The position numbers and the translations under genes were made by a program. 64,000 nt of DNA from the NCBI RefSeq assembly GCF_900114585.1, contig NZ_FOTL01000003.1, positions 1-64,000 on the forward strand, written 5' to 3'. Shown here piece after piece: positions 1-64,000 of this stretch (its first letter is position 1; each line of letters opens with the position of its first letter). The notes under the pieces were generated by a model. That model saw only the letters and a program-made list of their open reading frames with translations. It was not told the origin of the DNA and did not search any database. The stretch is from Methanobrevibacter olleyae (GTDB lineage: Archaea; Methanobacteriota; Methanobacteria; Methanobacteriales; Methanobacteriaceae).

Positions 1-351
1 TATTAGGCAAACAAAGAAATATCAACCTCATTATTTCTTAGCAGACAGAGCTTATGATTCTGAAGAAATAAGAAAATGTATTAATGAAGAAACTTTAGCT
101 TTTGAGCAAATACCACTTAAAACAAGAGCCAAAAATGGTCATTATCGTTTAAATAGTTCAACAATTTTCAGACCTAAGATCTATTCTAGAAGAATGAATG
201 TTGAAAGTGTAATTTTTGTTATAAAGCAAATATTTTCAGGTATAAACTTTTCACGCAACGATAAATTACGTAATAAAGAAACCAAGCTAAAAGATGTTTT
301 ATATAATTTCTACAGGCATGTACAAATCTTTTAAAAAGGGTTTCTACAAGG
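1..351 (+). mobile_element. Insertion sequence, 3' end only (copy 1)
   Basis: This is the downstream end of an insertion sequence that begins before the window. It holds the last part of a DDE transposase gene and ends in the inverted-repeat end GGTTTCTACAAGG at 339-351. The same 13-bp end, in both orientations, bounds the second copy at 60878-62031, which lies on the opposite strand. The two copies therefore sit as inverted repeats about 60 kb apart. Unlike copy 2, this one keeps its complete transposase C-terminus. Confidence 0.8.
2..334 (+). CDS. DDE transposase, C-terminal part (cut by window edge)
   Basis: The reading frame is open from the window edge to a TAA at 332-334 and gives about 110 residues. 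It contains YFLADRAYD, the second catalytic aspartate block of IS4/IS5-like transposases, and RRMNVESVIFVIKQ, the block with the catalytic glutamate. The N-terminal part lies outside the window, so whether this copy is functional cannot be judged. The first about 37 residues are nearly identical to the transposase remnant at 60843-61751; past that point copy 2 has lost about 220 bp that this copy retains. I did not assign the element to a named IS. Confidence 0.8.
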   Translation: MRQTKKYQPHYFLADRAYDSEEIRKCINEETLAFEQIPLKTRAKNGHYRLNSSTIFRPKIYSRRMNVESVIFVIKQIFSGINFSRNDKLRNKETKLKDVLYNFYRHVQIF

Positions 352-539
352 CTAATTTTTTATCTATTTTTCCATTAAGTTTATATGTTATAATTAATAT
401 ATCTTAATATGTCTATAATTTTAAATGTTTAATTCTAGGCATCGGTTTTTAAGATTTTGTATTTTAAAATAGCTATTTTTAATTAGAAATTAGTGATAAA
501 AGATTTGTTTTGATTTAAAAATATCTATATTTAGAAACA

Positions 540-550
540 TTTATATATAA
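540..550 (+). promoter_or_regulatory. TATA box of the tRNA-Val/tRNA-Phe unit
   Basis: TTTATATATAA lies about 28 bp before the 5' end of tRNA-Val, the spacing expected for an archaeal TBP site. Only three bases separate the two tRNA genes, so one promoter probably serves both. Confidence 0.6.
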
Positions 551-577
551 TCATTAACAGACTTTTATGAGTAAGAA

Positions 578-649
578 GGACCGGTGGTCTAGGGGTATGA
601 TACCTCCTTGACATGGAGGTGATCACGAGTTCGAATCTCGTTCGGTCCA
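578..649 (+). tRNA. tRNA-Val (GAC)
   Basis: This is a 72-nt cloverleaf. The acceptor stem GGACCGG pairs with TCGGTCC. The anticodon stem CCTCC/GGAGG encloses loop TTGACAT with anticodon GAC. The T arm is ACGAG-TTCGAAT-CTCGT, and the discriminator base is A. No CCA is encoded. Confidence 0.93.
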
Positions 650-652
650 TTT

Positions 653-725
653 GCCGTAGTAGTTCAGTTGGGAGAACGCTAGACTGAAGATCTAGATGTC
701 GCTGGTTCAAGTCCGGCCTACGGCA
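653..725 (+). tRNA. tRNA-Phe (GAA)
   Basis: This is a 73-nt cloverleaf. The acceptor stem GCCGTAG pairs with CTACGGC. The anticodon stem CTAGA/TCTAG encloses loop CTGAAGA with anticodon GAA. The discriminator is A and no CCA is encoded. A T-run follows directly and probably ends the tRNA-Val/tRNA-Phe transcript. Confidence 0.93.
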
Positions 726-907
726 CTTTTTTTATCTAAGGTTATTTAGTTTTTATCATCACGAACTATCTTTATAATTAAAAGAATAATGGAAAATTTA
801 AAATATTAAAAAGTCATCTTTAAGGTATTTAAAAAAGATTAAAAAAAGGTTAAAAAGAATAAATTAAAAAAAGAAAAATAAGTTAAAAATAAGTTTAAAA
901 AACTTAT

Positions 908-1633
908 TTAAATAAGTCTTGGCCCTGTTTTTTGATTAGGGCTTATCTTTTGATTTTCTAATACATGATTAAGCTGATCCATTATAATAGTTCCTGAGGA
1001 GGTTCCAATTTTAGTTACACCTGCTGCCATTACATTACTTGCTAATTTGTAGTTATTGATTCCTCCAGCAGCTTTCATTTCAAGATGAGGTGCATTCTTT
1101 TTCATAATTCTTAAACTTTCCATTAATGCATAGAAATCTTCATTTCCATTAAATCCACTAGAAGTTTTTACATAATCTGCTCCACCATCTTCACACATTC
1201 TAGAAGCTCCTGCTTTTTCATCTACAGTAAGGAGGGTATTTTCTATGATTACTTTAAGAACTTTATCTCCAATTGCCTCTTTCACTGATTTAATATCATT
1301 CTTTACAGATTCAAAGTCATGGTTTTTAATTGCAGGTATATTTGCCATCATATCAATTTCATCAGCACCATCTGCAATTGCTTTTTTTGATTCAGCTATT
1401 TTTCCTTCGGTATTTCCTGCACCTAATGGAAAATCAACAACAGTTACTACTTTTATATCAGTATCCTTTAGTTCTTCTTTTGCTAATTTTACATAGTGAG
1501 GTAAAACCACAACAGAGTAAAAACCATATTCTTTAGCTTTATCAAAAAAAGCTTTCATTTCTTCTATTGTTGCACTATTATCTAAATTAGTAAACTCAAT
1601 AACTTTTGAGAGTTTTTTAGCTTTATTGATCAT
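908..1633 (-). CDS. deoC: Deoxyribose-phosphate aldolase
   Basis: DERA reversibly cleaves 2-deoxyribose 5-phosphate to glyceraldehyde 3-phosphate and acetaldehyde in the cytoplasm. The protein is a 241-aa TIM barrel, close to the usual archaeal length. Visible family blocks are EIDMMANI, VLKVIIENTLL, the Schiff-base lysine in YVKTSSGF, and the second active-site lysine in KAAGGI. I chose the ATG at 1633 because AGGGAG ends nine bases before it. Starts further upstream, at 1642 and 1684, have no usable ribosome site. It is a single gene on the minus strand, with the tRNA pair on one side and elp3 upstream. Confidence 0.9.
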   Translation of the reverse strand: MINKAKKLSKVIEFTNLDNSATIEEMKAFFDKAKEYGFYSVVVLPHYVKLAKEELKDTDIKVVTVVDFPLGAGNTEGKIAESKKAIADGADEIDMMANIPAIKNHDFESVKNDIKSVKEAIGDKVLKVIIENTLLTVDEKAGASRMCEDGGADYVKTSSGFNGNEDFYALMESLRIMKKNAPHLEMKAAGGINNYKLASNVMAAGVTKIGTSSGTIIMDQLNHVLENQKISPNQKTGPRLI

Positions 1634-1832
1634 TTGATTCATCTCCCTATTTTTAAACAATTTAAATAAAATTTTAATCTCCAATAATTATGATTTATTT
1701 TATATGTATATAATAGTTAGTTTAACTTCAAACTATATAATATTTTTGTCTTGTTTGATTGTTTTAAATTTTTTATATTTTTTCATAGAACAAAATATAA
1801 AATAAAAATAAGACAAATGATTTTTAGTTTAA

Positions 1833-3539
1833 TTAAATTAACTTTTTAGCCATATAAGGGCCTTTACGTTCATAACCAAATTTACGGTAATAATTTCTAG
1901 CTCCAATACCACTAATAATTAAAAGTTCCTCTTTATTTTGATTAAGGCTGATTTCTTCAGCACGCTTAAGTAATTTTTCTCCAAAACCAGTATGTTGGCC
2001 TATGTTTTCTCCTTTTTGACCTATTTTAATCATATTTCCATAAACATGTAATTCACGTACGATTGCAGTTTTATCATCAATCTCTTCTCTATGGGCTTTT
2101 AGTGATGGCATTCTCAATCTTAAAAATCCTGCTAGGCTTTCCTCATTTTTATCTTCAATAGATAAGAAGTGCTCTTCCCCATTACTTGCAATATAATCTT
2201 CTTCAAATAGTTTATAATCATCAATTGTATACTCTTCTTTTGTCTTTTTATGACCTATTTCTCTACATCTTATACATTGACAGTTAATATCTTCTTCTTC
2301 AAGACGATTATAAACTAATTCTCCTAGATTAGATTTTTTAACACCATCTTCAATTAAAGTTGAAGGTATATCTCTTTGTATTCTCATAGTTCTAAGCCAC
2401 TTTGGCAAAATTTTCTTAATTTGAACTATTAAATCAACTGCTTCTTCATCACTATATGGCCTGTATTTACCTTCTTTCCATAGTTTGTGAAGTTCACTAC
2501 CTTCAGTAACAAGACAAGGATAAATCTTAAGCATATCTGGCTTAAAGTTTTCATTGGTGAAAATGGTTTTAAACATTTCTAGATCTTTTTCTGGGCATTG
2601 TTCTACTTTAGGATTGTCTCTTGCAAGTGGGAATAAACCAGGCATCATATGCATAGCTACTTTCACTCCTGAATCTCTTAAGATTCTATTTGCTTCAATC
2701 ACATCAGATACTCTATGTCCTCTTTTGATTTTTTTATAAATATAGTCATGAATTGTTTGAACACCTAATTCAACTCTAGTCACACCCATTTTTAGCATTC
2801 TATCAACATGATCTTCCATGCAATAGTCTGGACGTGTTTCAAAGGTCATTCCAACACATCTTACTTTAGAACTTTCATTTGCTTTTTGAATATCCTCTAT
2901 AAGTATATAATCATTTGGCGGATATGTTTTAAGAGCATTGTTTATATAGGGAGGATATTTTAAAAGATCTTCTTTTTTAAATGATTCTATATCATCAATT
3001 TGTTTAATATTCTCTAAAATTACTCCAAAATCAGTCATTGCTTTTAGACATTGTGAAACAAACCATTCCTGATAGCAAATATCTCTTGAAGGGAAAGTTC
3101 CCCCCATAATAATTAATTCTACTTTATCGATAGGGTGTCCTACTTTATGTAATTGTTTTAATCGGTTATAACATTGAACATATGGGTGAAACTTAAACAT
3201 TCTGCCTCTAAGTGCTGCAGGTTCTTCTCCAGTATAACTTGGAGGTGCAATATCACTTTCAGGACAATAATAACATCTTCCATGTGGGCATTGGTGGGGA
3301 TGGCACATAACTGCAACTATTGCAACTCCAGAGATAGTTCTTGTTGGCTTCTTTTTTAATAAACTAGAAACGATTTTCTTTTCTTCAAGACTTGCATGTT
3401 CTAAAATTATGGAATTGCTCATAAATTTTTTTAACTTTCTGTCTCTACATAATTGTCTTTTTTCTACTTCAAGTTCACGTCGAGTAGTTATTTTTCCATT
3501 TATGATATCTTCTATGATAATTCGACATGCCTCTTCCAT
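1833..3539 (-). CDS. elp3: Elp3-like tRNA uridine(34) modification enzyme (radical SAM/acetyltransferase)
   Basis: Archaeal Elp3 is thought to make the carboxymethyl group on wobble uridine of tRNA from acetyl-CoA by radical SAM chemistry. The 568-aa protein has the expected order of parts. A basic N-terminal tRNA-binding region comes first, then a radical SAM core with [15 protein letters not shown] near residues 80-95, then an internal CQCIRC zinc motif, and a GNAT acetyltransferase domain at the C-terminus ([20 protein letters not shown] and [16 protein letters not shown]). The length is normal. The start is supported by GAGGAT seven bases upstream. The 360 bp upstream are AT-rich with no other gene. 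Confidence 0.92.
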
Positions 3540-3900
3540 TTTAAATCCTCATATATTGTATTTTTTATTTAAAATTTTTACTTATTTAACTACACTTTTT
3601 AACTAAATTTTTTTTAATTACACTTTTTAGCTAGATTTTTTAGCTATATTTTTAAATTACTATAATATATTTGTTCTTAAAATATTAAATTATTTTCATA
3701 AATTTATAAAACTTTTTATTTTTTAAAAATATTAGATAAGTTTATATAATTCCAAATCATACTTTTAATTAAATTGAACTTATGTTAAAAAATATTTTTC
3801 ATGATTTATATAACTATTCTAGTTATTAATAAAACTAATGTTTTTTAATTAATAAAATATTTTTTAACCTATTTCATAAATTAATCATTGAGGTAATATT
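3540..3900. other. Gene-free spacer between elp3 and the PRC-barrel gene
   Basis: This is an extremely AT-rich divergent promoter region. AAGTTTATATAATT near 3737-3750 is a plausible TATA box for the plus-strand PRC-barrel gene. I see no ORF, RNA or repeat otherwise. Confidence 0.4.
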
Positions 3901-4275
3901 ATGAAAATTAAACAATTATTGGGAATGATGGCTTTAGATTCTAATGCAAATGAAATTGGAAAAATTGAGGATGCAGAATTTGATAAAGAAGATGGAAAAA
4001 TTAGTTCTATAACTATTGTCCTTAAGAAAAACATTATTTCTTCTAACAAAATCGAAGTTGGCTTTGAAGATATAAAAAACATTGGAGATTATGTATTGTT
4101 AAATATTGAAATTAACAAAGAAGCTGCAATCGAAGAAGCTGAAAAAGCTAAAAAAGCTGCAAAGGAAGATACAAATGAAGAAAAAGTAGCTGAAAAAGTT
4201 GAAACTGTTGAAGCTGAACTTGTTGATGATGTTGGAGAAGAAGTTGAAGATAGAGCTGATGTAAAAATTGAATAA
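3901..4275 (+). CDS. PRC-barrel domain protein
   Basis: The 124-aa protein has an N-terminal PRC-barrel fold: residues 1-80 begin MKIKQLLGMMALDSNANEIG, with the typical GKIEDAEFD and alternating beta strands. A highly charged tail of about 45 residues follows, rich in Glu, Lys and Ala (EAEKAKKAAKED...). Small archaeal PRC-barrel proteins have been linked to RNA processing and to cell-division proteins such as CdpB, but this copy offers no context to choose. A GAGGT ribosome site precedes the ATG. It is cytoplasmic, with no signal or membrane segment. Confidence 0.75.
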   Translation: MKIKQLLGMMALDSNANEIGKIEDAEFDKEDGKISSITIVLKKNIISSNKIEVGFEDIKNIGDYVLLNIEINKEAAIEEAEKAKKAAKEDTNEEKVAEKVETVEAELVDDVGEEVEDRADVKIE

Positions 4276-4435
4276 TTTTTTAATTTTCAAGAATTAAATT
4301 TTTAAAATTTTATTTGAATTTTTTAAAAAATATTTTAAAATTTTATTTGAAATGTTTAAAAGATGAAATGTTTAAAAGACATTTTAAAATTTTATTCTTC
4401 TTTGAAGAGCTTATTAAAACTATATTGGTGATAAT

Positions 4436-4738
4436 ATGAGTTTTTGTGATATTCGAGGAGAAAACATTGATGTTGGTGCTTTTATAAGATATACTGGTAC
4501 AGGTACTATAAGCAAAGTTGTCGATTTAAAAGAAGAAGACAACATGCAATGGGTTAAATTAGATGAACCTGCTTTATGGTATGCAACCGATTCTTTAGAA
4601 GTAGTTGATGAAAAAGATATCATAAATGTTGAATCTGTTGATAAAGACACTTTAAAACAAGTAAAAGATTTAAAAGAAGATTTTGATGAACTTTCACAAT
4701 CTATTAATGATATTCAAGGTTGTGAAGGTGGAGGATAA
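4436..4738 (+). CDS. DUF2098 family protein
   Basis: This 100-aa methanogen-type protein starts MSFCDIRGENIDVGAFIRYT and matches what I know of DUF2098, a family of unknown function restricted largely to methanogens. The first 60 residues look like a small beta-barrel (VGAFIRYTGTGTISKVVD, WVKLDEPALWYATDSLEVV). The rest is a helical tail ending CEGGG. A GGTGAT ribosome site precedes the ATG. The stop codon lies inside the terminator palindrome at 4729-4748. Confidence 0.65.
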   Translation: MSFCDIRGENIDVGAFIRYTGTGTISKVVDLKEEDNMQWVKLDEPALWYATDSLEVVDEKDIINVESVDKDTLKQVKDLKEDFDELSQSINDIQGCEGGG

Positions 4739-4748
4739 TTATCCTCCA
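4729..4748 (+). terminator. Palindromic terminator overlapping the DUF2098 stop
   Basis: A perfect 20-bp palindrome (TGGAGGATAA/TTATCCTCCA) is followed by a T-run. It is the most GC-rich dyad in this part of the window and includes the stop codon of the preceding gene. It could act in both directions, because hel308 ends about 100 bp further on from the opposite strand. Confidence 0.75.
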
Positions 4749-4850
4749 TTTTTTTTATTTATTCTTTAATCTTATTTTTTAAGTTTTTTATTCTTTAATC
4801 TTATTTTTTAAGTTTTTAAATCTATTTTTTTAAAATTAGTTTATAGATAA

Positions 4851-6923
4851 TTAATAGTTATCTGCAAAGTTTTTAATGCTTTTAGCTAATTTAGGGCCGA
4901 TTCCTTCAACTTTCTGAAGCTCTTTTTCTGAAAATGGCCGTAAATCATCACCGAATACATCTACTAATGCTCTTGCACGGCGTCTTCCTAAACGTTTCAC
5001 TCCTATTACAAGAGGTATAATGTCTTCTTTTACACCATAATAAAGTCTTGCTGAGAGATAATCTAAATCTTTTGAATAATTATATTTTCCAAGTACTTCA
5101 AGTGTATTTTTAGTAAATCTAACAAGTAAGGATGCTTCATATGCAGAACGCCTAGTAGAGGAGGAATAGACATGATAGGCATTTTCAATTTGGTATTCAG
5201 TTCTTTCATTTATCCATTCAATTAAAGAAACTGCTGTAGCTTCTGGATTTGCAATATCAATAGCAAAGAGACCATAATTTGAAAGCTTTTCACGAACTGG
5301 ATCTTTAGATTTTCTGCCTTTGAATGAAATAAGAGGTAAATCAGGAGTTTGAGCTAATTGGTATATCAACTCTTCCGGATTAAAGCTTTCAAGATTATTT
5401 ACATATTCTTTAATTTTCACTGCTGTTTCAACACTATAATTAGATTTAGCTATTAGATTACCAAATGCAGTTGTTTTTAATCCACTAGGTGTAGCTTGTA
5501 AAATCTGGTTTTGTATTAAAAATTCTAAAGCATTTTGAATTTCAAATTTTAAACTTTCCTCAGCAAAGAAACTCATAGAAGAGTTAGCAGTCATTTGATA
5601 TCCGTAGAATGTCTTATTAAAGAAATCTTGAAGTTCTTCAGGACTTTGTGAGAGAGTAGATGCTACTTGTGCGATAATTTGTTTGAATACAGCATCTTTA
5701 TTTTCAATTAACTTTGAATTTGTTGGTTCTACCGAACCATTGATATACCTTTCTTCAAGTGTGATAGATTCTTCCATAGATTTAGCAACTAAATAGGAGT
5801 AACCTTTATCATCATATTGCGGTCTACCTGCTCTTCCAGACATTTGTTCATAATCAAAAACAGGAATTGCTTGAGGACCTTGTTGAGTCCATCTTGTATA
5901 ATCTCTAATAATTACATATTTTGAAGGTAAGTTAACACCATACATTAAACTTGGAGTAGCTGCAATCATTAAAATATTCCCATTTCTAAATTCTTCTTCA
6001 ATGATTTCTTTTTGTTCACTGAAAAGACCAGCATGGTGGAAAACAGAACCATTTTCACAACTTTCAGCTAATTTAAGACAAGTTGAAGTTGGTCTTGATC
6101 CTTTTTTCTCAGGAACAGCAAGTAATTTTTCTGCTACTTCTTTAAAACCTTTCTTTTGTTCTATAGTAGTTTTCTTTTTTAATTTTCCAGCAACATAACT
6201 TGCTAAACTTTCTGTAAATCTTCTTGTTGAAACAAAACTTAATGCTTGAGAATCATCTGCAATAGCCTTTTCTAAGACTTTTACAACAACATCATTTTTA
6301 TTTTTTGTATTAAACATTTCACTATCTAAAACATCTTTATTTAATGGCACTGGTCTGTAATCATGCTCTACAACAGTTGCATCTAACCAGTTTTTAATTT
6401 CTCCCATATTTTCTAGTGTTGCAGATAATGCAATAATTCTTAAATTAGGATTTATAATCTTTGCTCTTGTAATGGCACATTCTATTGTAGGTCCTCTTGA
6501 AAACTCACCAATCATATGGAATTCATCAATAATTAGTGTATCAACTTCCCTTAAAACATCCCATGAAAATCTTGTTAACACATCAAATGATTCAAAAACC
6601 ATAATAGATAAGTCTGAAGAAGAGGGATGTTTACCTACTTTAATCCCAAATTCTTCGAATTTTTTAAATTCTTTCACTTTTTCGTTTTGAATTGAAAGAA
6701 GTGGTGCAGCATAAATTGCTTTTCCACCATCTAAAATAGCTTTAAGTGCTACCATAACTCCAAGTACGGTTTTTCCACTAGCTGTTGGAATTGCAATAAC
6801 ACAATTTTTATTATTTTCAAGATATCCAGAATCAATCACAGCCTTTTGTGCAGGATTAAATTCTTTAATATAGGGATAACAACTATTTATTATTGTTTTT
6901 ATATTCTCTGGGATGTTTTCCAT
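4851..6923 (-). CDS. hel308: Hel308-type DNA helicase
   Basis: Hel308 is a superfamily 2, 3'-5' DNA helicase that remodels stalled replication forks. The 690-aa protein has Walker A in IPTASGKTVLG near residue 45, the DEFH box (LIIDEFHMIGEFSRG), motif III SATLENMGEI, motif VI in MSGRAGRPQYD, a winged-helix/ratchet region, and a C-terminal helix-hairpin-helix (LQKVEGIGPKLAKSIKNF). The length is typical. No strong ribosome site precedes the ATG, so the start is less certain than the identity. It is a single gene facing the DUF2098 terminator. Confidence 0.88.
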   Translation of the reverse strand: MENIPENIKTIINSCYPYIKEFNPAQKAVIDSGYLENNKNCVIAIPTASGKTVLGVMVALKAILDGGKAIYAAPLLSIQNEKVKEFKKFEEFGIKVGKHPSSSDLSIMVFESFDVLTRFSWDVLREVDTLIIDEFHMIGEFSRGPTIECAITRAKIINPNLRIIALSATLENMGEIKNWLDATVVEHDYRPVPLNKDVLDSEMFNTKNKNDVVVKVLEKAIADDSQALSFVSTRRFTESLASYVAGKLKKKTTIEQKKGFKEVAEKLLAVPEKKGSRPTSTCLKLAESCENGSVFHHAGLFSEQKEIIEEEFRNGNILMIAATPSLMYGVNLPSKYVIIRDYTRWTQQGPQAIPVFDYEQMSGRAGRPQYDDKGYSYLVAKSMEESITLEERYINGSVEPTNSKLIENKDAVFKQIIAQVASTLSQSPEELQDFFNKTFYGYQMTANSSMSFFAEESLKFEIQNALEFLIQNQILQATPSGLKTTAFGNLIAKSNYSVETAVKIKEYVNNLESFNPEELIYQLAQTPDLPLISFKGRKSKDPVREKLSNYGLFAIDIANPEATAVSLIEWINERTEYQIENAYHVYSSSTRRSAYEASLLVRFTKNTLEVLGKYNYSKDLDYLSARLYYGVKEDIIPLVIGVKRLGRRRARALVDVFGDDLRPFSEKELQKVEGIGPKLAKSIKNFADNY

Positions 6924-7147
6924 AATAATCAGTCTTTAATTTTAGATTTTAAATATTTTTTAATTTTTTAATAGTATTTTTTATTATTAATAGATAATTT
7001 TGATTTTCATAGAGCAATTGAAAAGTTCTCTAAACCTTTAAAAAAGCTTTGATTAAATTTTTTCATTTTTGATGATTTATTTTTTTCATTTGGGATGTTT
7101 TCATTAAAGAAAATCTTTTGATGTTTTAATTAAAAAAATCTATTAAA

Positions 7148-7618
7148 TTAAATTTTTTCTTTTTTAAGAACTTTTATATCAGATATTCTTGTATTAGGGT
7201 ATTGCCCATCTTCATCTTTTTCCACTGCCTTTGTCATATCCCAAATCGTAAGTAAAGCTACACTTACACCGGTAATAGCTTCCATTTCTACTCCAGTTTG
7301 TCCTGTTAATCTACATTCACATATTGCAGTTATATTAGTTTCGCCTATTTCAAAGTCTAGCTCAATTCCACTAAGATTTAATGGGTGGCAAAGGGGTATA
7401 ATATCTGATGTTTTTTTAACAGCTTGAATTCCAGCTATTTGTGCAGTTGTTAGAACATTTCCCTTTTTAATTTCAGCATTTTTAATCATTTCAATTGTTT
7501 CTTTTTGAAGATAAATTTTTCCACTTGCTACTGCAGTTCTTCTCTGTTGTGGTTTTGCTCCAACTTCTACCATATGAACTCCAGTTTCAGTTAAATGTGT
7601 AAATTCTTTTTCTCCCAT
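7148..7618 (-). CDS. moaC: Cyclic pyranopterin monophosphate synthase MoaC
   Basis: MoaC acts after MoaA in the first step of molybdenum/tungsten cofactor synthesis. The cofactor is needed for formylmethanofuran dehydrogenase and formate dehydrogenase. The 156-aa sequence carries PLCHPLNLSG and the long conserved block GVEMEAITGVSVALLTIWDM, with the catalytic Lys/Asp region DMTKAVEKD. The length is normal. GGTGAGG sits before the ATG. The gene stands alone on the minus strand. Confidence 0.93.
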   Translation of the reverse strand: MGEKEFTHLTETGVHMVEVGAKPQQRRTAVASGKIYLQKETIEMIKNAEIKKGNVLTTAQIAGIQAVKKTSDIIPLCHPLNLSGIELDFEIGETNITAICECRLTGQTGVEMEAITGVSVALLTIWDMTKAVEKDEDGQYPNTRISDIKVLKKEKI

Positions 7619-7875
7619 ATAAAAACCTCACCATTTTTTAATATTCAGTAATATTTTTTAAATTTCAAATGAATTTATTCATATTTTTACTTTTATTTTT
7701 TATTATTAATAACTCTTGTTTAAAATTTCACTTTAATCTAGCTAATTTATTTATATTTTCTAATTTAAATCAGTATTATTAATTTAAATCAACTTTAGAT
7801 TATTTTTATAAATTTTTTTATTTAATTAATTATTTTATTTAAATTTAATTTTTTACTTATATTAAATATTCTATA

Positions 7876-7979
7876 CTAATTAAGTATTCTAGTTTAATTA
7901 AATTTTTTAATCTAAATTAATATTTTATAATCCTAATTAAGTATTCTAGTTTAATTAAATTTTTTAATCTAAATTAATT
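7876..7979. repeat. Two direct repeats, 57-bp period
   Basis: A sequence of about 46 bp beginning CTAATTAAGTATTCTAG is repeated almost perfectly after 57 bp (starts 7876 and 7933). It lies in the 380-bp spacer between the GT4 gene and moaC, both on the minus strand. I see nothing else in that spacer. Confidence 0.85.
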
Positions 7980-7999
7980 ATTCTATGATTCTATAATTT

Positions 8000-9115
8000 T
8001 CAATTCAATTCATCATAGGGTAATTTAGTTTCTGAGAAGTCTTTTGCTCTATTTCTAGCATTTGATTGGAATTTTTCTCTTAAATCTTTATCTGTTAAGA
8101 TTTTATCGATAGCTTTTGCTAGATCTTCGCTGTCATTTGGATTGATTAATAAACCAACATCTTCTGTAATTATTTCTTTTATTCCACCTACATTACTACC
8201 AATTACAGGTTTACCACAGGCTAAAGCTTCTATTAAAACAAGTCCAAAACTTTCAGTAAATGAAGGTAAAACAAGTAAATCACAGCTTGGTATTATATCT
8301 TCTATATCAGTTCTTGAACCTGTGAAGTAAACATTATCGAGATTCCCTTTTAAATATTCATTTTCAGTTTTATCTTTTAGCTGTCTTAAAAGAGGACCAT
8401 CACCTACAATAACAAGATTTGCCTTAGCTTTTAATTGTTTTTTAGCTTCAATGAGCAAGTCAACATTTTTTCTTTTGATTATATTTCCAACAAATAATAT
8501 TATAGGTTTATCAATAGCTATATTAAATTTATTAACTAATTCTTCCTTGAATTTACTTTCATTATCTTTTGTAGTTTGAAACTTGTCAATATCTACTGAG
8601 TTCCAGTGTAATCTTGTTTTTTTTTCTATATCTGGTATTTTTGTATTTATTATTTCATTTTTTAATGTATCACTTACAGCAAGTACTATATCTGCATCTT
8701 TTAGAACTTTTTTTATAAGAGGTCTTATTAATGATTGTTTTTTATAGATTTCAAACATATCCGATCCATGGGATGTTACATAAGTTTTTGTTTTAGTTGA
8801 TTTTCCAGCTTTTACAGAGGTCCACCCTGCAGGTAGTAAGTAGTGGCCATGGATTATGTCAATATTTTCTTTTTCAATTAATCTTTTAAGTTCTCTTTTT
8901 CCATTAATTGCAAAAAATAATCCTCTTAATCCGGGAATATTAACTCCTTTTGTACCGATAACATGGATTCCATCAATATCTTTAATATCTTTGTGAGGGT
9001 ATGTTATTACATATACTTCATGACCTTCTTTTATTAATTTCTTGGCTAAACTATGTATATGTACTCCAACTCCCCCAATATGTGGTGGAAATTGTCCAAC
9101 CATTGCAATTTTCAT
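8000..9115 (-). CDS. GT4-family glycosyltransferase
   Basis: The 371-aa protein is a cytoplasmic GT-B fold retaining glycosyltransferase. The N-terminal acceptor domain contains the glycine-rich loop PPHIGGVGVHIHSLAKKL. The C-terminal donor domain contains ILFVGNIIKRKNVDLLIEA and the E-x7-E motif in ESFGLVLIEALACGKP followed by GSNVGGIKEII. The family uses nucleotide sugars to build envelope glycans, glycolipids or glycoproteins, and the true acceptor cannot be read from sequence. The start has GAGGT upstream. It is not in an obvious operon. Confidence 0.85.
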   Translation of the reverse strand: MKIAMVGQFPPHIGGVGVHIHSLAKKLIKEGHEVYVITYPHKDIKDIDGIHVIGTKGVNIPGLRGLFFAINGKRELKRLIEKENIDIIHGHYLLPAGWTSVKAGKSTKTKTYVTSHGSDMFEIYKKQSLIRPLIKKVLKDADIVLAVSDTLKNEIINTKIPDIEKKTRLHWNSVDIDKFQTTKDNESKFKEELVNKFNIAIDKPIILFVGNIIKRKNVDLLIEAKKQLKAKANLVIVGDGPLLRQLKDKTENEYLKGNLDNVYFTGSRTDIEDIIPSCDLLVLPSFTESFGLVLIEALACGKPVIGSNVGGIKEIITEDVGLLINPNDSEDLAKAIDKILTDKDLREKFQSNARNRAKDFSETKLPYDELN

Positions 9116-9303
9116 ATTTTTACCTCATATTTTGAAAAGTTTTTTATTAATTATCAACTATTTTAATCACTATTTTAATTAAGATAAGTATTTAATTAAG
9201 ATGAGTATTTAATTAGGATAACTATTTTAATTAAGATATATTTTTAAATCTATTAATTTTAATAAAATTTTAATTATTATAATATATTTTATTAATTCTA
9301 TTT

Positions 9304-9377
9304 ATTTTTATTTTAAAATAGTTTAAAAAAGTTTAAATTTTTATTTTAAAATAGTTTAAAAAAGTTTAAATTTTTAT
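9304..9377. repeat. Two tandem repeats, 33-bp period
   Basis: A unit containing TTTTAAAATAGTTTAAAAAAG occurs twice with a 33-bp period (11-mer starts at 9311 and 9344). It lies immediately upstream of the tiny ORF at 9414, so it may hold or multiply a promoter element. Confidence 0.8.
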
Positions 9378-9413
9378 TATAGGATTATTTTTTAAAAAAA
9401 AGGAGGTAAATCA

Positions 9414-9458
9414 ATGATTATTAAAAAAACTTGTTTATATTTAATAGAAATAGTATAA
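9414..9458 (+). CDS. Possible 14-residue peptide with a perfect Shine-Dalgarno
   Basis: AGGAGGT at 9401-9407 lies six bases before an ATG that opens a 14-codon frame (MIIKKTCLYLIEIV) ending TAA. Such a complete Shine-Dalgarno is rare in this AT-rich genome, where most genes use GGTGA. The peptide is hydrophobic with two lysines and one cysteine. It runs toward the minus-strand redoxin gene at 9494. It could be a real micropeptide, a leader, or chance. Confidence 0.3.
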   Translation: MIIKKTCLYLIEIV

Positions 9459-9493
9459 AAAAGAAAAAAAATATTAGAAAATTGTTTATACAA

Positions 9494-9745
9494 TTATTCT
9501 AATCTTTCTAATAATTCATTAAGTCTTGGAGCACCAATAAATGCTAATGAATTATTAATTGCAATTGCAGGTACTGCTGTAACACCGTAGCCAATAGCTA
9601 AATCTCTGTTATCTGGATCTGCTATACTGAGTACTTGTACATCGAGTTTGTCACCTAATTTTGCTTTTGCTTCTTCAACAACTTTTACAGCACCTGGACA
9701 ATGAGGACAGGTTGGTGAGGTAAATACTTCTACTTTGTTTGCCAT
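9494..9745 (-). CDS. Small thioredoxin/glutaredoxin-like protein
   Basis: The 83-aa redoxin fold has CPHC at residues 13-16 (SPTCPHCPGAV) and the cis-proline in TAVPAIAIN. It matches the small methanogen thioredoxin/glutaredoxin-like family, in which the active site is CPxC and the protein reduces disulfides in the cytoplasm. Typical members are about 80-85 aa, so this one is complete. AGGTGAT precedes the ATG. The identity of its reductase is not evident here. Confidence 0.85.
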   Translation of the reverse strand: MANKVEVFTSPTCPHCPGAVKVVEEAKAKLGDKLDVQVLSIADPDNRDLAIGYGVTAVPAIAINNSLAFIGAPRLNELLERLE

Positions 9746-9754
9746 TTTATCACC

Positions 9755-9870
9755 TAGTTTTTTTTAATTTAATAAAATTTTATTTAGTTTTTTTTAATTT
9801 AGTAAAATTTTATTTAGTTTTTTTAATTTAGTAAAATTTTATTTAGTTTTTTTAATTTAATAAAATTTTG
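9755..9870. repeat. About four tandem repeats, 29-30-bp period
   Basis: Units of the form TAGTTTTTTTTAATTTAATAAAATTTTATT start near 9755, 9785, 9815 and 9844. The array lies directly upstream of the redoxin gene on the minus strand, within its promoter/leader region. Confidence 0.85.
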
Positions 9871-10017
9871 ATATAAATTTATAAAAATCTATTTAAAAAC
9901 TTAAACTTTTATAAATTTATTTATAATTATTAGTTGTTACTATATAAATATTCCTATATTTTAATAGATTTTTTTTAACTAAAATCTAAATTTAAAAAAT
10001 TAGTTAAAAAGATTTAA

Positions 10018-10848
10018 TTATAGATTGAACAATTTATTTTCACTTAAAGTTTCAGTTAAGCTTTTTTTAGCTTTAGGATAATTAACTGCAGTATAATTAG
10101 TTGTATTTGATTTTGAAGCAGCTAATTCAATAGCTTTATTTTTATTTCCAACTCTATCAATTAAACCTAAGTTTTTAGCTTCATTTCCATTATATTTTTT
10201 ACCATGAGCTAATTTTGCAATATAATTTGGACTTAAACCTCTATTTTTAGCGATTTTTTTAATAAATTGAGTATAATCTTGATCAATCATTTTTTGACCA
10301 TTTGCAAGCTTATCAGCATCTGTTTTATTAGATTTTTTTAATTTAAGATAATCTTCATTATATTCTCCTCTAAGTTTAAGCTTTGAATATTTATCACTAT
10401 TAATAAAGCTAAGGCCAATTCCTCCAATTGATGATGAAGAACTTGCAACAATAGAATCTGCACTAGATGCGATTAAATAACTTTCATCTAATCCTTTATC
10501 TCCAATATATGCAATAACTAACTTTTCTGAGTTTTTAATATCATCAGCTATTTGTTCACTTGCAACTTCACTTCCACCTTTACTATCTATATCTAATACA
10601 ATAGCTTTTACATTTTTGTTAGAGTTTGCTTCATTTAATGCATTTTCTATCTGACTTACACTTGTTGTAACTTTGGTAGAATTAGATGGATTGTATGTAA
10701 CAGTTCCACTAATTGATATAATAGCTATTTCATCCTGTTCAATAGCTAAATTACTTAGTGGTAAAATAAGAACTAAAAGTAATGTTATAGCTAATATAAT
10801 GAATGCACCTATTCCTATATTAAGCCATTTTATTTTGTTTTCACTCAT
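10018..10848 (-). CDS. sppA: Membrane-anchored SppA-like (S49) serine protease
   Basis: SppA-type peptidases digest cleaved signal peptides in the membrane. The 276-aa protein has one N-terminal transmembrane anchor (about residues 9-33). The catalytic domain outside has the family blocks LDIDSKGGSEVASEQI and YLIASSADSIVASSSSSIGGIGL, where the nucleophile serine lies in YLIASSAD. The usual Lys region follows in LKLKKSNKTD. It is short relative to double-domain bacterial SppA but normal for archaeal single-domain forms. GTGAT precedes the ATG. Residue assignment of the Ser/Lys dyad is by motif position. Confidence 0.8.
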   Translation of the reverse strand: MSENKIKWLNIGIGAFIILAITLLLVLILPLSNLAIEQDEIAIISISGTVTYNPSNSTKVTTSVSQIENALNEANSNKNVKAIVLDIDSKGGSEVASEQIADDIKNSEKLVIAYIGDKGLDESYLIASSADSIVASSSSSIGGIGLSFINSDKYSKLKLRGEYNEDYLKLKKSNKTDADKLANGQKMIDQDYTQFIKKIAKNRGLSPNYIAKLAHGKKYNGNEAKNLGLIDRVGNKNKAIELAASKSNTTNYTAVNYPKAKKSLTETLSENKLFNL

Positions 10849-11063
10849 TTTATCACATCTAGTATCTTATTTTAATATTCTCTATAATTCATTAAGTGAT
10901 TGGGTTATGAAAATTTTTTTCATATTCTCCAATATTTTCATTAATTTAATAATATATTATATTTAATTACATTAATATATAAGTTTATTTTTTTTAATAT
11001 TTTTCAATGTTTTTTAAATAATAAAATTGATTTTTTCACATTTAAAAATTTAACTTTAAAAAG

Positions 11064-11201
11064 TTATAATCTTATTTTCAATTAAGTTTATATGATTTAA
11101 TTTAAAGGGTTATATTCTTATTTTCAATTAAGTTTATATGATTTAATTTAAAGGGTTATATTCTTATTTTCAATTAAGTTTATATGATTTAATTTAAAAA
11201 A
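11064..11201. repeat. Three tandem repeats, 46-bp period, upstream of aroK
   Basis: A 46-bp unit (TTATATTCTTATTTTCAATT... to ...TTTAAAGGG) occurs three times, the first copy slightly diverged. The array ends about 50 bp before the aroK start. The likely aroK TATA box (AGATATATATTTAA near 11204) follows it directly. Each unit itself contains GTTTATATGATT, which resembles a TATA element. Confidence 0.9.
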
Positions 11202-11255
11202 TAAGATATATATTTAATCCTATTTAAAAATTAGCTAAATAATTAGGTGATTCAG

Positions 11256-12164
11256 TTGAGTAAAACAGTTTTATCTCCAGGTTCTGCTACAATTATTAAT
11301 GCAATTTCAACTGGTTTTGGTTCTGCATTTGGTATTGGCCTTTCTATTGAAGCTGAAGCTAAATTTTCTAATTGTGGTATTAACTGCTCTTCAGATTTAG
11401 GAGTTAGTCCTAATTTAATGAATTTATGTGTAAAGAAAGTTTTAGATTATTATAATATTACTAATGATAAAATTATTGAAGAGATTATCAGTGATTTAGA
11501 TTTTGGAAATGGAGAAGGTATTGAAATTAAAACTAAATCTAATTTACCATTAGGTTCAGGTTTATCAAGTAGCAGTGCTTTATCTAATGCAGTCGTTATG
11601 GCATCTGCTTCTTTAATTGCAGATGAATTCTGCCTAAAACCATTAAGTGATTTTGAATTAGTTAATCTTGGAATTGATGCTTCACTTGAGGCAGGAGTTA
11701 CTATAACTGGAGCTTTTGATGATGCTTCTGCATCTCTCTTTGGTGGAGTAACTATAACTGATAATACTAAGCGTAAGATTTTACATCAAGAAAAAATGCC
11801 TAATTATGATGTTTTAGTATTTATGCCAGATAAAGAATCTTTAAGCGGATCTTCTGATGTTAGTAGGATGAAATTAATTGCTCCATTTGTTGAAATGGCC
11901 TTTGATAAAGCTATGGATAAAGAATATCTTGAAGCTTTAACTTTAAATGGTTTATTATATGCTAGTGTATTAAATTTTGATAATAATATTGCACTTGATG
12001 CACTTGAGTCTGGTGCTTTAGCTTCTGGTTTATCAGGAACTGGTTCTTCATTTGTAGCTATTGTAGATGATAGTTCTATTGACAATGTCAAAGAGGCTTG
12101 GAATTCTTATGATGGCAAGATTATTGAAACAATAGTAGATAATGAAGGAACAAGGTTTATTTAA
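11256..12164 (+). CDS. aroK: Archaeal shikimate kinase (GHMP type)
   Basis: This enzyme phosphorylates shikimate at the 3-hydroxyl in aromatic amino-acid synthesis. Archaea use a GHMP-kinase fold unrelated to bacterial AroK. The 302-aa sequence has LSPGSATIINAISTGFGSAF at the N-terminus and the ATP-binding loop LPLGSGLSSSSALSNAVV near residue 95. It also has TITGAFDDASASLFGGV and the C-terminal glycine loop ASGLSGTGSSFVAIV. I prefer the TTG at 11256, because GGTGAT ends about five bases before it; a GTG at 11247 lies inside that ribosome site. Chorismate mutase lies downstream, beyond one opposite-strand gene. Confidence 0.88.
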   Translation: MSKTVLSPGSATIINAISTGFGSAFGIGLSIEAEAKFSNCGINCSSDLGVSPNLMNLCVKKVLDYYNITNDKIIEEIISDLDFGNGEGIEIKTKSNLPLGSGLSSSSALSNAVVMASASLIADEFCLKPLSDFELVNLGIDASLEAGVTITGAFDDASASLFGGVTITDNTKRKILHQEKMPNYDVLVFMPDKESLSGSSDVSRMKLIAPFVEMAFDKAMDKEYLEALTLNGLLYASVLNFDNNIALDALESGALASGLSGTGSSFVAIVDDSSIDNVKEAWNSYDGKIIETIVDNEGTRFI

Positions 12165-12228
12165 TTATTTTATTTTTTTCATGAAATTTAAAACCTCTTT
12201 CATGAAATTGTTCAGTATTTTCTTTTTT

Positions 12229-13098
12229 TTAAAAGAAGGTAGTTTGTTTAGTATTATCTTTATTTGGAAGTTCATTCAAATATTCAAATATTTCATTTGG
12301 ATTATTCATGATATTGTTTTCTTTTGTTCTTTTATAGAACATTTCCATTAGTTTCTTATTATTTGGACTATTTAAGATATAACTGTTTCCATAAGTTTCA
12401 ATATATTTTTCTTTAAGAGCTGGAAAACTCTTATCTAGATTTTTATAGAAATATTCTCTATTTCCTTCTCTTAAAGTCATTCCAATACCAAAACAAATTA
12501 TTCCTTCCACATTTGTTTCAATGCAATAATCAATTATTCCATTTATATTTTCTTCTGTATCGTTAATAAATGGTAAAATTGGGCATAGCCATACAACAGT
12601 TGGAATATTTGATTTATTTAACTGCTCAAGTACTTTTACTCTTTCTTTTGTGCTAGATACATTTGGCTCAAGTACTTTGCATAAATCTTCATCATATGTA
12701 GTTAAAGTCATTTGTACAACTACTTTTGATTTTTTATTAATCTTTTTTAATAAATCTAAATCTCTTAAAATTAAATCAGATTTAGTTATACAGGTAAATC
12801 CATGACCATATTTATAAATTAATTCTAAAGATTGCCTTAGATGATTTAATTCTTCCTCAATCGGGATATATGGATCTGTCATAGCTCCAGTTCCAATCAT
12901 AATTTTTTCTCTTTTTGATTTAAGAGCTTTTTTAAGTAGCTCAATGGCATTTGCTTTAATTTCAATATCTTCAAAATCATGATTCATATTGTAAACTTTA
13001 CTTCTAGAGTCACAATAGATACATCCATGAGAGCATCCTCTGTATAGGTTCATACCATTCTTATTAGACAAAATACTTTTAGAATTCACATAATGCAT
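12229..13098 (-). CDS. Radical SAM protein, SplB/Rv2578c-like
   Basis: The 289-aa protein begins MHYVNSKSILSNKNGMNLYRGCSHGCIYC. It therefore has the CxxxCxxC cluster motif for a [4Fe-4S]/SAM centre near residue 22-29, followed by a partial TIM barrel (IGTGAMTDPYIPIE, VVQMTLTTYDEDLCKVLEPN, VVWLCPILPFINDTEENI). This architecture is shared by spore-photoproduct-lyase-like radical SAM proteins of archaea, whose substrates are mostly unknown. DNA photoproduct repair must not be assumed. Its 3' end faces aroK across 64 bp. GTGAAAT precedes the ATG. Confidence 0.75.
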   Translation of the reverse strand: MHYVNSKSILSNKNGMNLYRGCSHGCIYCDSRSKVYNMNHDFEDIEIKANAIELLKKALKSKREKIMIGTGAMTDPYIPIEEELNHLRQSLELIYKYGHGFTCITKSDLILRDLDLLKKINKKSKVVVQMTLTTYDEDLCKVLEPNVSSTKERVKVLEQLNKSNIPTVVWLCPILPFINDTEENINGIIDYCIETNVEGIICFGIGMTLREGNREYFYKNLDKSFPALKEKYIETYGNSYILNSPNNKKLMEMFYKRTKENNIMNNPNEIFEYLNELPNKDNTKQTTFF

Positions 13099-13145
13099 GA
13101 TTTCACTTTTTTAAATTTTTATTTTAATATTTGTTGTACTATATT

Positions 13146-13260
13146 TAATTATTTATGAGAGCGTTTGATAAGAATTTTTAAATTTTAATTATTTATGGGA
13201 GCGTTTGATAAGAATTTTTAAATTTTAATTATTTATGTGAGTATTTGATAGGAATTTAAA
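13146..13260. repeat. Three tandem repeats, 40-bp period
   Basis: GCGTTTGATAAGAATTTTTA occurs at 13161 and 13201, with a diverged third copy at 13241, embedded in a 40-bp unit. The array lies between the divergent radical SAM and chorismate mutase genes, so it occupies both promoters. The GC-richer core GGGAGCGTTTGATA stands out from the AT-rich background. Confidence 0.88.
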
Positions 13261-13355
13261 TAAATTTTTGTTAAAATTAAATTCAATTCAATAATTATCT
13301 TTAAATAATATGAAATATAAAGTATATCTATTATCAAAACTATGGAGTTGTTTTT

Positions 13356-13679
13356 GTGGATGAGAAAGAGATAATGAGCTTATTTAAAAGTGAATATGAA
13401 GCTCGTAATATTCTTGAAGCGTCTAGAAAAAGAATTGATGAAATTGATAATGATTTAGTTAACTTAATTAGTGAAAGAACTTCACTTGCTAAGGATATTG
13501 TTTCTGCTAAAGTTTTTTTAGGTATGGAAATTTATGATAAATCAAGAGAAGATGCAATCCATAACAAAGTAAATAAATTAGCTCATGAAAAAAATATTGA
13601 TGATGATATTCTTAGTGATATTATGAATATGCTAACAATTTTAAGTAAAAATAAACAGAAGGAAATTTTGGAGGAATGA
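13356..13679 (+). CDS. aroQ: Chorismate mutase (AroQ class)
   Basis: The enzyme converts chorismate to prephenate, the branch point to Phe and Tyr. The 107-aa all-helical protein has the AroQ pattern: [34 protein letters not shown] followed by [14 protein letters not shown], with the active-site Arg and Lys residues in those blocks. An extra about 15 residues precede the catalytic domain. The GTG start at 13356 has GGAG upstream. Its last codons contain the GGAGG ribosome site of rps17e, which starts two bases after its stop, so the two are translationally linked. Confidence 0.85.
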
Positions 13680-13681
13680 TT

Positions 13682-13879
13682 ATGGGAAATATTAGAACTT
13701 CATTCGTAAAACGTATATCTAAAGAATTAATTGAAACTAATGCTGGTAAATTTACTACTGATTTTGAAGAAAACAAAAAATTAGTAGCGGAATACTCTAC
13801 TGTAAGTACTAAACATTTAAGAAATAAAATTGCTGGTTACATTACTAGATTAGTAAGACAACAAGCAAACCAAGTTTAA
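13682..13879 (+). CDS. rps17e: 30S ribosomal protein S17e
   Basis: The 65-aa protein starts [18 protein letters not shown] and contains [13 protein letters not shown] and the helical [19 protein letters not shown], the archaeal/eukaryotic S17e signature. I chose the ATG at 13682 over an in-frame start two codons earlier, because GGAGG at the end of the chorismate mutase gene is correctly spaced for it. It is the second gene of the two-gene unit. Confidence 0.93.
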
Positions 13880-14194
13880 TTTTATTTTTTACTATTTTTA
13901 AGATTATTTAATTTTAATCTACTTTTTCCTATTTTTAATTTTTAAGTAGTTATTATTTTTCTCTATTTTTATAATTTCATTGTAAATGAATAGTTTTTTC
14001 TATTTAACTTTTATTTTAATTTCACCTATTTTTTATTAAAAAATTCTAAATTTTTATTCAAAAATTCTAAAATTAATAAATAAATTTATTAACACCCTTT
14101 AATAAAATAAATAAATGAATAATAGTTTATAAAATATATACTTATCAAAATTTATTATTTTAATTTTTAATTTATTAAAAAGGTGTGTAAACAA
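13880..14194. other. Spacer before lysC
   Basis: AT-rich DNA. A TATA-like stretch, TTTATAAAATATATA, near 14128-14142 fits a lysC promoter. No ORF or RNA was recognised. Confidence 0.35.
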
Positions 14195-15412
14195 ATGGAA
14201 TTAATTGTAGCCAAATTTGGCGGTACTTCGATTGGAAATGGTAAAAGAATTAGAAAAGCTGCACAATCTGTCGTTAATGAGTTTATGAAAGGAAAGAAGG
14301 TTGTGGTTGTTGTATCAGCTATTAATAAGACTACTGATGATTTAGTACTTATTACTGATGAATCCATTGGAAAAGAAGTAACTGAAAAGCAATTGGCAGA
14401 AATTTTATCCATGGGTGAGAGAACCAGCATCAGAGTATTTTCATCAGTTTTAGAATCTTTAGGTGTAAAATCTGAATATATCGATCCAAGTCATGATTTA
14501 TGGCCTGTGATAACTGATAATAACTATGGTAAAGCTAAAATCAACTTCGATAAAACTGAAGAGAAATCTAAAGGTCTTTTAGATTTATTAGAGCAAGGAA
14601 TTATTCCAGTTATTTGCGGATTTTTAGGAAAATCTGAAGATGGACAAGTAACTACCTTAGGAAGAGGAGGTAGCGATGTAACTGCATTTCTCTTAGGGCA
14701 TTGTTTAAATGCAGATGATGTAATCATTGTAACTGATGTAAATGGAGTTATGTCAACTGATCCGAGAAAAATTAGTGATGCTGAAAAATTAGATTATATC
14801 TCTGTTGATGAAATGAGAGATTTAGCTACTCATGGTGCTCAAATTTTACACCCTCATGCTTTAAGATTTAAAGACCCAGAAATAAATGCAAAAATTATTG
14901 GCTTTGAAAAAGGGGATTTATCTGATCTTGGAACTGCTATTGTTGGCCCTTTTGAAGATTCTATAGGTAAATCTGTAAGTTTGCATCCTGAACCTATCTC
15001 TGTAGTAGCTTTAGTTGGAGAAGATTTACTTAATCAGATTGGACTTCTTGCAAAAATGACTACCTTGGTAGCAGATGCTAATATCAATATTTATGGTATT
15101 TCTGCAGGTCAAAATTCAATTACTTTATTCTTAGATAAATGTGATGCTGATGAAGCATATCACTTATTACATAATTTAGTTATAGCTGAAGATAGCTTAA
15201 GTTCTATTTCTTTAGGCAGAGATATTGCTATGTTAACTATGATTAATCCAGACTTTATTGAAACTCCTGGAGTAATTACTGAAATTACTAATCCACTTAA
15301 GGAACAAGGTATAAATATTGTAGAAATCTCATCCTCCCAAACTGCTATTGTTTTATTTATTAATTGGGAAGATGGTAAGGTAGCTTATGATTTAATTAAG
15401 GGAGTTTTATAA
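14195..15412 (+). CDS. lysC: Aspartokinase
   Basis: Aspartokinase makes aspartyl-phosphate, the first step toward lysine, threonine and methionine. The 405-aa protein has the kinase signature [12 protein letters not shown], the catalytic core [14 protein letters not shown] and [18 protein letters not shown], and two C-terminal ACT domains (about residues 265-405). ACT domains usually mean feedback control by an end-product amino acid. The ATG at 14195 is preceded by AGGTGT; upstream GTG at 14183 overlaps that site. It heads the lysC-dapA-dapB-asd series, with a separate spacer and probably its own promoter before each gene. Confidence 0.93.
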
Positions 15413-15748
15413 CTTCCGCCTTTATTTATTTAATCTTATAAAGAAGTATTTACTTTTATTTTCTTTCAAGAGAAGTATTATGCTTCTAACGCTTTTTACT
15501 GTATATTAATTTTAATTTACAATTATTAAATTTTCGTAAAAAATAATTGGTTTTTATTGGTACGAATTTTATTTAAGTATTTTAAAATTAATATTGGGAT
15601 TTTTTAAAAATTAAAAATTAAAATAATTAAAGTATTAAAAGTCTTTAATTATTATTTAAATTTATTGGAGTCTTTAAATAGCTCTATATAAATTAATTAT
15701 TAGATTATTTCATTTGAAGAAATAATTATGTTATAGTAAGGTGTTATT
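15413..15748. other. Spacer between lysC and dapA
   Basis: An imperfect hairpin, AGAAGTATTATGCTTCT, lies at about 15471-15487, downstream of lysC, and could stop its transcript. The remainder is AT-rich. No lysine riboswitch is recognisable. Confidence 0.35.
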
Positions 15749-16642
15749 ATGCGTTTTGAAGGTACAGCTGTTGCTATGGTCACTCCTTTCTTTGAGGATG
15801 GGACTATAGATGAAGAAGGATACAGACAAAATATTAACTGGCTAATCGACCAAGATGTAGATGGTTTAGTTGCTGCAGGAACTACTGGTGAATCTGCTAC
15901 CTTATCCCACGCAGAACATAGAAAAGTTCTCGATATTATGATTGATGAGGTAGATGGTAGAGTAACTACTATTGCAGGAACTGGAAGCAATGCAACTACA
16001 GAAGCTATAGACTTAACTAAATATGCAGATGATGTTGGAGCAGATATGGCTCTTTTAATCACTCCATACTACAACAAACCTCAACAACATGGAGTTATTG
16101 AACATTATACTCAAATTGCAAATGTGGTGGATATTGACTTAGTTACTTATAATGTTCCATCACGTACTAGTTTAGATATGGCTCCTGAAACTATTGTAGA
16201 ACTTGCAAAAGTAGATAATATCACTGCTTTAAAAGAAGCTTCATCTGATGTAGATAAAACATCTAAAACTATGAGCTTACTAAGGGATGCAGGTTTAGAT
16301 GATGATATTGTTATATTATCGGGTAGTGATGAATTAACCCTTCCTTTAATGTCTGTTGGTGCAAGAGGGGTAATTAGTGCATCTGCAAATATCGATCCAA
16401 GAAGAATGGTTCAGATGGTAAACAATATTTTAGATGCTAACTATGATAAAGCCTTAGAATTACATTATGAAATGTATGATTTAATTAAAGCTTTATTTAT
16501 TGAAACTAGTCCTGCTCCTGCAAAAGAAGCATTGACCATGATGGGAATGCCTGCAGGTCCATTAAGATTACCTTTAGTTCCTATGTTAGAAGAAAACAAA
16601 GTAGTCTTAAGAAAAGCATTAGAAGATGCTGGAATTTTATAA
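15749..16642 (+). CDS. dapA: 4-hydroxy-tetrahydrodipicolinate synthase
   Basis: DapA condenses pyruvate with aspartate semialdehyde, the committed step of the DAP route to lysine. The 297-aa TIM barrel carries [16 protein letters not shown], the catalytic tyrosine in [12 protein letters not shown] and the Schiff-base lysine in [10 protein letters not shown]. The length is standard. AAGGTG precedes the ATG. The gene is followed by a hairpin at 16668-16688 and then dapB. Confidence 0.95.
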
Positions 16643-16667
16643 TTTTAAATAAAAATTTAATATTAAC

Positions 16668-16688
16668 CTAGTTCTATTTTAGAACTAG
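16668..16688. terminator. Hairpin between dapA and dapB
   Basis: CTAGTTCTA and TAGAACTAG form a perfect 9-bp stem around TTT, followed by a T-rich run. It lies 25 bp after dapA and 54 bp before dapB. It fits a terminator or attenuator that sets dapB apart from dapA. Confidence 0.6.
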
Positions 16689-16741
16689 TTTTTAATTTTT
16701 TTTAAAATTTTAATTCTAGACTTATTTATTAAGATGGTACT

Positions 16742-17560
16742 ATGATAAAAGTTGCTGTAACTGGAGCTGCTGGAAGAATGGGCTCTGGTATTATAAGGAA
16801 AATTAGTGAACAAGATGATATGGAACTTGTAGCTGCTATTGAAATACCAAACTCTCCATTAGCAGGTATTGATGCTGGTGAAAAAGCAGGTATTGGTAAT
16901 ATTGGTGTAGCTATTACTGGTTCTGAAGATTTAGAAAAAACTTTAAAGGAATCTGGAGCTGAAGTATTGGTTGATTTTACTATTGCTCATGCAGCTGTAG
17001 AAACAATTAAAAGAGCTGCTGATTGTGGCGTAGATTTAGTAGTTGGAACTACTGGTTTTACTGAAGAGCAAGCACAAGGAAATGCAGATATAATTAAAGA
17101 AAAAAATATTAAAGCTGTAATTTCTTCTAATTTCTCAATTGGGGTAAATGTATTTTTTAAAGTTTTAAAAGACTTAACTCCTATTTTAAATGATTTTGAT
17201 ATTGAAATTATTGAAGCTCACCATAATCAAAAGGCAGATGCTCCCTCTGGAACTGCTATGACTGCATTTGAACTTGTTGCAAATGCATTAGAAAGAAAAC
17301 CAGAAGAAGTAGGTGTTTATGGAAGACAAGGTCAAGTAGGTAAAAGAACTAAAGAAGAAATTGGTATACATGCAGTACGTGGTGGAGATATTGTAGGAGA
17401 TCATACTGTATTGTATGTTGGTGATGGTGAAAGATTAGAAGTTAAACACATGGCACATACTAGGGAAGTATTTATTGCTGGTGTAATCCGTGCTTTAAGA
17501 TTTGTCGGTTCTGCTGAAAGAGGAAAAGTAAATGACATGTCTGATGTTTTAGGAATTTAA
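16742..17560 (+). CDS. dapB: 4-hydroxy-tetrahydrodipicolinate reductase
   Basis: DapB reduces the DapA product with NAD(P)H. The 272-aa protein has the Rossmann motif VTGAAGRMGSGI at the N-terminus, GTTGFTEEQ, and the family signature EAHHNQKADAPSGTA, which holds the catalytic His and Lys. The C-terminal block IGIHAVRGGDIVGDHTV is also typical. The length is normal for the family. The ribosome site is weak (GATGGT). Downstream of the stop, a T-run flanked by TTTAGT and ACTAAA may terminate transcription. Confidence 0.95.
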   Translation: MIKVAVTGAAGRMGSGIIRKISEQDDMELVAAIEIPNSPLAGIDAGEKAGIGNIGVAITGSEDLEKTLKESGAEVLVDFTIAHAAVETIKRAADCGVDLVVGTTGFTEEQAQGNADIIKEKNIKAVISSNFSIGVNVFFKVLKDLTPILNDFDIEIIEAHHNQKADAPSGTAMTAFELVANALERKPEEVGVYGRQGQVGKRTKEEIGIHAVRGGDIVGDHTVLYVGDGERLEVKHMAHTREVFIAGVIRALRFVGSAERGKVNDMSDVLGI

Positions 17561-17616
17561 TTTAGTTTTTTTTTTACTAAATTTTAATTCCTTTTTTTAA
17601 TTCTTTCAAATTAATA

Positions 17617-17812
17617 AGAAATATTTATTTTTTTTAAAATAATTATTAAAGATATTTATTTTTTTAAAATAACTATTAAAAATACTTATTTCTTTTAAGA
17701 TAATTATTAAAAATACTTATTTCTTAAAATAACCACTAAAAATATTTATTTCTTAAAATAACCACTAAAAATATTTATTTCTTAAAATAACCACTAAAAA
17801 TATTTATTATAT
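17617..17812. repeat. About six or seven tandem repeats, 29-bp period, upstream of asd
   Basis: A unit of the form TTAAAATAACCACTAAAAAT plus TATTTATTTC repeats with a 29-bp period. The copies nearest asd are identical (AACCACTA at 17731, 17760 and 17789), and those further upstream are progressively more diverged. The array fills almost the entire dapB-asd spacer and ends about 20 bp before the asd start. Confidence 0.9.
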
Positions 17813-17830
17813 GATTAAGGATTGATTAAA

Positions 17831-18880
17831 ATGGTAAAAGTAGGTGTACTTGGTGCAACTGGAATGGTAGGTCAAAGGTTTATCCAATTATTGGATAATC
17901 ATCCTGATTTTGAAATAGCTGCTCTTGCAGCATCATCAAGATCTGCTGGTAAAAAATATGAAGATGCTACCACTTGGTATTTAAATGAAGAAATGCCAGA
18001 ATCTGTAAAAGATATGAATGTTATTGAAACGGATCCTGCAAAAATGGATAAGGATGTAGAAATTGTTTTTTCATCACTTCCAGCTGATTTTGCAGCTAAA
18101 ATTGAACCTCAATATGCTAAAGATTTTGTAGTAGCTTCTAATGCAAGTGCTATGCGTATGAAAAAAGATATTCCTTTAGTTATTCCAGAAGTTAATCCTC
18201 AATTTTTAGATATGATTGATGCACAGCAAAAAAATAACAACTGGGATGGATTTATTGTAACTAATCCTAATTGTTCTACTATTGCTTTAACTTTAACTTT
18301 AAAGCCAATTTATGATAATTTTAATATTAATAGAATTTATGTCTCTACTATGCAGGCTATTTCAGGAGCAGGTTATAATGGTGTTCCTTCTATGGCTATT
18401 TTAGATAATCTAGTTCCATACATTGGTGGGGAAGAAGAAAAAATGGAAAGTGAAACTTTACATTTACTAGGTTCTCTTGATGGTGGAGAAGTTAAACCTG
18501 CAAACTTTTCATTAAGTGCATCATGCCACAGAGTTGCTGTTATTGATGGCCATACTGAAGCAGTATTTGTAGAACTTGATGATGAGGCAGATATTGATAA
18601 AATCAAAAAGACTATAGCTGATTTTAAAGGCCTTCCACAAGAATTAAATCTTCACTCTGCTCCAGAACATCCAGTTCTTATTAAAGAAGAAGATAATAGG
18701 CCTCAACCAAGAATGGATAGAAATGCTTATGGGGGAATGGCTGCAACAGTAGGTAGACTAAGAAAAGATCAAGCATTTGATAATAGTTTTAAATATGTTT
18801 TAGTAGGACATAACACTATTAGAGGTGCTGCTGGTGCTTCTATCTTAAATGCAGAATTGATTAATAAGCAAATATTATAA
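17831..18880 (+). CDS. asd: Aspartate-semialdehyde dehydrogenase
   Basis: The enzyme reduces aspartyl-phosphate to aspartate semialdehyde, the substrate of DapA. The 349-aa protein has the NADP-binding GVLGATGMVGQRF and the nucleophile cysteine in VTNPNCSTIALTLTL. It also has the active-site block SASCHRVAVIDGHTEAVFVEL, where the histidine acts as the acid/base. The ATG at 17831 is chosen over an upstream in-frame TTG at 17822, because GGATTG sits before it and the family starts MxKVGVLG. The gene ends near a copy of the CCTTG-type 3' element (about 18899). Confidence 0.93.
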   Translation: MVKVGVLGATGMVGQRFIQLLDNHPDFEIAALAASSRSAGKKYEDATTWYLNEEMPESVKDMNVIETDPAKMDKDVEIVFSSLPADFAAKIEPQYAKDFVVASNASAMRMKKDIPLVIPEVNPQFLDMIDAQQKNNNWDGFIVTNPNCSTIALTLTLKPIYDNFNINRIYVSTMQAISGAGYNGVPSMAILDNLVPYIGGEEEKMESETLHLLGSLDGGEVKPANFSLSASCHRVAVIDGHTEAVFVELDDEADIDKIKKTIADFKGLPQELNLHSAPEHPVLIKEEDNRPQPRMDRNAYGGMAATVGRLRKDQAFDNSFKYVLVGHNTIRGAAGASILNAELINKQIL

Positions 18881-19260
18881 TCATTTTTTTTAACTTTCAG
18901 CTAAAAACCTTGTCCAAGATTTTTATTGATGCTTGGGAGTAATTATATCAATATTTAGGGGTAATTACCCTTAATTATTTTCTTTTTTATTTTCTTTATT
19001 TTACTATTTTTTATATTTTTTTATCTTTAGTTTATTCTTATTTTTCTTAAATTATCTATTTTTTATATTTTTTTATCTTTAGTTTATTCTTATTTTTCTT
19101 AAATTATCTATTTTTTATAAATTTGAATTGTTTAATAAAATTTAATTAATTTGATTAAATAACTTTAAATAAGAGATTAAATATAATTTTAATTGATAGT
19201 TTTAATTAAAGATTAATCTATTTTGATTAACATTAAATTAAGTTATATTTAAGTGATAAA
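18881..19260. repeat. 3' element plus 52-bp duplication
   Basis: About 15 bp after asd is CAGCTAAAAACCTTGTCC..., the diverged member of a recurring 3' element (see 23575, 33505 and 34374). At 18997-19120 a 52-bp unit containing TTATCTTTAGTTTATTC is duplicated in tandem (starts 19021 and 19073). The rest is AT-rich promoter DNA for the coiled-coil gene. Confidence 0.7.
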
Positions 19261-21072
19261 ATGAGCTTTGAAAATTCAAATGATATAAATAAACTTCAAA
19301 AATTAGTAAAATCTTCTCTTTTAGAGATTAACAAACTTAAAATGGAAAATGTTCAATTAAAACAAGAGCAAAATTCCCTAAAATCTAATGACGAATTTGA
19401 AAAATTAAAAAATGAATCTGAAGAATCTTTAAAACAAAAAGATAATGAAATATCAGATTTAAAAAATAAGTATGATGTTGAGCTTTCTGATTTAAAATCT
19501 CAATATGAAAATGATATTTCTTCTTTAAAAAATAAACATGAAGTTGAAGTTTCTAATTTAAAGAATAAACATATTGATGATGTATCAGATTTAAAACTTA
19601 AATATGATGAAAATTTAAGAGTTAAGGATGATGAAATTTCTGATTTAAAAACTAAATTTAGGGATGATTTAAAGAATAAAAGTCTTGAACTTAGTGACTT
19701 TTTAGCTAAATTTGATAATGATATTAAAGTTAAGGATGATGAAATTTCTGATTTAAAATCTAAATATGAAGCTGATTTAAAAACTAAAAATTATGAAATT
19801 GAAAATTTGACTCATTCTTTAAATACTAATATTGAAGTGTTAAACAGGTCTAAAGATTTATTAAATTCTAAGGATGAAACTATTAGGAATTTATCTGATA
19901 AGGTTAAAGAACTTTCTGATATAAATGAATCTCTTTCTAAAATGAAAGAATCTTTTGATGAAGAATTTAATAACTTTAGAACTTTAGAATTAGGACAAGC
20001 AAATCTTAAATTAAAAGAAACATTAAATGATCTTAGTTCTAAAGATAATGAGATTCAAGCTATTTCTAATGATTTAAAAATTGCAAATAATAAAATCACT
20101 GAGATTCAACGTCAATTGGATGAAGCAAAAAATAAAGAAAATCAAGCTAATCTTAAATTAGCTAATACATTAAGCTCTGTGGATGATAAAAATATGGAAA
20201 TCCAATCCCTTAATGCTCAAATTGCTTCTAAAAATGAAGAGATTCTTGATTTGAAAAATAATTTAGTAAATAAAGATAATCTTGTAGCATTACAAAGAGA
20301 ACTTGATTCTCGTGATGTAACTATTCGTGAGAAGGATGTTCAAATAAAATTATTAAAAGATAAATCTGTTTCTCGTGAGGACTATGCTAAAGTTCAAAAT
20401 GAATTATCTAAGAAAGATTTACAAATCCAAAGGCTTAGTGAAGTTAAAGATTTATTCTTTGAATTATCTGATAATAGCTTCTTAGATAATCAAGCTCATG
20501 ATAGTCTTGTAAATAAAACATCTTCTGAAGATAGGGAATTATTAGAATTAAATGACATTAAAAGGGAACTAGAGTTAGCTAAAGAAAACAAACTTAAAAT
20601 TAAAGTAGCAAAAGATAAAAAATTAAATAAAGGTGCTGATTTAATCGATTCTACAGATTCAGTTAGTGGTATTAAAAATCTATCTGGCAATCCATCTAGT
20701 GATTTAGAAGATTCTCTTAATGACCTTAATCAAAATAATTTAAAAGAAATTGAAAGGTTAAAGCAAGAAGTTGAAGAATATAAATCTTCTGTTTCTGAGT
20801 TAAAAAAATTCAAAATGGTCTATGATAAATTAACTGCTCCTCAGTTGAAGAATTTAAATTCTATTCAGTCTCAAATTTATCATTTACTACCTAATGAATC
20901 TATGGACACATTATCTGTAAAAGATTATCTTAATGATATAGCATTTAAAAATCTTTCATTTGGTAACACAAAGAACATTCTTAAAAGTTTAGAGAGAAAA
21001 GGCTATATTGAAGTAGCTAAGAAGGAAAATGATATATTCTTCTGGAAAAAGCTTCCTTTACCAGAGGAATAA
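19261..21072 (+). CDS. Long coiled-coil protein with a C-terminal winged-helix-like domain
   Basis: I do not recognise this 603-aa protein as a named family. Residues 1 to about 510 are an almost continuous, highly charged coiled coil. They contain internal repeats of about 20 residues with the core DDEISDLKTK/DLKSK between residues 60 and 190, consistent with expansion by duplication. The last 85 residues (from FKMVYDKLTAPQLKNLNSIQ) are different. They look globular, with helices and a terminal beta wing (IEVAKKENDIFFWKKL), resembling a winged-helix DNA- or protein-binding domain. There is no signal peptide or membrane segment and no SMC ATPase head. GTGAT precedes the ATG. Confidence 0.7.
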   Translation: MSFENSNDINKLQKLVKSSLLEINKLKMENVQLKQEQNSLKSNDEFEKLKNESEESLKQKDNEISDLKNKYDVELSDLKSQYENDISSLKNKHEVEVSNLKNKHIDDVSDLKLKYDENLRVKDDEISDLKTKFRDDLKNKSLELSDFLAKFDNDIKVKDDEISDLKSKYEADLKTKNYEIENLTHSLNTNIEVLNRSKDLLNSKDETIRNLSDKVKELSDINESLSKMKESFDEEFNNFRTLELGQANLKLKETLNDLSSKDNEIQAISNDLKIANNKITEIQRQLDEAKNKENQANLKLANTLSSVDDKNMEIQSLNAQIASKNEEILDLKNNLVNKDNLVALQRELDSRDVTIREKDVQIKLLKDKSVSREDYAKVQNELSKKDLQIQRLSEVKDLFFELSDNSFLDNQAHDSLVNKTSSEDRELLELNDIKRELELAKENKLKIKVAKDKKLNKGADLIDSTDSVSGIKNLSGNPSSDLEDSLNDLNQNNLKEIERLKQEVEEYKSSVSELKKFKMVYDKLTAPQLKNLNSIQSQIYHLLPNESMDTLSVKDYLNDIAFKNLSFGNTKNILKSLERKGYIEVAKKENDIFFWKKLPLPEE

Positions 21073-21948
21073 CTAATTTTTCTTATTTTCTTTTTTATAC
21101 GCTATTTACTTTTATTTTTTTATTTTATAGATTATTCTTCTATTTTTATATTATTTTTCCTTTCATGTAATTAGCTAAAATTTTCATGAAAGCATTTTTT
21201 TTAAAATTTTTAATATATTTATTTGGATTATTTAGATTATTTTTATTATTTTATTTTTATTATTTTATTTTTATTATTTTATTTTTATTATTTTGTAAAA
21301 TTATTATGTTCTAACTTTTTAATTTTTCATATAAACTATTTCATTTATTTATACACTTAGATAATTTACTATTTTTATCTTTAATAAAATCACCTTTTAA
21401 GAGATTTTCATTATTTAAATTTTTATTAATCTTATTATAACAATTCATTGAAAATTTTATTAATTTTTAATTGGCGTTTGTCTGTTAACTGCAAAGGAAC
21501 ATGTGTAAACCGCAAAGGAACTTTCTATTTTAATATATTTTTGTAACTAAATTATATTTATATTGATTTGTCTATTTTTTTATTAAATTATTATAATTTA
21601 TTTATAATAAATTAATTTTTTTATATTTTTATTTAATTAATTAGTTTTTATAAAAACTATAATGAAAACAAAAACTTTATATATTACTTTAAACCCATTG
21701 TTATTATAGAATAAATATTATTAACATTAGTTAAATCTATCTTTAATTTAAAAATTTCTATTAAATTTAAAGATTTTTACTTAAAAAAAATTTATAGAGT
21801 TTTTATTAAAAATTAATTAATTTTTCAATGATTTAACTTAGGTTATTGCTTTTAATTTAAAATTAAGTAAATTAATTAGCTATAATTGAAGTATATTTAT
21901 TATCTATTAAAAAATATTATTTATTTAAAAAAATTGAGGTGTATTAAT
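21073..21948. other. Gene-free leader region upstream of the thermosome
   Basis: This 876-bp spacer holds three recognisable things. A 15-bp repeat of ATTTTATTTTTATT type runs four times at 21238-21295. Two direct copies of AAC(T/C)GCAAAGGAAC lie at 21487-21500 and 21508-21521. A strong TATA box, TTTATATATT, is at about 21676-21685. If that TATA is used, the thermosome mRNA has a leader of roughly 240 nt. Confidence 0.5.
21487..21521. promoter_or_regulatory. Pair of 14-bp direct repeats, 21 bp apart
   Basis: AACTGCAAAGGAAC and AACCGCAAAGGAAC start exactly 21 bp apart, two helical turns, so bound proteins would sit on the same DNA face. They are markedly richer in GC than their surroundings. 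They lie about 155 bp upstream of the thermosome TATA box. Confidence 0.45.
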
Positions 21949-23562
21949 ATGGCACAAGGTGGACAACCTATTTTCATTTTACCTGAAGGAACTAACAGAT
22001 TGTTAGGTAGAGATGCACAAAGAACTAACATCTTAGCAGGTAAAGTATTAGCTGAAACTGTAAGAACTACTTTAGGTCCAAAAGGAATGGACAAAATGTT
22101 AGTAGACGGACTTGGAGATATTGTAGTGACTAACGATGGAGTTACTATATTAAAAGAAATGGATATTGAACATCCTGCAGCAAAAATGCTTGTAGAAGTT
22201 GCAAAAACCCAAGAAGATGAAGTTGGAGATGGAACTACAACTGCAGTAATCATTGCTGGAGAACTCCTCAAAAAATCTGAATCCTTATTAGATATGGATA
22301 TTCACCCTACTATCATTGCTATGGGTTACAGACAAGCTGCTGAAAAAGCACAAGAAATCTTAGATGAAATTGCTATTGAAGATATTTCTCGTGATATGTT
22401 AGTTAAAGTAGCTATGACTGCTATGACTGGCAAAGGAACTGAAAAAGCTCGTGAACCTTTAGCAAACTTAATCGTCGATGCTGTTTTAGAAGTATCTGAT
22501 GATGGTGAAGTTGATACTGATCATATTAAAATTGAGAAAAAAGATGGTGCTGTAGTAGAAGAATCTACTTTAGTACAAGGTGTAATTATAGATAAGGAAA
22601 AAGTACACCCAGGTATGCCTTCTGAATTAAAAGATGCTAATGTTGTTTTAATTAACTCTCCTTTAGAAGTTAAAGAAACTGAAGTTGATGCTGAAATCAG
22701 AATCACTGACCCTGCTCAAATGCAAGCATTCATTGAACAAGAAGAACAAATGGTCAGAGATATGGTTAATAAAATCGCAGATGTTGGAGCAACTGTATTA
22801 TTTGCACAAAAAGGTATCGATGACTTAGCACAACACTACTTAGCTAAAGAAGGAATAATGGCTGTAAGAAGAGTCAAAAAATCTGATATTGAAAAATTAG
22901 CAAAAGCAACTGGTGCTACTGTTGTATCTAACTTAGATGATTTAACTGAAGATGATTTAGGTAGTGCTGGCTCTGTAACTGAGAAAAAAATCTCTGGTGA
23001 AGACATGATCTTTGTAGAGGAATGCAAAGAACCTAAAGCAGTAACTTTACTCGTAAGAGGAAGTACCAAACACATCGTTGATGAAATCGACAGAGCTGTT
23101 GTTGATGCAATCGGTGTAGTAGCTGCTACTATAGAAGATGGCCAAATTGTAGCTGGAGGAGGAGCTCCTGAAATCGCTATGGCTAAAAAACTCAAAGATT
23201 ATGCGGAATCTATTAGTGGAAGAGAACAATTAGCAGTTACTGCATTTGCAGAATCTTTAGAAATTGTTCCTAAAACCTTAGCTGAAAACGCAGGTTTAGA
23301 TAGCATTGACTCCTTAGTAGACTTAAGGGCTTCACATGAAAACTCTTGCTATATGGGATTGAATGTCTTTACTGGCGATGTTACTGACATGAAAGAAGAA
23401 GGTGTTATAGAACCTAAACGTGTCAAAAAACAAGCTATTCAATCTGCTTCTGAAGCTGCTGAAATGATTTTAAGAATTGATGATGTAATTGCTTCCAGTG
23501 GAACTAGTGCTGGTGACATGCCTATGGACCCAGGTATGGGTGGCATGCCTCCAATGATGTAA
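21949..23562 (+). CDS. thsA: Thermosome subunit (group II chaperonin)
   Basis: The thermosome is the archaeal double-ring ATP-driven protein-folding chamber. The 537-aa subunit has [17 protein letters not shown], the ATPase motif [15 protein letters not shown], the apical domain in the middle, the [13 protein letters not shown] block, and the GM-rich C-terminal tail ending GGMPPMM. I chose the ATG at 21949 ([14 protein letters not shown]) because GAGGTG precedes it; an upstream in-frame start at 21886 would add a non-homologous extension. Codon use is clearly that of a highly expressed gene. Its upstream region is unusually long. Confidence 0.95.
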
Positions 23563-23575
23563 TTACCAAACTTTT

Positions 23576-23640
23576 TCTGACCTTCGGTTAAAAAACCTTC
23601 ACCAAAATTCTTATATATTTTGGTGAGGTCTGGTTTTTTT
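23576..23640 (+). terminator. Thermosome terminator, member of the recurring 3' element
   Basis: After the stop comes TGACCTTCGGTTAAAAAACC, then CCTTCACCAAAAT. The stem TCACCAAAAT pairs with ATTTTGGTGA (23599-23626), and a T-run follows. The arrangement parallels the elements after lonB (33505) and the 160-aa protein gene (34374). Confidence 0.75.
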
Positions 23641-23790
23641 ATTTTAAAATGAACCTTTTTTAAGGTTTTTTATTTTCTTTTTATTTTTTTACTCATTTTT
23701 ATTACTTCATAACTATTTTCTAGATTTTTCATTTTAGATTTTATCAATTTTTATGGCATATTATTTTAAACTATTTTTATAAATGATCAT

Positions 23791-23881
23791 TTTTTTCATA
23801 TATATTAAACTATTTATTATTTATTTCATATATATTAAATTATTTATTATTTATTTCATATATATTAAACTATTTATTAGT
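23791..23881. repeat. Three tandem repeats, 30-bp period
   Basis: The unit contains CATATATATTAAACTATTTA, with CATA at 23797, 23827 and 23857. The array lies in the spacer before the acidic repeat protein. Nothing else is apparent in this 450-bp spacer beyond the terminator at its start. Confidence 0.85.
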
Positions 23882-24016
23882 TATTTTTAATTTTACCATG
23901 TATGGTTTACTTATTTTAAATATTACTTTTCAAATGCTCTTTGTTTAGGATTATATTCTTTAAAAAACAATTTTTATTCAAGAACTTTTTTAAAATAATG
24001 TAAAGGATTTGATAAA

Positions 24017-24409
24017 ATGTCTTTAAAAAATTGTAAAAAAAGCACTAAAGAAAGTAGATATCTAAAAAGTAATGTTGACTATAGTTCTCATGTTTCTCCT
24101 TTAAGAAATGATGAGAAAAATAAGGATGAAAATAATTCAGATTCTTTAGATTTTTTAGATGATTTTGAATTAGATGACTTAAAACAAAATGGTATTGTTG
24201 AAGATTTAGACCAAAATGGTATTGTTGAAGATTTAGACCAAAATGGTCTTGGTTGTGATTTAAAGGATTCAGACCCATTGAAAAATATAAATTGCCAATA
24301 TTTTAATGAAAATCCAGATGAACTCATCATCTTATCTTTTTTCAATGATTTTACTTTAATGGATATTGGAATAGGCGATTTTATTCGGGAAGTTTATTTC
24401 GAAGATTAA
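24017..24409 (+). CDS. Acidic protein of unknown function with short internal repeats
   Basis: I do not recognise this 130-aa protein. It has a Lys/Ser-rich N-terminus, a strongly acidic middle (DFLDDFELDDLK), two full copies and one partial copy of the 9-residue repeat DQNGIVEDL, and a hydrophobic C-terminus (LIILSFFNDFTLMDIGIGDF). The repeat is encoded by a 27-bp DNA unit that is identical between copies at 24183-24245, so the expansion is recent. GGATTTGAT precedes the ATG. There is no signal peptide. The gene stands alone between the thermosome and a methyltransferase. Confidence 0.55.
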   Translation: MSLKNCKKSTKESRYLKSNVDYSSHVSPLRNDEKNKDENNSDSLDFLDDFELDDLKQNGIVEDLDQNGIVEDLDQNGLGCDLKDSDPLKNINCQYFNENPDELIILSFFNDFTLMDIGIGDFIREVYFED

Positions 24410-24540
24410 CTCCTTTTTTAGTTATTATTTTTTATTTATTTATTTATTATCAGATACTAAGATTTATTAATCATGCATATTAATATTATAATTGATAAGA
24501 TTATATTAATTGTTAAGATTGTATTTTTAGGAGTTATAAT

Positions 24541-25215
24541 ATGTCTGATGATAAAAAAATGAGAAGGACTAAAGAAGAGAAAGAATTATTGATTAATGCT
24601 CGTAAACCTAAAGGGGATTTAGGGGATAAATTATTGGATAGAATGAATAAAAGTCATGAAAGTCTTGCACAGTGGGGTGTAAGCCATTTAGATATCTCAA
24701 AAGATGATGTAATTTTAGATATTGGTTGTGGTGGAGGAGTCAACCTAGAAAGATTCCTTAAAATGACTGATAATAAAGTTTATGGTTTAGATTATTCAGA
24801 GATTGCAGTTGAAAAATCTATTAAATTAAATCAAGCTGCTATTGATGATGGAAGATGTGAGATTATTCAAGGTTCTGTTTCTGATTTACCTTTTGATGAT
24901 AATAGCTTTGATATTGTAACTTGTTTTGAAACTGTTTATTTCTGGCCAGATTTTCTTAATGATTCAAAAGAAGTTAGAAGAGTATTAAAAGATGATGGAA
25001 TAATGTTTATTTGTAATGAAGCAATTCCAAATGAAGATGATGAAGGTCAAAATGAGCTCATTGATTTATTAGATATGGATATTTATTCTGAAGATGAATT
25101 TGACGAGTATTTGCGTGAGGCTGGATTTTCTGATATAATCTGCTTTTCAAAAGACGGTTCAGATAGTCTAACTAAAGAAGTTACTGGCTGGCTTTGTGTA
25201 ATCGCTAGAAAATAA
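24541..25215 (+). CDS. Class I SAM-dependent methyltransferase
   Basis: The 224-aa protein has motif I VILDIGCGGGVNLERFL near residue 60, an acidic motif II region (KVYGLDYSE), motif IV IVTCFETVYFWPD and the post-motif FICNEAIPNEDD. It resembles the Methyltransf_11 group, which includes small-molecule, quinone and arsenite methyltransferases. The substrate cannot be inferred. A conserved N-terminal stretch (NARKPKGDLGDKLLDRMNKSHESLAQWGVS) precedes the Rossmann fold, as in several uncharacterised archaeal members. GGAG precedes the ATG. Confidence 0.8.
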   Translation: MSDDKKMRRTKEEKELLINARKPKGDLGDKLLDRMNKSHESLAQWGVSHLDISKDDVILDIGCGGGVNLERFLKMTDNKVYGLDYSEIAVEKSIKLNQAAIDDGRCEIIQGSVSDLPFDDNSFDIVTCFETVYFWPDFLNDSKEVRRVLKDDGIMFICNEAIPNEDDEGQNELIDLLDMDIYSEDEFDEYLREAGFSDIICFSKDGSDSLTKEVTGWLCVIARK

Positions 25216-25490
25216 ATATTTATCTATTTATTTCTTTTTTATTATTTTTTAATCTATTTTTTATTCTAAAATTTAGAGTTTTTATTTAATTTTCTCATAG
25301 ATAGATTAAAATCCCTTTTATTGAAGTAAATTTTAAATATTATTAAACAAATATAAAACATGTTAATGATTAATTTTAATTAAGATTTTTTATTAACTAT
25401 TATTTGTAATTATTCAATTAATTCTAAATAATAGCTAATAAAAAATAGTAATAATTTAGTTATCCTTAATAAAGAGGAAAGGGTGATGAA

Positions 25491-25757
25491 ATGATTTTAG
25501 GACTAACTATTGGTTTGATTTCCTTAATAGTTTTTGGAAATATAGAAAACTTAATTTTAGCTTCTCAAGGAGTAGTTAAAGGTGCAAACCCTTTAAAACT
25601 TGCGATATTCAGTTTAATTTGTGTAAATATATGGTTAATCCTTGGTACTGTATGTACTCAACAATTAGAATATTATGGTATTTATATTGAATTCATTGGC
25701 GGATTTGCAATATTTGTTTTAGGTATCCAATCAATGATAGAAGCAGTTAAAGGTTAG
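25491..25757 (+). CDS. Small membrane protein, first of a paralogous pair (half-transporter-like)
   Basis: The 88-aa protein has about three transmembrane helices (roughly residues 1-22, 33-52 and 58-82). Between the first two is the motif FGNIENLILASQGVVKGANP, and it ends with EFIGGFAIFVLGIQSMIEA. The next gene encodes a sister protein with the same motifs in the same places. Together they make six helices with internal twofold repetition, as in LysE/MntP/TerC-type transporters made from two three-helix halves. The substrate is unknown. GGTGAT precedes the ATG, and the spacing to the next gene is five bases. Confidence 0.65.
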   Translation: MILGLTIGLISLIVFGNIENLILASQGVVKGANPLKLAIFSLICVNIWLILGTVCTQQLEYYGIYIEFIGGFAIFVLGIQSMIEAVKG

Positions 25758-25762
25758 GTGAA

Positions 25763-26041
25763 ATGGTGTCTTTTATTGAAGAGTATAAGCCTTTTTTAGG
25801 ATTATTAATTTTTGGTAACATTGAAAACTTAGTTTTAGCTGCTCAAGGTGTAATTGAAGGAGCTGATCCATTCATTGTTGCAGGTGCTAGTATTTGTTTG
25901 GTTATTCTTTGGCAATTAATCGGTGTTTTTGGTACGAAAGTAGCTATGAAATATTCCAGACATATTGAATTCATTGGTGGATTTGCAATATTTGTTTTAG
26001 GTATTCTATCTATGCTTCCTCTTATTTATTATTTAATTTAA
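25763..26041 (+). CDS. Small membrane protein, second of the paralogous pair
   Basis: The 92-aa sister of the preceding protein shares FGNIENL(I/V)LA(S/A)QGV, the following G-A-(N/D)-P, and HIEFIGGFAIFVLGI near the C-terminus. Its ribosome site, GGTGA, overlaps the stop codon of the first gene, so translation is coupled and equal amounts are likely. An extra charged N-terminal stretch (VSFIEEYKPFL) precedes the first helix. The simplest model is a heterodimeric membrane transporter, which is inference from architecture only. Confidence 0.65.
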   Translation: MVSFIEEYKPFLGLLIFGNIENLVLAAQGVIEGADPFIVAGASICLVILWQLIGVFGTKVAMKYSRHIEFIGGFAIFVLGILSMLPLIYYLI

Positions 26042-26065
26042 AAATAATTTTAAATTTTTATTATT

Positions 26066-26157
26066 TTAATATTTTAATTTCTTAGAATATTTTAATTTTT
26101 TTAATATTCTAATTTCTTAGAATATTTTAATTTTTTTAATATTCTAATTTCTTATAA
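26066..26157. repeat. Two to three tandem repeats, 35-bp period
   Basis: CTTAGAATATTTTAATTTTT occurs at 26081 and 26116, with a truncated third start at 26151. The array lies just after the paralogous membrane-protein pair. Confidence 0.8.
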
Positions 26158-26249
26158 GTTTGGCCTTATATTTTTAAATTTTTTATCAATCATTTGATTA
26201 TAGAAAAATTTATATAGTATATTGACCAATCTTTATATGTTGTTATATT

Positions 26250-26323
26250 GCGGTGTTAGTCCAGCCTGGTTAAGACTCTAGCCTGCCACGTTAGAGACCC
26301 GGGTTCAAATCCCGGACGCCGCA
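26250..26323 (+). tRNA. tRNA-Gly (GCC)
   Basis: This is a 74-nt cloverleaf. The acceptor stem GCGGTGT pairs with ACGCCGC. The anticodon loop CTGCCAC carries GCC. The T arm is CCGGG-TTCAAAT-CCCGG, and the discriminator is A. An ATTTATATAGTATA box lies about 40 bp upstream. Confidence 0.93.
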
Positions 26324-26334
26324 CTTTTTTTATT

Positions 26335-26408
26335 GCAGCTGTGGTATAGTCTGGCTATTACTTGGGCCTTCCAAGCCTACAACCCGGGTTCGAATCCCGG
26401 CAGCTGCA
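26335..26408 (+). tRNA. tRNA-Gly (TCC)
   Basis: This is a 74-nt cloverleaf. The acceptor stem GCAGCTG pairs with CAGCTGC. The anticodon loop CTTCCAA carries TCC. The T arm is CCGGG-TTCGAAT-CCCGG, and the discriminator is A. It follows tRNA-Gly(GCC) by 11 bases and is probably co-transcribed. A T-run follows. Confidence 0.93.
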
Positions 26409-26858
26409 TGGTGTTTTTTTAAATTCTTTTTTAATATTACTTTTTTTATAGGTAGTTTTTTCTTATTTTTTAAATTAATCATTGTTAACTTGATTTAGTA
26501 TTCCTAATTAATTAGTTTTTATAGATTTTTTCTTTATTTTATTAAATAAGTTTATATGTAGTAAAAAATAATATTATAATAATATAAATTTATAATGATT
26601 ATTTTAAATTCTTATTTAATTATTTAAGTTTATATTCTCAGTAAAAATGAAAGGAAAAATAAATTAAAAATTTAATTTATTTTGGAATTATTAGAAATTT
26701 AAAAAATTTATATTTTTTATTTAAAATTAAATTTAAATCAGATTAAAAATATTAAATTTATATAATTTAAAATTAAAATCTAGATAAATTTAAAATTAAG
26801 TTAATAGCAATTATTAGCTATTTTAATTAAAACTAAATATAAAAATGGTTGTGATTCA
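26409..26858. other. Spacer between tRNA-Gly and HMG-CoA synthase
   Basis: The 450 bp are extremely AT-rich. Several TATA-like stretches occur, so the HMG-CoA synthase promoter cannot be picked with confidence. I see no ORF, RNA or repeat. Confidence 0.35.
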
Positions 26859-27899
26859 ATGGCAGGAATTGTTGGATATGGGGCAAGTGTGCCATCATAT
26901 AGAATAAAAGTAGAAGAAATCGCAAAAGTATGGGGAGATAATGCTGATTCAATTTCAAACGGTTTAATCGTTAATGAAAAATCAGTGCCTTCTTCTGATG
27001 AAGATACTGCAACTATTGCAGTTACTGCTGCAAGATATGCATTAGCAAGATCACAAATTAATCCTCAAGACATTGAGGCAGTTTATGTTGGTTCTGAATC
27101 TCATCCTTATGCAGTAAAACCAACTGCTACTATTGTTGCTGAAGCGATTGGTGCAACTCCTGATATGACTGCAGCAGATTTAGAATTTGCTTGTAAAGCA
27201 GGTACTGCAGGAATTCAAGCTACTATGGGTTTAGTTGACTCTGGTATGATTAAGTATGGTTTAGCTATTGGTGCTGATACCTCTCAAGGAGCACCGGGGG
27301 ATGCTTTAGAATACACTGCATCTGCTGGTGGTGCAGCATATATCATTGGTAATAAAAATACTATTGCTGACTTTGGAACTACTTACAGTTTCACTACTGA
27401 TACTCCTGATTTCTATAGAAGAGAAGGTCAACCTTTCCCAAGTCATGGGGGAAGATTTACTGGTGATCCAGCTTACTTCAAACATGTATTTGGAGCAGCT
27501 AAAGGCTTACTCGAAAAAACCGATTCAAAAGCAGAAGATTATGATTATGCTCTTTTCCATCAGCCAAATGGTAAATTTTACATAAGAGTTGCTAAAAAAT
27601 TAGGATTCACTCAAGAACAATATAAAGATGGTCTTTTAGCTCCTAATGTAGGTAATACTTATTCTGGTGCGGTTCCTTTAGCACTTTCTAATGTTTTAGA
27701 TAAAGCAGAACCTGGAGATAAAATTTTTATAGTATCTTATGGTTCCGGTGCAGGTAGTGATGGATTTACTTTAACTGTAAATGATAGAATCGAAGAAGTT
27801 AAAAGTTTAGCTCCTACAACTGAAGAAATTATATCTAAAAAAATTTATGTTGATTATGCAGTTTATGCTAAATTTAAAGGAAAACTTAGAATGGTATAG
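26859..27899 (+). CDS. hmgS: Hydroxymethylglutaryl-CoA synthase
   Basis: The enzyme condenses acetyl-CoA with acetoacetyl-CoA to HMG-CoA, the first committed step of the mevalonate route to archaeal isoprenoid lipids. The 346-aa thiolase-fold protein has the nucleophile cysteine in [14 protein letters not shown], the catalytic histidine in [10 protein letters not shown] and the glycine-rich [13 protein letters not shown]. It has the archaeal length, shorter than the eukaryotic enzyme. GTGAT precedes the ATG. The thiolase that supplies its substrate follows 89 bp downstream. Confidence 0.93.
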
Positions 27900-27910
27900 G
27901 TTAAATTTAG

Positions 27911-29149
<1,239 letters not shown>

Positions 29150-29234
29150 ATTTCTACTTTCTTTTAACTAGTTTTTTTTATTTTTTATTTTCTTATTTCT
29201 CCTATTTTTCTTTTTTTAATTTTTAATTTCACAT

Positions 29235-30857
29235 CTATTCATCAAATATTAAATTATCAATATAATTCATATCTAAAGATTCTTCTACAATTTTTGCTAA
29301 TTCTTCTAGTGAATTTTCTACACTAGTTTTAAATGGATCTTCTCCAGTTTTTATTTTTAGATTTTTATTTTCTCTTAAATAATTTAATAATTCTCTTCTT
29401 AAATTGTAATTATTAAATATTCCATGGAAATAAGTTCCAAATATATTATCACTGTATGCTCCGTCATATGTATCGGTATCGTTATTTCCAATTCCCTTTT
29501 CTATTTTAAATAATGGTTTAGCACTAATTAAGTTGCTTGTTCCTTCATGTAGTTCATATCCACTTATATCTTCACCATTAATTTTTGAAAGGATACTATA
29601 AATTGATTCATTATCATCCTCTGATGAATTACTTTCTAAATCAATTTTAGCAATACTTTGTTTAACAATTTTATTTTCCCGAATAAATTCACTTTCAATG
29701 TCTAAAAGCCCAAGACCGTTTATTTCATCAAGTTTAGATTCCTTATGATTTTTATCGATGATTTTTCTTCCAAGTATTTGATATCCCCCACAGATTCCTC
29801 CAATAAGAATGCCCTTATTTTTTGATAATTTTCTTATTTCATCTGCTAAACCTGTTCTTTCTAATTCTTTCATATCCTCTGTAGAATTTCTAGTTCCAGG
29901 AATTATTATTGCATCAAGATCTTGAATTTTTTCTTTATAATTATATAATTCAATCATCCTTACTTCAACGTCCTCTTCAGCTTCAAATGGGTCAATATCA
30001 GTAAAATTAGCTATTTTTGGAAGCTTAATTATTCCAATAATTATATGGTCTTTAGTTTCAGAACTTTCATCATCAAAGTTTTTATTCCATTTATGTTCTT
30101 TTAAGGATGTAGAGTCCTCTTCAGGTAGTTGTAAATTTTCAGCATATGGGACGATTCCAAGAATTGGCACTTTAACGATTTCTTCAAGTCTTTCTATTCC
30201 AGAATCTAAAAGATTTATATTGCCTCTAAATTTGTTTATAATAACTCCTTTAAAGCGTGATCTGTCTTTATCATCGAGAAGTAAGAAAGTCCCAGCTACT
30301 GATGCAAAGACTCCTCCCTTGTCAATATCTCCAACCAGAACTACATTAGCATCTGCTAGTTCAGCAGCACCCATATTTGCTAAATCTCCTTCTCTTAAGT
30401 TTATTTCAGCTGGAGATCCAGCACCTTCCATAATTATTATATCATAATCCTTTTTTAGATTGTTTAATGAATTTATAACAGCCTCTTTAGCAATTTTTCT
30501 ATAATCTTCCTCATTTATCAAATCATTATTTTTATTTGCATCGTAATCTCTAAAAAAGTCTCTGTCTCCTATAGCTTCACCTCGTATAATTACTTGAGAA
30601 ATTGCATCTTCTTTTGGTTTAAGAAGAATGGGGTTCATATCTACTGTAGGTTCTATCATTGCAGCTTTTGCTTGTAGAACCTGTGCCATAGCTATTTCTT
30701 TATTTTCCTTTGTAGTATATGAATTTAAAGACATATTCTGTGATTTAAATGGAGCTACTTTATATCCTCTTTTTACATATATTCTACAAAGAGCCGCTAC
30801 AATAAGACTTTTTCCTGCATTAGATGCAGTTCCTTGAATCATTAAACATTTTGTCAT
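29235..30857 (-). CDS. cobQ: Cobyric acid synthase
   Basis: CobQ/CbiP amidates four side chains of adenosyl-cobyrinic diamide during corrinoid synthesis. Methanogens need corrinoid for the Mtr methyltransferase. The 540-aa protein has the N-terminal ATPase motif IQGTASNAGKSLIVAALCRI, a MEGAGSPAEINL block, a class I glutaminase domain with the nucleophile in LIGGICGGYQILGRK, and the histidine in FGTYFHGIFNN. It is somewhat longer than usual because of acidic inserts. AGGT precedes the ATG. It ends 85 bp from the convergent thiolase gene. Confidence 0.93.
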   Translation of the reverse strand: MTKCLMIQGTASNAGKSLIVAALCRIYVKRGYKVAPFKSQNMSLNSYTTKENKEIAMAQVLQAKAAMIEPTVDMNPILLKPKEDAISQVIIRGEAIGDRDFFRDYDANKNNDLINEEDYRKIAKEAVINSLNNLKKDYDIIIMEGAGSPAEINLREGDLANMGAAELADANVVLVGDIDKGGVFASVAGTFLLLDDKDRSRFKGVIINKFRGNINLLDSGIERLEEIVKVPILGIVPYAENLQLPEEDSTSLKEHKWNKNFDDESSETKDHIIIGIIKLPKIANFTDIDPFEAEEDVEVRMIELYNYKEKIQDLDAIIIPGTRNSTEDMKELERTGLADEIRKLSKNKGILIGGICGGYQILGRKIIDKNHKESKLDEINGLGLLDIESEFIRENKIVKQSIAKIDLESNSSEDDNESIYSILSKINGEDISGYELHEGTSNLISAKPLFKIEKGIGNNDTDTYDGAYSDNIFGTYFHGIFNNYNLRRELLNYLRENKNLKIKTGEDPFKTSVENSLEELAKIVEESLDMNYIDNLIFDE

Positions 30858-31411
30858 AATTTTTACCTAAATATCTGATATATAAATTTCATTTGTTTTT
30901 TATAAAATATAAAATTTATTTGATGTTTATATTTTTATAGTTTTTTTTATTAATTTTTTACTTTATTCTATTGATTTTTTTCAAGTTTTTATATTTTATC
31001 TATTGTCTTATTTATTAATTTTATGGTATATTTTATTATTCCTTAATATTTTTTTATTCTTTCTTATTTTAGTTAATTTAGGTTACTAAAATACAAACCT
31101 TTTTATATAACTTAAATCATAAAGTTATTAAGCATATAGTTCAATATATATACATATAATATATTTACATATAATAAAATTAGATAAATTAGTATAATAT
31201 ATGAAATTAGTATAATATATGAAAATTAAATTTTTATTTTAAAAATAAATTTTATAATTTTTAAAACTAAACCAAATAAAAATATTAAGAAGAATACTAA
31301 TAAAAAACATTATCTAAATATTAAATAAATTGAATCTAAATATTAGATTTAAATATTGATTAGATTTAAATATTAAATAAATTAATTATTAAAACTTTTA
31401 GGAGGTTTTAA
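30858..31411. other. Divergent spacer between cobQ and lonB
   Basis: CTTTTTATATAAC at about 31098-31111 is a good TATA box toward lonB and implies a leader near 275 nt. Short direct repeats (AAATTAGTATAATATATG twice near 31178-31222, and TTAAATATTAAATAAATT-type repeats near 31320-31385) fill much of the leader. No ORF was recognised. Confidence 0.45.
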
Positions 31412-33499
31412 ATGAAAGAAAATAAAGTATTATCTACAGAAGTAGAAGAATTAGAATCTAATGTAGAAATCATAGATTCCTCTGTAGAAGATAATCTAAT
31501 TGATGAAAATGATGCAGTTGAAGAAATAACAGATTCTAAAATATCTAAGGAAAAAGACTCTTTAGATGTTGAATTTGTAGAAGATGATAACGGTAATCGT
31601 AGGATTAAACCTATGCTTGATTATGAAGCAATTTCAAACACTGCAGATGTAGAAGTGCCTCCTTTACTTATTGACCAAGTTATTGGTCATGAAGAATCTG
31701 TTGAAACTATTAAAAAAGCAGCAAAACAAAGAAGGAATGTTCTTCTTATTGGTGATCCTGGTGTAGGTAAATCAATGTTAGCTAAAGGAATGGCTGAATT
31801 ATTACCTCCTGAGGTTTTAGAAGATGTATTGGTTTATCCTAATGGTGAAGATAGTAATTATCCATTAATCAGAACTGTTCCTGCAGGTCAAGGTAAGAAG
31901 ATAGTTAAAGCAAACAAAGCTAATGTTAAAAGTGGTGATGAGAAGAAGATGATGATTACCATGTTTGCTACTGCAGCTATCTTTGTTTTAGGTATATTAT
32001 ATCAAAGAATCTTTGAAGCTATTATTGCTGTGCTTCTTGTTATATTTATTTCAATGCAAATTAAACCTAAATCAACTAATATGGCTCCAAAATTATTAGT
32101 AAACAATGGAGATAAAAGATTTGCACCATTTATGGATGCTACTGGAGCTCATGCAGGTGCATTATTAGGTGATGTAAGGCATGACCCTTATCAATCTGGT
32201 GGTCTTGGAACTCCTGCACATGAACGTGTAGAAAGTGGTATGATTCATAAAGCACATAAAGGAGTTTTATACATAGATGAAATCGGTACAATGAGTATGA
32301 AAACTCAACAAGAACTTTTATCTGCAATGCAAGAGAAAAAATATTCAATTACTGGTCAAAGTGAAAACAGTAGTGGTGCAATGGTTCGTTCTCAAGCAGT
32401 TCCATGTGATTTTGTTCTTGTAGCTTCTGGAAATATTCAAGTTCTTGAAGGTATGCACATTGCTATGCGTTCAAGAATTAGAGGATATGGTTACGAAGTC
32501 TTTATGAAAGATTATATGGAAGATAATGAAGAAAACAGGAAAAAACTTGTTCAATTCGTTGCTCAAGAAATTAAAAATGATGGTAGAATTCCACACTTTG
32601 CAACAGATGCTTTAGATGAAATCATATTAGAAGCTAAACGTAGATCTGGTAGAAAAAATTCATTAACCCTTAGACTTAGAGAGTTAGGTGGTTTAGTACG
32701 TTCATCTGGGGACGTGGCTATTGAAGAAGGGGTTGACTTAGTAAGTGCAGAACATGTTATAACTGCTAAAAAATTTTCAAGAACCTTAGAACAACAAATC
32801 GTAGATAGATCTATTGTTCAAAGAAAAGAATACAGCGTATTCTATTCAAGTGGTGGAAAAATTGGTATGGTTAATGGTTTAGCAGTTATGGGTGATAGAA
32901 GCGGTATTGTCATGCCAATTGCTGCTGAAATGGCTCCTGCAAACAGTAAAAATGAAGGTAAAATCATTGTTACTGGTAAACTTGGTGAAATTGCATTAGA
33001 TTCTGTTCAAAATGTAAGTGCAATTATTAAAAAATACACTCAAGTAGATATTTCTAACCATGATATTCATGTTCAATTCTTACAAAGTTATGATGGTGTA
33101 GAAGGAGACAGTGCAAGTGTCTCTATAACTGCAGCTGTTATTTCTGCTGTTGAAGGAATTCCAATTGATCAATCTATTGCATTAACTGGTTCTTTAAGCG
33201 TTCGTGGAGATGTAATGCCTATTGGTGGAGCTACTTCTAAAATTGAAGCAGCAGCTGAAGCAGGTATTAAAAAAGTTTTATTACCAAAATCAAACATGGA
33301 AGATGTAATGCTTGAGAAAAAGTATGAAGACATGATTGAAATTGTTCCTATTGAAACAATCGAAGATGTTTTAGAAAACATATTAATTAATGGTAGTAAG
33401 AAAGAAAGATTAATTCAGAAAATGAGAGAGATTAGTGGTGTAGTAACTAGCAAAGTATCTACTGATGCTATGAATTTATCTAAACCAAGTCATAATTAA
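31412..33499 (+). CDS. lonB: Archaeal LonB membrane protease
   Basis: LonB is an ATP-dependent protease anchored to the cytoplasmic membrane that degrades damaged and regulatory proteins. The 695-aa protein has an acidic N-terminal extension of about 65 residues, then Walker [16 protein letters not shown] membrane insert of two helices (about residues 190-220) sits between Walker A and Walker B, as expected for LonB. Walker B is in [14 protein letters not shown]. The C-terminal protease domain has catalytic Ser567 in GDSASVSI and Lys610 in [11 protein letters not shown] strong GGAGGT precedes the ATG. The acidic extension appears longer than I expect for the family. Confidence 0.93.
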
Positions 33500-33504
33500 T
33501 CTCC

Positions 33505-33552
33505 AAGCTTTTTAGCCTTCGGCTAAAAACCTTGACCAAAATTTATTCTAAT
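33505..33552 (+). terminator. Recurring 3' element after lonB
   Basis: AAGCTTTTTAGCC-TTC-GGCTAAAAA forms a 9-bp stem with a 3-nt loop. It is followed by CCTTGACCAAAATTT. The first 35 bases are identical to the element after the 160-aa protein gene at 34374. Confidence 0.8.
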
Positions 33553-33889
33553 TAATTTTATTTTTTTATTTTTATTTTATTTTCTTACTTTGTTTTTCTT
33601 GTTTTATTTTTTCTATTTTTTATTATTATTATTTTTTCTTTTAGTATTTTAATCTATTTTTTTATTATTATTTTTTCTTTTAGTGTTTTACTCTATTTTT
33701 TTAACTTTTTTTATTTAATTATCTTTCTCTTTTTAGCTTTTTTATCATTTTTTAGTAGTTTTATTATCACATATGCAAAAAGTTTATATATTTAAATAGA
33801 ACTATAATAATTTAGATGTGAAAAAACATCTTGATTAAGTATATTGAATAATCGATTAAATTGATTAATTTTTATATGGCGGTGATAAA
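33553..33889. other. Spacer after lonB
   Basis: The spacer has T-rich runs, and TTATTATTATTTTTTCTTTTAG is duplicated imperfectly near 33620-33685. AGTTTATATATTT at about 33780-33792 is a likely TATA box for the next gene, about 100 bp before its ATG. Confidence 0.4.
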
Positions 33890-34372
33890 ATGGCAATTTC
33901 ATTAAAAAAAGTTCTAGCTATTATTGCTATTATTGTAGTTTTCTTATTAGTAATAACTGCATTTTCTGGAGTATTAGTTTTAGCTCAAGATGATACTGAG
34001 GGGGGAATTCCAGGAGTGGATATGGCTGCTTTATGGAGTTTAAATGGAGGATTTACTTGGATTTATCCAGGAAGTTCACATAATGCAAATGGTCACACTC
34101 TTCATAATATCTATATGACTGATAATCCATATCAAGATGCTAAGGAAATTATGGAGTATACATATGGGGTCAGACCACATATTTTAATAATCATTAATGA
34201 TCAAGCTGCAGCACATATTTTCGGTGATGATATTTTAGACACTATTCGTCAACATGATTGGGGTGAAGGAAACTCTCGTGGTGATGCCGTTGCTATGAGT
34301 ATTACTTCTGTAAACTTATTACCAGTTATTCCAGATATTTTGATGGGTAATATTAAGATTATGTTAATTTAA
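33890..34372 (+). CDS. Secreted or membrane-anchored protein of unknown function
   Basis: I do not recognise this 160-aa protein. It has a basic start (MAISLKK), one hydrophobic helix (about residues 8-32) that could be a signal peptide or anchor, and then an exported-type domain rich in Trp, His and Asn (WSLNGGFTWIYPGSSHNANG). The C-terminal half has an alternating strand/helix pattern (YGVRPHILIIINDQAAAHIFGDD). GGCGGTGAT is a strong ribosome site. It is followed by the recurring 3' element, and beyond it lies a polytopic membrane protein with which it may work. Confidence 0.6.
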   Translation: MAISLKKVLAIIAIIVVFLLVITAFSGVLVLAQDDTEGGIPGVDMAALWSLNGGFTWIYPGSSHNANGHTLHNIYMTDNPYQDAKEIMEYTYGVRPHILIIINDQAAAHIFGDDILDTIRQHDWGEGNSRGDAVAMSITSVNLLPVIPDILMGNIKIMLI

Positions 34373-34373
34373 T

Positions 34374-34421
34374 TCAAGCTTTTTAGCCTTCGGCTAAAAA
34401 CCTTGACCAAAATTTTTATTT
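34374..34421 (+). terminator. Recurring 3' element after the 160-aa protein gene
   Basis: It has the same hairpin (TTTTTAGCC-TTC-GGCTAAAAA) and the same CCTTGACCAAAATTT tail as the element after lonB. It begins two bases after the stop codon. Confidence 0.8.
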
Positions 34422-34575
34422 CAGTTTGTGTATTTCTTTAATTTTTATTTTAGTTAGGTGTATTTCTTTAATTTTTATTTTAGTTAGGTGTATTTCTTTA
34501 ATTTTTATTTTAGTTAGGTGTATTTCTTTAATTTTTATTTTAGTTAGGTGTATTTTTTAACTTTTATTTAAGTTG
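34422..34575. repeat. Five tandem repeats, 30-bp period
   Basis: TGTATTTCTTTAATTTTTAT begins at 34429, 34459, 34489 and 34519, with a diverged fifth copy at 34549. The middle units are identical (unit ends TTTAGTTAGG). The array starts directly after the recurring 3' element. Confidence 0.92.
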
Positions 34576-34775
34576 CTGTGTTCTTTTTGTTGTTTTTATT
34601 TTTCTATAAGTTTTCATTTTTTCTAATATTTTTCCTTATTTGGCTAATATTTAAATACTTTGTAAAATAAAAAGACTATTGTTATATTTAATATTAAATT
34701 AAGATTATTTTTTAAGATTTATTCTTGTTTAATGCTAATTATTAAATTTTTAAAATTATTTATTTGTGTGATTTC

Positions 34776-35873
34776 ATGTTTTTAATAGCTCAAAATCATT
34801 TTCAACTTATAATCGAAGTAGGTTTGATTTTACTTGCTACCATGATATTTATTATAAATTTAGTTCCACTATCTTTAAGTGTAGTAACTTTCTTGTCATT
34901 ATTCTTATCTGGAGGATTTACACTTTTATTTGGAGCTGATTTAGCATTCTTAATATTATCATTTGGTCAGCACGAATTTACTCACCCTTTCGGTCCAATT
35001 GCTCTTTTATCTATTATAACTGCATTAGCTTCGCTGAAGGTAATGGAAGAGTCGGGAGTTAATGTAGTAAGGCTGAAACGGATAGTTTATATACTTCTTG
35101 TAGGTATTACTATCTTTGGTGGAGCAATGCATAGATCTTTCTTGTTATTATGGTTTATAGGTTTATTTATAGGATATATTATTATTTCTAAATCATTTAG
35201 AGAGAAATCTATTCTTTCAATGAAAAGAATTTTAATATTCCTAGGAATGGGATTAGTTGCTTTTGGATTATTAGAACTAGTTGCAAGAATTAGTGGTATG
35301 GATGTTTTCTCACCAATGCTTAGGATTTCAAGACTTGCTCAAAATTCATTATCTAGTTTAAAATTAGTAGTTGGAAATACTTGGTTAATTGGACATGACC
35401 CTAGTTCTTCTTATTGGTCTAATAGTGTTGGATTTGCAGATGGTTATATTAGTTTACCGATGCAATTTATTTTATTGTTTGGTTTACCATTCCCTCTTTT
35501 CTTCGGTCTATTAGTAACTAAGAAAGATACAATTGATTATATGCTTCCAGGTATTTTTGGTTATGCTTATGACTTTGGATATCTTACATTTATCATATTG
35601 CTTTTAATAGTTTTAGGAACTATTGTAGCTGGATTAATGATTCTCAAACAATACAGGTATAAAAGAGAAAATAAAAACAGAAAATATCTTGGTAAAGAAG
35701 TTCTTTTAATAGGCTCTCTTGCTGGTTTTACTTCTCAAGCAATTATCGGCTTATTCCTATTTAATAGGACAGTAAATGGTATGGCTTTATTATCATTTAT
35801 GTTCTTAGGATCTTTAGTTTTAGCCCATACAATTACTATTAGAAGAGATAGTAATGATGCTGTAAGTTCTTAA
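34776..35873 (+). CDS. Polytopic membrane protein of unknown function
   Basis: The 365-aa protein is almost entirely hydrophobic, with roughly ten transmembrane helices. Short polar loops stand out: FGQHEFTHPFGP, DPSSSYWSNSVGFADGY and a basic loop KQYRYKRENKNRKYLGK. I see no transporter signature. The ATG at 34776 is chosen because GTGTGAT lies before it; a GTG at 34764 lies in that site. The small exported protein at 33890 is its nearest partner, and prs follows. Its function is unknown. Confidence 0.6.
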   Translation: MFLIAQNHFQLIIEVGLILLATMIFIINLVPLSLSVVTFLSLFLSGGFTLLFGADLAFLILSFGQHEFTHPFGPIALLSIITALASLKVMEESGVNVVRLKRIVYILLVGITIFGGAMHRSFLLLWFIGLFIGYIIISKSFREKSILSMKRILIFLGMGLVAFGLLELVARISGMDVFSPMLRISRLAQNSLSSLKLVVGNTWLIGHDPSSSYWSNSVGFADGYISLPMQFILLFGLPFPLFFGLLVTKKDTIDYMLPGIFGYAYDFGYLTFIILLLIVLGTIVAGLMILKQYRYKRENKNRKYLGKEVLLIGSLAGFTSQAIIGLFLFNRTVNGMALLSFMFLGSLVLAHTITIRRDSNDAVSS

Positions 35874-36116
35874 AGGCAATTTTCTATTTTTACTTTTTAT
35901 TTTATTTTTATTTTTCTATTTTATTTTTCTATTTTTACTTTTTAATTTTATTTTTATTTTTCTATTTTTATTTCTTAACTCTAATTTTTTAAAAATAGTA
36001 ATATTTAATTATAAACATAAATATAAATAATATTATATTATTATTGATTTAGTAATTTAAAATTTTAATTAACAAATATATTTCTTTTATTAACAACAAT
36101 ATTTTTGGTGATTATT

Positions 36117-37037
36117 TTGATAATTGGTGGTTCAGCATCACAAAAATTAGCAGCAGATGTTGCAAAAGAATTAGGAGAGACCTTATCTTCTCTTGAAACT
36201 AAAAAATTTCCTGATGGTGAAAGATATCTTAGGATTAAAGGGGAAGTTGAAAAAGATGTAACTGTTATTCAATCAACAGGTTTTCCTCAAGATGAACATT
36301 TAATTGAATTATTATTTTTAATTAGAACTCTTAAAGACTTAGGTGCAGAGCATATTAAAGTAGTTGTTCCATATTTAGGTTATGGTAGGCAAGAGTTAAG
36401 ATTTAAAGATGGAGAAGCTATCTCTGCTCAAGTGGTGGCTAATTTAATTGAAGAATCTGGTGCAGATGAATTTATTTCAATTAACTTACATGAAGACAGT
36501 GTTAGAGATTTCTTTAATATTCCAACTGCAAACCTTTCTGCCATGCCTCCAATTGCAGAATATATTGCAGATAATGTAGAAAATCCTATAATCATTGCTC
36601 CAGATAAAGGTGCTTTAGGATTTGCAGAAGAAATAGCTGAAATTCTTGGTTGTAATTGTACTTATATGAGTAAAATTAGATTAGGTCCAGATAAAGTAGA
36701 AACTAGAATCGTTGATGTACAATGTGATTTTGATTCAGAAGATTTTGATAAAGTTAAAAAAGATTCTAAAGTTAATATTGACTCTGTAAATGGAAAAGAA
36801 GCAGTTATTATTGATGATATTATAGCTACTGGTGGAACAATTGTTAATGCAATAGATATTTTAAAAGAGCATGGTGCAAAATCAGTTTATGTATGCTGTG
36901 TTCATCCAGTACTTGTAAATGATGCTGTTTTAAAAATATGTGCTGCTGGAGCTCGTGATTTGGCAAGTACCGATACTTTAAGATCTGATGTTAGTAGTAT
37001 TTCTGTAGCTAAAATCATTGCAGATGCTTTAAAATAA
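36117..37037 (+). CDS. prs: Ribose-phosphate pyrophosphokinase
   Basis: Prs makes PRPP from ribose 5-phosphate and ATP for nucleotide and histidine synthesis. The 306-aa protein has IIGGSASQKLAADVAKELG at the N-terminus, the ATP/flexible loop region VVPYLGYGRQELRFKDGE, and the PRPP-binding signature VIIDDIIATGGTIVNAIDIL. I chose the TTG at 36117, because GGTGATT sits just before it and the protein then starts MIIGGSAS as in other archaea; the upstream TTG at 36105 overlaps the ribosome site. Confidence 0.9.
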   Translation: MIIGGSASQKLAADVAKELGETLSSLETKKFPDGERYLRIKGEVEKDVTVIQSTGFPQDEHLIELLFLIRTLKDLGAEHIKVVVPYLGYGRQELRFKDGEAISAQVVANLIEESGADEFISINLHEDSVRDFFNIPTANLSAMPPIAEYIADNVENPIIIAPDKGALGFAEEIAEILGCNCTYMSKIRLGPDKVETRIVDVQCDFDSEDFDKVKKDSKVNIDSVNGKEAVIIDDIIATGGTIVNAIDILKEHGAKSVYVCCVHPVLVNDAVLKICAAGARDLASTDTLRSDVSSISVAKIIADALK

Positions 37038-37349
37038 TTTTTATTAATTATTAATAATTATTTTTATTAAATAATTGTTTTAATCTATTAATATTTTCTT
37101 ATTAACTAATTATTTTAATCAATTAATTATTTTTATTAATTAATAATTTTTATTATTTTATTTATTTTTTTAAAAAAAGTATTACTAATTGTTCATTCTA
37201 ATAATAATTGTTTTAATTTATAACAATAGTTTTATATTGTATTAATAAATATAAATTATAATTGTTAATATTACAATGAAAATTATAATGAAAATTTATA
37301 TTATTTTTATAATATTTTTTTATTTATTTGAGGTTGTTGGGGATTTATA
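37038..37349. other. Spacer between prs and hypA
   Basis: Short TTATTAA repeats run at 37040-37150. AAGTATTACTAAT lies at 37178-37190, resembling one half of the dyads described at 53.6-55.8 kb, but the partner half at 16-bp spacing is absent. No gene was recognised. Confidence 0.4.
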
Positions 37350-37733
37350 ATGCATGAATTATCTATGGCTCAAGGGATTTTAAATGCAGTTTTAGAAACT
37401 GCTGAAGCTAATGATGCAATTGAAGTAACTGAAATGATTGTTGAGATTGGAAGATTGGCTATGCTTAATCCCGAGCAACTAAAGTTTATGTTAGGTGTTT
37501 TATGCCAAGACACCATAGCAGAAAATTCTGATATTATTATTGAAAATATTGATGTTGAAGTTAAATGTCACAATTGTGACTTTGAAGGTGTAGCTAATGT
37601 TGATAGCAGTGATCATTATGCTCCTATGATTTTATGTCCAAAATGTGAAAGTCATAGAGTTGAAGTTCTTAATGGTAAAGATGTAACTGTTAGAAATATT
37701 AGTATTGAAAGAGAAGATGATGGAGAAAATTAA
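37350..37733 (+). CDS. hypA: Hydrogenase nickel-insertion protein HypA
   Basis: HypA delivers nickel to [NiFe]-hydrogenase precursors together with HypB. The 127-aa protein starts MHELSMAQGILNAVLETA, with the canonical His2/Glu3 nickel ligands. It has the zinc-binding pairs CHNC and CPKC in the C-terminal half, and a short acidic tail. HypB follows 133 bp downstream in the same direction. A second, divergent HypA is encoded at 54386-54748. Confidence 0.95.
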   Translation: MHELSMAQGILNAVLETAEANDAIEVTEMIVEIGRLAMLNPEQLKFMLGVLCQDTIAENSDIIIENIDVEVKCHNCDFEGVANVDSSDHYAPMILCPKCESHRVEVLNGKDVTVRNISIEREDDGEN

Positions 37734-37880
37734 CAAAAATTAAGATATATTTTTCTATTAAAAATATTAAAATTACTTTTTATAATTTTCATAGTTGTCA
37801 TATAAACTATTAAAAATATTGTTTAAATTTTTAAAATTATTAAACTTATTATAAAATTATATATTATGAAGGTGAACTAT

Positions 37881-38558
37881 ATGCATAAAGTTGCTGATGT
37901 TGAAGTAGCAAAGAACATTATGGATGCTAATAAAAAATTAGCACATAAAAATTTACATACTTTAGAAGATAATAATATCTTTTGTGTTGACTTTGTAGGA
38001 GCTATAGGTTCTGGTAAGACTTCCCTTATTGAAGATATTATTGATGCTGTTGATGAGAGGATTGGTGTTATTGCAGGAGATGTAATTAGTAAATTTGATG
38101 CTGGAAGAATAGAATCACATAATGTTCCTGTAGTTGGATTAAACACTGGTAAGGAGTGTCACTTAGATGCACATTTGGTGGGTCATGGTTTAGGTGATTT
38201 ACCACTTGAAGATATTGATTACTTATTTATTGAAAATGTAGGAAACTTAATATGTCCTGTTGACTTTGAATTAGGTTCTCATATGAGAATTGTTGTAGTG
38301 TCTGTTAGTGAAGGTGATGATACTGTAGAAAAACACCCACTTATATTCCAAAACTCTGATTTAGTAATAATTAATAAAATTGATTTAGCTGATGCAGTTG
38401 GTGCTAATGTAGGTAAGATGGTAGATGATGCAAAAAGTCTCAATCCCGATGTAAAAGTTATTACTACTAGTTTAAAAGAAGATAAAGGATTAGATGAAGT
38501 GATTGAAGCTATTGAAGCTTGTAAAGCACATCAAGCAGAGCATCACCATCATCATTAA
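37881..38558 (+). CDS. hypB: Hydrogenase maturation GTPase HypB
   Basis: HypB is the GTPase partner of HypA in nickel insertion. The 225-aa protein has the P-loop FVGAIGSGKTSLIEDI, the switch/metal-binding block LNTGKECHLDAHLVGHGL, the NKID motif in VIINKIDLADAVG and a histidine-rich C-terminus (HQAEHHHHH) that may store nickel. I chose the ATG at 37881, since GGTGA lies before it, rather than the ATG at 37866. The usual bacterial N-terminal CxxCGC motif is absent, as in other archaeal HypB. Confidence 0.93.
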   Translation: MHKVADVEVAKNIMDANKKLAHKNLHTLEDNNIFCVDFVGAIGSGKTSLIEDIIDAVDERIGVIAGDVISKFDAGRIESHNVPVVGLNTGKECHLDAHLVGHGLGDLPLEDIDYLFIENVGNLICPVDFELGSHMRIVVVSVSEGDDTVEKHPLIFQNSDLVIINKIDLADAVGANVGKMVDDAKSLNPDVKVITTSLKEDKGLDEVIEAIEACKAHQAEHHHHH

Positions 38559-38678
38559 TTTTTAATTATTTTTTTTTTTTTTTTTTTATTTAATTGTCAA
38601 TTGGCCTTTTTACAATTTTATAAATTATTATATTTTTCTTAAATTTATTTTATATTTAAACTATTAAGCGGTGATTTC

Positions 38679-39710
38679 ATGAAAATATGGATCGATATAT
38701 CAAATGCTCCTCATGTAAGATTTTTTAAAGATGTTATTAAGTATTTTGAAGATGAAGGAGAAGATGTTTTAGTAACAACTCGTAAATTTGGAGATATTCA
38801 TAAATTAATGGATATGTATGATATAGACTTTGTATCTGTAGGTAAACATGGAGTCACATTAGAAGAAAAACTTAAGGAAAGTGCTCAGCGTGTTGTTAAT
38901 TTAGCGGATTTAGTTTCTGGTGAAAACTTTGATGTTGCAATATCAAAACATTCTATTGAACTTCCAAGAGTTGCTTTTGGTCTTGGAATCCCTAGTTTAT
39001 ATGTTTTAGATAATGAACATGCAATGGCTGCTAATAAATTGACCCTTCCATTATGTAGTAAAATTATAGTTCCAAGTATTATTGATGAATGGAAATTAAT
39101 GCACTATGGTGCTAATCCTAATGATATTATTCGCTATAATGGAACTTCTGAGCTGATGCACTTTAACAACTTTGTATTTAATGAAAATATTTTTGATGAC
39201 TTAGGTCTAAATTTACCATTACAAAGAACTATTTTGATGAGACCTGAACCTTCTCTTGCTTCTTATTTAAATACTGATTGTAGAAAATCTGTTTTATCTC
39301 CTGTTGTAGATGTTTTAAAAGAATATGCAAATATTCTTATTTTGCCTCGTTTTAAAGAACAGGCTGAAATATTTGAGGGTATTAAAAATGTTACTATTTT
39401 AAAACCTCCTGTTGATACTTCAAGTATTATTAAAGCATCTGATCTTGTGATTGGTGCAGGAGGTACAATGAATAGGGAAGCGGCTATACTTCAGACTCCA
39501 GTTATTTCATGTTATCCTGGAGACACTTTATCTGTAGATCAGTTTTATGTAAATAATGATTTGATGTATAGAACTACTGATTTAGATGAAATTACTAAAC
39601 AAGCTCTTAGTTTTATTGTAAATCCAAATAAACCAATCGAGTTAAAAACAGATAATTTATTTGAATTAATTCTAAATAAGACTTATGAATTGGCTAATTC
39701 TAAAAAATAA
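38679..39710 (+). CDS. DUF354 family protein (GT-B glycosyltransferase-like)
   Basis: The 343-aa protein begins MKIWIDISNAPHVRFFKDVI, the hallmark of DUF354, an archaeal family with a glycosyltransferase-B-like fold. Later blocks include SLYVLDNEHAMAANKLTLPLC, ILPRFKEQAEIFEG and the nucleotide-sugar-type loop LVIGAGGTMNREAAILQTP. The substrate is unknown; a role in envelope glycan or polysaccharide synthesis is plausible. GGTGAT precedes the ATG. It is a single gene downstream of hypB. Confidence 0.75.
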   Translation: MKIWIDISNAPHVRFFKDVIKYFEDEGEDVLVTTRKFGDIHKLMDMYDIDFVSVGKHGVTLEEKLKESAQRVVNLADLVSGENFDVAISKHSIELPRVAFGLGIPSLYVLDNEHAMAANKLTLPLCSKIIVPSIIDEWKLMHYGANPNDIIRYNGTSELMHFNNFVFNENIFDDLGLNLPLQRTILMRPEPSLASYLNTDCRKSVLSPVVDVLKEYANILILPRFKEQAEIFEGIKNVTILKPPVDTSSIIKASDLVIGAGGTMNREAAILQTPVISCYPGDTLSVDQFYVNNDLMYRTTDLDEITKQALSFIVNPNKPIELKTDNLFELILNKTYELANSKK

Positions 39711-39727
39711 GTTTTATTTTTTCTTTT

Positions 39728-39965
39728 TTATATCTTTTTAATTATTTTTGATTTTTCAAAGATTTCCTTTCTATCTTTAATTATTTTTTCATATTTTTTG
39801 GGATTTTCTTCTTTGAATTTTTTATGAAGCTCTAGAGTCTTTTCATATCTGGGTTTGCTTTTTATTTCTTTTATTCAGAATTTCATTTATCATAATGAAT
39901 TTATGGAATAATGAATGATTACTTATATTATTAGCATTGTCATTTATCTTATTTCCATTATTCAT
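39728..39965 (-). pseudogene. Frameshifted small third gene of the ABC operon
   Basis: An ATG at 39965 overlaps the stop of the preceding ABC gene (ATGA) and has AAGGAG upstream, so it is a genuine translation start. The frame encodes MNNGNKINDNANNISNHSLF and onward but stops after 40 codons at 39843. A neighbouring frame continues without a break from KSKPRYEKTLELHKKF to a stop at 39728. A single-base change near the run AAATAAAAAG would join them into about 78 residues. The product is basic and helical. I do not recognise it, though a regulator or tail fragment is possible. Confidence 0.5.
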
Positions 39966-41749
39966 ATGATGTTCTCCTTTATTTGAGTGTTTAAGGTATT
40001 GTAGTAGTATCCTTTTTTCTCTAATAATTCTTCATGACTACCTTCTTCTATAATTTCCCCATCTTCAATTACGATTATTTTGTCTGCATTTCTAACGGTT
40101 GATAATCTATGTGCTATGATAAAGCTTGTTCTATTTTCCATTAGTTTATCCATAGCTTCTTGAATTATTTTTTCGGTTCTTGTATCAACTGAAGATGTTG
40201 CTTCATCTAAAGCTAATATTTGTTTATTAGAAAGAATAGTTCTTGCAATTGTTAAAAGCTGTTTTTGACCATGAGAAATATTATCTGTATCTTCATTTAA
40301 ATAACTATTATATCCGTCAGGGATTTGTCTTATAAAATTATCTGCATGGGCTTCTTTTGAAGCATTTATAATTTCTTCTTCTCTTGCATCTAATTTACCA
40401 TAACGAATATTATTCAATATTGTATCATTAAATAACCAAGTATCTTGAAGTACCATTCCTACAAGTGACCTAAGGCTATTTTTATCATATTCATTGATAT
40501 TCACCCCATCAATTTTTATCTCACCACTATCTACATCATAGAATCTCATAAGCAATTTTATGATAGTTGTCTTTCCAGCTCCAGTTTCACCTACAATAGC
40601 TATTTTTTCACCTTTTTTCGCTGTAAATGATAAATTTTTAATTATTTTTTCATCTTCATTATAGGAAAAACTAACATTTTCAAAGCTGATTCCTTCATTC
40701 ATTTTACTTATTTGCTTTCTTGAAGGATTTTCTTCCTTAGATATTTCTAAAAATTCAAAGATTCTTTCACTTGCAGCCATTGCAGTTTGGACCATATTCA
40801 TTACATTTGTTATTTGTTGAATGGGATGTGTGAAGTTTTTAGAGTATTGAATAAATGCTAAAATATCCCCTACTGCTATTGCTTTTTGAAGTACAAGTAC
40901 AGCTCCAAGAACCGCTATTATAACATATGCAAAATTCGAAATAAAATTCATTAAAGGTGCAGATAAACTTGAATAGAATTTAGATTTCCATTCTTGCTCA
41001 TACCAATTCTCATTATCTTTTTCAAAGATTTCCATAGACTCTTCTTCCTGGTTAAATGAACGAATAATTTCATGTCCTGTAAATGATTCTTCAATTTGTC
41101 CATTTAGATTGCCTCTATATTTTAATTGTCTTAAATAATAGTTTTGTGAGAATTTAGTAACATAAGTTATAATTAGAAATGCTATTGGAATTAATATTAT
41201 TGTTGCAACTGTCATCCATAAGTTAATAGATAGCATCATTATTGTTATGCCAATTATTGTAATAATAGCTGTTAATAATTGATTAAATGTTTGATTGAGT
41301 CCATTTTGGAGAGAATCTACATCATTTGTAATTATTGATAAAATATCTCCTCTTCTATTTAGATCTAAATTTCTCATTGATAAATGGGTAATTTTTTCTA
41401 TTAATTCTTTTCTTAAGCTATAACTTATATCTGTTGATATTTCTATTAAGAAATAACTTTGAAGATATGAGAAAACCCCACTTATAATATATAAAATTAC
41501 TACTATGATGAGTAAATTGATTATATATTCTAAATTCATATTTCCAGAGTTTATTCCATCAAATATTGCAGTTGTAGCTAATCCGATTAGTAAGGGACCT
41601 ATTACTGAAAATATTGTTGATAAAATACCGCAAATAATGGTTACAATTACCTTTAGTTTATAATCCTTTAAAAGATTAAATATATTTTTAATAGATTCCT
41701 TGCTATTAGCTGGCTTTTCAGGAGGTTTTCTGCTTGGCCTTGGTGGCAT
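39962..41749 (-). CDS. ABC exporter half-transporter (second of a pair)
   Basis: The 595-aa protein has a six-helix ABC exporter membrane domain (about residues 30-320) fused to a nucleotide-binding domain. Walker A is GETGAGKTTIIKLL, the Q-loop is in GMVLQDTWLFND, Walker B is ILALDEATSSVD, and the H-loop is IIAHRLS. The ABC signature reads ISHGQKQLL instead of LSGGQ, a common degeneration in one half of heterodimeric exporters. It starts two bases after its partner's stop, with AAGGT upstream. Its likely role is multidrug or lipid/peptide export. Confidence 0.9.
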   Translation of the reverse strand: MPPRPSRKPPEKPANSKESIKNIFNLLKDYKLKVIVTIICGILSTIFSVIGPLLIGLATTAIFDGINSGNMNLEYIINLLIIVVILYIISGVFSYLQSYFLIEISTDISYSLRKELIEKITHLSMRNLDLNRRGDILSIITNDVDSLQNGLNQTFNQLLTAIITIIGITIMMLSINLWMTVATIILIPIAFLIITYVTKFSQNYYLRQLKYRGNLNGQIEESFTGHEIIRSFNQEEESMEIFEKDNENWYEQEWKSKFYSSLSAPLMNFISNFAYVIIAVLGAVLVLQKAIAVGDILAFIQYSKNFTHPIQQITNVMNMVQTAMAASERIFEFLEISKEENPSRKQISKMNEGISFENVSFSYNEDEKIIKNLSFTAKKGEKIAIVGETGAGKTTIIKLLMRFYDVDSGEIKIDGVNINEYDKNSLRSLVGMVLQDTWLFNDTILNNIRYGKLDAREEEIINASKEAHADNFIRQIPDGYNSYLNEDTDNISHGQKQLLTIARTILSNKQILALDEATSSVDTRTEKIIQEAMDKLMENRTSFIIAHRLSTVRNADKIIVIEDGEIIEEGSHEELLEKKGYYYNTLNTQIKENII

Positions 41750-41750
41750 A

Positions 41751-43535
41751 TTATTTACCTTCTCTTGATATATTGATTGAATTAGTATCTATAGTAAAAC
41801 TAGATTTGGTATTTTCGTATAATAAGTCTTCTGCATCTTCAATTTGTGAAGATACGATTTCTTTATAAATATTACAATTTTTATATAAGTAGTCATGGCT
41901 TCCTTTATCAACAATCTCACCATTATCAAGTACTATTATTTCATCTGCATCCATAATTGTTGAAATTCTTTGTGAGATAATAAGTATTGATGAAGTTTCT
42001 TTTAAATCTTTTAGCTTTTCTTTAACTTTTGCTTCTGTATTCATATCAAGTGCTGAAAAACAATCATCAAATAGGTAAAAGGCACCTTTAGAAATTATTG
42101 CTCTTGCTAATTGAAGGCGCTGTTTTTGGCCTCCTGAGAAATTAGATGCTCCTTGTGATACCTCATCATCTAAACTTTCTATAAAGTCTACTTGAGCCAT
42201 ATCTAATGCTTTTTTTATTTCCTCATCATCTGCATCCTTTCTGCCTACTTGTATATTTGATCTTACTGTTCCTTGGAAAAGAATAGCCTTTTGAGGGGTG
42301 TATGAAATTTTTTCCCTAAGGGTAGCTAATTTATACTCCTTTATATTTTTACCATTAACTAATATTTCACCACTTGTTAAGTCTTGAAGACGTGGAATTA
42401 AGTTTAAGATTGTTGACTTTCCACTTCCAGTTCCACCTATTATTGCTGTAGTTTTTCCTTTTTCTAATTTAAAATTAATACCTTTCAATGTTTCTTTTTC
42501 ACTTTCAGGATACCTATAGCTTACATTTTTAAATATAATAGTTGGATTATCGTCTATTTTATCTATTGGTCCATCACTAATTGATATTTCTGTATTTAAT
42601 ACTTCAGCTACACGTCTTCCAGATACTAAAATTCTTGGAATCATAATTGTAAATCCTCCAATCATTAAAAATGAAGTTACAATTTGTGTAGAATACTGGA
42701 TAAATGCTATTATCGTTCCAGTTAAGATTTCTCCATTGATTGCATCATAAGCTCCAAAGTATAAAATAAGAACTATCATTATATTTAATATCAAAGTCAT
42801 TGTAGGCATTAAAAGGAAGATAGTTTTAAAAACATATAAATTCACAGATTTAAATTCCTCATTAGTTTTATCAAACCTTTCCTCTTCATAATCTTGCCTT
42901 ATGAATGCTTTAATAACAGGCATACCAATTAATATTTCTCTTGATGTTTGGTTGATTTTATCAATCAATTCTTGTATTATCTTAAAGTAAGGTACAGCTT
43001 TTAGAAATATTACCCCAAGAGGTATAGCTACTGAGATAAATGTTACTACAATAATCCATAGAAGATTAGTTCCAAGTTCTAATGCTTTGACAATACTTCC
43101 TATACCTAATATTGGCGCAAATAATATTGTAGTAAAAAGCATAGCTAAAAAGGTTTGTATTTGGTATACATCGTTTGTATTACGAGTTATAAGGGATGAT
43201 CTTGATATCTTATTCAGTTCAAAATTTGAAAATTTTAAAATTTTCTCATAAGTCATTTTTCTTAAATCTCTTCCATAAGCTGATGAAACTTTACTTGATA
43301 GGTAAGAGAGAGCTATTGTAGCAAGTACTCCTATTAAAACCATAATCATCATCATAGTTCCTACATTTATTATGTAGTTAAAATCAGTATTCTGTATACC
43401 AATATCTACAATATCTGCAGTGTAGGATGGTAGAGTTAAGTTACAGTACACGTTTATTAGTAAGAATATGAGAATAAGAGATATTTGGATTATACTCTTT
43501 TTTAAGGGTTTAAGTAATTGTTTCATGATTTTCAA
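41751..43535 (-). CDS. ABC exporter half-transporter (first of a pair)
   Basis: The 594-aa protein has an N-terminal ABC exporter membrane domain and a nucleotide-binding domain. Walker A is GGTGSGKSTILNLI, the canonical signature is FSGGQKQRLQLARAI, and the Walker B position reads AFYLFDDCFSALD, so the catalytic glutamate is replaced by Asp. In the H-loop, histidine is replaced by Gln (ISQRIS). These changes mark the non-canonical half of a heterodimeric exporter, and the partner at 39962 supplies the complementary residues. The ribosome site is weak. Confidence 0.9.
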   Translation of the reverse strand: MKIMKQLLKPLKKSIIQISLILIFLLINVYCNLTLPSYTADIVDIGIQNTDFNYIINVGTMMMIMVLIGVLATIALSYLSSKVSSAYGRDLRKMTYEKILKFSNFELNKISRSSLITRNTNDVYQIQTFLAMLFTTILFAPILGIGSIVKALELGTNLLWIIVVTFISVAIPLGVIFLKAVPYFKIIQELIDKINQTSREILIGMPVIKAFIRQDYEEERFDKTNEEFKSVNLYVFKTIFLLMPTMTLILNIMIVLILYFGAYDAINGEILTGTIIAFIQYSTQIVTSFLMIGGFTIMIPRILVSGRRVAEVLNTEISISDGPIDKIDDNPTIIFKNVSYRYPESEKETLKGINFKLEKGKTTAIIGGTGSGKSTILNLIPRLQDLTSGEILVNGKNIKEYKLATLREKISYTPQKAILFQGTVRSNIQVGRKDADDEEIKKALDMAQVDFIESLDDEVSQGASNFSGGQKQRLQLARAIISKGAFYLFDDCFSALDMNTEAKVKEKLKDLKETSSILIISQRISTIMDADEIIVLDNGEIVDKGSHDYLYKNCNIYKEIVSSQIEDAEDLLYENTKSSFTIDTNSINISREGK

Positions 43536-44088
43536 CTTTGATTTTTATTTTTAGTTTAAAGCTCATTTTTAATTTTTATGGTTTTAAATTTTATTATTAA
43601 ATTTCCTAAAGGTACCTTTAGCTTTTATTATATATGTTTTTTAGTATTTTTTCAATATTCTATTTTTAATTTTTTTTCTACTATTTCTATCATATTTTTT
43701 AAATATTTCTCATGCTTTTTATTGCTTTTTAATAGAAACTTGAAAACCAATATTTTAATGTTAAATATGATTAATATTTTTTAATTTACAATATTAAATT
43801 TAAATCATCTGATTTATGATTCAGCTATGAAATAATCAATTTTAACATAGTTTTTATTCATTAAAACTATTTAAAATAATTTAAAATAATTTAAAAGAAT
43901 ATAGAAAACTTTAAATGTAACTATAATCATTATAATTATTAAATAAAGAGTTTGGTATTTTTTAAGTTTTTTAATTATTTTTATACTAAATTCTTAGGAA
44001 GAATTTTATATGTGATATACATATTTGTGTGGAAATATCATAGATGATATGATGAATTTTAAAGTTTTAGTTATTTAGGGGGATTTTT
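43536..44088. other. Gene-free spacer upstream of the ABC pair
   Basis: The 553 bp of AT-rich DNA hold no convincing gene. An open frame on the plus strand is Phe/Ile-rich low-complexity and lacks a ribosome site. AATAATTTAAAATAATTTAAAAGAATAT near 43870-43900 is a short repeat. A regulator for the exporter is not found here. Confidence 0.4.
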
Positions 44089-44226
44089 ATGCTTATTTGT
44101 CCAATTTGTAGTTATCTATTAGATAGTGATGGTCGTTGTTGGAATTGTGGTTATTGGGTAGAAACTCACCCATTAGATCCTTTTGCACCAGGCTCTATCT
44201 ATAACTGTGGTAATGATGATGATTAA
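44089..44226 (+). CDS. 45-residue zinc-ribbon protein
   Basis: The frame ATG at 44089 to TAA at 44226 has GGGGGAT upstream. The peptide starts MLICPICSYLLDSDGRCWNC. It therefore has two CxxC pairs (CPIC, CWNC) 11 residues apart, a classic zinc ribbon, followed by GYWVETHPLDPF and an acidic end. A fifth cysteine lies in YNCGNDDD. It is too short to assign a function. Similar tiny ribbons are common in methanogens. It lies beside remnants of a restriction system. Confidence 0.65.
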   Translation: MLICPICSYLLDSDGRCWNCGYWVETHPLDPFAPGSIYNCGNDDD

Positions 44227-44423
44227 TTGAAACAATGGACAATTTTCATTTAAAAGTTAATATTATATTATTAGAAGAATATAATATTAATGTGATTTTA
44301 TTTTAGGCTATATTAAAGGGAAAATAATTTTTAAAGTTAATAATTCAAATGAATTCTTATACTTTAATTTTAACGATTTTTTTAAATTTATTTTTATTTT
44401 TCTATTTTTATAAATTCAACTAT

Positions 44424-44573
44424 GTTGATTGGGATAATAGAGAAGATATTAAAGCTACATTAAAAGTAGATTTAATATTACTTCTTGATAAAAATGGTTA
44501 TCCTCCAGAATTTAATGATGAGGTATTTTCAGAAGTATTTGAACAAGCAGAGAATTTTAAGAAATATGCTTAA
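44424..44573 (+). pseudogene. C-terminal remnant of type I restriction enzyme HsdR
   Basis: The frame's last 49 residues read VDWDNREDIKATLKVDLILL, then LDKNGYPPEFNDEVFSEVFEQAE. This matches the conserved C-terminus of HsdR, where a W-x-RE-x(2)-(R/K)A-x-L block leads to LL-x-K-x-x-YPP and a final QAE. The translated stretch before it is random Phe-rich sequence and does not resemble HsdR. The rest of the roughly 1000-aa gene, and hsdM/hsdS, are missing. I interpret it as the scar of a deleted restriction-modification system. Confidence 0.6.
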
Positions 44574-44595
44574 CAAAATTTATGGGGTGAATTTT

Positions 44596-45171
44596 ATGGA
44601 TATTGAATGTTTATCTTTAATCGTTAATATTATATTAACTATTGTTACGGGTGTTATGGCAATTGCTACTTATAAGATGGCATGTTCAACTAGAAAGTCT
44701 GTTGATGAAATGGAAATTTCTAGAAAAGAATCAAATTCTGCAGAAGTTGTAGTATATTTATATGTAGAATATAATAGGATTTATTTAGTCATTGAGAATG
44801 TGGGCAAGACTGTTGCAAAAAATATTATCTTAAATTTTGATTCTTCATTAAAAAATACTCACAATACTGATTTTTCTAGTTTAGAAAAAATAGCTTTTTT
44901 ACCCCCTAATTATAAAATTAAAACATTTTTTGGTATGTCTCATTCAATTAGAAATGAATTTCAAGGTTTTCCAGAATATATATTTAAGGTTATTTTTGAA
45001 ACAATATATGATGAATCTGTTGAAAGAGAATACATTTCTGACTTAAATTTTTTAAATAGTGTAGAATATTTAACCTCAGAATCAGAAACCTTGGAAATGT
45101 CATTATATAAGATTAGGAAAGAACTTGAAAAAACAAATAATTCTTTGGAAAAAATTAAAAGTAAGAAATAA
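44596..45171 (+). CDS. Membrane-anchored protein of unknown function
   Basis: The 191-aa protein has one N-terminal membrane helix (about residues 5-25). A beta-rich domain follows (VVVYLYVEYNRIYLVIENVG then KTVAKNIILNFD, about residues 45-150) and a C-terminal coiled coil (LYKIRKELEKTNNSLEKI). The pattern occurs in many unnamed proteins found near restriction and defence genes. GGGGTGA before the ATG at 44596 supports that start rather than one in the HsdR relic. Its position right after that relic suggests it belongs to the same accessory patch. Confidence 0.55.
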   Translation: MDIECLSLIVNIILTIVTGVMAIATYKMACSTRKSVDEMEISRKESNSAEVVVYLYVEYNRIYLVIENVGKTVAKNIILNFDSSLKNTHNTDFSSLEKIAFLPPNYKIKTFFGMSHSIRNEFQGFPEYIFKVIFETIYDESVEREYISDLNFLNSVEYLTSESETLEMSLYKIRKELEKTNNSLEKIKSKK

Positions 45172-45272
45172 TTCTTTTTTAATTAATTTTATTTATAACT
45201 ATTAATAAAAATATAAAGTGATTAATTATTATAAAAAATTTTACTATTAAAAAAATTTATTAAAGTGATAAA

Positions 45273-45749
45273 ATGAAAGCATTATTTTTACTTGGATGTC
45301 CTGAAGCTCCTTCACAAACCCCTATTGCGTTGTATGCTTCATATAAATTAAGTAAGATGGGTTACGATGTTACTGTATCAAGTAATCCTGCAGCTGGAAA
45401 AATATTAGATTTATCTGATCCTGAAGGAATTTATGTAAAAAAGAGAATAGATATTGAAAAATGTTTAGATGAAATTAATGAGGGAGATTATGATTTATTA
45501 GTAGGCTGTGTTCACAAAGATGCAGCAGCTACTTTCTTTATAACTTATTGTCATATTTTGCAGTGTAAATCTCTTGCCCTTATCTTTTCAAGAGAAGCTG
45601 ATGAAGTTGCAGAATTTGCTGATATGGTTGAATCATCTACTGATGCAGATATTATTGCTGTTAGAGCATTCCATAACCCAAATCCAATTAAAGTTAAATT
45701 TGATAAATATTTAAAAACTTTAGAAGAACAATTATCAAATCATGAATAA
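45273..45749 (+). CDS. DUF1890 family protein
   Basis: The 158-aa protein begins MKALFLLGCPEAPSQTPIAL and has a Rossmann-like alternation, with cysteines in LLGCPE, VGCVHKD and CHILQC. It matches the methanogen family DUF1890. The function is unknown. The neighbouring DUF1894 and core-MetE genes, in the same direction and close together, suggest a role with methyl transfer to homocysteine or corrinoid chemistry, which is inference from context. GTGAT precedes the ATG. The gene's last codons are part of the 39-bp tandem repeat that follows. Confidence 0.65.
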   Translation: MKALFLLGCPEAPSQTPIALYASYKLSKMGYDVTVSSNPAAGKILDLSDPEGIYVKKRIDIEKCLDEINEGDYDLLVGCVHKDAAATFFITYCHILQCKSLALIFSREADEVAEFADMVESSTDADIIAVRAFHNPNPIKVKFDKYLKTLEEQLSNHE

Positions 45750-45857
45750 AGATTAGATATTTTAATTTTAAACTTGTCTTATGAATAAAGATTAGATATT
45801 TTAATTTTAAACTTGTCTTATGAATAAAGATTAGATATTTTAATTTTAAACTTGTCT
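45742..45857. repeat. Three tandem repeats, 39-bp period, spanning the DUF1890 stop
   Basis: ATGAATAAAGATTAGATATT followed by TTAATTTTAAACTTGTCTT is repeated perfectly at 45742, 45781 and 45820. The first copy contains the final codons and stop of the DUF1890 gene (CAT GAA TAA), so each downstream copy carries a relic of that coding end. Confidence 0.95.
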
Positions 45858-45891
45858 AGTTATTAAAAAAAAGAAAATGATGGTGAAAAGT

Positions 45892-46200
45892 ATGTCTTTC
45901 TGCTTAGAAACTTATTTACAACAAAATGATGATTATAGAATACTTATTTCTCGCTCTGGAGTAAAACAATGTTACAAACTTATTAAAGAAAATTCAAAAG
46001 AAATTATTCATGTAAATCCTGGGGATAAAGTATTAGGTGCAAGATTAATTGGTCTTCCTCCAATACCTGTAGGAATTAATGAAGATGAAGGAACTATATT
46101 AATTACTTATACTAAACCTTGTCATGGAACTGCAGCTATTGAAATTCCAATCAGTCCTGAAGAAATTGATGATGTTAGAAAAATGGATATTGGTGCTTAA
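45892..46200 (+). CDS. DUF1894 family protein
   Basis: The 102-aa protein starts MSFCLETYLQQNDDYRILIS and contains GDKVLGARLIGLPPIPVGIN and ITYTKPCHGTAAIEIP, matching the methanogen family DUF1894 of unknown function. The ATG at 45892 follows GGTGA; upstream ATGs at 45877 and 45880 lie before that site. It sits between DUF1890 and the MetE-like gene and probably forms one functional group with them. Confidence 0.65.
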   Translation: MSFCLETYLQQNDDYRILISRSGVKQCYKLIKENSKEIIHVNPGDKVLGARLIGLPPIPVGINEDEGTILITYTKPCHGTAAIEIPISPEEIDDVRKMDIGA

Positions 46201-46290
46201 TTTTAAGTATTTATTTATAGCTTGTTAGAACTATTTAAGTTTAGATTATAAAATATTAAATGATTATTATGCAATTTTGGTGGTGATTAT

Positions 46291-47247
46291 TTGATTACAA
46301 CTGTTGTAGGTAGTTTTGGAATTGATTTAAAAGAACCAAAAACCTTTGTGGAGAAACTCAAATCTTCTATTGGATTATATGATCCTTATAAAATAGCTAT
46401 TGAAGAAGCAGTTAAATTACAACTTAACTGTGGAGTAGATATTATTGGAGATGGTCAACCAAGAGGGGATATGGTAGCTTCTTTTGTAAAGCATATTCCA
46501 GGATTTTCATATGAAATGAATTCTTCAGTTATCCTATCAAAGATACGAGCTCCTCAAGTTGATATAATGATTAAAGACTTGAAATATGCTCAAAAGGTTC
46601 TTGCAAATGAAATAAAGACTAGGGATATGTCTCCTGAAGAAGCAAGTAGAAAAGGTGTTAAACTTATATTAACCGGCCCATCTACTATTGTTCACTCATC
46701 ACGAATAGAATCTTTTTATAAAGAGAGAAATCCTGCAATTATTGATTGTGCTTATGCCTTAAGACGTGAAGTTGAATCAGCTGAAAAATCTGGAGCTAAA
46801 TATGTTCAGATTGATGATCCATTCTTATCTACTGGAATGGTTGATTTAAAAGTTGCAAAAGAATCTATTGCTATATTAACTGATGGTATTGAAATACCAA
46901 TGGCTATGCATGTTTGTGGAAATTTGAATGAATGTTTTAAAGACATTGCCAAGTTTCCAATTGATATTTTAGACTGTGAATTTGCAGGAAACAATGTGAA
47001 TATTGGTGTTTTAGAAGAAAATGCAGATTTACTTAAAGGTAAAAAATTGGGATTCGGCTGTGTTGATTCTGCTCTTAATGCTGTTGATGATAAAGAAGAA
47101 GTAAAAGCTTTAATTCAAAGAGGAATCGATGCTGTAGGTAAAGAGAAGATGATTTTAGATCCTGATTGTGGACTTAGAAAAGTAGATATTCCAATTGCAA
47201 TGGAAAAGTTAAAAATCATCTCTGATTTAGCAAAAGAGTTTAATTAA
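46291..47247 (+). CDS. metE: Core methionine synthase (MetE C-terminal type)
   Basis: The 318-aa protein corresponds to the catalytic half of cobalamin-independent MetE. It has ITTVVGSFG at the N-terminus, the zinc-ligand histidine and cysteine in MAMHVCGNLNE, DCEFAGNNV, GFGCVDS and the last zinc cysteine in ILDPDCGLRK. Methanogen core enzymes lack the folate-binding half and are thought to take the methyl group from methylcobalamin or a corrinoid protein. The TTG start at 46291 directly follows GGTGAT. The transfer donor in this organism is not known. Confidence 0.85.
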   Translation: MITTVVGSFGIDLKEPKTFVEKLKSSIGLYDPYKIAIEEAVKLQLNCGVDIIGDGQPRGDMVASFVKHIPGFSYEMNSSVILSKIRAPQVDIMIKDLKYAQKVLANEIKTRDMSPEEASRKGVKLILTGPSTIVHSSRIESFYKERNPAIIDCAYALRREVESAEKSGAKYVQIDDPFLSTGMVDLKVAKESIAILTDGIEIPMAMHVCGNLNECFKDIAKFPIDILDCEFAGNNVNIGVLEENADLLKGKKLGFGCVDSALNAVDDKEEVKALIQRGIDAVGKEKMILDPDCGLRKVDIPIAMEKLKIISDLAKEFN

Positions 47248-47274
47248 GAGTTTTTTAATTTTTCTTTTTTAAAA

Positions 47275-47417
47275 TTATTTTTTCAAGATTTTCATTTATA
47301 ATAATTATTTTTTCAACACTTTCATTTATAATAATTATTTTTTCAATTATTTTTTCAACATTCTCATTTATAATACTTACTTTTTCAAGATTTTCATTTA
47401 TAATAATTATTTTTTTC
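47275..47417. repeat. Four to five imperfect tandem repeats, about 30-bp period
   Basis: TTTCATTTATAATAATTATT recurs at about 47291, 47321 and 47393, with more diverged copies between. It lies between the convergent MetE-like and ATPase genes. Confidence 0.8.
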
Positions 47418-47440
47418 TATTTTTAATTAAATGAATTATT

Positions 47441-47530
47441 AGAGGGTATTTTATTCTTTGATTAGCCATCTTCTAAAAAGAAGTTTTAGAGGGTATTTTA
47501 TTCTTTGATTAATCATCTTCTAATAGGAAA
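47441..47530. repeat. Direct duplication of the 3' end of the ATPase gene
   Basis: AGAGGGTATTTTATTCTTTGATTA occurs at 47441 and 47488 (47-bp period), each followed by an (A/G)(C/T)CATCTTCTAA segment. The inner copy includes the stop codon and last codons of the ATPase gene (minus strand). The outer copy is a non-coding duplicate. Its CTTCTAAAAAGAAG dyad at 47470-47483 could form a hairpin. Confidence 0.85.
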
Positions 47531-48816
47531 TCGATTATATTAACAAATTTTATCCCTTTCCATTCCATCTTAACATTTTTATCTAATGTTAAGACTATTT
47601 TTTCATAATTGTCCTTAATTAATTCTAAGGATTCGCATTTTTCTTTAAGGATTTCCTTATCATTAATGGTTTTACAGATTTGATAATATTTACGTGTTTC
47701 AGGGGTTCTAACAACAAAGCTTATTTCTTTATTATTATATTTCCCAACTCTTATTTTATAATTTCTATGTAACAAGTTCAAAAATACAATATTTTCTAAT
47801 ATATTATTTTTGATATCTTCGCTAAATCCCATTATTGAATTATTAATTCCTGTATCTCCAACATAATACTTAGGTAATGTTTTTAATTCTTTATCTTTAG
47901 CAATATCATACCTACGTACTGAATAAAAAAGATGGGATTCTTCTAAGATTTTTAAATAGTCTAAAACTGTTGTTGGAGTAGTTTTTTTACAATCTTTTTT
48001 TAGGTACTTACATAAATTTTTTGATGATGTAAGATTACCTAAATTGAGTAAGGTGTATTTAATGATTCTTTCAAGTAATATAACATTTTTAATAGAATTT
48101 TTTTTAACGATATCCTGTAAAAATATAGTATTATAAACTCCAAAAACTAAATTCTTTAAAATATTATTCTTATTATCATACTCAAACAATATAGGTAATG
48201 ATCCGTATTTCACATATTCTTTAAACTCTTTAGAATAATCTTTATTCGAACTGACTTTAAATGCATTGTTTTTATCTAAGACTTGGAGTAATATTTCTTC
48301 TTTTTCTTTATTTGTAATTTTATTTAAGTTAGTTTTATTAAATTCATATTTTAACTCTAAAAATTCTCTAAATGATAAAGGCAATACTTTTATTTCATTG
48401 TATTCTAATTCAAAAAAGTTTTTTAATCTCTTAAAGTTAATACCTATAAAATATAAGTCTATGATAATATTATTATTTTCATTGATTTTTGACAATAGCT
48501 CAGGTAATATAAATTTCCAGTTGTGCAAATCTTGAATTTCATCAAAGAAGATATAATTATTCTTATTAGTTTTTATTTTTTTATTAATTAAGTTAGGTAG
48601 TTCGGAATCTTCTAAATTATTTTTTAATTTTAATAAATCGCAATCGATATTACATTCTATATAGATTATATTATTGTTTCTATCAGACTCTAATTCTTTT
48701 ACAAATTCTTTTACAATACTTGTTTTTCCAGATTGTCTCATCCCACTAATTAACTTAATTTTATTATTATCTTTATATTTCCTTAAATCATTTATATAAA
48801 CTTCTCTATTTAACAC
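47509..48816 (-). CDS. AAA+ ATPase with DUF4143 domain
   Basis: The 435-aa protein has Walker A GMRQSGKTSIVKEF, Walker B YIFFDEIQDLHNW, then the PLSFREFLELKYEF block. A C-terminal DUF4143-type half follows, with a PD-(D/E)xK-like ending (ENIVFLNLLHR, GKYNNKEISFVV). Such proteins are numerous in methanogens, and their role is unknown; links to defence or toxin-antitoxin systems have been proposed. The GTG start is preceded by AGGTGAT. It lies next to mrtA in the same orientation, separated by 178 bp. Codon use is more AT-rich than in mrt, which suggests different origin or low expression. Confidence 0.8.
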   Translation of the reverse strand: MLNREVYINDLRKYKDNNKIKLISGMRQSGKTSIVKEFVKELESDRNNNIIYIECNIDCDLLKLKNNLEDSELPNLINKKIKTNKNNYIFFDEIQDLHNWKFILPELLSKINENNNIIIDLYFIGINFKRLKNFFELEYNEIKVLPLSFREFLELKYEFNKTNLNKITNKEKEEILLQVLDKNNAFKVSSNKDYSKEFKEYVKYGSLPILFEYDNKNNILKNLVFGVYNTIFLQDIVKKNSIKNVILLERIIKYTLLNLGNLTSSKNLCKYLKKDCKKTTPTTVLDYLKILEESHLFYSVRRYDIAKDKELKTLPKYYVGDTGINNSIMGFSEDIKNNILENIVFLNLLHRNYKIRVGKYNNKEISFVVRTPETRKYYQICKTINDKEILKEKCESLELIKDNYEKIVLTLDKNVKMEWKGIKFVNIIDFLLEDD

Positions 48817-48994
48817 AATATCACCTTTTAATTAAGCTTATAAGTTTTAGATTTTTCTGTTTTTTGTATTGTGAATTTTTTATTTTAAGTTTGCTAATAA
48901 AAAAGAATTATATTTAATAAAATAAATATTGGAATTCTTTTTTTATTAGCAATTAATTTTTATCTAATAGTTTTTTAAGGTCATTTTGTTTTTC

Positions 48995-50671
48995 CTATTT
49001 TGAGAATGCCGGCAGAATGATACTTCTTTCACCATCTGCTTCAAATTCTCTTAGTGCACCTTTAGCAATACATTTTCTAGGATGTAGAAAGTCGAAGGAT
49101 AAATTCTTATCTGCAAATGCAATTTTAATTAATGGATTTACACAGAAAGCATCTCCCCTTGCAGCATGAGGTGCTTGAGCAATTCCAGCATATTCTGGTT
49201 GGTGTCCTACATTCATTGCATAGTTAGGATAGTTAGGCCCTCTTAATTCATGAATTAATCCTTCATCACTTCTAATAGATAATGAATTAGCTGCACCACA
49301 TTGGTCTTGTAAATCGTAACCATAGAATCCTAATCTGCTGTGAGATTCTTTATGTTCAATCATACTGAGATACCAACCATTTACTCCTGCATTAGAGTTT
49401 CCTGTTGCAAATGCTACAGAACATCCTGCAGCTGCGGAAATAACAGATGCTCTTTGAGAACCACCGAAATGGTCTTCAAGTAATGTTGGGATTTCGTACT
49501 GTTCTAAACCATAAATTGTAACTTCAGTAGCAATATCCTTTACATTATCAAAGTTAGCTTCTGCCTGACACATTCCATAATTTTTCTCTACATAATCTTT
49601 TCCATAGTAAATAAAATCATCTAATATATCATCAGTATATGTTGCACTTGCATATTGAGTAAATCCTACACCACCAGACATGTATGAACCTAGCCATACT
49701 TGGTCGTAAAAGGTTGCTGCCCCGCCAATTACTTCTAATGTAATTTTAGCAGGGTCATCACTAATTCTAGATGTTTGAATCATATCTGCAAAGATTCCAA
49801 ATGGAACTCCCCCTGGTTCATTTGCTCCTCTTGCACGTCTTGCAGGTAAAATTGCAGCCATACCAATTACATCTGCATGTTTAGCAGCATATGAAAAGTC
49901 AGCAATTGCCGCTTCTCCTGCACATAAACTGTATGCAGTAATGAAACTCATACCAATTTGCATAGCAGACCATCTAGATACAGTACCTCCATCACAAGCT
50001 CTAACAACTAATGTAGGCACTCTACTAACTTGGTAAGTTTTATTACCTATATATTCTTTAAGCATTTCTGCTTGTTCTTCTGGAAATTCTTTGTTGATAT
50101 CGATTAATACTCTTTTATCAAGTTCATCTGCTAATTCATCATTTCCAGTGAAGATTTTTGCATAACAGTCAGATGCAAGACCTGGGTGTACTTCTACCAT
50201 ATGTTCTTGAACTACAGCCCCTCCAGGAAGTGCATGGTTAATAGTTTCCATATATTCATTAATTGTTTCAGGTGTCACTTCAACACCTAATCTTTCTTGT
50301 AGCACAGAATGTGCAGTGTCCATTCCTACAATTACAGTTCTTTTAATATCATCAACTAATTGTTGGATTGCTGCGTTATTACAAAAGTGTAAGTCATCAC
50401 CTTCAACATAGTCTTCAGTACCAGATATTTTATAACTCATTAATTGTCTTTGTCCTAAAGGTACACCAATATCTGGGTTATAAAAAGGTAAATTATCTCT
50501 TTTTTTAGCTAATTCATTTGCAGCATCGAAAAATTCTCTTTTACGTGGAGATTGTTTCCATCCATCGAAACAGTAAAAACTTGTTTGTTGATCTTCTTGA
50601 TCTTCACCTTTAAATTTTTGAGTTAATGCCTCTAGAAAACGTTTATTTTCTAATTTTTCTCCTTTTGTCAT
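48995..50671 (-). CDS. mrtA: Methyl-coenzyme M reductase II subunit alpha
   Basis: The alpha subunit of MCR forms methane from methyl-CoM and CoB at nickel F430. The 558-aa protein has [35 protein letters not shown] (holding the methylated arginine of characterised MCRs), the signature [20 protein letters not shown], and [17 protein letters not shown], which contains the thioglycine, didehydroaspartate and methylcysteine positions. Its start overlaps the mrtG stop (TAATG) with AGGTGATG upstream. I call it mrt rather than mcr because the operon order is B-D-G-A with no C gene. Phylogeny would be decisive. Confidence 0.9.
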
Positions 50672-51468
50672 TAAGCATCACCTAATCTCTTTTTCAAATC
50701 ATCTTTAAATACATTTAATCCAAAACCTCCTTCAGTACGAGAGGTATGAATATTTTCTACAACGTCTACAAGTTCTTTATCGGTTCTTAAACCAATATTA
50801 TCTGCTCTGTAAATCGTAGTAATTTCATTAAGGTAATCTTCAGGAAGAGGTTCCCCTAGATCTACACTTTCATCAAGGAGACGACCTACTTGATCTTTTA
50901 TATAAACGATATGGCCAGTTTCTTCATCATAAACATATCTTTGTAATCCATCAAACATTAAGCCATTTTCATCTAGTCTTAATGAGTGTCCATGTACTGT
51001 TGCACCTCTCATACCAGATCTTGCAGGGTCAAATAAATCAGTTTCTACTAATTCTTTAGATATTTTTTCTAAGTCAGACTCCCTTATTTCAATCACTTGT
51101 CTTCCAGATAGTGTTCCAGTATCCACTCCCCTATATCTCCACATATACATTCTTGCTCTGTCATATGGCTGGGAAGGAGCATTATACATAGAGTCTGCAA
51201 ATTGAATATATCTTACACGAATCCCTTCTTTAGCACCATGAATTGGTTCGACTAAATCTCTTATAGGGTCTTCATTTAAATCCATTTCATCTAATGGAGG
51301 GTGTACTTTTTTATAATCTTGCCCTGGAGTTCTATGGCCTAAAATTCTTACAAGTCCTTCATCGGAAATTTCTCTTATATTCTTTAATTGATGATTGGGG
51401 TTCATGTGATTTCTTCTATTTTCAGCAATTTTAGTATCTCCTGGAGCAAATTGAGCTTTATATGTCAT
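50671..51468 (-). CDS. mrtG: Methyl-coenzyme M reductase II subunit gamma
   Basis: The 265-aa protein begins [20 protein letters not shown] and includes [38 protein letters not shown] and [20 protein letters not shown], all gamma-subunit blocks that line the active-site channel. The length is normal. It overlaps mrtA by one base and begins 10 bases after the mrtD stop, so the three are tightly coupled. GGTGAAA precedes the ATG. Confidence 0.93.
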
Positions 51469-51478
51469 ATTTTCACCT

Positions 51479-51997
51479 TTAAATCATATTTATTGTTTCA
51501 GAACTTCGAGCACGTGAATCAACCATACCGATATATCTCTCATCTATTGAATCTTCAAAATTTCTTCCATATTTTAAATAATCACTTACTGTAGTTTGAG
51601 TTTTGGTAAAAATACCAATCATTAAAATATATTTGCAGGGCAAAATTTCATCAAGTATTATTTCGATGGATTCCATAATCTCATTTAGTAATTTAACATC
51701 TATTGTTAAAATTATCTCACCAATAAGCAGTCTTAAATCAATATTCTGACCTTTTACATTGATGCTTTTTCTGTATTGGTGGTTTACAGGTGTTCCTCTC
51801 GCGGGACCATAATAAACAGTTTTTGGTAATGAAGGACCATGCACTATTCCTCTCACGATTCCATCAAGCTCAAAGATTTTATTTAATACTTTTTCAGATG
51901 TTTCTGGCTTTAAAAATCTGTTGGGAACTATTTTTATATCGATGATTTTGCAGACTTCATCATTAGCATTGATTTTATTTTCTTTTTCAGTGCTCAT
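51479..51997 (-). CDS. mrtD: Methyl-coenzyme M reductase operon protein D
   Basis: McrD/MrtD is not part of the mature enzyme and is thought to help assemble or deliver MCR. The 172-aa protein has IVPNRFLKPETSEKVLNKIF, the cysteine-free region IVRGIVHGPSLPKTVYYGPARGTPV and DLRLLIGEIILTIDV. I chose the ATG at 51997 (MSTEKENKIN), because GGTGAAA sits before it; a start 13 codons upstream would overlap mrtB. It lies ten bases after the mrtB stop. Confidence 0.9.
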   Translation of the reverse strand: MSTEKENKINANDEVCKIIDIKIVPNRFLKPETSEKVLNKIFELDGIVRGIVHGPSLPKTVYYGPARGTPVNHQYRKSINVKGQNIDLRLLIGEIILTIDVKLLNEIMESIEIILDEILPCKYILMIGIFTKTQTTVSDYLKYGRNFEDSIDERYIGMVDSRARSSETINMI

Positions 51998-52007
51998 TAT
52001 TTCACCT

Positions 52008-53342
52008 TTAAATTTTATCTTTAATTTCTCCTGCACCTTCTGCTACAAACTTAATAGGTTCTCTTAATGTATCAATGGTACTATATACTGTACCAATTAA
52101 TGCAGAGGTTCTTTCTACTGAAAACATTTGTGTTCCTGCATCTAGACACATTGCTACAGCTGCACAAGGTATTGCATAACCTTTAGCATGTCTTGTTACT
52201 ACGTGGTTTCCGTGGAAAGTACCTGGTCCACCTCCTCCATAGATTGAGTGAGAGAAGAAACTGAATCCTACACCTACCCCCTCTACTCTACCGAAATCTA
52301 CTCCAGGTAGTCCAGTTTCATATTCAAGAATGTCATTATAATAAAGTACAGTGGATGCTACTGCTTGAGCAGCTCTTGCAGCACCACAATTTACAATATT
52401 TGCAGCTAATAATCCTGCAGCAGCATAAGCATTCCATAGTGCCCAATCTACAGGTTCATACATATTGTATCCGGAATTCATTTTTTTTAAAACTCTAATA
52501 ACTCCATCTTCAAGTGCCAATCCTACGAGAGTTTCAATAACAGTACCTACACTTCCTTTTCCATTTTCTTTAACTAATTCATATACTAAATTATTAGCAT
52601 TTAAACCTTGGAAAGCCAGTCCCAATAAATGGCTACGCTCATAAGCTCCAGTTGCATCTCCAGTTTCAAACATAGCAGTTTGTTCCATAATAGAGGACAA
52701 TGCAGCAGCGTTTAATGTATTCTTATTTGTAATAGCAACTACATGATTTGCCATAACATTTCTAAGACCATAGCCTAATCCTTCAAAAAGTACTGGAGGT
52801 CCTAAAATCGCACTGATGTTTGCACCACTTAAATCAAGTGTTTGAGGATAAGCTCCCATTACTGCGGTTTTGACTGTTGATGCATCAAAGATATTAACAT
52901 CAAATGTATCAATAATAGACTGAGTTACTGCAGCTCCAGTAACTAATGAAGAAACAGTATAATCCCCAGCCATTTTGATTCTTTCATTAGGTACTTGAAC
53001 TAAGAGTTGATTGCCCTTATTAATTAAAGAAACAGATATATCATCATCATCATCACTAACTCTTACTATTTTCCTAATTTTCTCACCAATTATTTCAGCA
53101 TTTTCTGTAATTGGTAAATCAAGTTCACGTCCTGGGATAAATCTACCTTTTCCTCCTAATGCTCCATTTTTAAGCCCTTTTTCAATTCCACTTAAATTTA
53201 CTGCAACAGATCTTTTAATATTATATATAATATTTTCAATTGCAGGATTTCTCATAGGGCTTATAGCTTCTAATGGAACATCAGATTCTAATAATTTACC
53301 ATTAGGATCATATAAATCTATTTTGTCATCATATATTGGCAT
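52008..53342 (-). CDS. mrtB: Methyl-coenzyme M reductase II subunit beta
   Basis: The 444-aa beta subunit starts [20 protein letters not shown] and contains [41 protein letters not shown] and the active-site face [25 protein letters not shown] chose the ATG at 53342 because AAAGGTGGG is correctly spaced before it. It heads the mrtBDGA operon. A GTAATA-N16-TATTAC dyad with an internal TATA-like sequence lies 286 bp upstream (53628-53655). Confidence 0.93.
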
Positions 53343-53627
53343 TTTCCCACCTTTCAATTCTATAAAAAAATAAATTATAGAGAAAAATTTTAATTAAATA
53401 TTGAGATATTTTAGATGGTTTTATTAAAAAATATTTAAATAATCTTAATTTTAATTAGTTCTAATTAATTTTTACCAGTATTAATTAATTTTTATTAGTT
53501 AGAATCATTCATATCAATCATTTTAATTTATTTATAATTAATTCTGCATTGTAAAAATTTTCTATTAAACAATATTTTCCCTATTTTTGATTATTTTTCA
53601 CAAAAAATAATCATTTTTTTATATTAA

Positions 53628-53655
53628 GTAATACTTATATAAACTTTTTTATTAC
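53628..53655 (-). promoter_or_regulatory. GTAATA-N16-TATTAC dyad upstream of mrtB
   Basis: Both 6-bp half-sites are exact inverted repeats. Read on the minus strand, the spacer contains AGTTTATATAAG, a good TATA box preceded by an A-rich BRE-like stretch, pointed toward mrtB. A protein bound to the half-sites would straddle TBP. The immediate sequence AAGTAATACTT is itself an 11-bp palindrome. Confidence 0.55.
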
Positions 53656-53962
53656 AATATTTTTTTTTATTCCTATTCATTTCTATTATTTTAGGATTTT
53701 AGGGATTAATTATAATTTTTTTACCATAATTCCAATTTTTTTTAATTTTTTAATTAAAATTAAGATTATTTAAATATTTTTTAATTCTTATGCATTTATT
53801 TTATTATCTTTAATTCATTGTATTTTTATTTATTTTCATTATTTTCTTTATATTTTTATTTATAATTTAAAAATTAAGCTAAATGTTGAATATTTTTTGA
53901 TTTTAATTAGTATTTATTCTTATTTTATTGTTTGTTTTATTTTTCAGTGATATTTTAATTTA

Positions 53963-53990
53963 GTAATACTTTTTTAAGGATATATGATAC
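53963..53990. promoter_or_regulatory. Degenerate GTAATA-N16 dyad
   Basis: One half-site is exact (GTAATA); the other reads TGATAC, matching four of six positions. It is included because it lies in the same spacer and keeps the 16-bp spacing. Confidence 0.25.
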
Positions 53991-54385
53991 TAATTTTTTA
54001 TAAAAGAATTCTTTTATTTTTTTTACTTTTATTATTTTAGAAAAGAATCATAGGAGGGAATCCTTAAAATTTTAGCCTATTATCACTATTTTTGAATTAA
54101 AAAATAAGATTCAATTAAAAAAATTCTTAAGATGCCTTAGTTAAATCATTGTTTTTATGGTCTTTTTAATAATAATGATGATTTAATTGAAATTTTCCTT
54201 TATGAATTTTGGATTCAAATTATTTATTTTTGTGGTGTAAAAAAAAATATGGTGATCATGGTTAGAGCTTTAATTACATAAGCTTTTTATCTAATTTGGG
54301 TTTTATTAAATAAAACTATTTATAAGATCATTTTTCTTAAGATCATTTTTCTTAATGTCCTTTTTCTAATATCCTTTTTCTAATA

Positions 54386-54748
54386 TCATTTTTCTATAGT
54401 TATATTACCAATGTTTAAATCGTATCCTTTTAATACATTAACTCTATGGCTACCACATTTTGGACATAAGACCATAGGGATTATTTCTTTGTTTATGTTA
54501 TCTATTAGTCCTATATAATTACAGTTGTAACATTTAATTTTAGCATCAGCTTCATTAACAATTAGCTCTGCATTTTCTGCTAATGTATCTTTTGATAAAA
54601 CACTAAAAATGTATTTTAATTTATCAGTTGTTATCCAGTTTAATTTTCCAATTTCAACATTAATTTCTGTTACTTTATTTGCATCATATTCTTCTGCAGT
54701 TTCTAATGCAACATTTAGAATACTTTGTACTACTGTTGAGCTATGCAT
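54386..54748 (-). CDS. hypA2: Divergent HypA paralogue
   Basis: The 120-aa protein has the HypA fold: helical start VVQSILNVALETAEEYDANK, strand/zinc region with CYNC and CPKC, and the ending VNVLKGYDLNIGNITIEK. The canonical nickel-binding N-terminus MHE is changed to MHS, so Glu3 is lost while His2 remains. It lies between the divergent mrt and flp genes, far from hypB. It may serve a special nickel enzyme, or may have lost nickel transfer. The start has GAGGTT upstream. Confidence 0.8.
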   Translation of the reverse strand: MHSSTVVQSILNVALETAEEYDANKVTEINVEIGKLNWITTDKLKYIFSVLSKDTLAENAELIVNEADAKIKCYNCNYIGLIDNINKEIIPMVLCPKCGSHRVNVLKGYDLNIGNITIEK

Positions 54749-54919
54749 ATTATAACCTCATTAATATCTTAATTGAGTTTAGAGATTAAATATAATTTTA
54801 TTAAAATTAACCATGTGGAATTGTAGCTGACTATCACAATTAAAATTTATATTTAAACTCTATTGAACTCTATTTTCTATCACAATATACTTTTTTATCC
54901 AGGAAAGCATTTTGCTAAT

Positions 54920-54947
54920 TTGTAATTAGTTGGCATTCTAATTACAA
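54920..54947 (-). other. Hairpin in the presumed hypA2 leader
   Basis: TTGTAATTAG and CTAATTACAA form a perfect 10-bp stem around an 8-nt loop. On the minus strand, AGCAAAATGCT (54906-54916, itself self-complementary at its ends) follows. Two copies of ATTGTGATAG also occur in this leader (54876 and 54831 regions). It is a candidate structured leader element. Confidence 0.4.
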
Positions 54948-54988
54948 GAGGGTGATTATTAGTTCTAATAATCAATTATCTATTAATA

Positions 54989-55016
54989 GTAATAATTATA
55001 TAAATCTTTTTATTAC
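54989..55016 (-). promoter_or_regulatory. GTAATA-N16-TATTAC dyad upstream of hypA2
   Basis: The half-sites are exact and extend to TAGTAATAA/TTATTACTA (9 bp each). The minus-strand spacer contains AGATTTATATAAT, a TATA box toward hypA2, whose start lies 241 bp away. The arrangement matches that upstream of mrtB in spacing, TATA position and orientation. Confidence 0.55.
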
Positions 55017-55310
55017 TAATATTTTTTTTAATTTAATCTATTCCTCCTATTTATATCAATAACCTAATAATTTAATTTATTTTATTATATGATTGTTTAT
55101 TTTTGCTTATTTTTTAATAATAGTCAATTTTAATGATTTTATTTTTTTATCTTAATTTAAAAATTTAATTCAATGGGATTGTTTTCATTGTTTATTTAAT
55201 AAAATTACTTAATTTTCTATAAAATTAGTTTATATTAATTTTTATAGTTATTGAATGTTTATTTTTCCTTATTATTTTGATTGAATCATTATACATTATT
55301 AAAAATTTTA

Positions 55311-55338
55311 GTAATACTTATATATAAAAATTTATTAC
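55311..55338. promoter_or_regulatory. GTAATA-N16-TATTAC dyad in the hypA2-flpC spacer
   Basis: Exact half-sites enclose CTTATATATAAAAATT, a near-symmetrical TATA sequence that could serve either strand. No gene lies close. If it drives flpC the leader would exceed 1 kb; if it reads leftward it would enter the hypA2 leader. Confidence 0.5.
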
Positions 55339-55583
55339 AGGTTCTTTAGAAAATAATTTAATCTAAAAAATTTTTTAAATTCTTTTTTAAAAGAATTTGC
55401 TTATTTAATTGGAATAGTACTTTAAAAATACTTAAAAATATCTACATTTTTATAGGATGTAATATATTTGCTAATAAGAAGATTACTATTTGTCTAAATT
55501 AAAGCTCTGTTGAAATCCTTTAAGCTTTTATAAGTGAGAACTATTATTTCATAATTTAAAAGGATTTTATCTTTTAAATTAAT

Positions 55584-55687
55584 ATAAAAATAGGATTTCA
55601 GATAATAAATATAAAAATAGGATTTCAGATAATAAATATAAAAATAGGATTTAGAAAATAAATAAAAAAATAGGATTTCAGAAAAGT
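55584..55687. repeat. Four tandem repeats, 26-27-bp period
   Basis: ATAAAAATAGGATTTCAGAT recurs with TAGGATTT at 55591, 55618, 55645 and 55671. The third copy is slightly diverged. Confidence 0.9.
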
Positions 55688-55794
55688 CCTTATATTAGCT
55701 TTTCAATTTTATGCTATCTTGTATCTATGTGTTTTTAAAAGTATTATTAATAAGAGTTTTAAAGAGTGCTTTTTATATTTTTTAAAAGTATTAC

Positions 55795-55822
55795 TTAATA
55801 CGAATTTTAAAAAAAGTATTAC
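55795..55822. promoter_or_regulatory. Near-match dyad TTAATA-N16-TATTAC
   Basis: One half differs at one base. It overlaps GTATTACTTAATAC, a 14-bp palindrome at 55788-55801, and a second GTATTAC 28 bp downstream of the first. It lies 590 bp before flpC. Confidence 0.35.
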
Positions 55823-56411
55823 TATATTTTATTTCTGATTAAATAGTTCTTTTTCTCTAAAAAAATGGCTAAAAATTTAAATTTTCTTTAAATTATAAAA
55901 TATATTGTTTATTTCATTAAATAATTGATTTTTGGATGTTATTTTAGATTATATTTTTCATCATAAAAATTCTTTTCTAATAGAATTATTACTTTTTTAA
56001 AATAATTGCTATTAGATTAGTTATATTAATTTTAACGTATTTTTATCCTTTTTAGACTAATTTAGAACATGATAATTTATTATTTTTTAACAATACTTCT
56101 TTTTATTCACTTTAATTTTACTAAATTTTTCAAAATATTTATATAAGTATTACTAATTATATAAATAGTGTGATTATTAAATTTAAATCACATTAACTTG
56201 TTTATTAAAATTTAAGTATTACTTTATAATATTCTTTTTAAATGGTTTTTCCGTTTTTTATATGAGTATTATAGTGATTATACTTATTTATTTTAATAAT
56301 AAAGTAATAAGAGAATAATTTCTTAACTTAGGTAATTTCCTAGAATTAAATCCTTTTAGATCAATCAGAGGATTTAATTTCTTTAAGAATAAATTTTGGA
56401 GATAGAATTTT

Positions 56412-57491
56412 ATGTTAGACATAAAACATACAATATGTCCTTCATGCTCTGTAGGATGTGGGTTAAACATTGTTTCAAAAGATGGAGTGGTGGTAGGAAC
56501 CTATCCTTATAAAAGGCATCCTATTAATGAAGGGAAAAATTGTTTAAATGGTCGAAATTCCATATTGCAATTTGAAGATTCAATCAAAAAACCTTCATTT
56601 GTAAAAAACAACGAACTTGAAGAATCGGATAATGAATCTATAATTAAGGCAATTAAAGATCAACTAGATTCTATTGATGCTAATGAATTAGCTATCATTT
56701 GTTCTGGAAATAATACAAATGAGGAAATTGATAGAATAATTAAATTTGCTGAAGAATATGGAAGTGAAAAAATAGGATTTTATGGATATAATTTCCCTAA
56801 CTTTTTTGGTGATGTAGCTAGCTATGATGATGTATATAATGCAAGTACTATACTAGCTATTGGGGATATTTATAGGGATAATCCTTTATTAGGTAGAAGA
56901 ATAGTATTATCTAAAGAAAATGGAGCAAAACTCATTAATTTAGATGATGTAGAAAAATCTATAACTTCATTAAATGCAGATGAATTTATTCAATTTAAAG
57001 ATGGAGAATTTGCAGATAAAATTGATGCTTTAAAAGATCAATTAGATGAAAATTCTGTCATTATTGTAAATAAAATTGATAGTAAAGAGGATTTTGCTTT
57101 AATTGAAGGATTATCTAAAGGGGCTAATGCAAAGTTATTACCTGTATTTAATGCTCCTAATAGTAAAGGTGCTATGAATAGATTAAATTCATTAGACAAT
57201 GATGAAATTAAGGACCTTATTGATAACTCTAAAGTACTTATTGTTGTTAAAGATAATTTATTAGATTATTTATCTGAAGATGACATTAAAGGAAAAAGTT
57301 TTATTGTAAATATTTCTAATGAGAAAAATCGTTTTGCTGAACTTTCAGATATAGTTCTTCCAGGTAAATTCTGGGTAGAGAAAAGTGGAACTTTCACTAA
57401 TTGTGAAGGTTTAGAACAAAACTTTAGTATATCTGCAGAATGTGAAAATGATAATTTAAGTGAAATAGAAATGTTCGATGAACTTGCTTAA
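56412..57491 (+). CDS. flpC: FlpC-like short formate-dehydrogenase-alpha-like protein
   Basis: The 359-aa protein carries the [4Fe-4S] motif of molybdopterin oxidoreductases at C9, C12, C16 and C44 (CPSCSVGCG ... EGKNC). It ends with the family block SDIVLPGKFWVEKSGTFTNC. It is about half the length of FdhA: the middle domain is shortened, the C-terminal molybdopterin-binding domain is missing, and I see no active-site Cys/Sec region. It therefore probably does not bind a full molybdopterin catalytic site. GGAGAT precedes the ATG. It heads flpC-flpB-flpD. The name follows my memory of the Methanothermobacter flp operon. Confidence 0.65.
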   Translation: MLDIKHTICPSCSVGCGLNIVSKDGVVVGTYPYKRHPINEGKNCLNGRNSILQFEDSIKKPSFVKNNELEESDNESIIKAIKDQLDSIDANELAIICSGNNTNEEIDRIIKFAEEYGSEKIGFYGYNFPNFFGDVASYDDVYNASTILAIGDIYRDNPLLGRRIVLSKENGAKLINLDDVEKSITSLNADEFIQFKDGEFADKIDALKDQLDENSVIIVNKIDSKEDFALIEGLSKGANAKLLPVFNAPNSKGAMNRLNSLDNDEIKDLIDNSKVLIVVKDNLLDYLSEDDIKGKSFIVNISNEKNRFAELSDIVLPGKFWVEKSGTFTNCEGLEQNFSISAECENDNLSEIEMFDELA

Positions 57492-57504
57492 TATCGGTGA
57501 TAGT

Positions 57505-58659
57505 ATGAGTGAAAAATTTATTCTTGCTAAAAGTAAAGAAAATGAAATAACTGATAGTGGAGCATGTGGAGGAGCAGTAAGTTCTATTTTTCAATATTTG
57601 TTAGCTAATAATCTCGTTGATGGTGTATTAACTCTTAATAAGGGTGACGATGTATACGATGGTATTCCAAGACTTTTAACTAATCCAGCAGAAGTTATTG
57701 AAACCTGCGGTTCCCTACATTGTGCACCTACAATGGTTGGAGATTTAATTTCTGATTATTTAGCAGATGAAAAAATAGCAGTAGCAGTAAAACCTTGTGA
57801 TGCAAAAGCTATTAATGAATTAGTGAAAAGACACAGAATAGATGCTGATAAAATTTTTACCATTGGCTTAAATTGTGGAGGCACAGTAATCCCTGAAGTA
57901 GCACAAGAGATGATAGAAAAATTTTATAATGTTGATCCATCTAAAGTTGTTAAAGAAGAAATCGACAAAGGTAAATTTATCATCGAACTTGATGATGGTG
58001 AAGAGATTGGAATCAAAATCGATGATCTGGAAGAAGAAGGCTATGGACGTCGTGCAAACTGTCAAAGATGTGAGCTCAAAGTACCTCGTAACGCAGACAT
58101 TGCCTGTGGTAACTGGGGTTCAGAGCCTGGTTGGACATTTGTTGAAATCAACAGTGACAAAGGTAGAGAAATAATTGAAGGAGCTGTAAATGAAGGATTT
58201 ATTGAAACAAAAGAACCTTCAGAAAAAGCTTTAGCAATTAGAGATAAAATTGAAAACATTATGATTAATATGGGTAAAAAATCTCAAGCTAAACAATTAG
58301 ATGCTGATGCTTTAACCCTTGAAGAATGGGAAAATCAATGGAACAAATGTATTAAATGTTTTGCTTGTCATGATGTTTGTCCTATCTGTTGGTGTAATGA
58401 ATGTGAACTTGAAAAGCCATACTTTGAAGATGATCAACAAGCACCTCCTGACCCATTAGGATTCCACGGTGTTAGATTGTCTCATATGAGTCCAAGCTGT
58501 GTAAACTGTGGTCAATGTGATGATGTTTGTCCAATGGAAATTCCAGTATCTAAATTATTCCATAAATTACAAAAGAAATACGAAGACCAAACTGGATATG
58601 TTGCTGGTATTGGTGATGAAAAACCTCCACTATACAGTCCACAAAAAGAAAACTTTTAA
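57505..58659 (+). CDS. flpB: FdhB/FlpB-like F420-dependent electron-transfer subunit
   Basis: The 384-aa protein is of the FdhB/FrhB family, which binds FAD and Fe-S clusters and exchanges electrons with coenzyme F420. It has SGACGGAVSSIFQYLL at the N-terminus, KPCDAKAINELVKRH, the RRANCQRCELKVPRNADIACG cluster region, and two C-terminal ferredoxin-like motifs (CIKCFACHDVCPIC and CVNCGQCDDVCPM). I chose the ATG at 57505 because GGTGAT precedes it. It begins 13 bases after flpC, and flpD follows 15 bases after its stop. Confidence 0.8.
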   Translation: MSEKFILAKSKENEITDSGACGGAVSSIFQYLLANNLVDGVLTLNKGDDVYDGIPRLLTNPAEVIETCGSLHCAPTMVGDLISDYLADEKIAVAVKPCDAKAINELVKRHRIDADKIFTIGLNCGGTVIPEVAQEMIEKFYNVDPSKVVKEEIDKGKFIIELDDGEEIGIKIDDLEEEGYGRRANCQRCELKVPRNADIACGNWGSEPGWTFVEINSDKGREIIEGAVNEGFIETKEPSEKALAIRDKIENIMINMGKKSQAKQLDADALTLEEWENQWNKCIKCFACHDVCPICWCNECELEKPYFEDDQQAPPDPLGFHGVRLSHMSPSCVNCGQCDDVCPMEIPVSKLFHKLQKKYEDQTGYVAGIGDEKPPLYSPQKENF

Positions 58660-58674
58660 TAGGAGTTGAATTTT

Positions 58675-59076
58675 ATGGCAGAAGATGTTAAAATAGTAGG
58701 TTTTTGTTGTAATTGGTGTTGTTATGGTGGTGCAGATACAGCAGGTACTGCACGTATGCAATATCCCCCTAATGTAAGAATTATAAGAGTTATGTGTTCT
58801 GGAAGAATCAATCCTTCTATGGTTTTTAAAGCATTTAAAGAAGGTGCTGATGGAGTATTTGTAGGTGGTTGTCATATTGGTGATTGTCACTATGATGCTG
58901 GAAATTACAAATGGAATAGAAGGGCATTGATGACTAAGGATATCATAGAAGAATTTGGAATTGATAAAGATAGATTCAGATTTGAATGGATTTCTGCTTC
59001 TGAAGGAGAAAAATTCCAAAGAACTATGAAAGAGTTTTATAATACTATTAGTAAACTCGGACCAAGAAATAAATAA
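58675..59076 (+). CDS. flpD: FlpD/MvhD-type iron-sulfur subunit
   Basis: The 133-aa protein matches the MvhD family (Pfam FlpD): [38 protein letters not shown] and the cluster block [12 protein letters not shown]. In hydrogenotrophic methanogens MvhD is the [2Fe-2S] subunit that passes electrons from hydrogenase or formate dehydrogenase to heterodisulfide reductase HdrA. Its cotranscription with FlpC and FlpB suggests an alternative electron input module to Hdr. The ATG at 58675 follows GGAG; a TTG three codons upstream is less likely. Confidence 0.85.
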
Positions 59077-59181
59077 TTAGACTGTTGAACAATAATAAAT
59101 GAAAATTAATTAAATTTTTTTAAAAAAAAAGATTTTGTATTAAGTTATTATTTTAAGAAATTAAAGTAATTATCTATATAT

Positions 59182-59217
59182 ACTTCTAAAAGAAGTTTAA
59201 TGTGCTTCTATAAGAAG
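59182..59217. promoter_or_regulatory. Two tandem dyads of ACTTCT-N3-AGAAGT type
   Basis: ACTTCT-AAA-AGAAGT (59182-59196) is perfect. CTTCT-ATA-AGAAG (59205-59217) is a shorter second copy. Their centres are 22 bp apart. They lie about 105 bp after flpD and may be a hairpin pair ending the flp transcript or adjacent operators. Confidence 0.45.
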
Positions 59218-59363
59218 TAAAACCATATTATTTTATCTAATTCCAAACAAACAAAACATTAAAAAAAGTTTTTATTCTCGAAATTCAGACAAAATAAGAA
59301 GATTTAATTATTCAAATCAAATCAACAAATTATTTAAATTAATTTTACAAATCAAATCAGTTT

Positions 59364-59386
59364 AATATTATTGGCCTAATAATATT
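59364..59386. promoter_or_regulatory. 23-bp palindrome with GC core
   Basis: AATATTATT and AATAATATT form a perfect inverted repeat around GGCCT. The GC core is conspicuous in surroundings with almost no G or C. Confidence 0.35.
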
Positions 59387-59618
59387 TATTAAATTTAATT
59401 TAAATACATTAAATCTTCTTATATATCAATTAAAATTAATTTAGCTCATAATTAAATCTTTCATTTGAATTTATTCATTTATAGATTTAATTATTAATTT
59501 TAATTGATTTTTATTAAATAAAATTATTTAATAAAACTAATTTTTTTACCAAATTATTTTTGTATCTATATCTTTCTAATCTCTACTTATTAAGTTTTTC
59601 TTTATTTCACTGCTTTTA

Positions 59619-59646
59619 GTAATACTTTATTTGATATTTTTATTAT
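59619..59646. promoter_or_regulatory. Near-match GTAATA-N16-TATTAT dyad upstream of mch
   Basis: Eleven of twelve positions match the dyad found upstream of mrtB and hypA2, with the same 16-bp spacing, 182 bp before the mch start. Its spacer lacks a clear TATA box on the plus strand. Confidence 0.4.
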
Positions 59647-59827
59647 TTTTATTAAAATTAGCTATTAAAGATATTTTATAAAATTTTAAATAGTTTAATA
59701 AGCAAAAATGATATTATAATATTTTATTCATTATTAATAAATAAATTCAATTTAAATCAATTTAATTATTTTTATTTGAATAAATTTAATTATAAATATT
59801 TTAAAATATTTTAATTGAGGTTAAAAT

Positions 59828-60793
59828 ATGGTTAGTGTCAATTTAGAAGCTAAAAAAACTGTAGATGTAATGATTGAAAAAGCTGATGATTTTAACATTG
59901 CTGTTTCCAAATTAAAAAACGGGGCAACTGTTATTGACTGTGGTGTAAATGTCGCTGGTAGTTTTAAGGCAGGTGAATTATATACTAAAGTATGTCTTGG
60001 AGGATTAGCTGATGTAGGTATTTCTATTCCTGGAGACTTATCTGAAAAATTCGCTTTACCTTCTGTAAAGATAAAAACTGATTTTCCGGCTATTTCTACT
60101 TTAGGTGCACAAAAAGCAGGATGGTCTGTTTCTGTAGGTGACTTTTTTGCATTAGGTTCTGGTCCAGCTAGAGCATTATCCTTAAAACCAGCTGAAACTT
60201 ATGAAGAAATTGATTACAAAGATGAAGCAGATATTGCAATTTTAACTTTAGAAGCTGATGTATTACCTGGCGAAGATGTTGCAGAAGCTATTGCTAAAGA
60301 CTGTGATGTAGCAGTTGAAAATGTATTCTTACTTGTAGCTCCTACTGCTTCCTTAGTTGGATCTATACAAATCGCAGGAAGAGTTGTTGAAAACGGTACT
60401 TACAAAATGTTAGAATTCCTTAAATTTGACGTTAAAAAGGTTAAACATGCAGCAGGTATTGCACCAATTGCTCCTATCGACCCAGATGGATTGAAAGCTA
60501 TGGGTAAAACTAATGATGCAGTTCTCTTTGGTGGAAGAACTTACTACTATGTTGAATCTGAAGAAGGAGATGACATTGCAGCAATAGCGGCTCAATTACC
60601 ATCTTCAGCAGCTGATGGATATGGTAAACCATTTTTCGATGTATTTAAAGATGCAGGATTTGATTTCTACCAAATCGACAAAGGAATGTTTGCACCAGCT
60701 GAAGTTGTTATCAACGATTTAAGCACTGGTAAGTTATACAAAGAGGGTTATGTAAACGCAGAATTACTTAAAAAATCCTTTGGTATAGAATAG
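59828..60793 (+). CDS. mch: Methenyl-tetrahydromethanopterin cyclohydrolase
   Basis: Mch interconverts formyl- and methenyl-H4MPT in the CO2-reduction pathway of methanogenesis. The 321-aa protein begins MVSVNLEAKKTVDVMIEKAD and has GATVIDCGVNVAGSFKAGEL, CLGGLADVGIS, FFALGSGPARALSLKP, FLLVAPTASLVGSIQIAGRV and a C-terminal APAEVVINDLSTGKLYKEG. The length and motifs are canonical. GAGGT precedes the ATG. The gene is codon-optimised like a highly expressed gene. Confidence 0.95.
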   Translation: MVSVNLEAKKTVDVMIEKADDFNIAVSKLKNGATVIDCGVNVAGSFKAGELYTKVCLGGLADVGISIPGDLSEKFALPSVKIKTDFPAISTLGAQKAGWSVSVGDFFALGSGPARALSLKPAETYEEIDYKDEADIAILTLEADVLPGEDVAEAIAKDCDVAVENVFLLVAPTASLVGSIQIAGRVVENGTYKMLEFLKFDVKKVKHAAGIAPIAPIDPDGLKAMGKTNDAVLFGGRTYYYVESEEGDDIAAIAAQLPSSAADGYGKPFFDVFKDAGFDFYQIDKGMFAPAEVVINDLSTGKLYKEGYVNAELLKKSFGIE

Positions 60794-60842
60794 CTTTAAT
60801 ATACTTTAATACTTAGTTTTTAAGTATTTTTAAATGGCTCTT

Positions 60843-61751
60843 TTAGCTATTTTCTTTTTCTTTTTTTATTTTTTTAGCCTTGTAGAAATCCTTTTTAAGT
60901 ATTTGGTCAAAAGCTAAAGTTTCTTCATTAATACATTTTCTTATTTCTTCAGAGTCATAGGCTCTGTCTGCTAAGAAATAATGAGGTTGATATTTCTTTG
61001 TTTGCCTAATAGCTGCTAAAGCAAATTGAGTATCGTGTTTAGGGCCTTTAGAAACTCCGTAATTGAGAATCATTCGTGTGTCTACATTGATAGCAATATG
61101 ATTTTTTGTATATCCTTTTCGCTTTTTAGCTCTTATTTGGGCGTAATATTTGTCAGCATAGTCACTTGTATGTCCAGTACCATCTAAAGCAATCAATTCG
61201 CTCTTTTTAGGATAATCTAATAATATGAAACCATTTAAATATCTTATTTGGGTGTCAGAGAGTCTTTCAAAGAATTTTTTTGGGATTGTTGTGTAATGTG
61301 GCAAGTTGGAAAGTCTTAAAAATTTAAGGAATGTAAAATTTTATAGGCTTAAATTTATTTTTAATTATTTTATTTATAAATAAATAATAAATTTTTATTT
61401 TTAAGCCTAAACTTTTTTACAACCTCAAAATTTAAGTATTTTGGTGCAGGGCTCCAAATAATCGATTATACCACGATAAGTAGCTTTTAAATATATTTTC
61501 GTAGCTAAGATAGTGAATAATGGAGGTTGTGTGTACAAATGGTTGCTGTAATCAGATGAATATTTACTAAAAACAATAATAGCACAGTTATATACTTTTT
61601 CAATGAAATTTAGGAACATGTTGTCATTTATACTGCTTATAAATTGTTTTTCATTTTGGGTTTTTCCATTGATCTTTAAGCCAAAATCAGAAAGAGTTAA
61701 ATGTCTTGAATTCAAATAATAATATGAGGAATGAATTTTTTTACTAGTCAT
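60843..61751 (-). pseudogene. Disrupted DDE transposase (copy 2)
   Basis: The N-terminal half starts at an ATG at 61751 (MTSKKIHSS...) and runs to KILKF, where a stop in the inserted DNA ends it. The rest resumes as LRLSNLPHYTTIPKKFFERL in the same frame beyond the insertion. It includes the first catalytic aspartate (ELIALDGTGHTSD) and the second (FLADRAYD), and stops matching copy 1 after INEETLAFDQI. About 220 bp encoding the catalytic glutamate block are deleted, so the frame runs through the IS end into flanking DNA. The element is inactive for two independent reasons. Confidence 0.85.
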
Positions 61752-62031
61752 ATTAATATTTATTCCCCTTTTTATTATAAATAACTTTTTATTTCTTTTT
61801 TTAAGTATTGAAAGGTATAATTTCAAGTGTAATAAATTTTAAGTGTTTTATGAGATTTATATTTGAAATGAAGGATTGTTAAATTTTTTTGCACAAAAGT
61901 AATTTTTCAACTGTAAAAATTTAACGATTATATGATCATTTTTTGTTAAATAAAGGCATTATAATCAGTATTTTATCAAAATAAGTGATTAAAATCGATA
62001 ATTTATTATTTTTAATATGGTTTCTACAAGG
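60878..62031 (-). mobile_element. Degenerate insertion sequence (copy 2)
   Basis: The element is bounded by inverted ends CCTTGTAGAAATC (60878-60890) and GGTTTCTACAAGG (62019-62031), which match in 12 of 13 positions. It is the same family as the 1-351 remnant but in inverted orientation. It contains an internal deletion and the MITE-like insertion at 61329. I could not find a clean target-site duplication. Confidence 0.8.
61319..61436. mobile_element. 98-bp MITE-like insertion inside the transposase gene
   Basis: The insert at 61329-61426 is flanked by identical 10-bp direct repeats AAAATTTAAG (61319-61328 and 61427-61436). It has imperfect terminal inverted repeats of about 25 bp sharing TAGGCTTAAA/TTTAAGCCTA, a long AT-rich palindromic centre and no ORF. 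Removing insert plus one repeat (108 bp) restores the transposase frame exactly; both repeats encode LKF on the minus strand. Confidence 0.8.
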
Positions 62032-62113
62032 TTGATAAAATTAATAAAAATAAATAAAAAAACCAACAAAGTTGAAAATAAAAATAGAACTAAAATTTAT
62101 AAATAAAATTAAT

Positions 62114-63896
62114 GAGTGTCCGCCAAAAATGGATTTTTTAAAAATTCTTAAAAATTTAAATCATTTAAATCAATTATTTTCCTAACATTCTAATGAAAAA
62201 TTTATTATTTTTCTAAAATTTCGGTGTTCACACCCACAAAAAATTTTTAACCTATAAAAAATTCTTTAAATCAAAAATAAAGCAAGAATATTATAGTAAA
62301 CTTTATATATTATTTTACACATAAATATAAATATCAATAAGTTAATATTTTGGTGCTATTTATGGTAAAAAGAATTCCTGACAAAGAACAAATAAAATTA
62401 GGTATCAAAAGCTTAGATTTCAACATTCCAAACAACCACATCTCCCGATTTCTTGTAGAATTCATTGATGAGTATTTTCCACTTTTGCAAATCAAAGAAA
62501 AGAAAAAGAAAAAAGGACGTGACAGCTTTCCAGTAAAAGAAATGCTAAAAATACTTATTTATGCTAAAATCGAACATATCGACAGCATGAGATTCCTAGC
62601 AGACATGGTAAAATTCCATGACATATATAAATTTGTAGGTTGTGGAATTCAACCTTCAGAACGATCATTACAACGTTATAGACAAGAATACGGAAAATAC
62701 TTCAACGAAATCCTAAAAATGACCCTAAAAAAAGCTGTTGATGCTGGTTTCACTGAATTTAATAACGTTTCAATCGACGGAACTATCAAAAAAGCATATA
62801 ATTCAAAAAACAAAATAATCACAGAAAAAGAAACCGAAATATTAACCCGTTACTTTGAAGGAGACAGTGTTAGTCAAGAAGAGCTTGATAAACTCCACAA
62901 ACCAGCTCGCGAGATTCTTGAAAATGAAAAAATAAACATGCAAGAAAAATTGTACTTATTAGATGAGATTAAAACTCAATTCACACTCTCTGGTCAAAAA
63001 TCTGTACCAATAACTGATATAAAATCCCGTTGGATTAAAAGTAAGAAAGGAAACTTACAAATAAGCTATAATATCCAATCAGCAGTCGATTACGATACAA
63101 AAATGATTTGTGCAATAAACGTTGTACAAGCTCCAACAGACCATTATCAATTGCCAAAAATAGTGGATAAAGCAATAAACAATACAAATGTGTTGCCAAG
63201 ATTTGTATTGGCAGATACAATCTATTTAAACGAGATAAGCTTATCATATCTTGCAGATAAGCATATTGATGGAGTGATACCTGATAGAAAGCAATCTAAT
63301 GAAAAAATAGGTAGATTAAACAAGAATCCATATCACAAGGATTATTTCAAATATTTGTCAGAAATTGATGCATTTGAATGTCCTGAAGGCCAGATAATGT
63401 ATTTTTTCAACAAATATGTTGAAAAAACTGAAGATCCGGAGAAACAAGATAAAATTAAACGATTATACTGTAATTACAGTGCTTGTAAAGCTTGTAATTG
63501 TCGGGAAAACTGTCTTTCATCAACTCAAACTCACAAAACTATTACTGAATATGGAGGAAGTTTGAAGAAAGCCATGTGGGAGAAAATGGAATCTGATGAG
63601 TATAAGGAAGTTTATAGCAGAAGATCTTCCGTTGAAGGACCTTTTGGTATTTTAAAGGAACAATTCAATATTGAAAGTGAAGTGGTGATTGGAAAAAGAA
63701 AAACAGAAGAAAGGCTATTGTTAGATGCAGTGGCTTATAATTTAATACGTTTATATAACTTAAAACAAGAAAAAGGAAATGATAAAGAAGATATAGTTGA
63801 TTTCTGTGAAAAAATTTCAGTTCAAGAGAAATTAGAACTCAGAGCAACTATATTTTAGGGGGTGCTGTCTTAAATTTTTATTTTTGGCGGACACCC
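62114..63896 (+). mobile_element. Intact IS1182-type insertion sequence
   Basis: The 1783-bp element has terminal inverted repeats GAGTGTCCGCCAAAAAT (62114-62130) and, on the other end, GGGTGTCCGCCAAAAAT in reverse (63880-63896), with one mismatch. TAAT flanks both sides (62110-62113 and 63897-63900), a possible 4-bp target duplication. It encodes one full-length transposase and looks recently mobile. It landed next to the older dead element, with about 80 bp between. Confidence 0.85.
62362..63858 (+). CDS. IS1182-family transposase
   Basis: The 498-aa DDE transposase has a basic N-terminus, a helical DNA-binding region (PVKEMLKILIYAKIEHIDSM, PSERSLQRYRQEYGKYF), the first aspartate in NVSIDGTIKKAYNS and the second in FVLADTIYLNE. 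A cysteine-rich zinc-like insert (CNYSACKACNCRENC) follows, and the catalytic glutamate is in SVEGPFGILKEQF. All catalytic blocks are present and the frame is unbroken. The ATG at 62362 follows TTGGTG; a TTG at 62350 overlaps that site. Base composition is less AT-rich than the native genes. Confidence 0.88.
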   Translation: MVKRIPDKEQIKLGIKSLDFNIPNNHISRFLVEFIDEYFPLLQIKEKKKKKGRDSFPVKEMLKILIYAKIEHIDSMRFLADMVKFHDIYKFVGCGIQPSERSLQRYRQEYGKYFNEILKMTLKKAVDAGFTEFNNVSIDGTIKKAYNSKNKIITEKETEILTRYFEGDSVSQEELDKLHKPAREILENEKINMQEKLYLLDEIKTQFTLSGQKSVPITDIKSRWIKSKKGNLQISYNIQSAVDYDTKMICAINVVQAPTDHYQLPKIVDKAINNTNVLPRFVLADTIYLNEISLSYLADKHIDGVIPDRKQSNEKIGRLNKNPYHKDYFKYLSEIDAFECPEGQIMYFFNKYVEKTEDPEKQDKIKRLYCNYSACKACNCRENCLSSTQTHKTITEYGGSLKKAMWEKMESDEYKEVYSRRSSVEGPFGILKEQFNIESEVVIGKRKTEERLLLDAVAYNLIRLYNLKQEKGNDKEDIVDFCEKISVQEKLELRATIF

Positions 63897-64000
63897 TAAT
63901 AAAATAAAAAAAATCCGAATATAAAAATAAATTAATAAAAATAAATTATAGTTGTTTACCAAACTTTTGTTAATTTGTTTTATAAATAATCTATAACAAA

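Follow-up and report, generated by a model that had tools for sequence, protein, structure and literature searches.

The hypA2 gene of Methanobrevibacter olleyae lies in the window (the whole 64,000-nucleotide stretch of DNA that was analysed), which has a GC content of 27.0%; the GC content of M. olleyae YLM1 is 26.9% (PMC4824261). The hypA2 ORF has an ATG start and encodes 120 amino acids with the N-terminus MHSSTVVQ. The mrtBDGA genes are located downstream of it on the same strand and flpECD upstream and divergent (4/4 genomes). The gene order mrtBDGA-hypA2-flpECD is identical in four species, with flanking gaps of 1.0–1.5 kb toward mrt and 1.3–1.7 kb toward flp in the four genomes. Within the 2.12-Mb genome, hypA1 alone encodes another full-length HypA, which starts with MHELS. 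The initial annotation had placed hypA2 away from hypB and near mrt and flp, and this arrangement holds, with hypB adjoining hypA1. The genes are listed below.

37350–37733, forward strand: hypA1, canonical MHE HypA, the parent paralogue of hypA2
37866–38558, forward strand: hypB, directly 3' of hypA1
47509–48816, reverse strand: AAA_14/DUF4143 ATPase, in the same present/absent block as hypA2
48995–50671, reverse strand: mrtA
50671–51468, reverse strand: mrtG
51479–51997, reverse strand: mrtD
52008–53342, reverse strand: mrtB, methyl-CoM reductase II beta
54386–54748, reverse strand: hypA2, HypA paralogue with an MHS start; His2 and Zn-Cys4 retained, Glu3 and the His98-equivalent gone
56412–57491, forward strand: flpE, molybdopterin oxidoreductase-like
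57505–58659, forward strand: flpC, FrhB/FdhB-like
58666–59076, forward strand: flpD

Transposase-like genes are also seen downstream of mch, near the mrt-flp block, at 60843–61826 and 62350–63858. A second flpECD set is present in the same genome (contig C39, 1015–3718); its flpC is 77% identical and it has no mrt/flp-type promoter.

The HypA2 product scores 90.2 bits against the Pfam HypA profile PF01155 (cut-off 28.9) and 94 against TIGR00100 (cut-off 88.1). Against NF001976, the methanogen HypA equivalog with a cut-off of 146 bits, HypA2 scores 111.8 and HypA1 186.6. Two intact CxxC pairs (CYNC and CPKC) are present, and the four zinc cysteines are invariant across the four HypA2 orthologues, bearing out the earlier description of an MHS start combined with both zinc motifs. 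An AlphaFold model of HypA2, obtained from five sequences, has a pLDDT of 63 and matches the fold of HypA alone, the model being too weak for site geometry. A scan of viral contigs returned no relatives of HypA2. By descent, fold and profile, HypA2 is a HypA paralogue, and it is a diverged HypA-derived protein and not a canonical HypA.

The N-terminal MHE motif has been described as invariant across the HypA family (PMC5557546). All 70 of the other HypA proteins compared, including that of T. kodakarensis, start with MHE, while HypA2 retains Met1-His2 without the complete motif. Glu3 is absent from all four HypA2 proteins and replaced by serine in three (MHS) and lysine in one (MHK). Whether Ser3 is fixed had been raised as a question; it is not, whereas the loss of Glu3 is fixed, as is the loss of the His98-equivalent, and no orthologue was found to keep MHE. 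The firm nickel ligands of HypA are His2 and the N-terminal amine (PMC7055735, PMC5557546). In the T. kodakarensis HypAB complex nickel is bound by His98, the N-terminal amine and His2 (PMC7055735). The Glu3 side chain does not coordinate nickel in that complex and acts as a ligand solely in the six-coordinate model for H. pylori (PMC7055735, PMC5557546). The initial annotation had assigned nickel binding to His2 and Glu3; the literature agrees for His2 and only partly, through the H. pylori model, for the Glu3 side chain.

The H89 column of the alignment corresponds to T. kodakarensis His98, part of the archaeal nickel site of the HypAB complex. This position is Glu or Lys in all four HypA2 proteins and His in 65 of the 69 other HypA proteins. 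Four of the 69 thus have no His98-equivalent, and the HYxP His is missing from canonical HypA proteins of some genera (L117, L118, L119 and L125). HypA2 agrees with canonical HypA at 19 of the 37 columns conserved in at least 90% of canonical sequences and partly agrees at 5; the other 13 (E3, M6, A7, V14, N21, N40, P41, E42, I67, D85, H89, Y90 and V114) are gone in every one of the four proteins, none of which differs at Met1, His2 or a zinc cysteine. In H. pylori, residue 40 is Asp40, a proposed nickel ligand. No significant enrichment of the lost columns at ligand positions was found (3/5 versus 10/32 of the other conserved columns, p 0.32), nor significant clustering of these columns (p 0.18), and preferential loss at nickel-site positions was set aside as statistically unsupported. 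Considering this p value, the canonical proteins without a His98-equivalent and the restriction of Glu3 ligation to the H. pylori model, "remodelled" is a fair description of the HypA2 nickel site.

The four HypA2 proteins form one clade (support 100/100) nested among the HypA1 proteins of the genus, at an attachment point that is unsure owing to long branches, and the stem of the clade measures 1.41 substitutions per site. The orthologues are 60–76% identical and intact in four species. Pairwise dN/dS of hypA2 is 0.11–0.18, like that of hypA1, with synonymous sites near saturation. The long stem together with these dN/dS values points to a fast-changed duplicate that is now held in place and is not decaying, and the initial annotation's alternative of a decaying duplicate in one strain only does not describe hypA2. 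On phylogenetic grounds, hypA2 is shown to derive from a single duplication of hypA1 inside the genus, followed by fast divergence and, judging from the substitution pattern, purifying selection now. Separately, the hypA1-hypB pairs of G017, G022, G021 and G033 (L038, L046, L054 and L056) are of another type, with HypA1 69–75% identical to that of G000, G018 and G030, despite 86–98% identity of flpC and mch in the same genomes. Replacement of hypAB in this lineage is possible.

The survey for hypA2 covered 139 genomes from the family and 152 from the phylum. Of the latter, 4 encode a HypA2-type protein, and all four are rumen methanogens from one Methanobrevibacter genus (M. olleyae type): G000, G017 (M. 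olleyae SIG14), G030 (RUG11428) and G034. The local mrtA type (97% identical) is confined to exactly these genomes; hypA2 is present in 4/4 genomes with the local mrt type and 0/15 others of the genus (Fisher p 2.6e-4, a value that ignores kinship). Four further genomes (G018, G021, G022 and G028) carry flp without mrt and without hypA2, and G022, where flpE adjoins metE, shows no trace of hypA2, of mrt or of the ATPase at this place. Based on the restriction to local-mrt genomes, the flp-only genomes and the absence in G022, hypA2 is gained and lost as a block with mrt and the DUF4143 ATPase. As to whether hypA2 is always linked to mrt and flp, it lies between the two in all four genomes, but a tie to flp was rejected, because the flp-only genomes lack hypA2 and its promoter matches that of mrtB and not that of flpE. 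In mrt-bearing species of other genera, including those with mrt beside flp, a second HypA was not found in the 152-genome survey, so Mrt as such does not require HypA2.

Two other genomes of the survey are mentioned here for their unusual loci. G033, a genome that is 73% complete, has an mrt of another type (87%) without hypA2, and an mtd-like gene adjoins this mrt on contig C66 (L057); lateral acquisition and contamination are candidate readings of it. The "second HypA" of G020 (L039, contig C101, 5766–6110) was rejected as a HypA2. It is a divergent, bacterial-looking protein starting MHELGILVHM, on a foreign-looking contig with plasmid-like genes, and is probably contamination.

The intergenic regions around hypA2 contain the following putative regulatory elements, including the dyad promoter of its own that the initial annotation had attributed to hypA2.

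53588–53613, no strand assigned: mrtB operator dyad TGATTATTTTTCACAAAAAATAATCA, also present upstream of mrtB in other Methanobrevibacter genera (L070, L071)
53627–53656, reverse strand: mrtB promoter, same TATA-dyad element as at hypA2, 285 nt upstream of mrtB
54919–54947, reverse strand: conserved inverted repeat of 10 bp around the loop AATGCCAA, in the presumed hypA2 5' leader; compensating pair changes in G030 and G034
54953–54974, no strand assigned: hypA2 operator dyad TGATTATTAGTTCTAATAATCA of the mrtB-operator type, just downstream of the hypA2 TATA box
54988–55017, reverse strand: hypA2 promoter, TATA box within a GTAATA/TATTAC inverted repeat AGTAATAAAAAGATTTATATAATTATTACT, 240 nt upstream of the ATG; conserved in four species
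56138–56192, forward strand: flpE promoter, same TATA/TATTACT core with a different dyad, TGTGATT...AATCACA

The presumed hypA2 and mrtB promoters both carry AGTAATAAAAANNTTTATATAANTATTACT, followed about 14 nt later by the dyad TGATTATT...AATAATCA. Genome-wide (2.1 Mb), the 30-mer has five matches with at most 3 mismatches and the dyad occurs at three sites, and both are found together only at mrtB and hypA2; reversed-pattern controls for the 30-mer and the dyad gave zero. The third exact operator-like dyad (C12:7650) is not accompanied by the TATA element. All four species have this arrangement of TATA element and dyad; the TATA element differs at no more than 2 positions, and single species show small changes in the dyad arms. 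In each of them hypA2 thus has the TATA-dyad and TGATTATT...AATAATCA operator found at mrtB, by which membership of the mrt regulon was judged. Two genomes of the Methanobrevibacter_A type that lack hypA2 (L070, L071) also have the mrtB-type dyad ahead of mrtB; it is therefore an mrt operator which hypA2 came to acquire.

Upstream of mrtB in other Methanobrevibacter genera (L070 and L071, and L073 and L068), an operator of this type is conserved as TGATTATTTT...AAAATAATCA or in a variant form, and is a candidate site for an H2-responsive regulator. The flpE promoters (56138–56192 and L058–L061) have the TATA/TATTACT core in common, and their different dyad, GTGATT...AATCAC, is conserved in several species, with the variant CGTTATT...AATAACG in G018. 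The inverted repeat in the hypA2 leader may form an RNA hairpin, since compensating changes are seen in its stem pairs from species to species; an Rfam search of the leader gave no match. A second short conserved leader element, GATAGYCAGCTACAAT, lies at 54820–54835, upstream of hypA2 in all four species.

Taking the linkage, the shared promoter and the residue changes together, we tentatively propose that HypA2 is a condition-specific nickel metallochaperone paralogue that is dedicated to the mrt regulon and feeds the existing hydrogenases. HypA2 probably handles nickel specifically while the mrt enzyme is being made. As the comparisons show, a copy of hypA1 came to sit by mrtBDGA with a promoter and operator of the mrtB type, and the surroundings of its nickel site changed with His2, Met1 and the zinc module kept. 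HypA2 would be made alongside methyl-CoM reductase II, during hydrogen-rich, fast growth. In Methanothermobacter, Mrt responds to H2 and is preferentially synthesised early in exponential growth (PMC3087415), and given the shared promoter hypA2 should respond likewise. The N-terminal amine and His2 would still carry Ni(II), although its affinity and release would differ, and HypA2 would either work with HypB or pass nickel on in the absence of the tight site that HypB normally induces, raising nickel delivery at peak demand. The existing Frh, Mvh, Eha and Ehb hydrogenases would be the most likely recipients, the main alternative being F430 synthesis for Mrt. Genomes with hypA2 have the same hydrogenases as genomes that lack it, and no extra [NiFe]-hydrogenase was found in the HypA2-bearing genomes. 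There is thus no obvious new hydrogenase client, and an extra hydrogenase was rejected as the client of HypA2.

A changed client is a serious rival to this reading, although unlikely in our judgement. HypA2 would in that case supply nickel to F430 (through the CfbB chelatase) or aid MrtD in Mrt maturation, and would not serve the hydrogenases. This agrees with the altered nickel site, with the absence of an extra hydrogenase and with the strict linkage and shared promoter, which tie hypA2 to mrt and not to hypB or any hydrogenase. However, Mrt functions in many species without HypA2, McrABG, which is also present in the hypA2 species, needs F430 too, and we know of no HypA that acts in F430 synthesis. 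It is quite doubtful that HypA2 is the first protein of the HypA type to have moved from hydrogenases to F430 or to the maturation of methyl-CoM reductase II, the loss of Glu3 and the His98-equivalent having tuned its nickel site. These same losses, in a protein whose fold and zinc module remain, could also be expected of a decoy which no longer delivers nickel and competes for HypB or apo-hydrogenase, lowering hydrogenase maturation when mrt is on. Such a role would be at odds with the invariance, in all four proteins, of Met1 and His2, both firmly established as nickel ligands, and more hydrogenase, not less, would be expected in fast growth at high H2; we consider it an unlikely function, though a serious rival.

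An ordinary duplicate that does the same job as a back-up and has accumulated neutral N-terminal changes would be compatible with the scores above the Pfam and TIGR00100 cut-offs, and with the canonical proteins that also miss the HYxP His. This explanation is improbable, as Glu3 is present in 70/70 other HypA and 0/4 HypA2 proteins, 13 of 37 conserved columns are changed, the NF001976 score is under the equivalog cut-off and the promoter class is distinct. The long stem branch and the absence of hypA2 from most of the genus could also be read as signs of a degenerating duplicate carried along with mrt, but this is highly improbable: the intact state and 60–76% identity in four species and the conserved promoter, operator and leader oppose it, and the decay reading was rejected on dN/dS. 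To our knowledge, the way in which hydrogenases and F430 share nickel in methanogens has not been established. A HypA paralogue whose promoter, gain and loss all connect it with methyl-CoM reductase II gives this question a concrete entry point that can be tested, and the HypA2 proteins are natural variants of the "invariant" MHE motif with which the role of Glu3 can be addressed.

The nine-gene region described in M. olleyae YLM1 has the same nine genes, with hypA2 called "a hydrogenase maturation protein"; the presence of hypA2 is therefore already known, and its nickel-site changes, origin and shared promoter are not described in that work (PMC4824261). Sequence and fold searches point to T. 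kodakarensis HypA in the HypAB-Ni complex (5aun) as the nearest solved structure; this HypA uses the His98 that is absent from HypA2. The HypB partner also differs, since that in 5aun is of the ATP-using archaeal type, whereas the hypB product in the window matches the classical TIGR00073 family. HybF-type paralogues keep MHE and are located in hydrogenase operons. HypA2, in contrast, falls by its promoter in the mrt regulon and has no hydrogenase neighbour, the likeness being that of a second HypA in the genome. E. coli HybF and other hydrogenase-specific paralogues are second HypA proteins thought to confer client specificity (PMC12134894, in which the ATP-using archaeal type of HypB is also mentioned). 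Methanobacteriales HypA (NF001976/TIGR00100, represented here by HypA1) resembles HypA2 in fold, Met1-His2, the two CxxC zinc motifs, length and descent, whereas HypA2 lacks Glu3, N40-P41-E42 and D-H-Y, falls under the NF001976 cut-off, is unpaired with hypB and has an mrt-type promoter.
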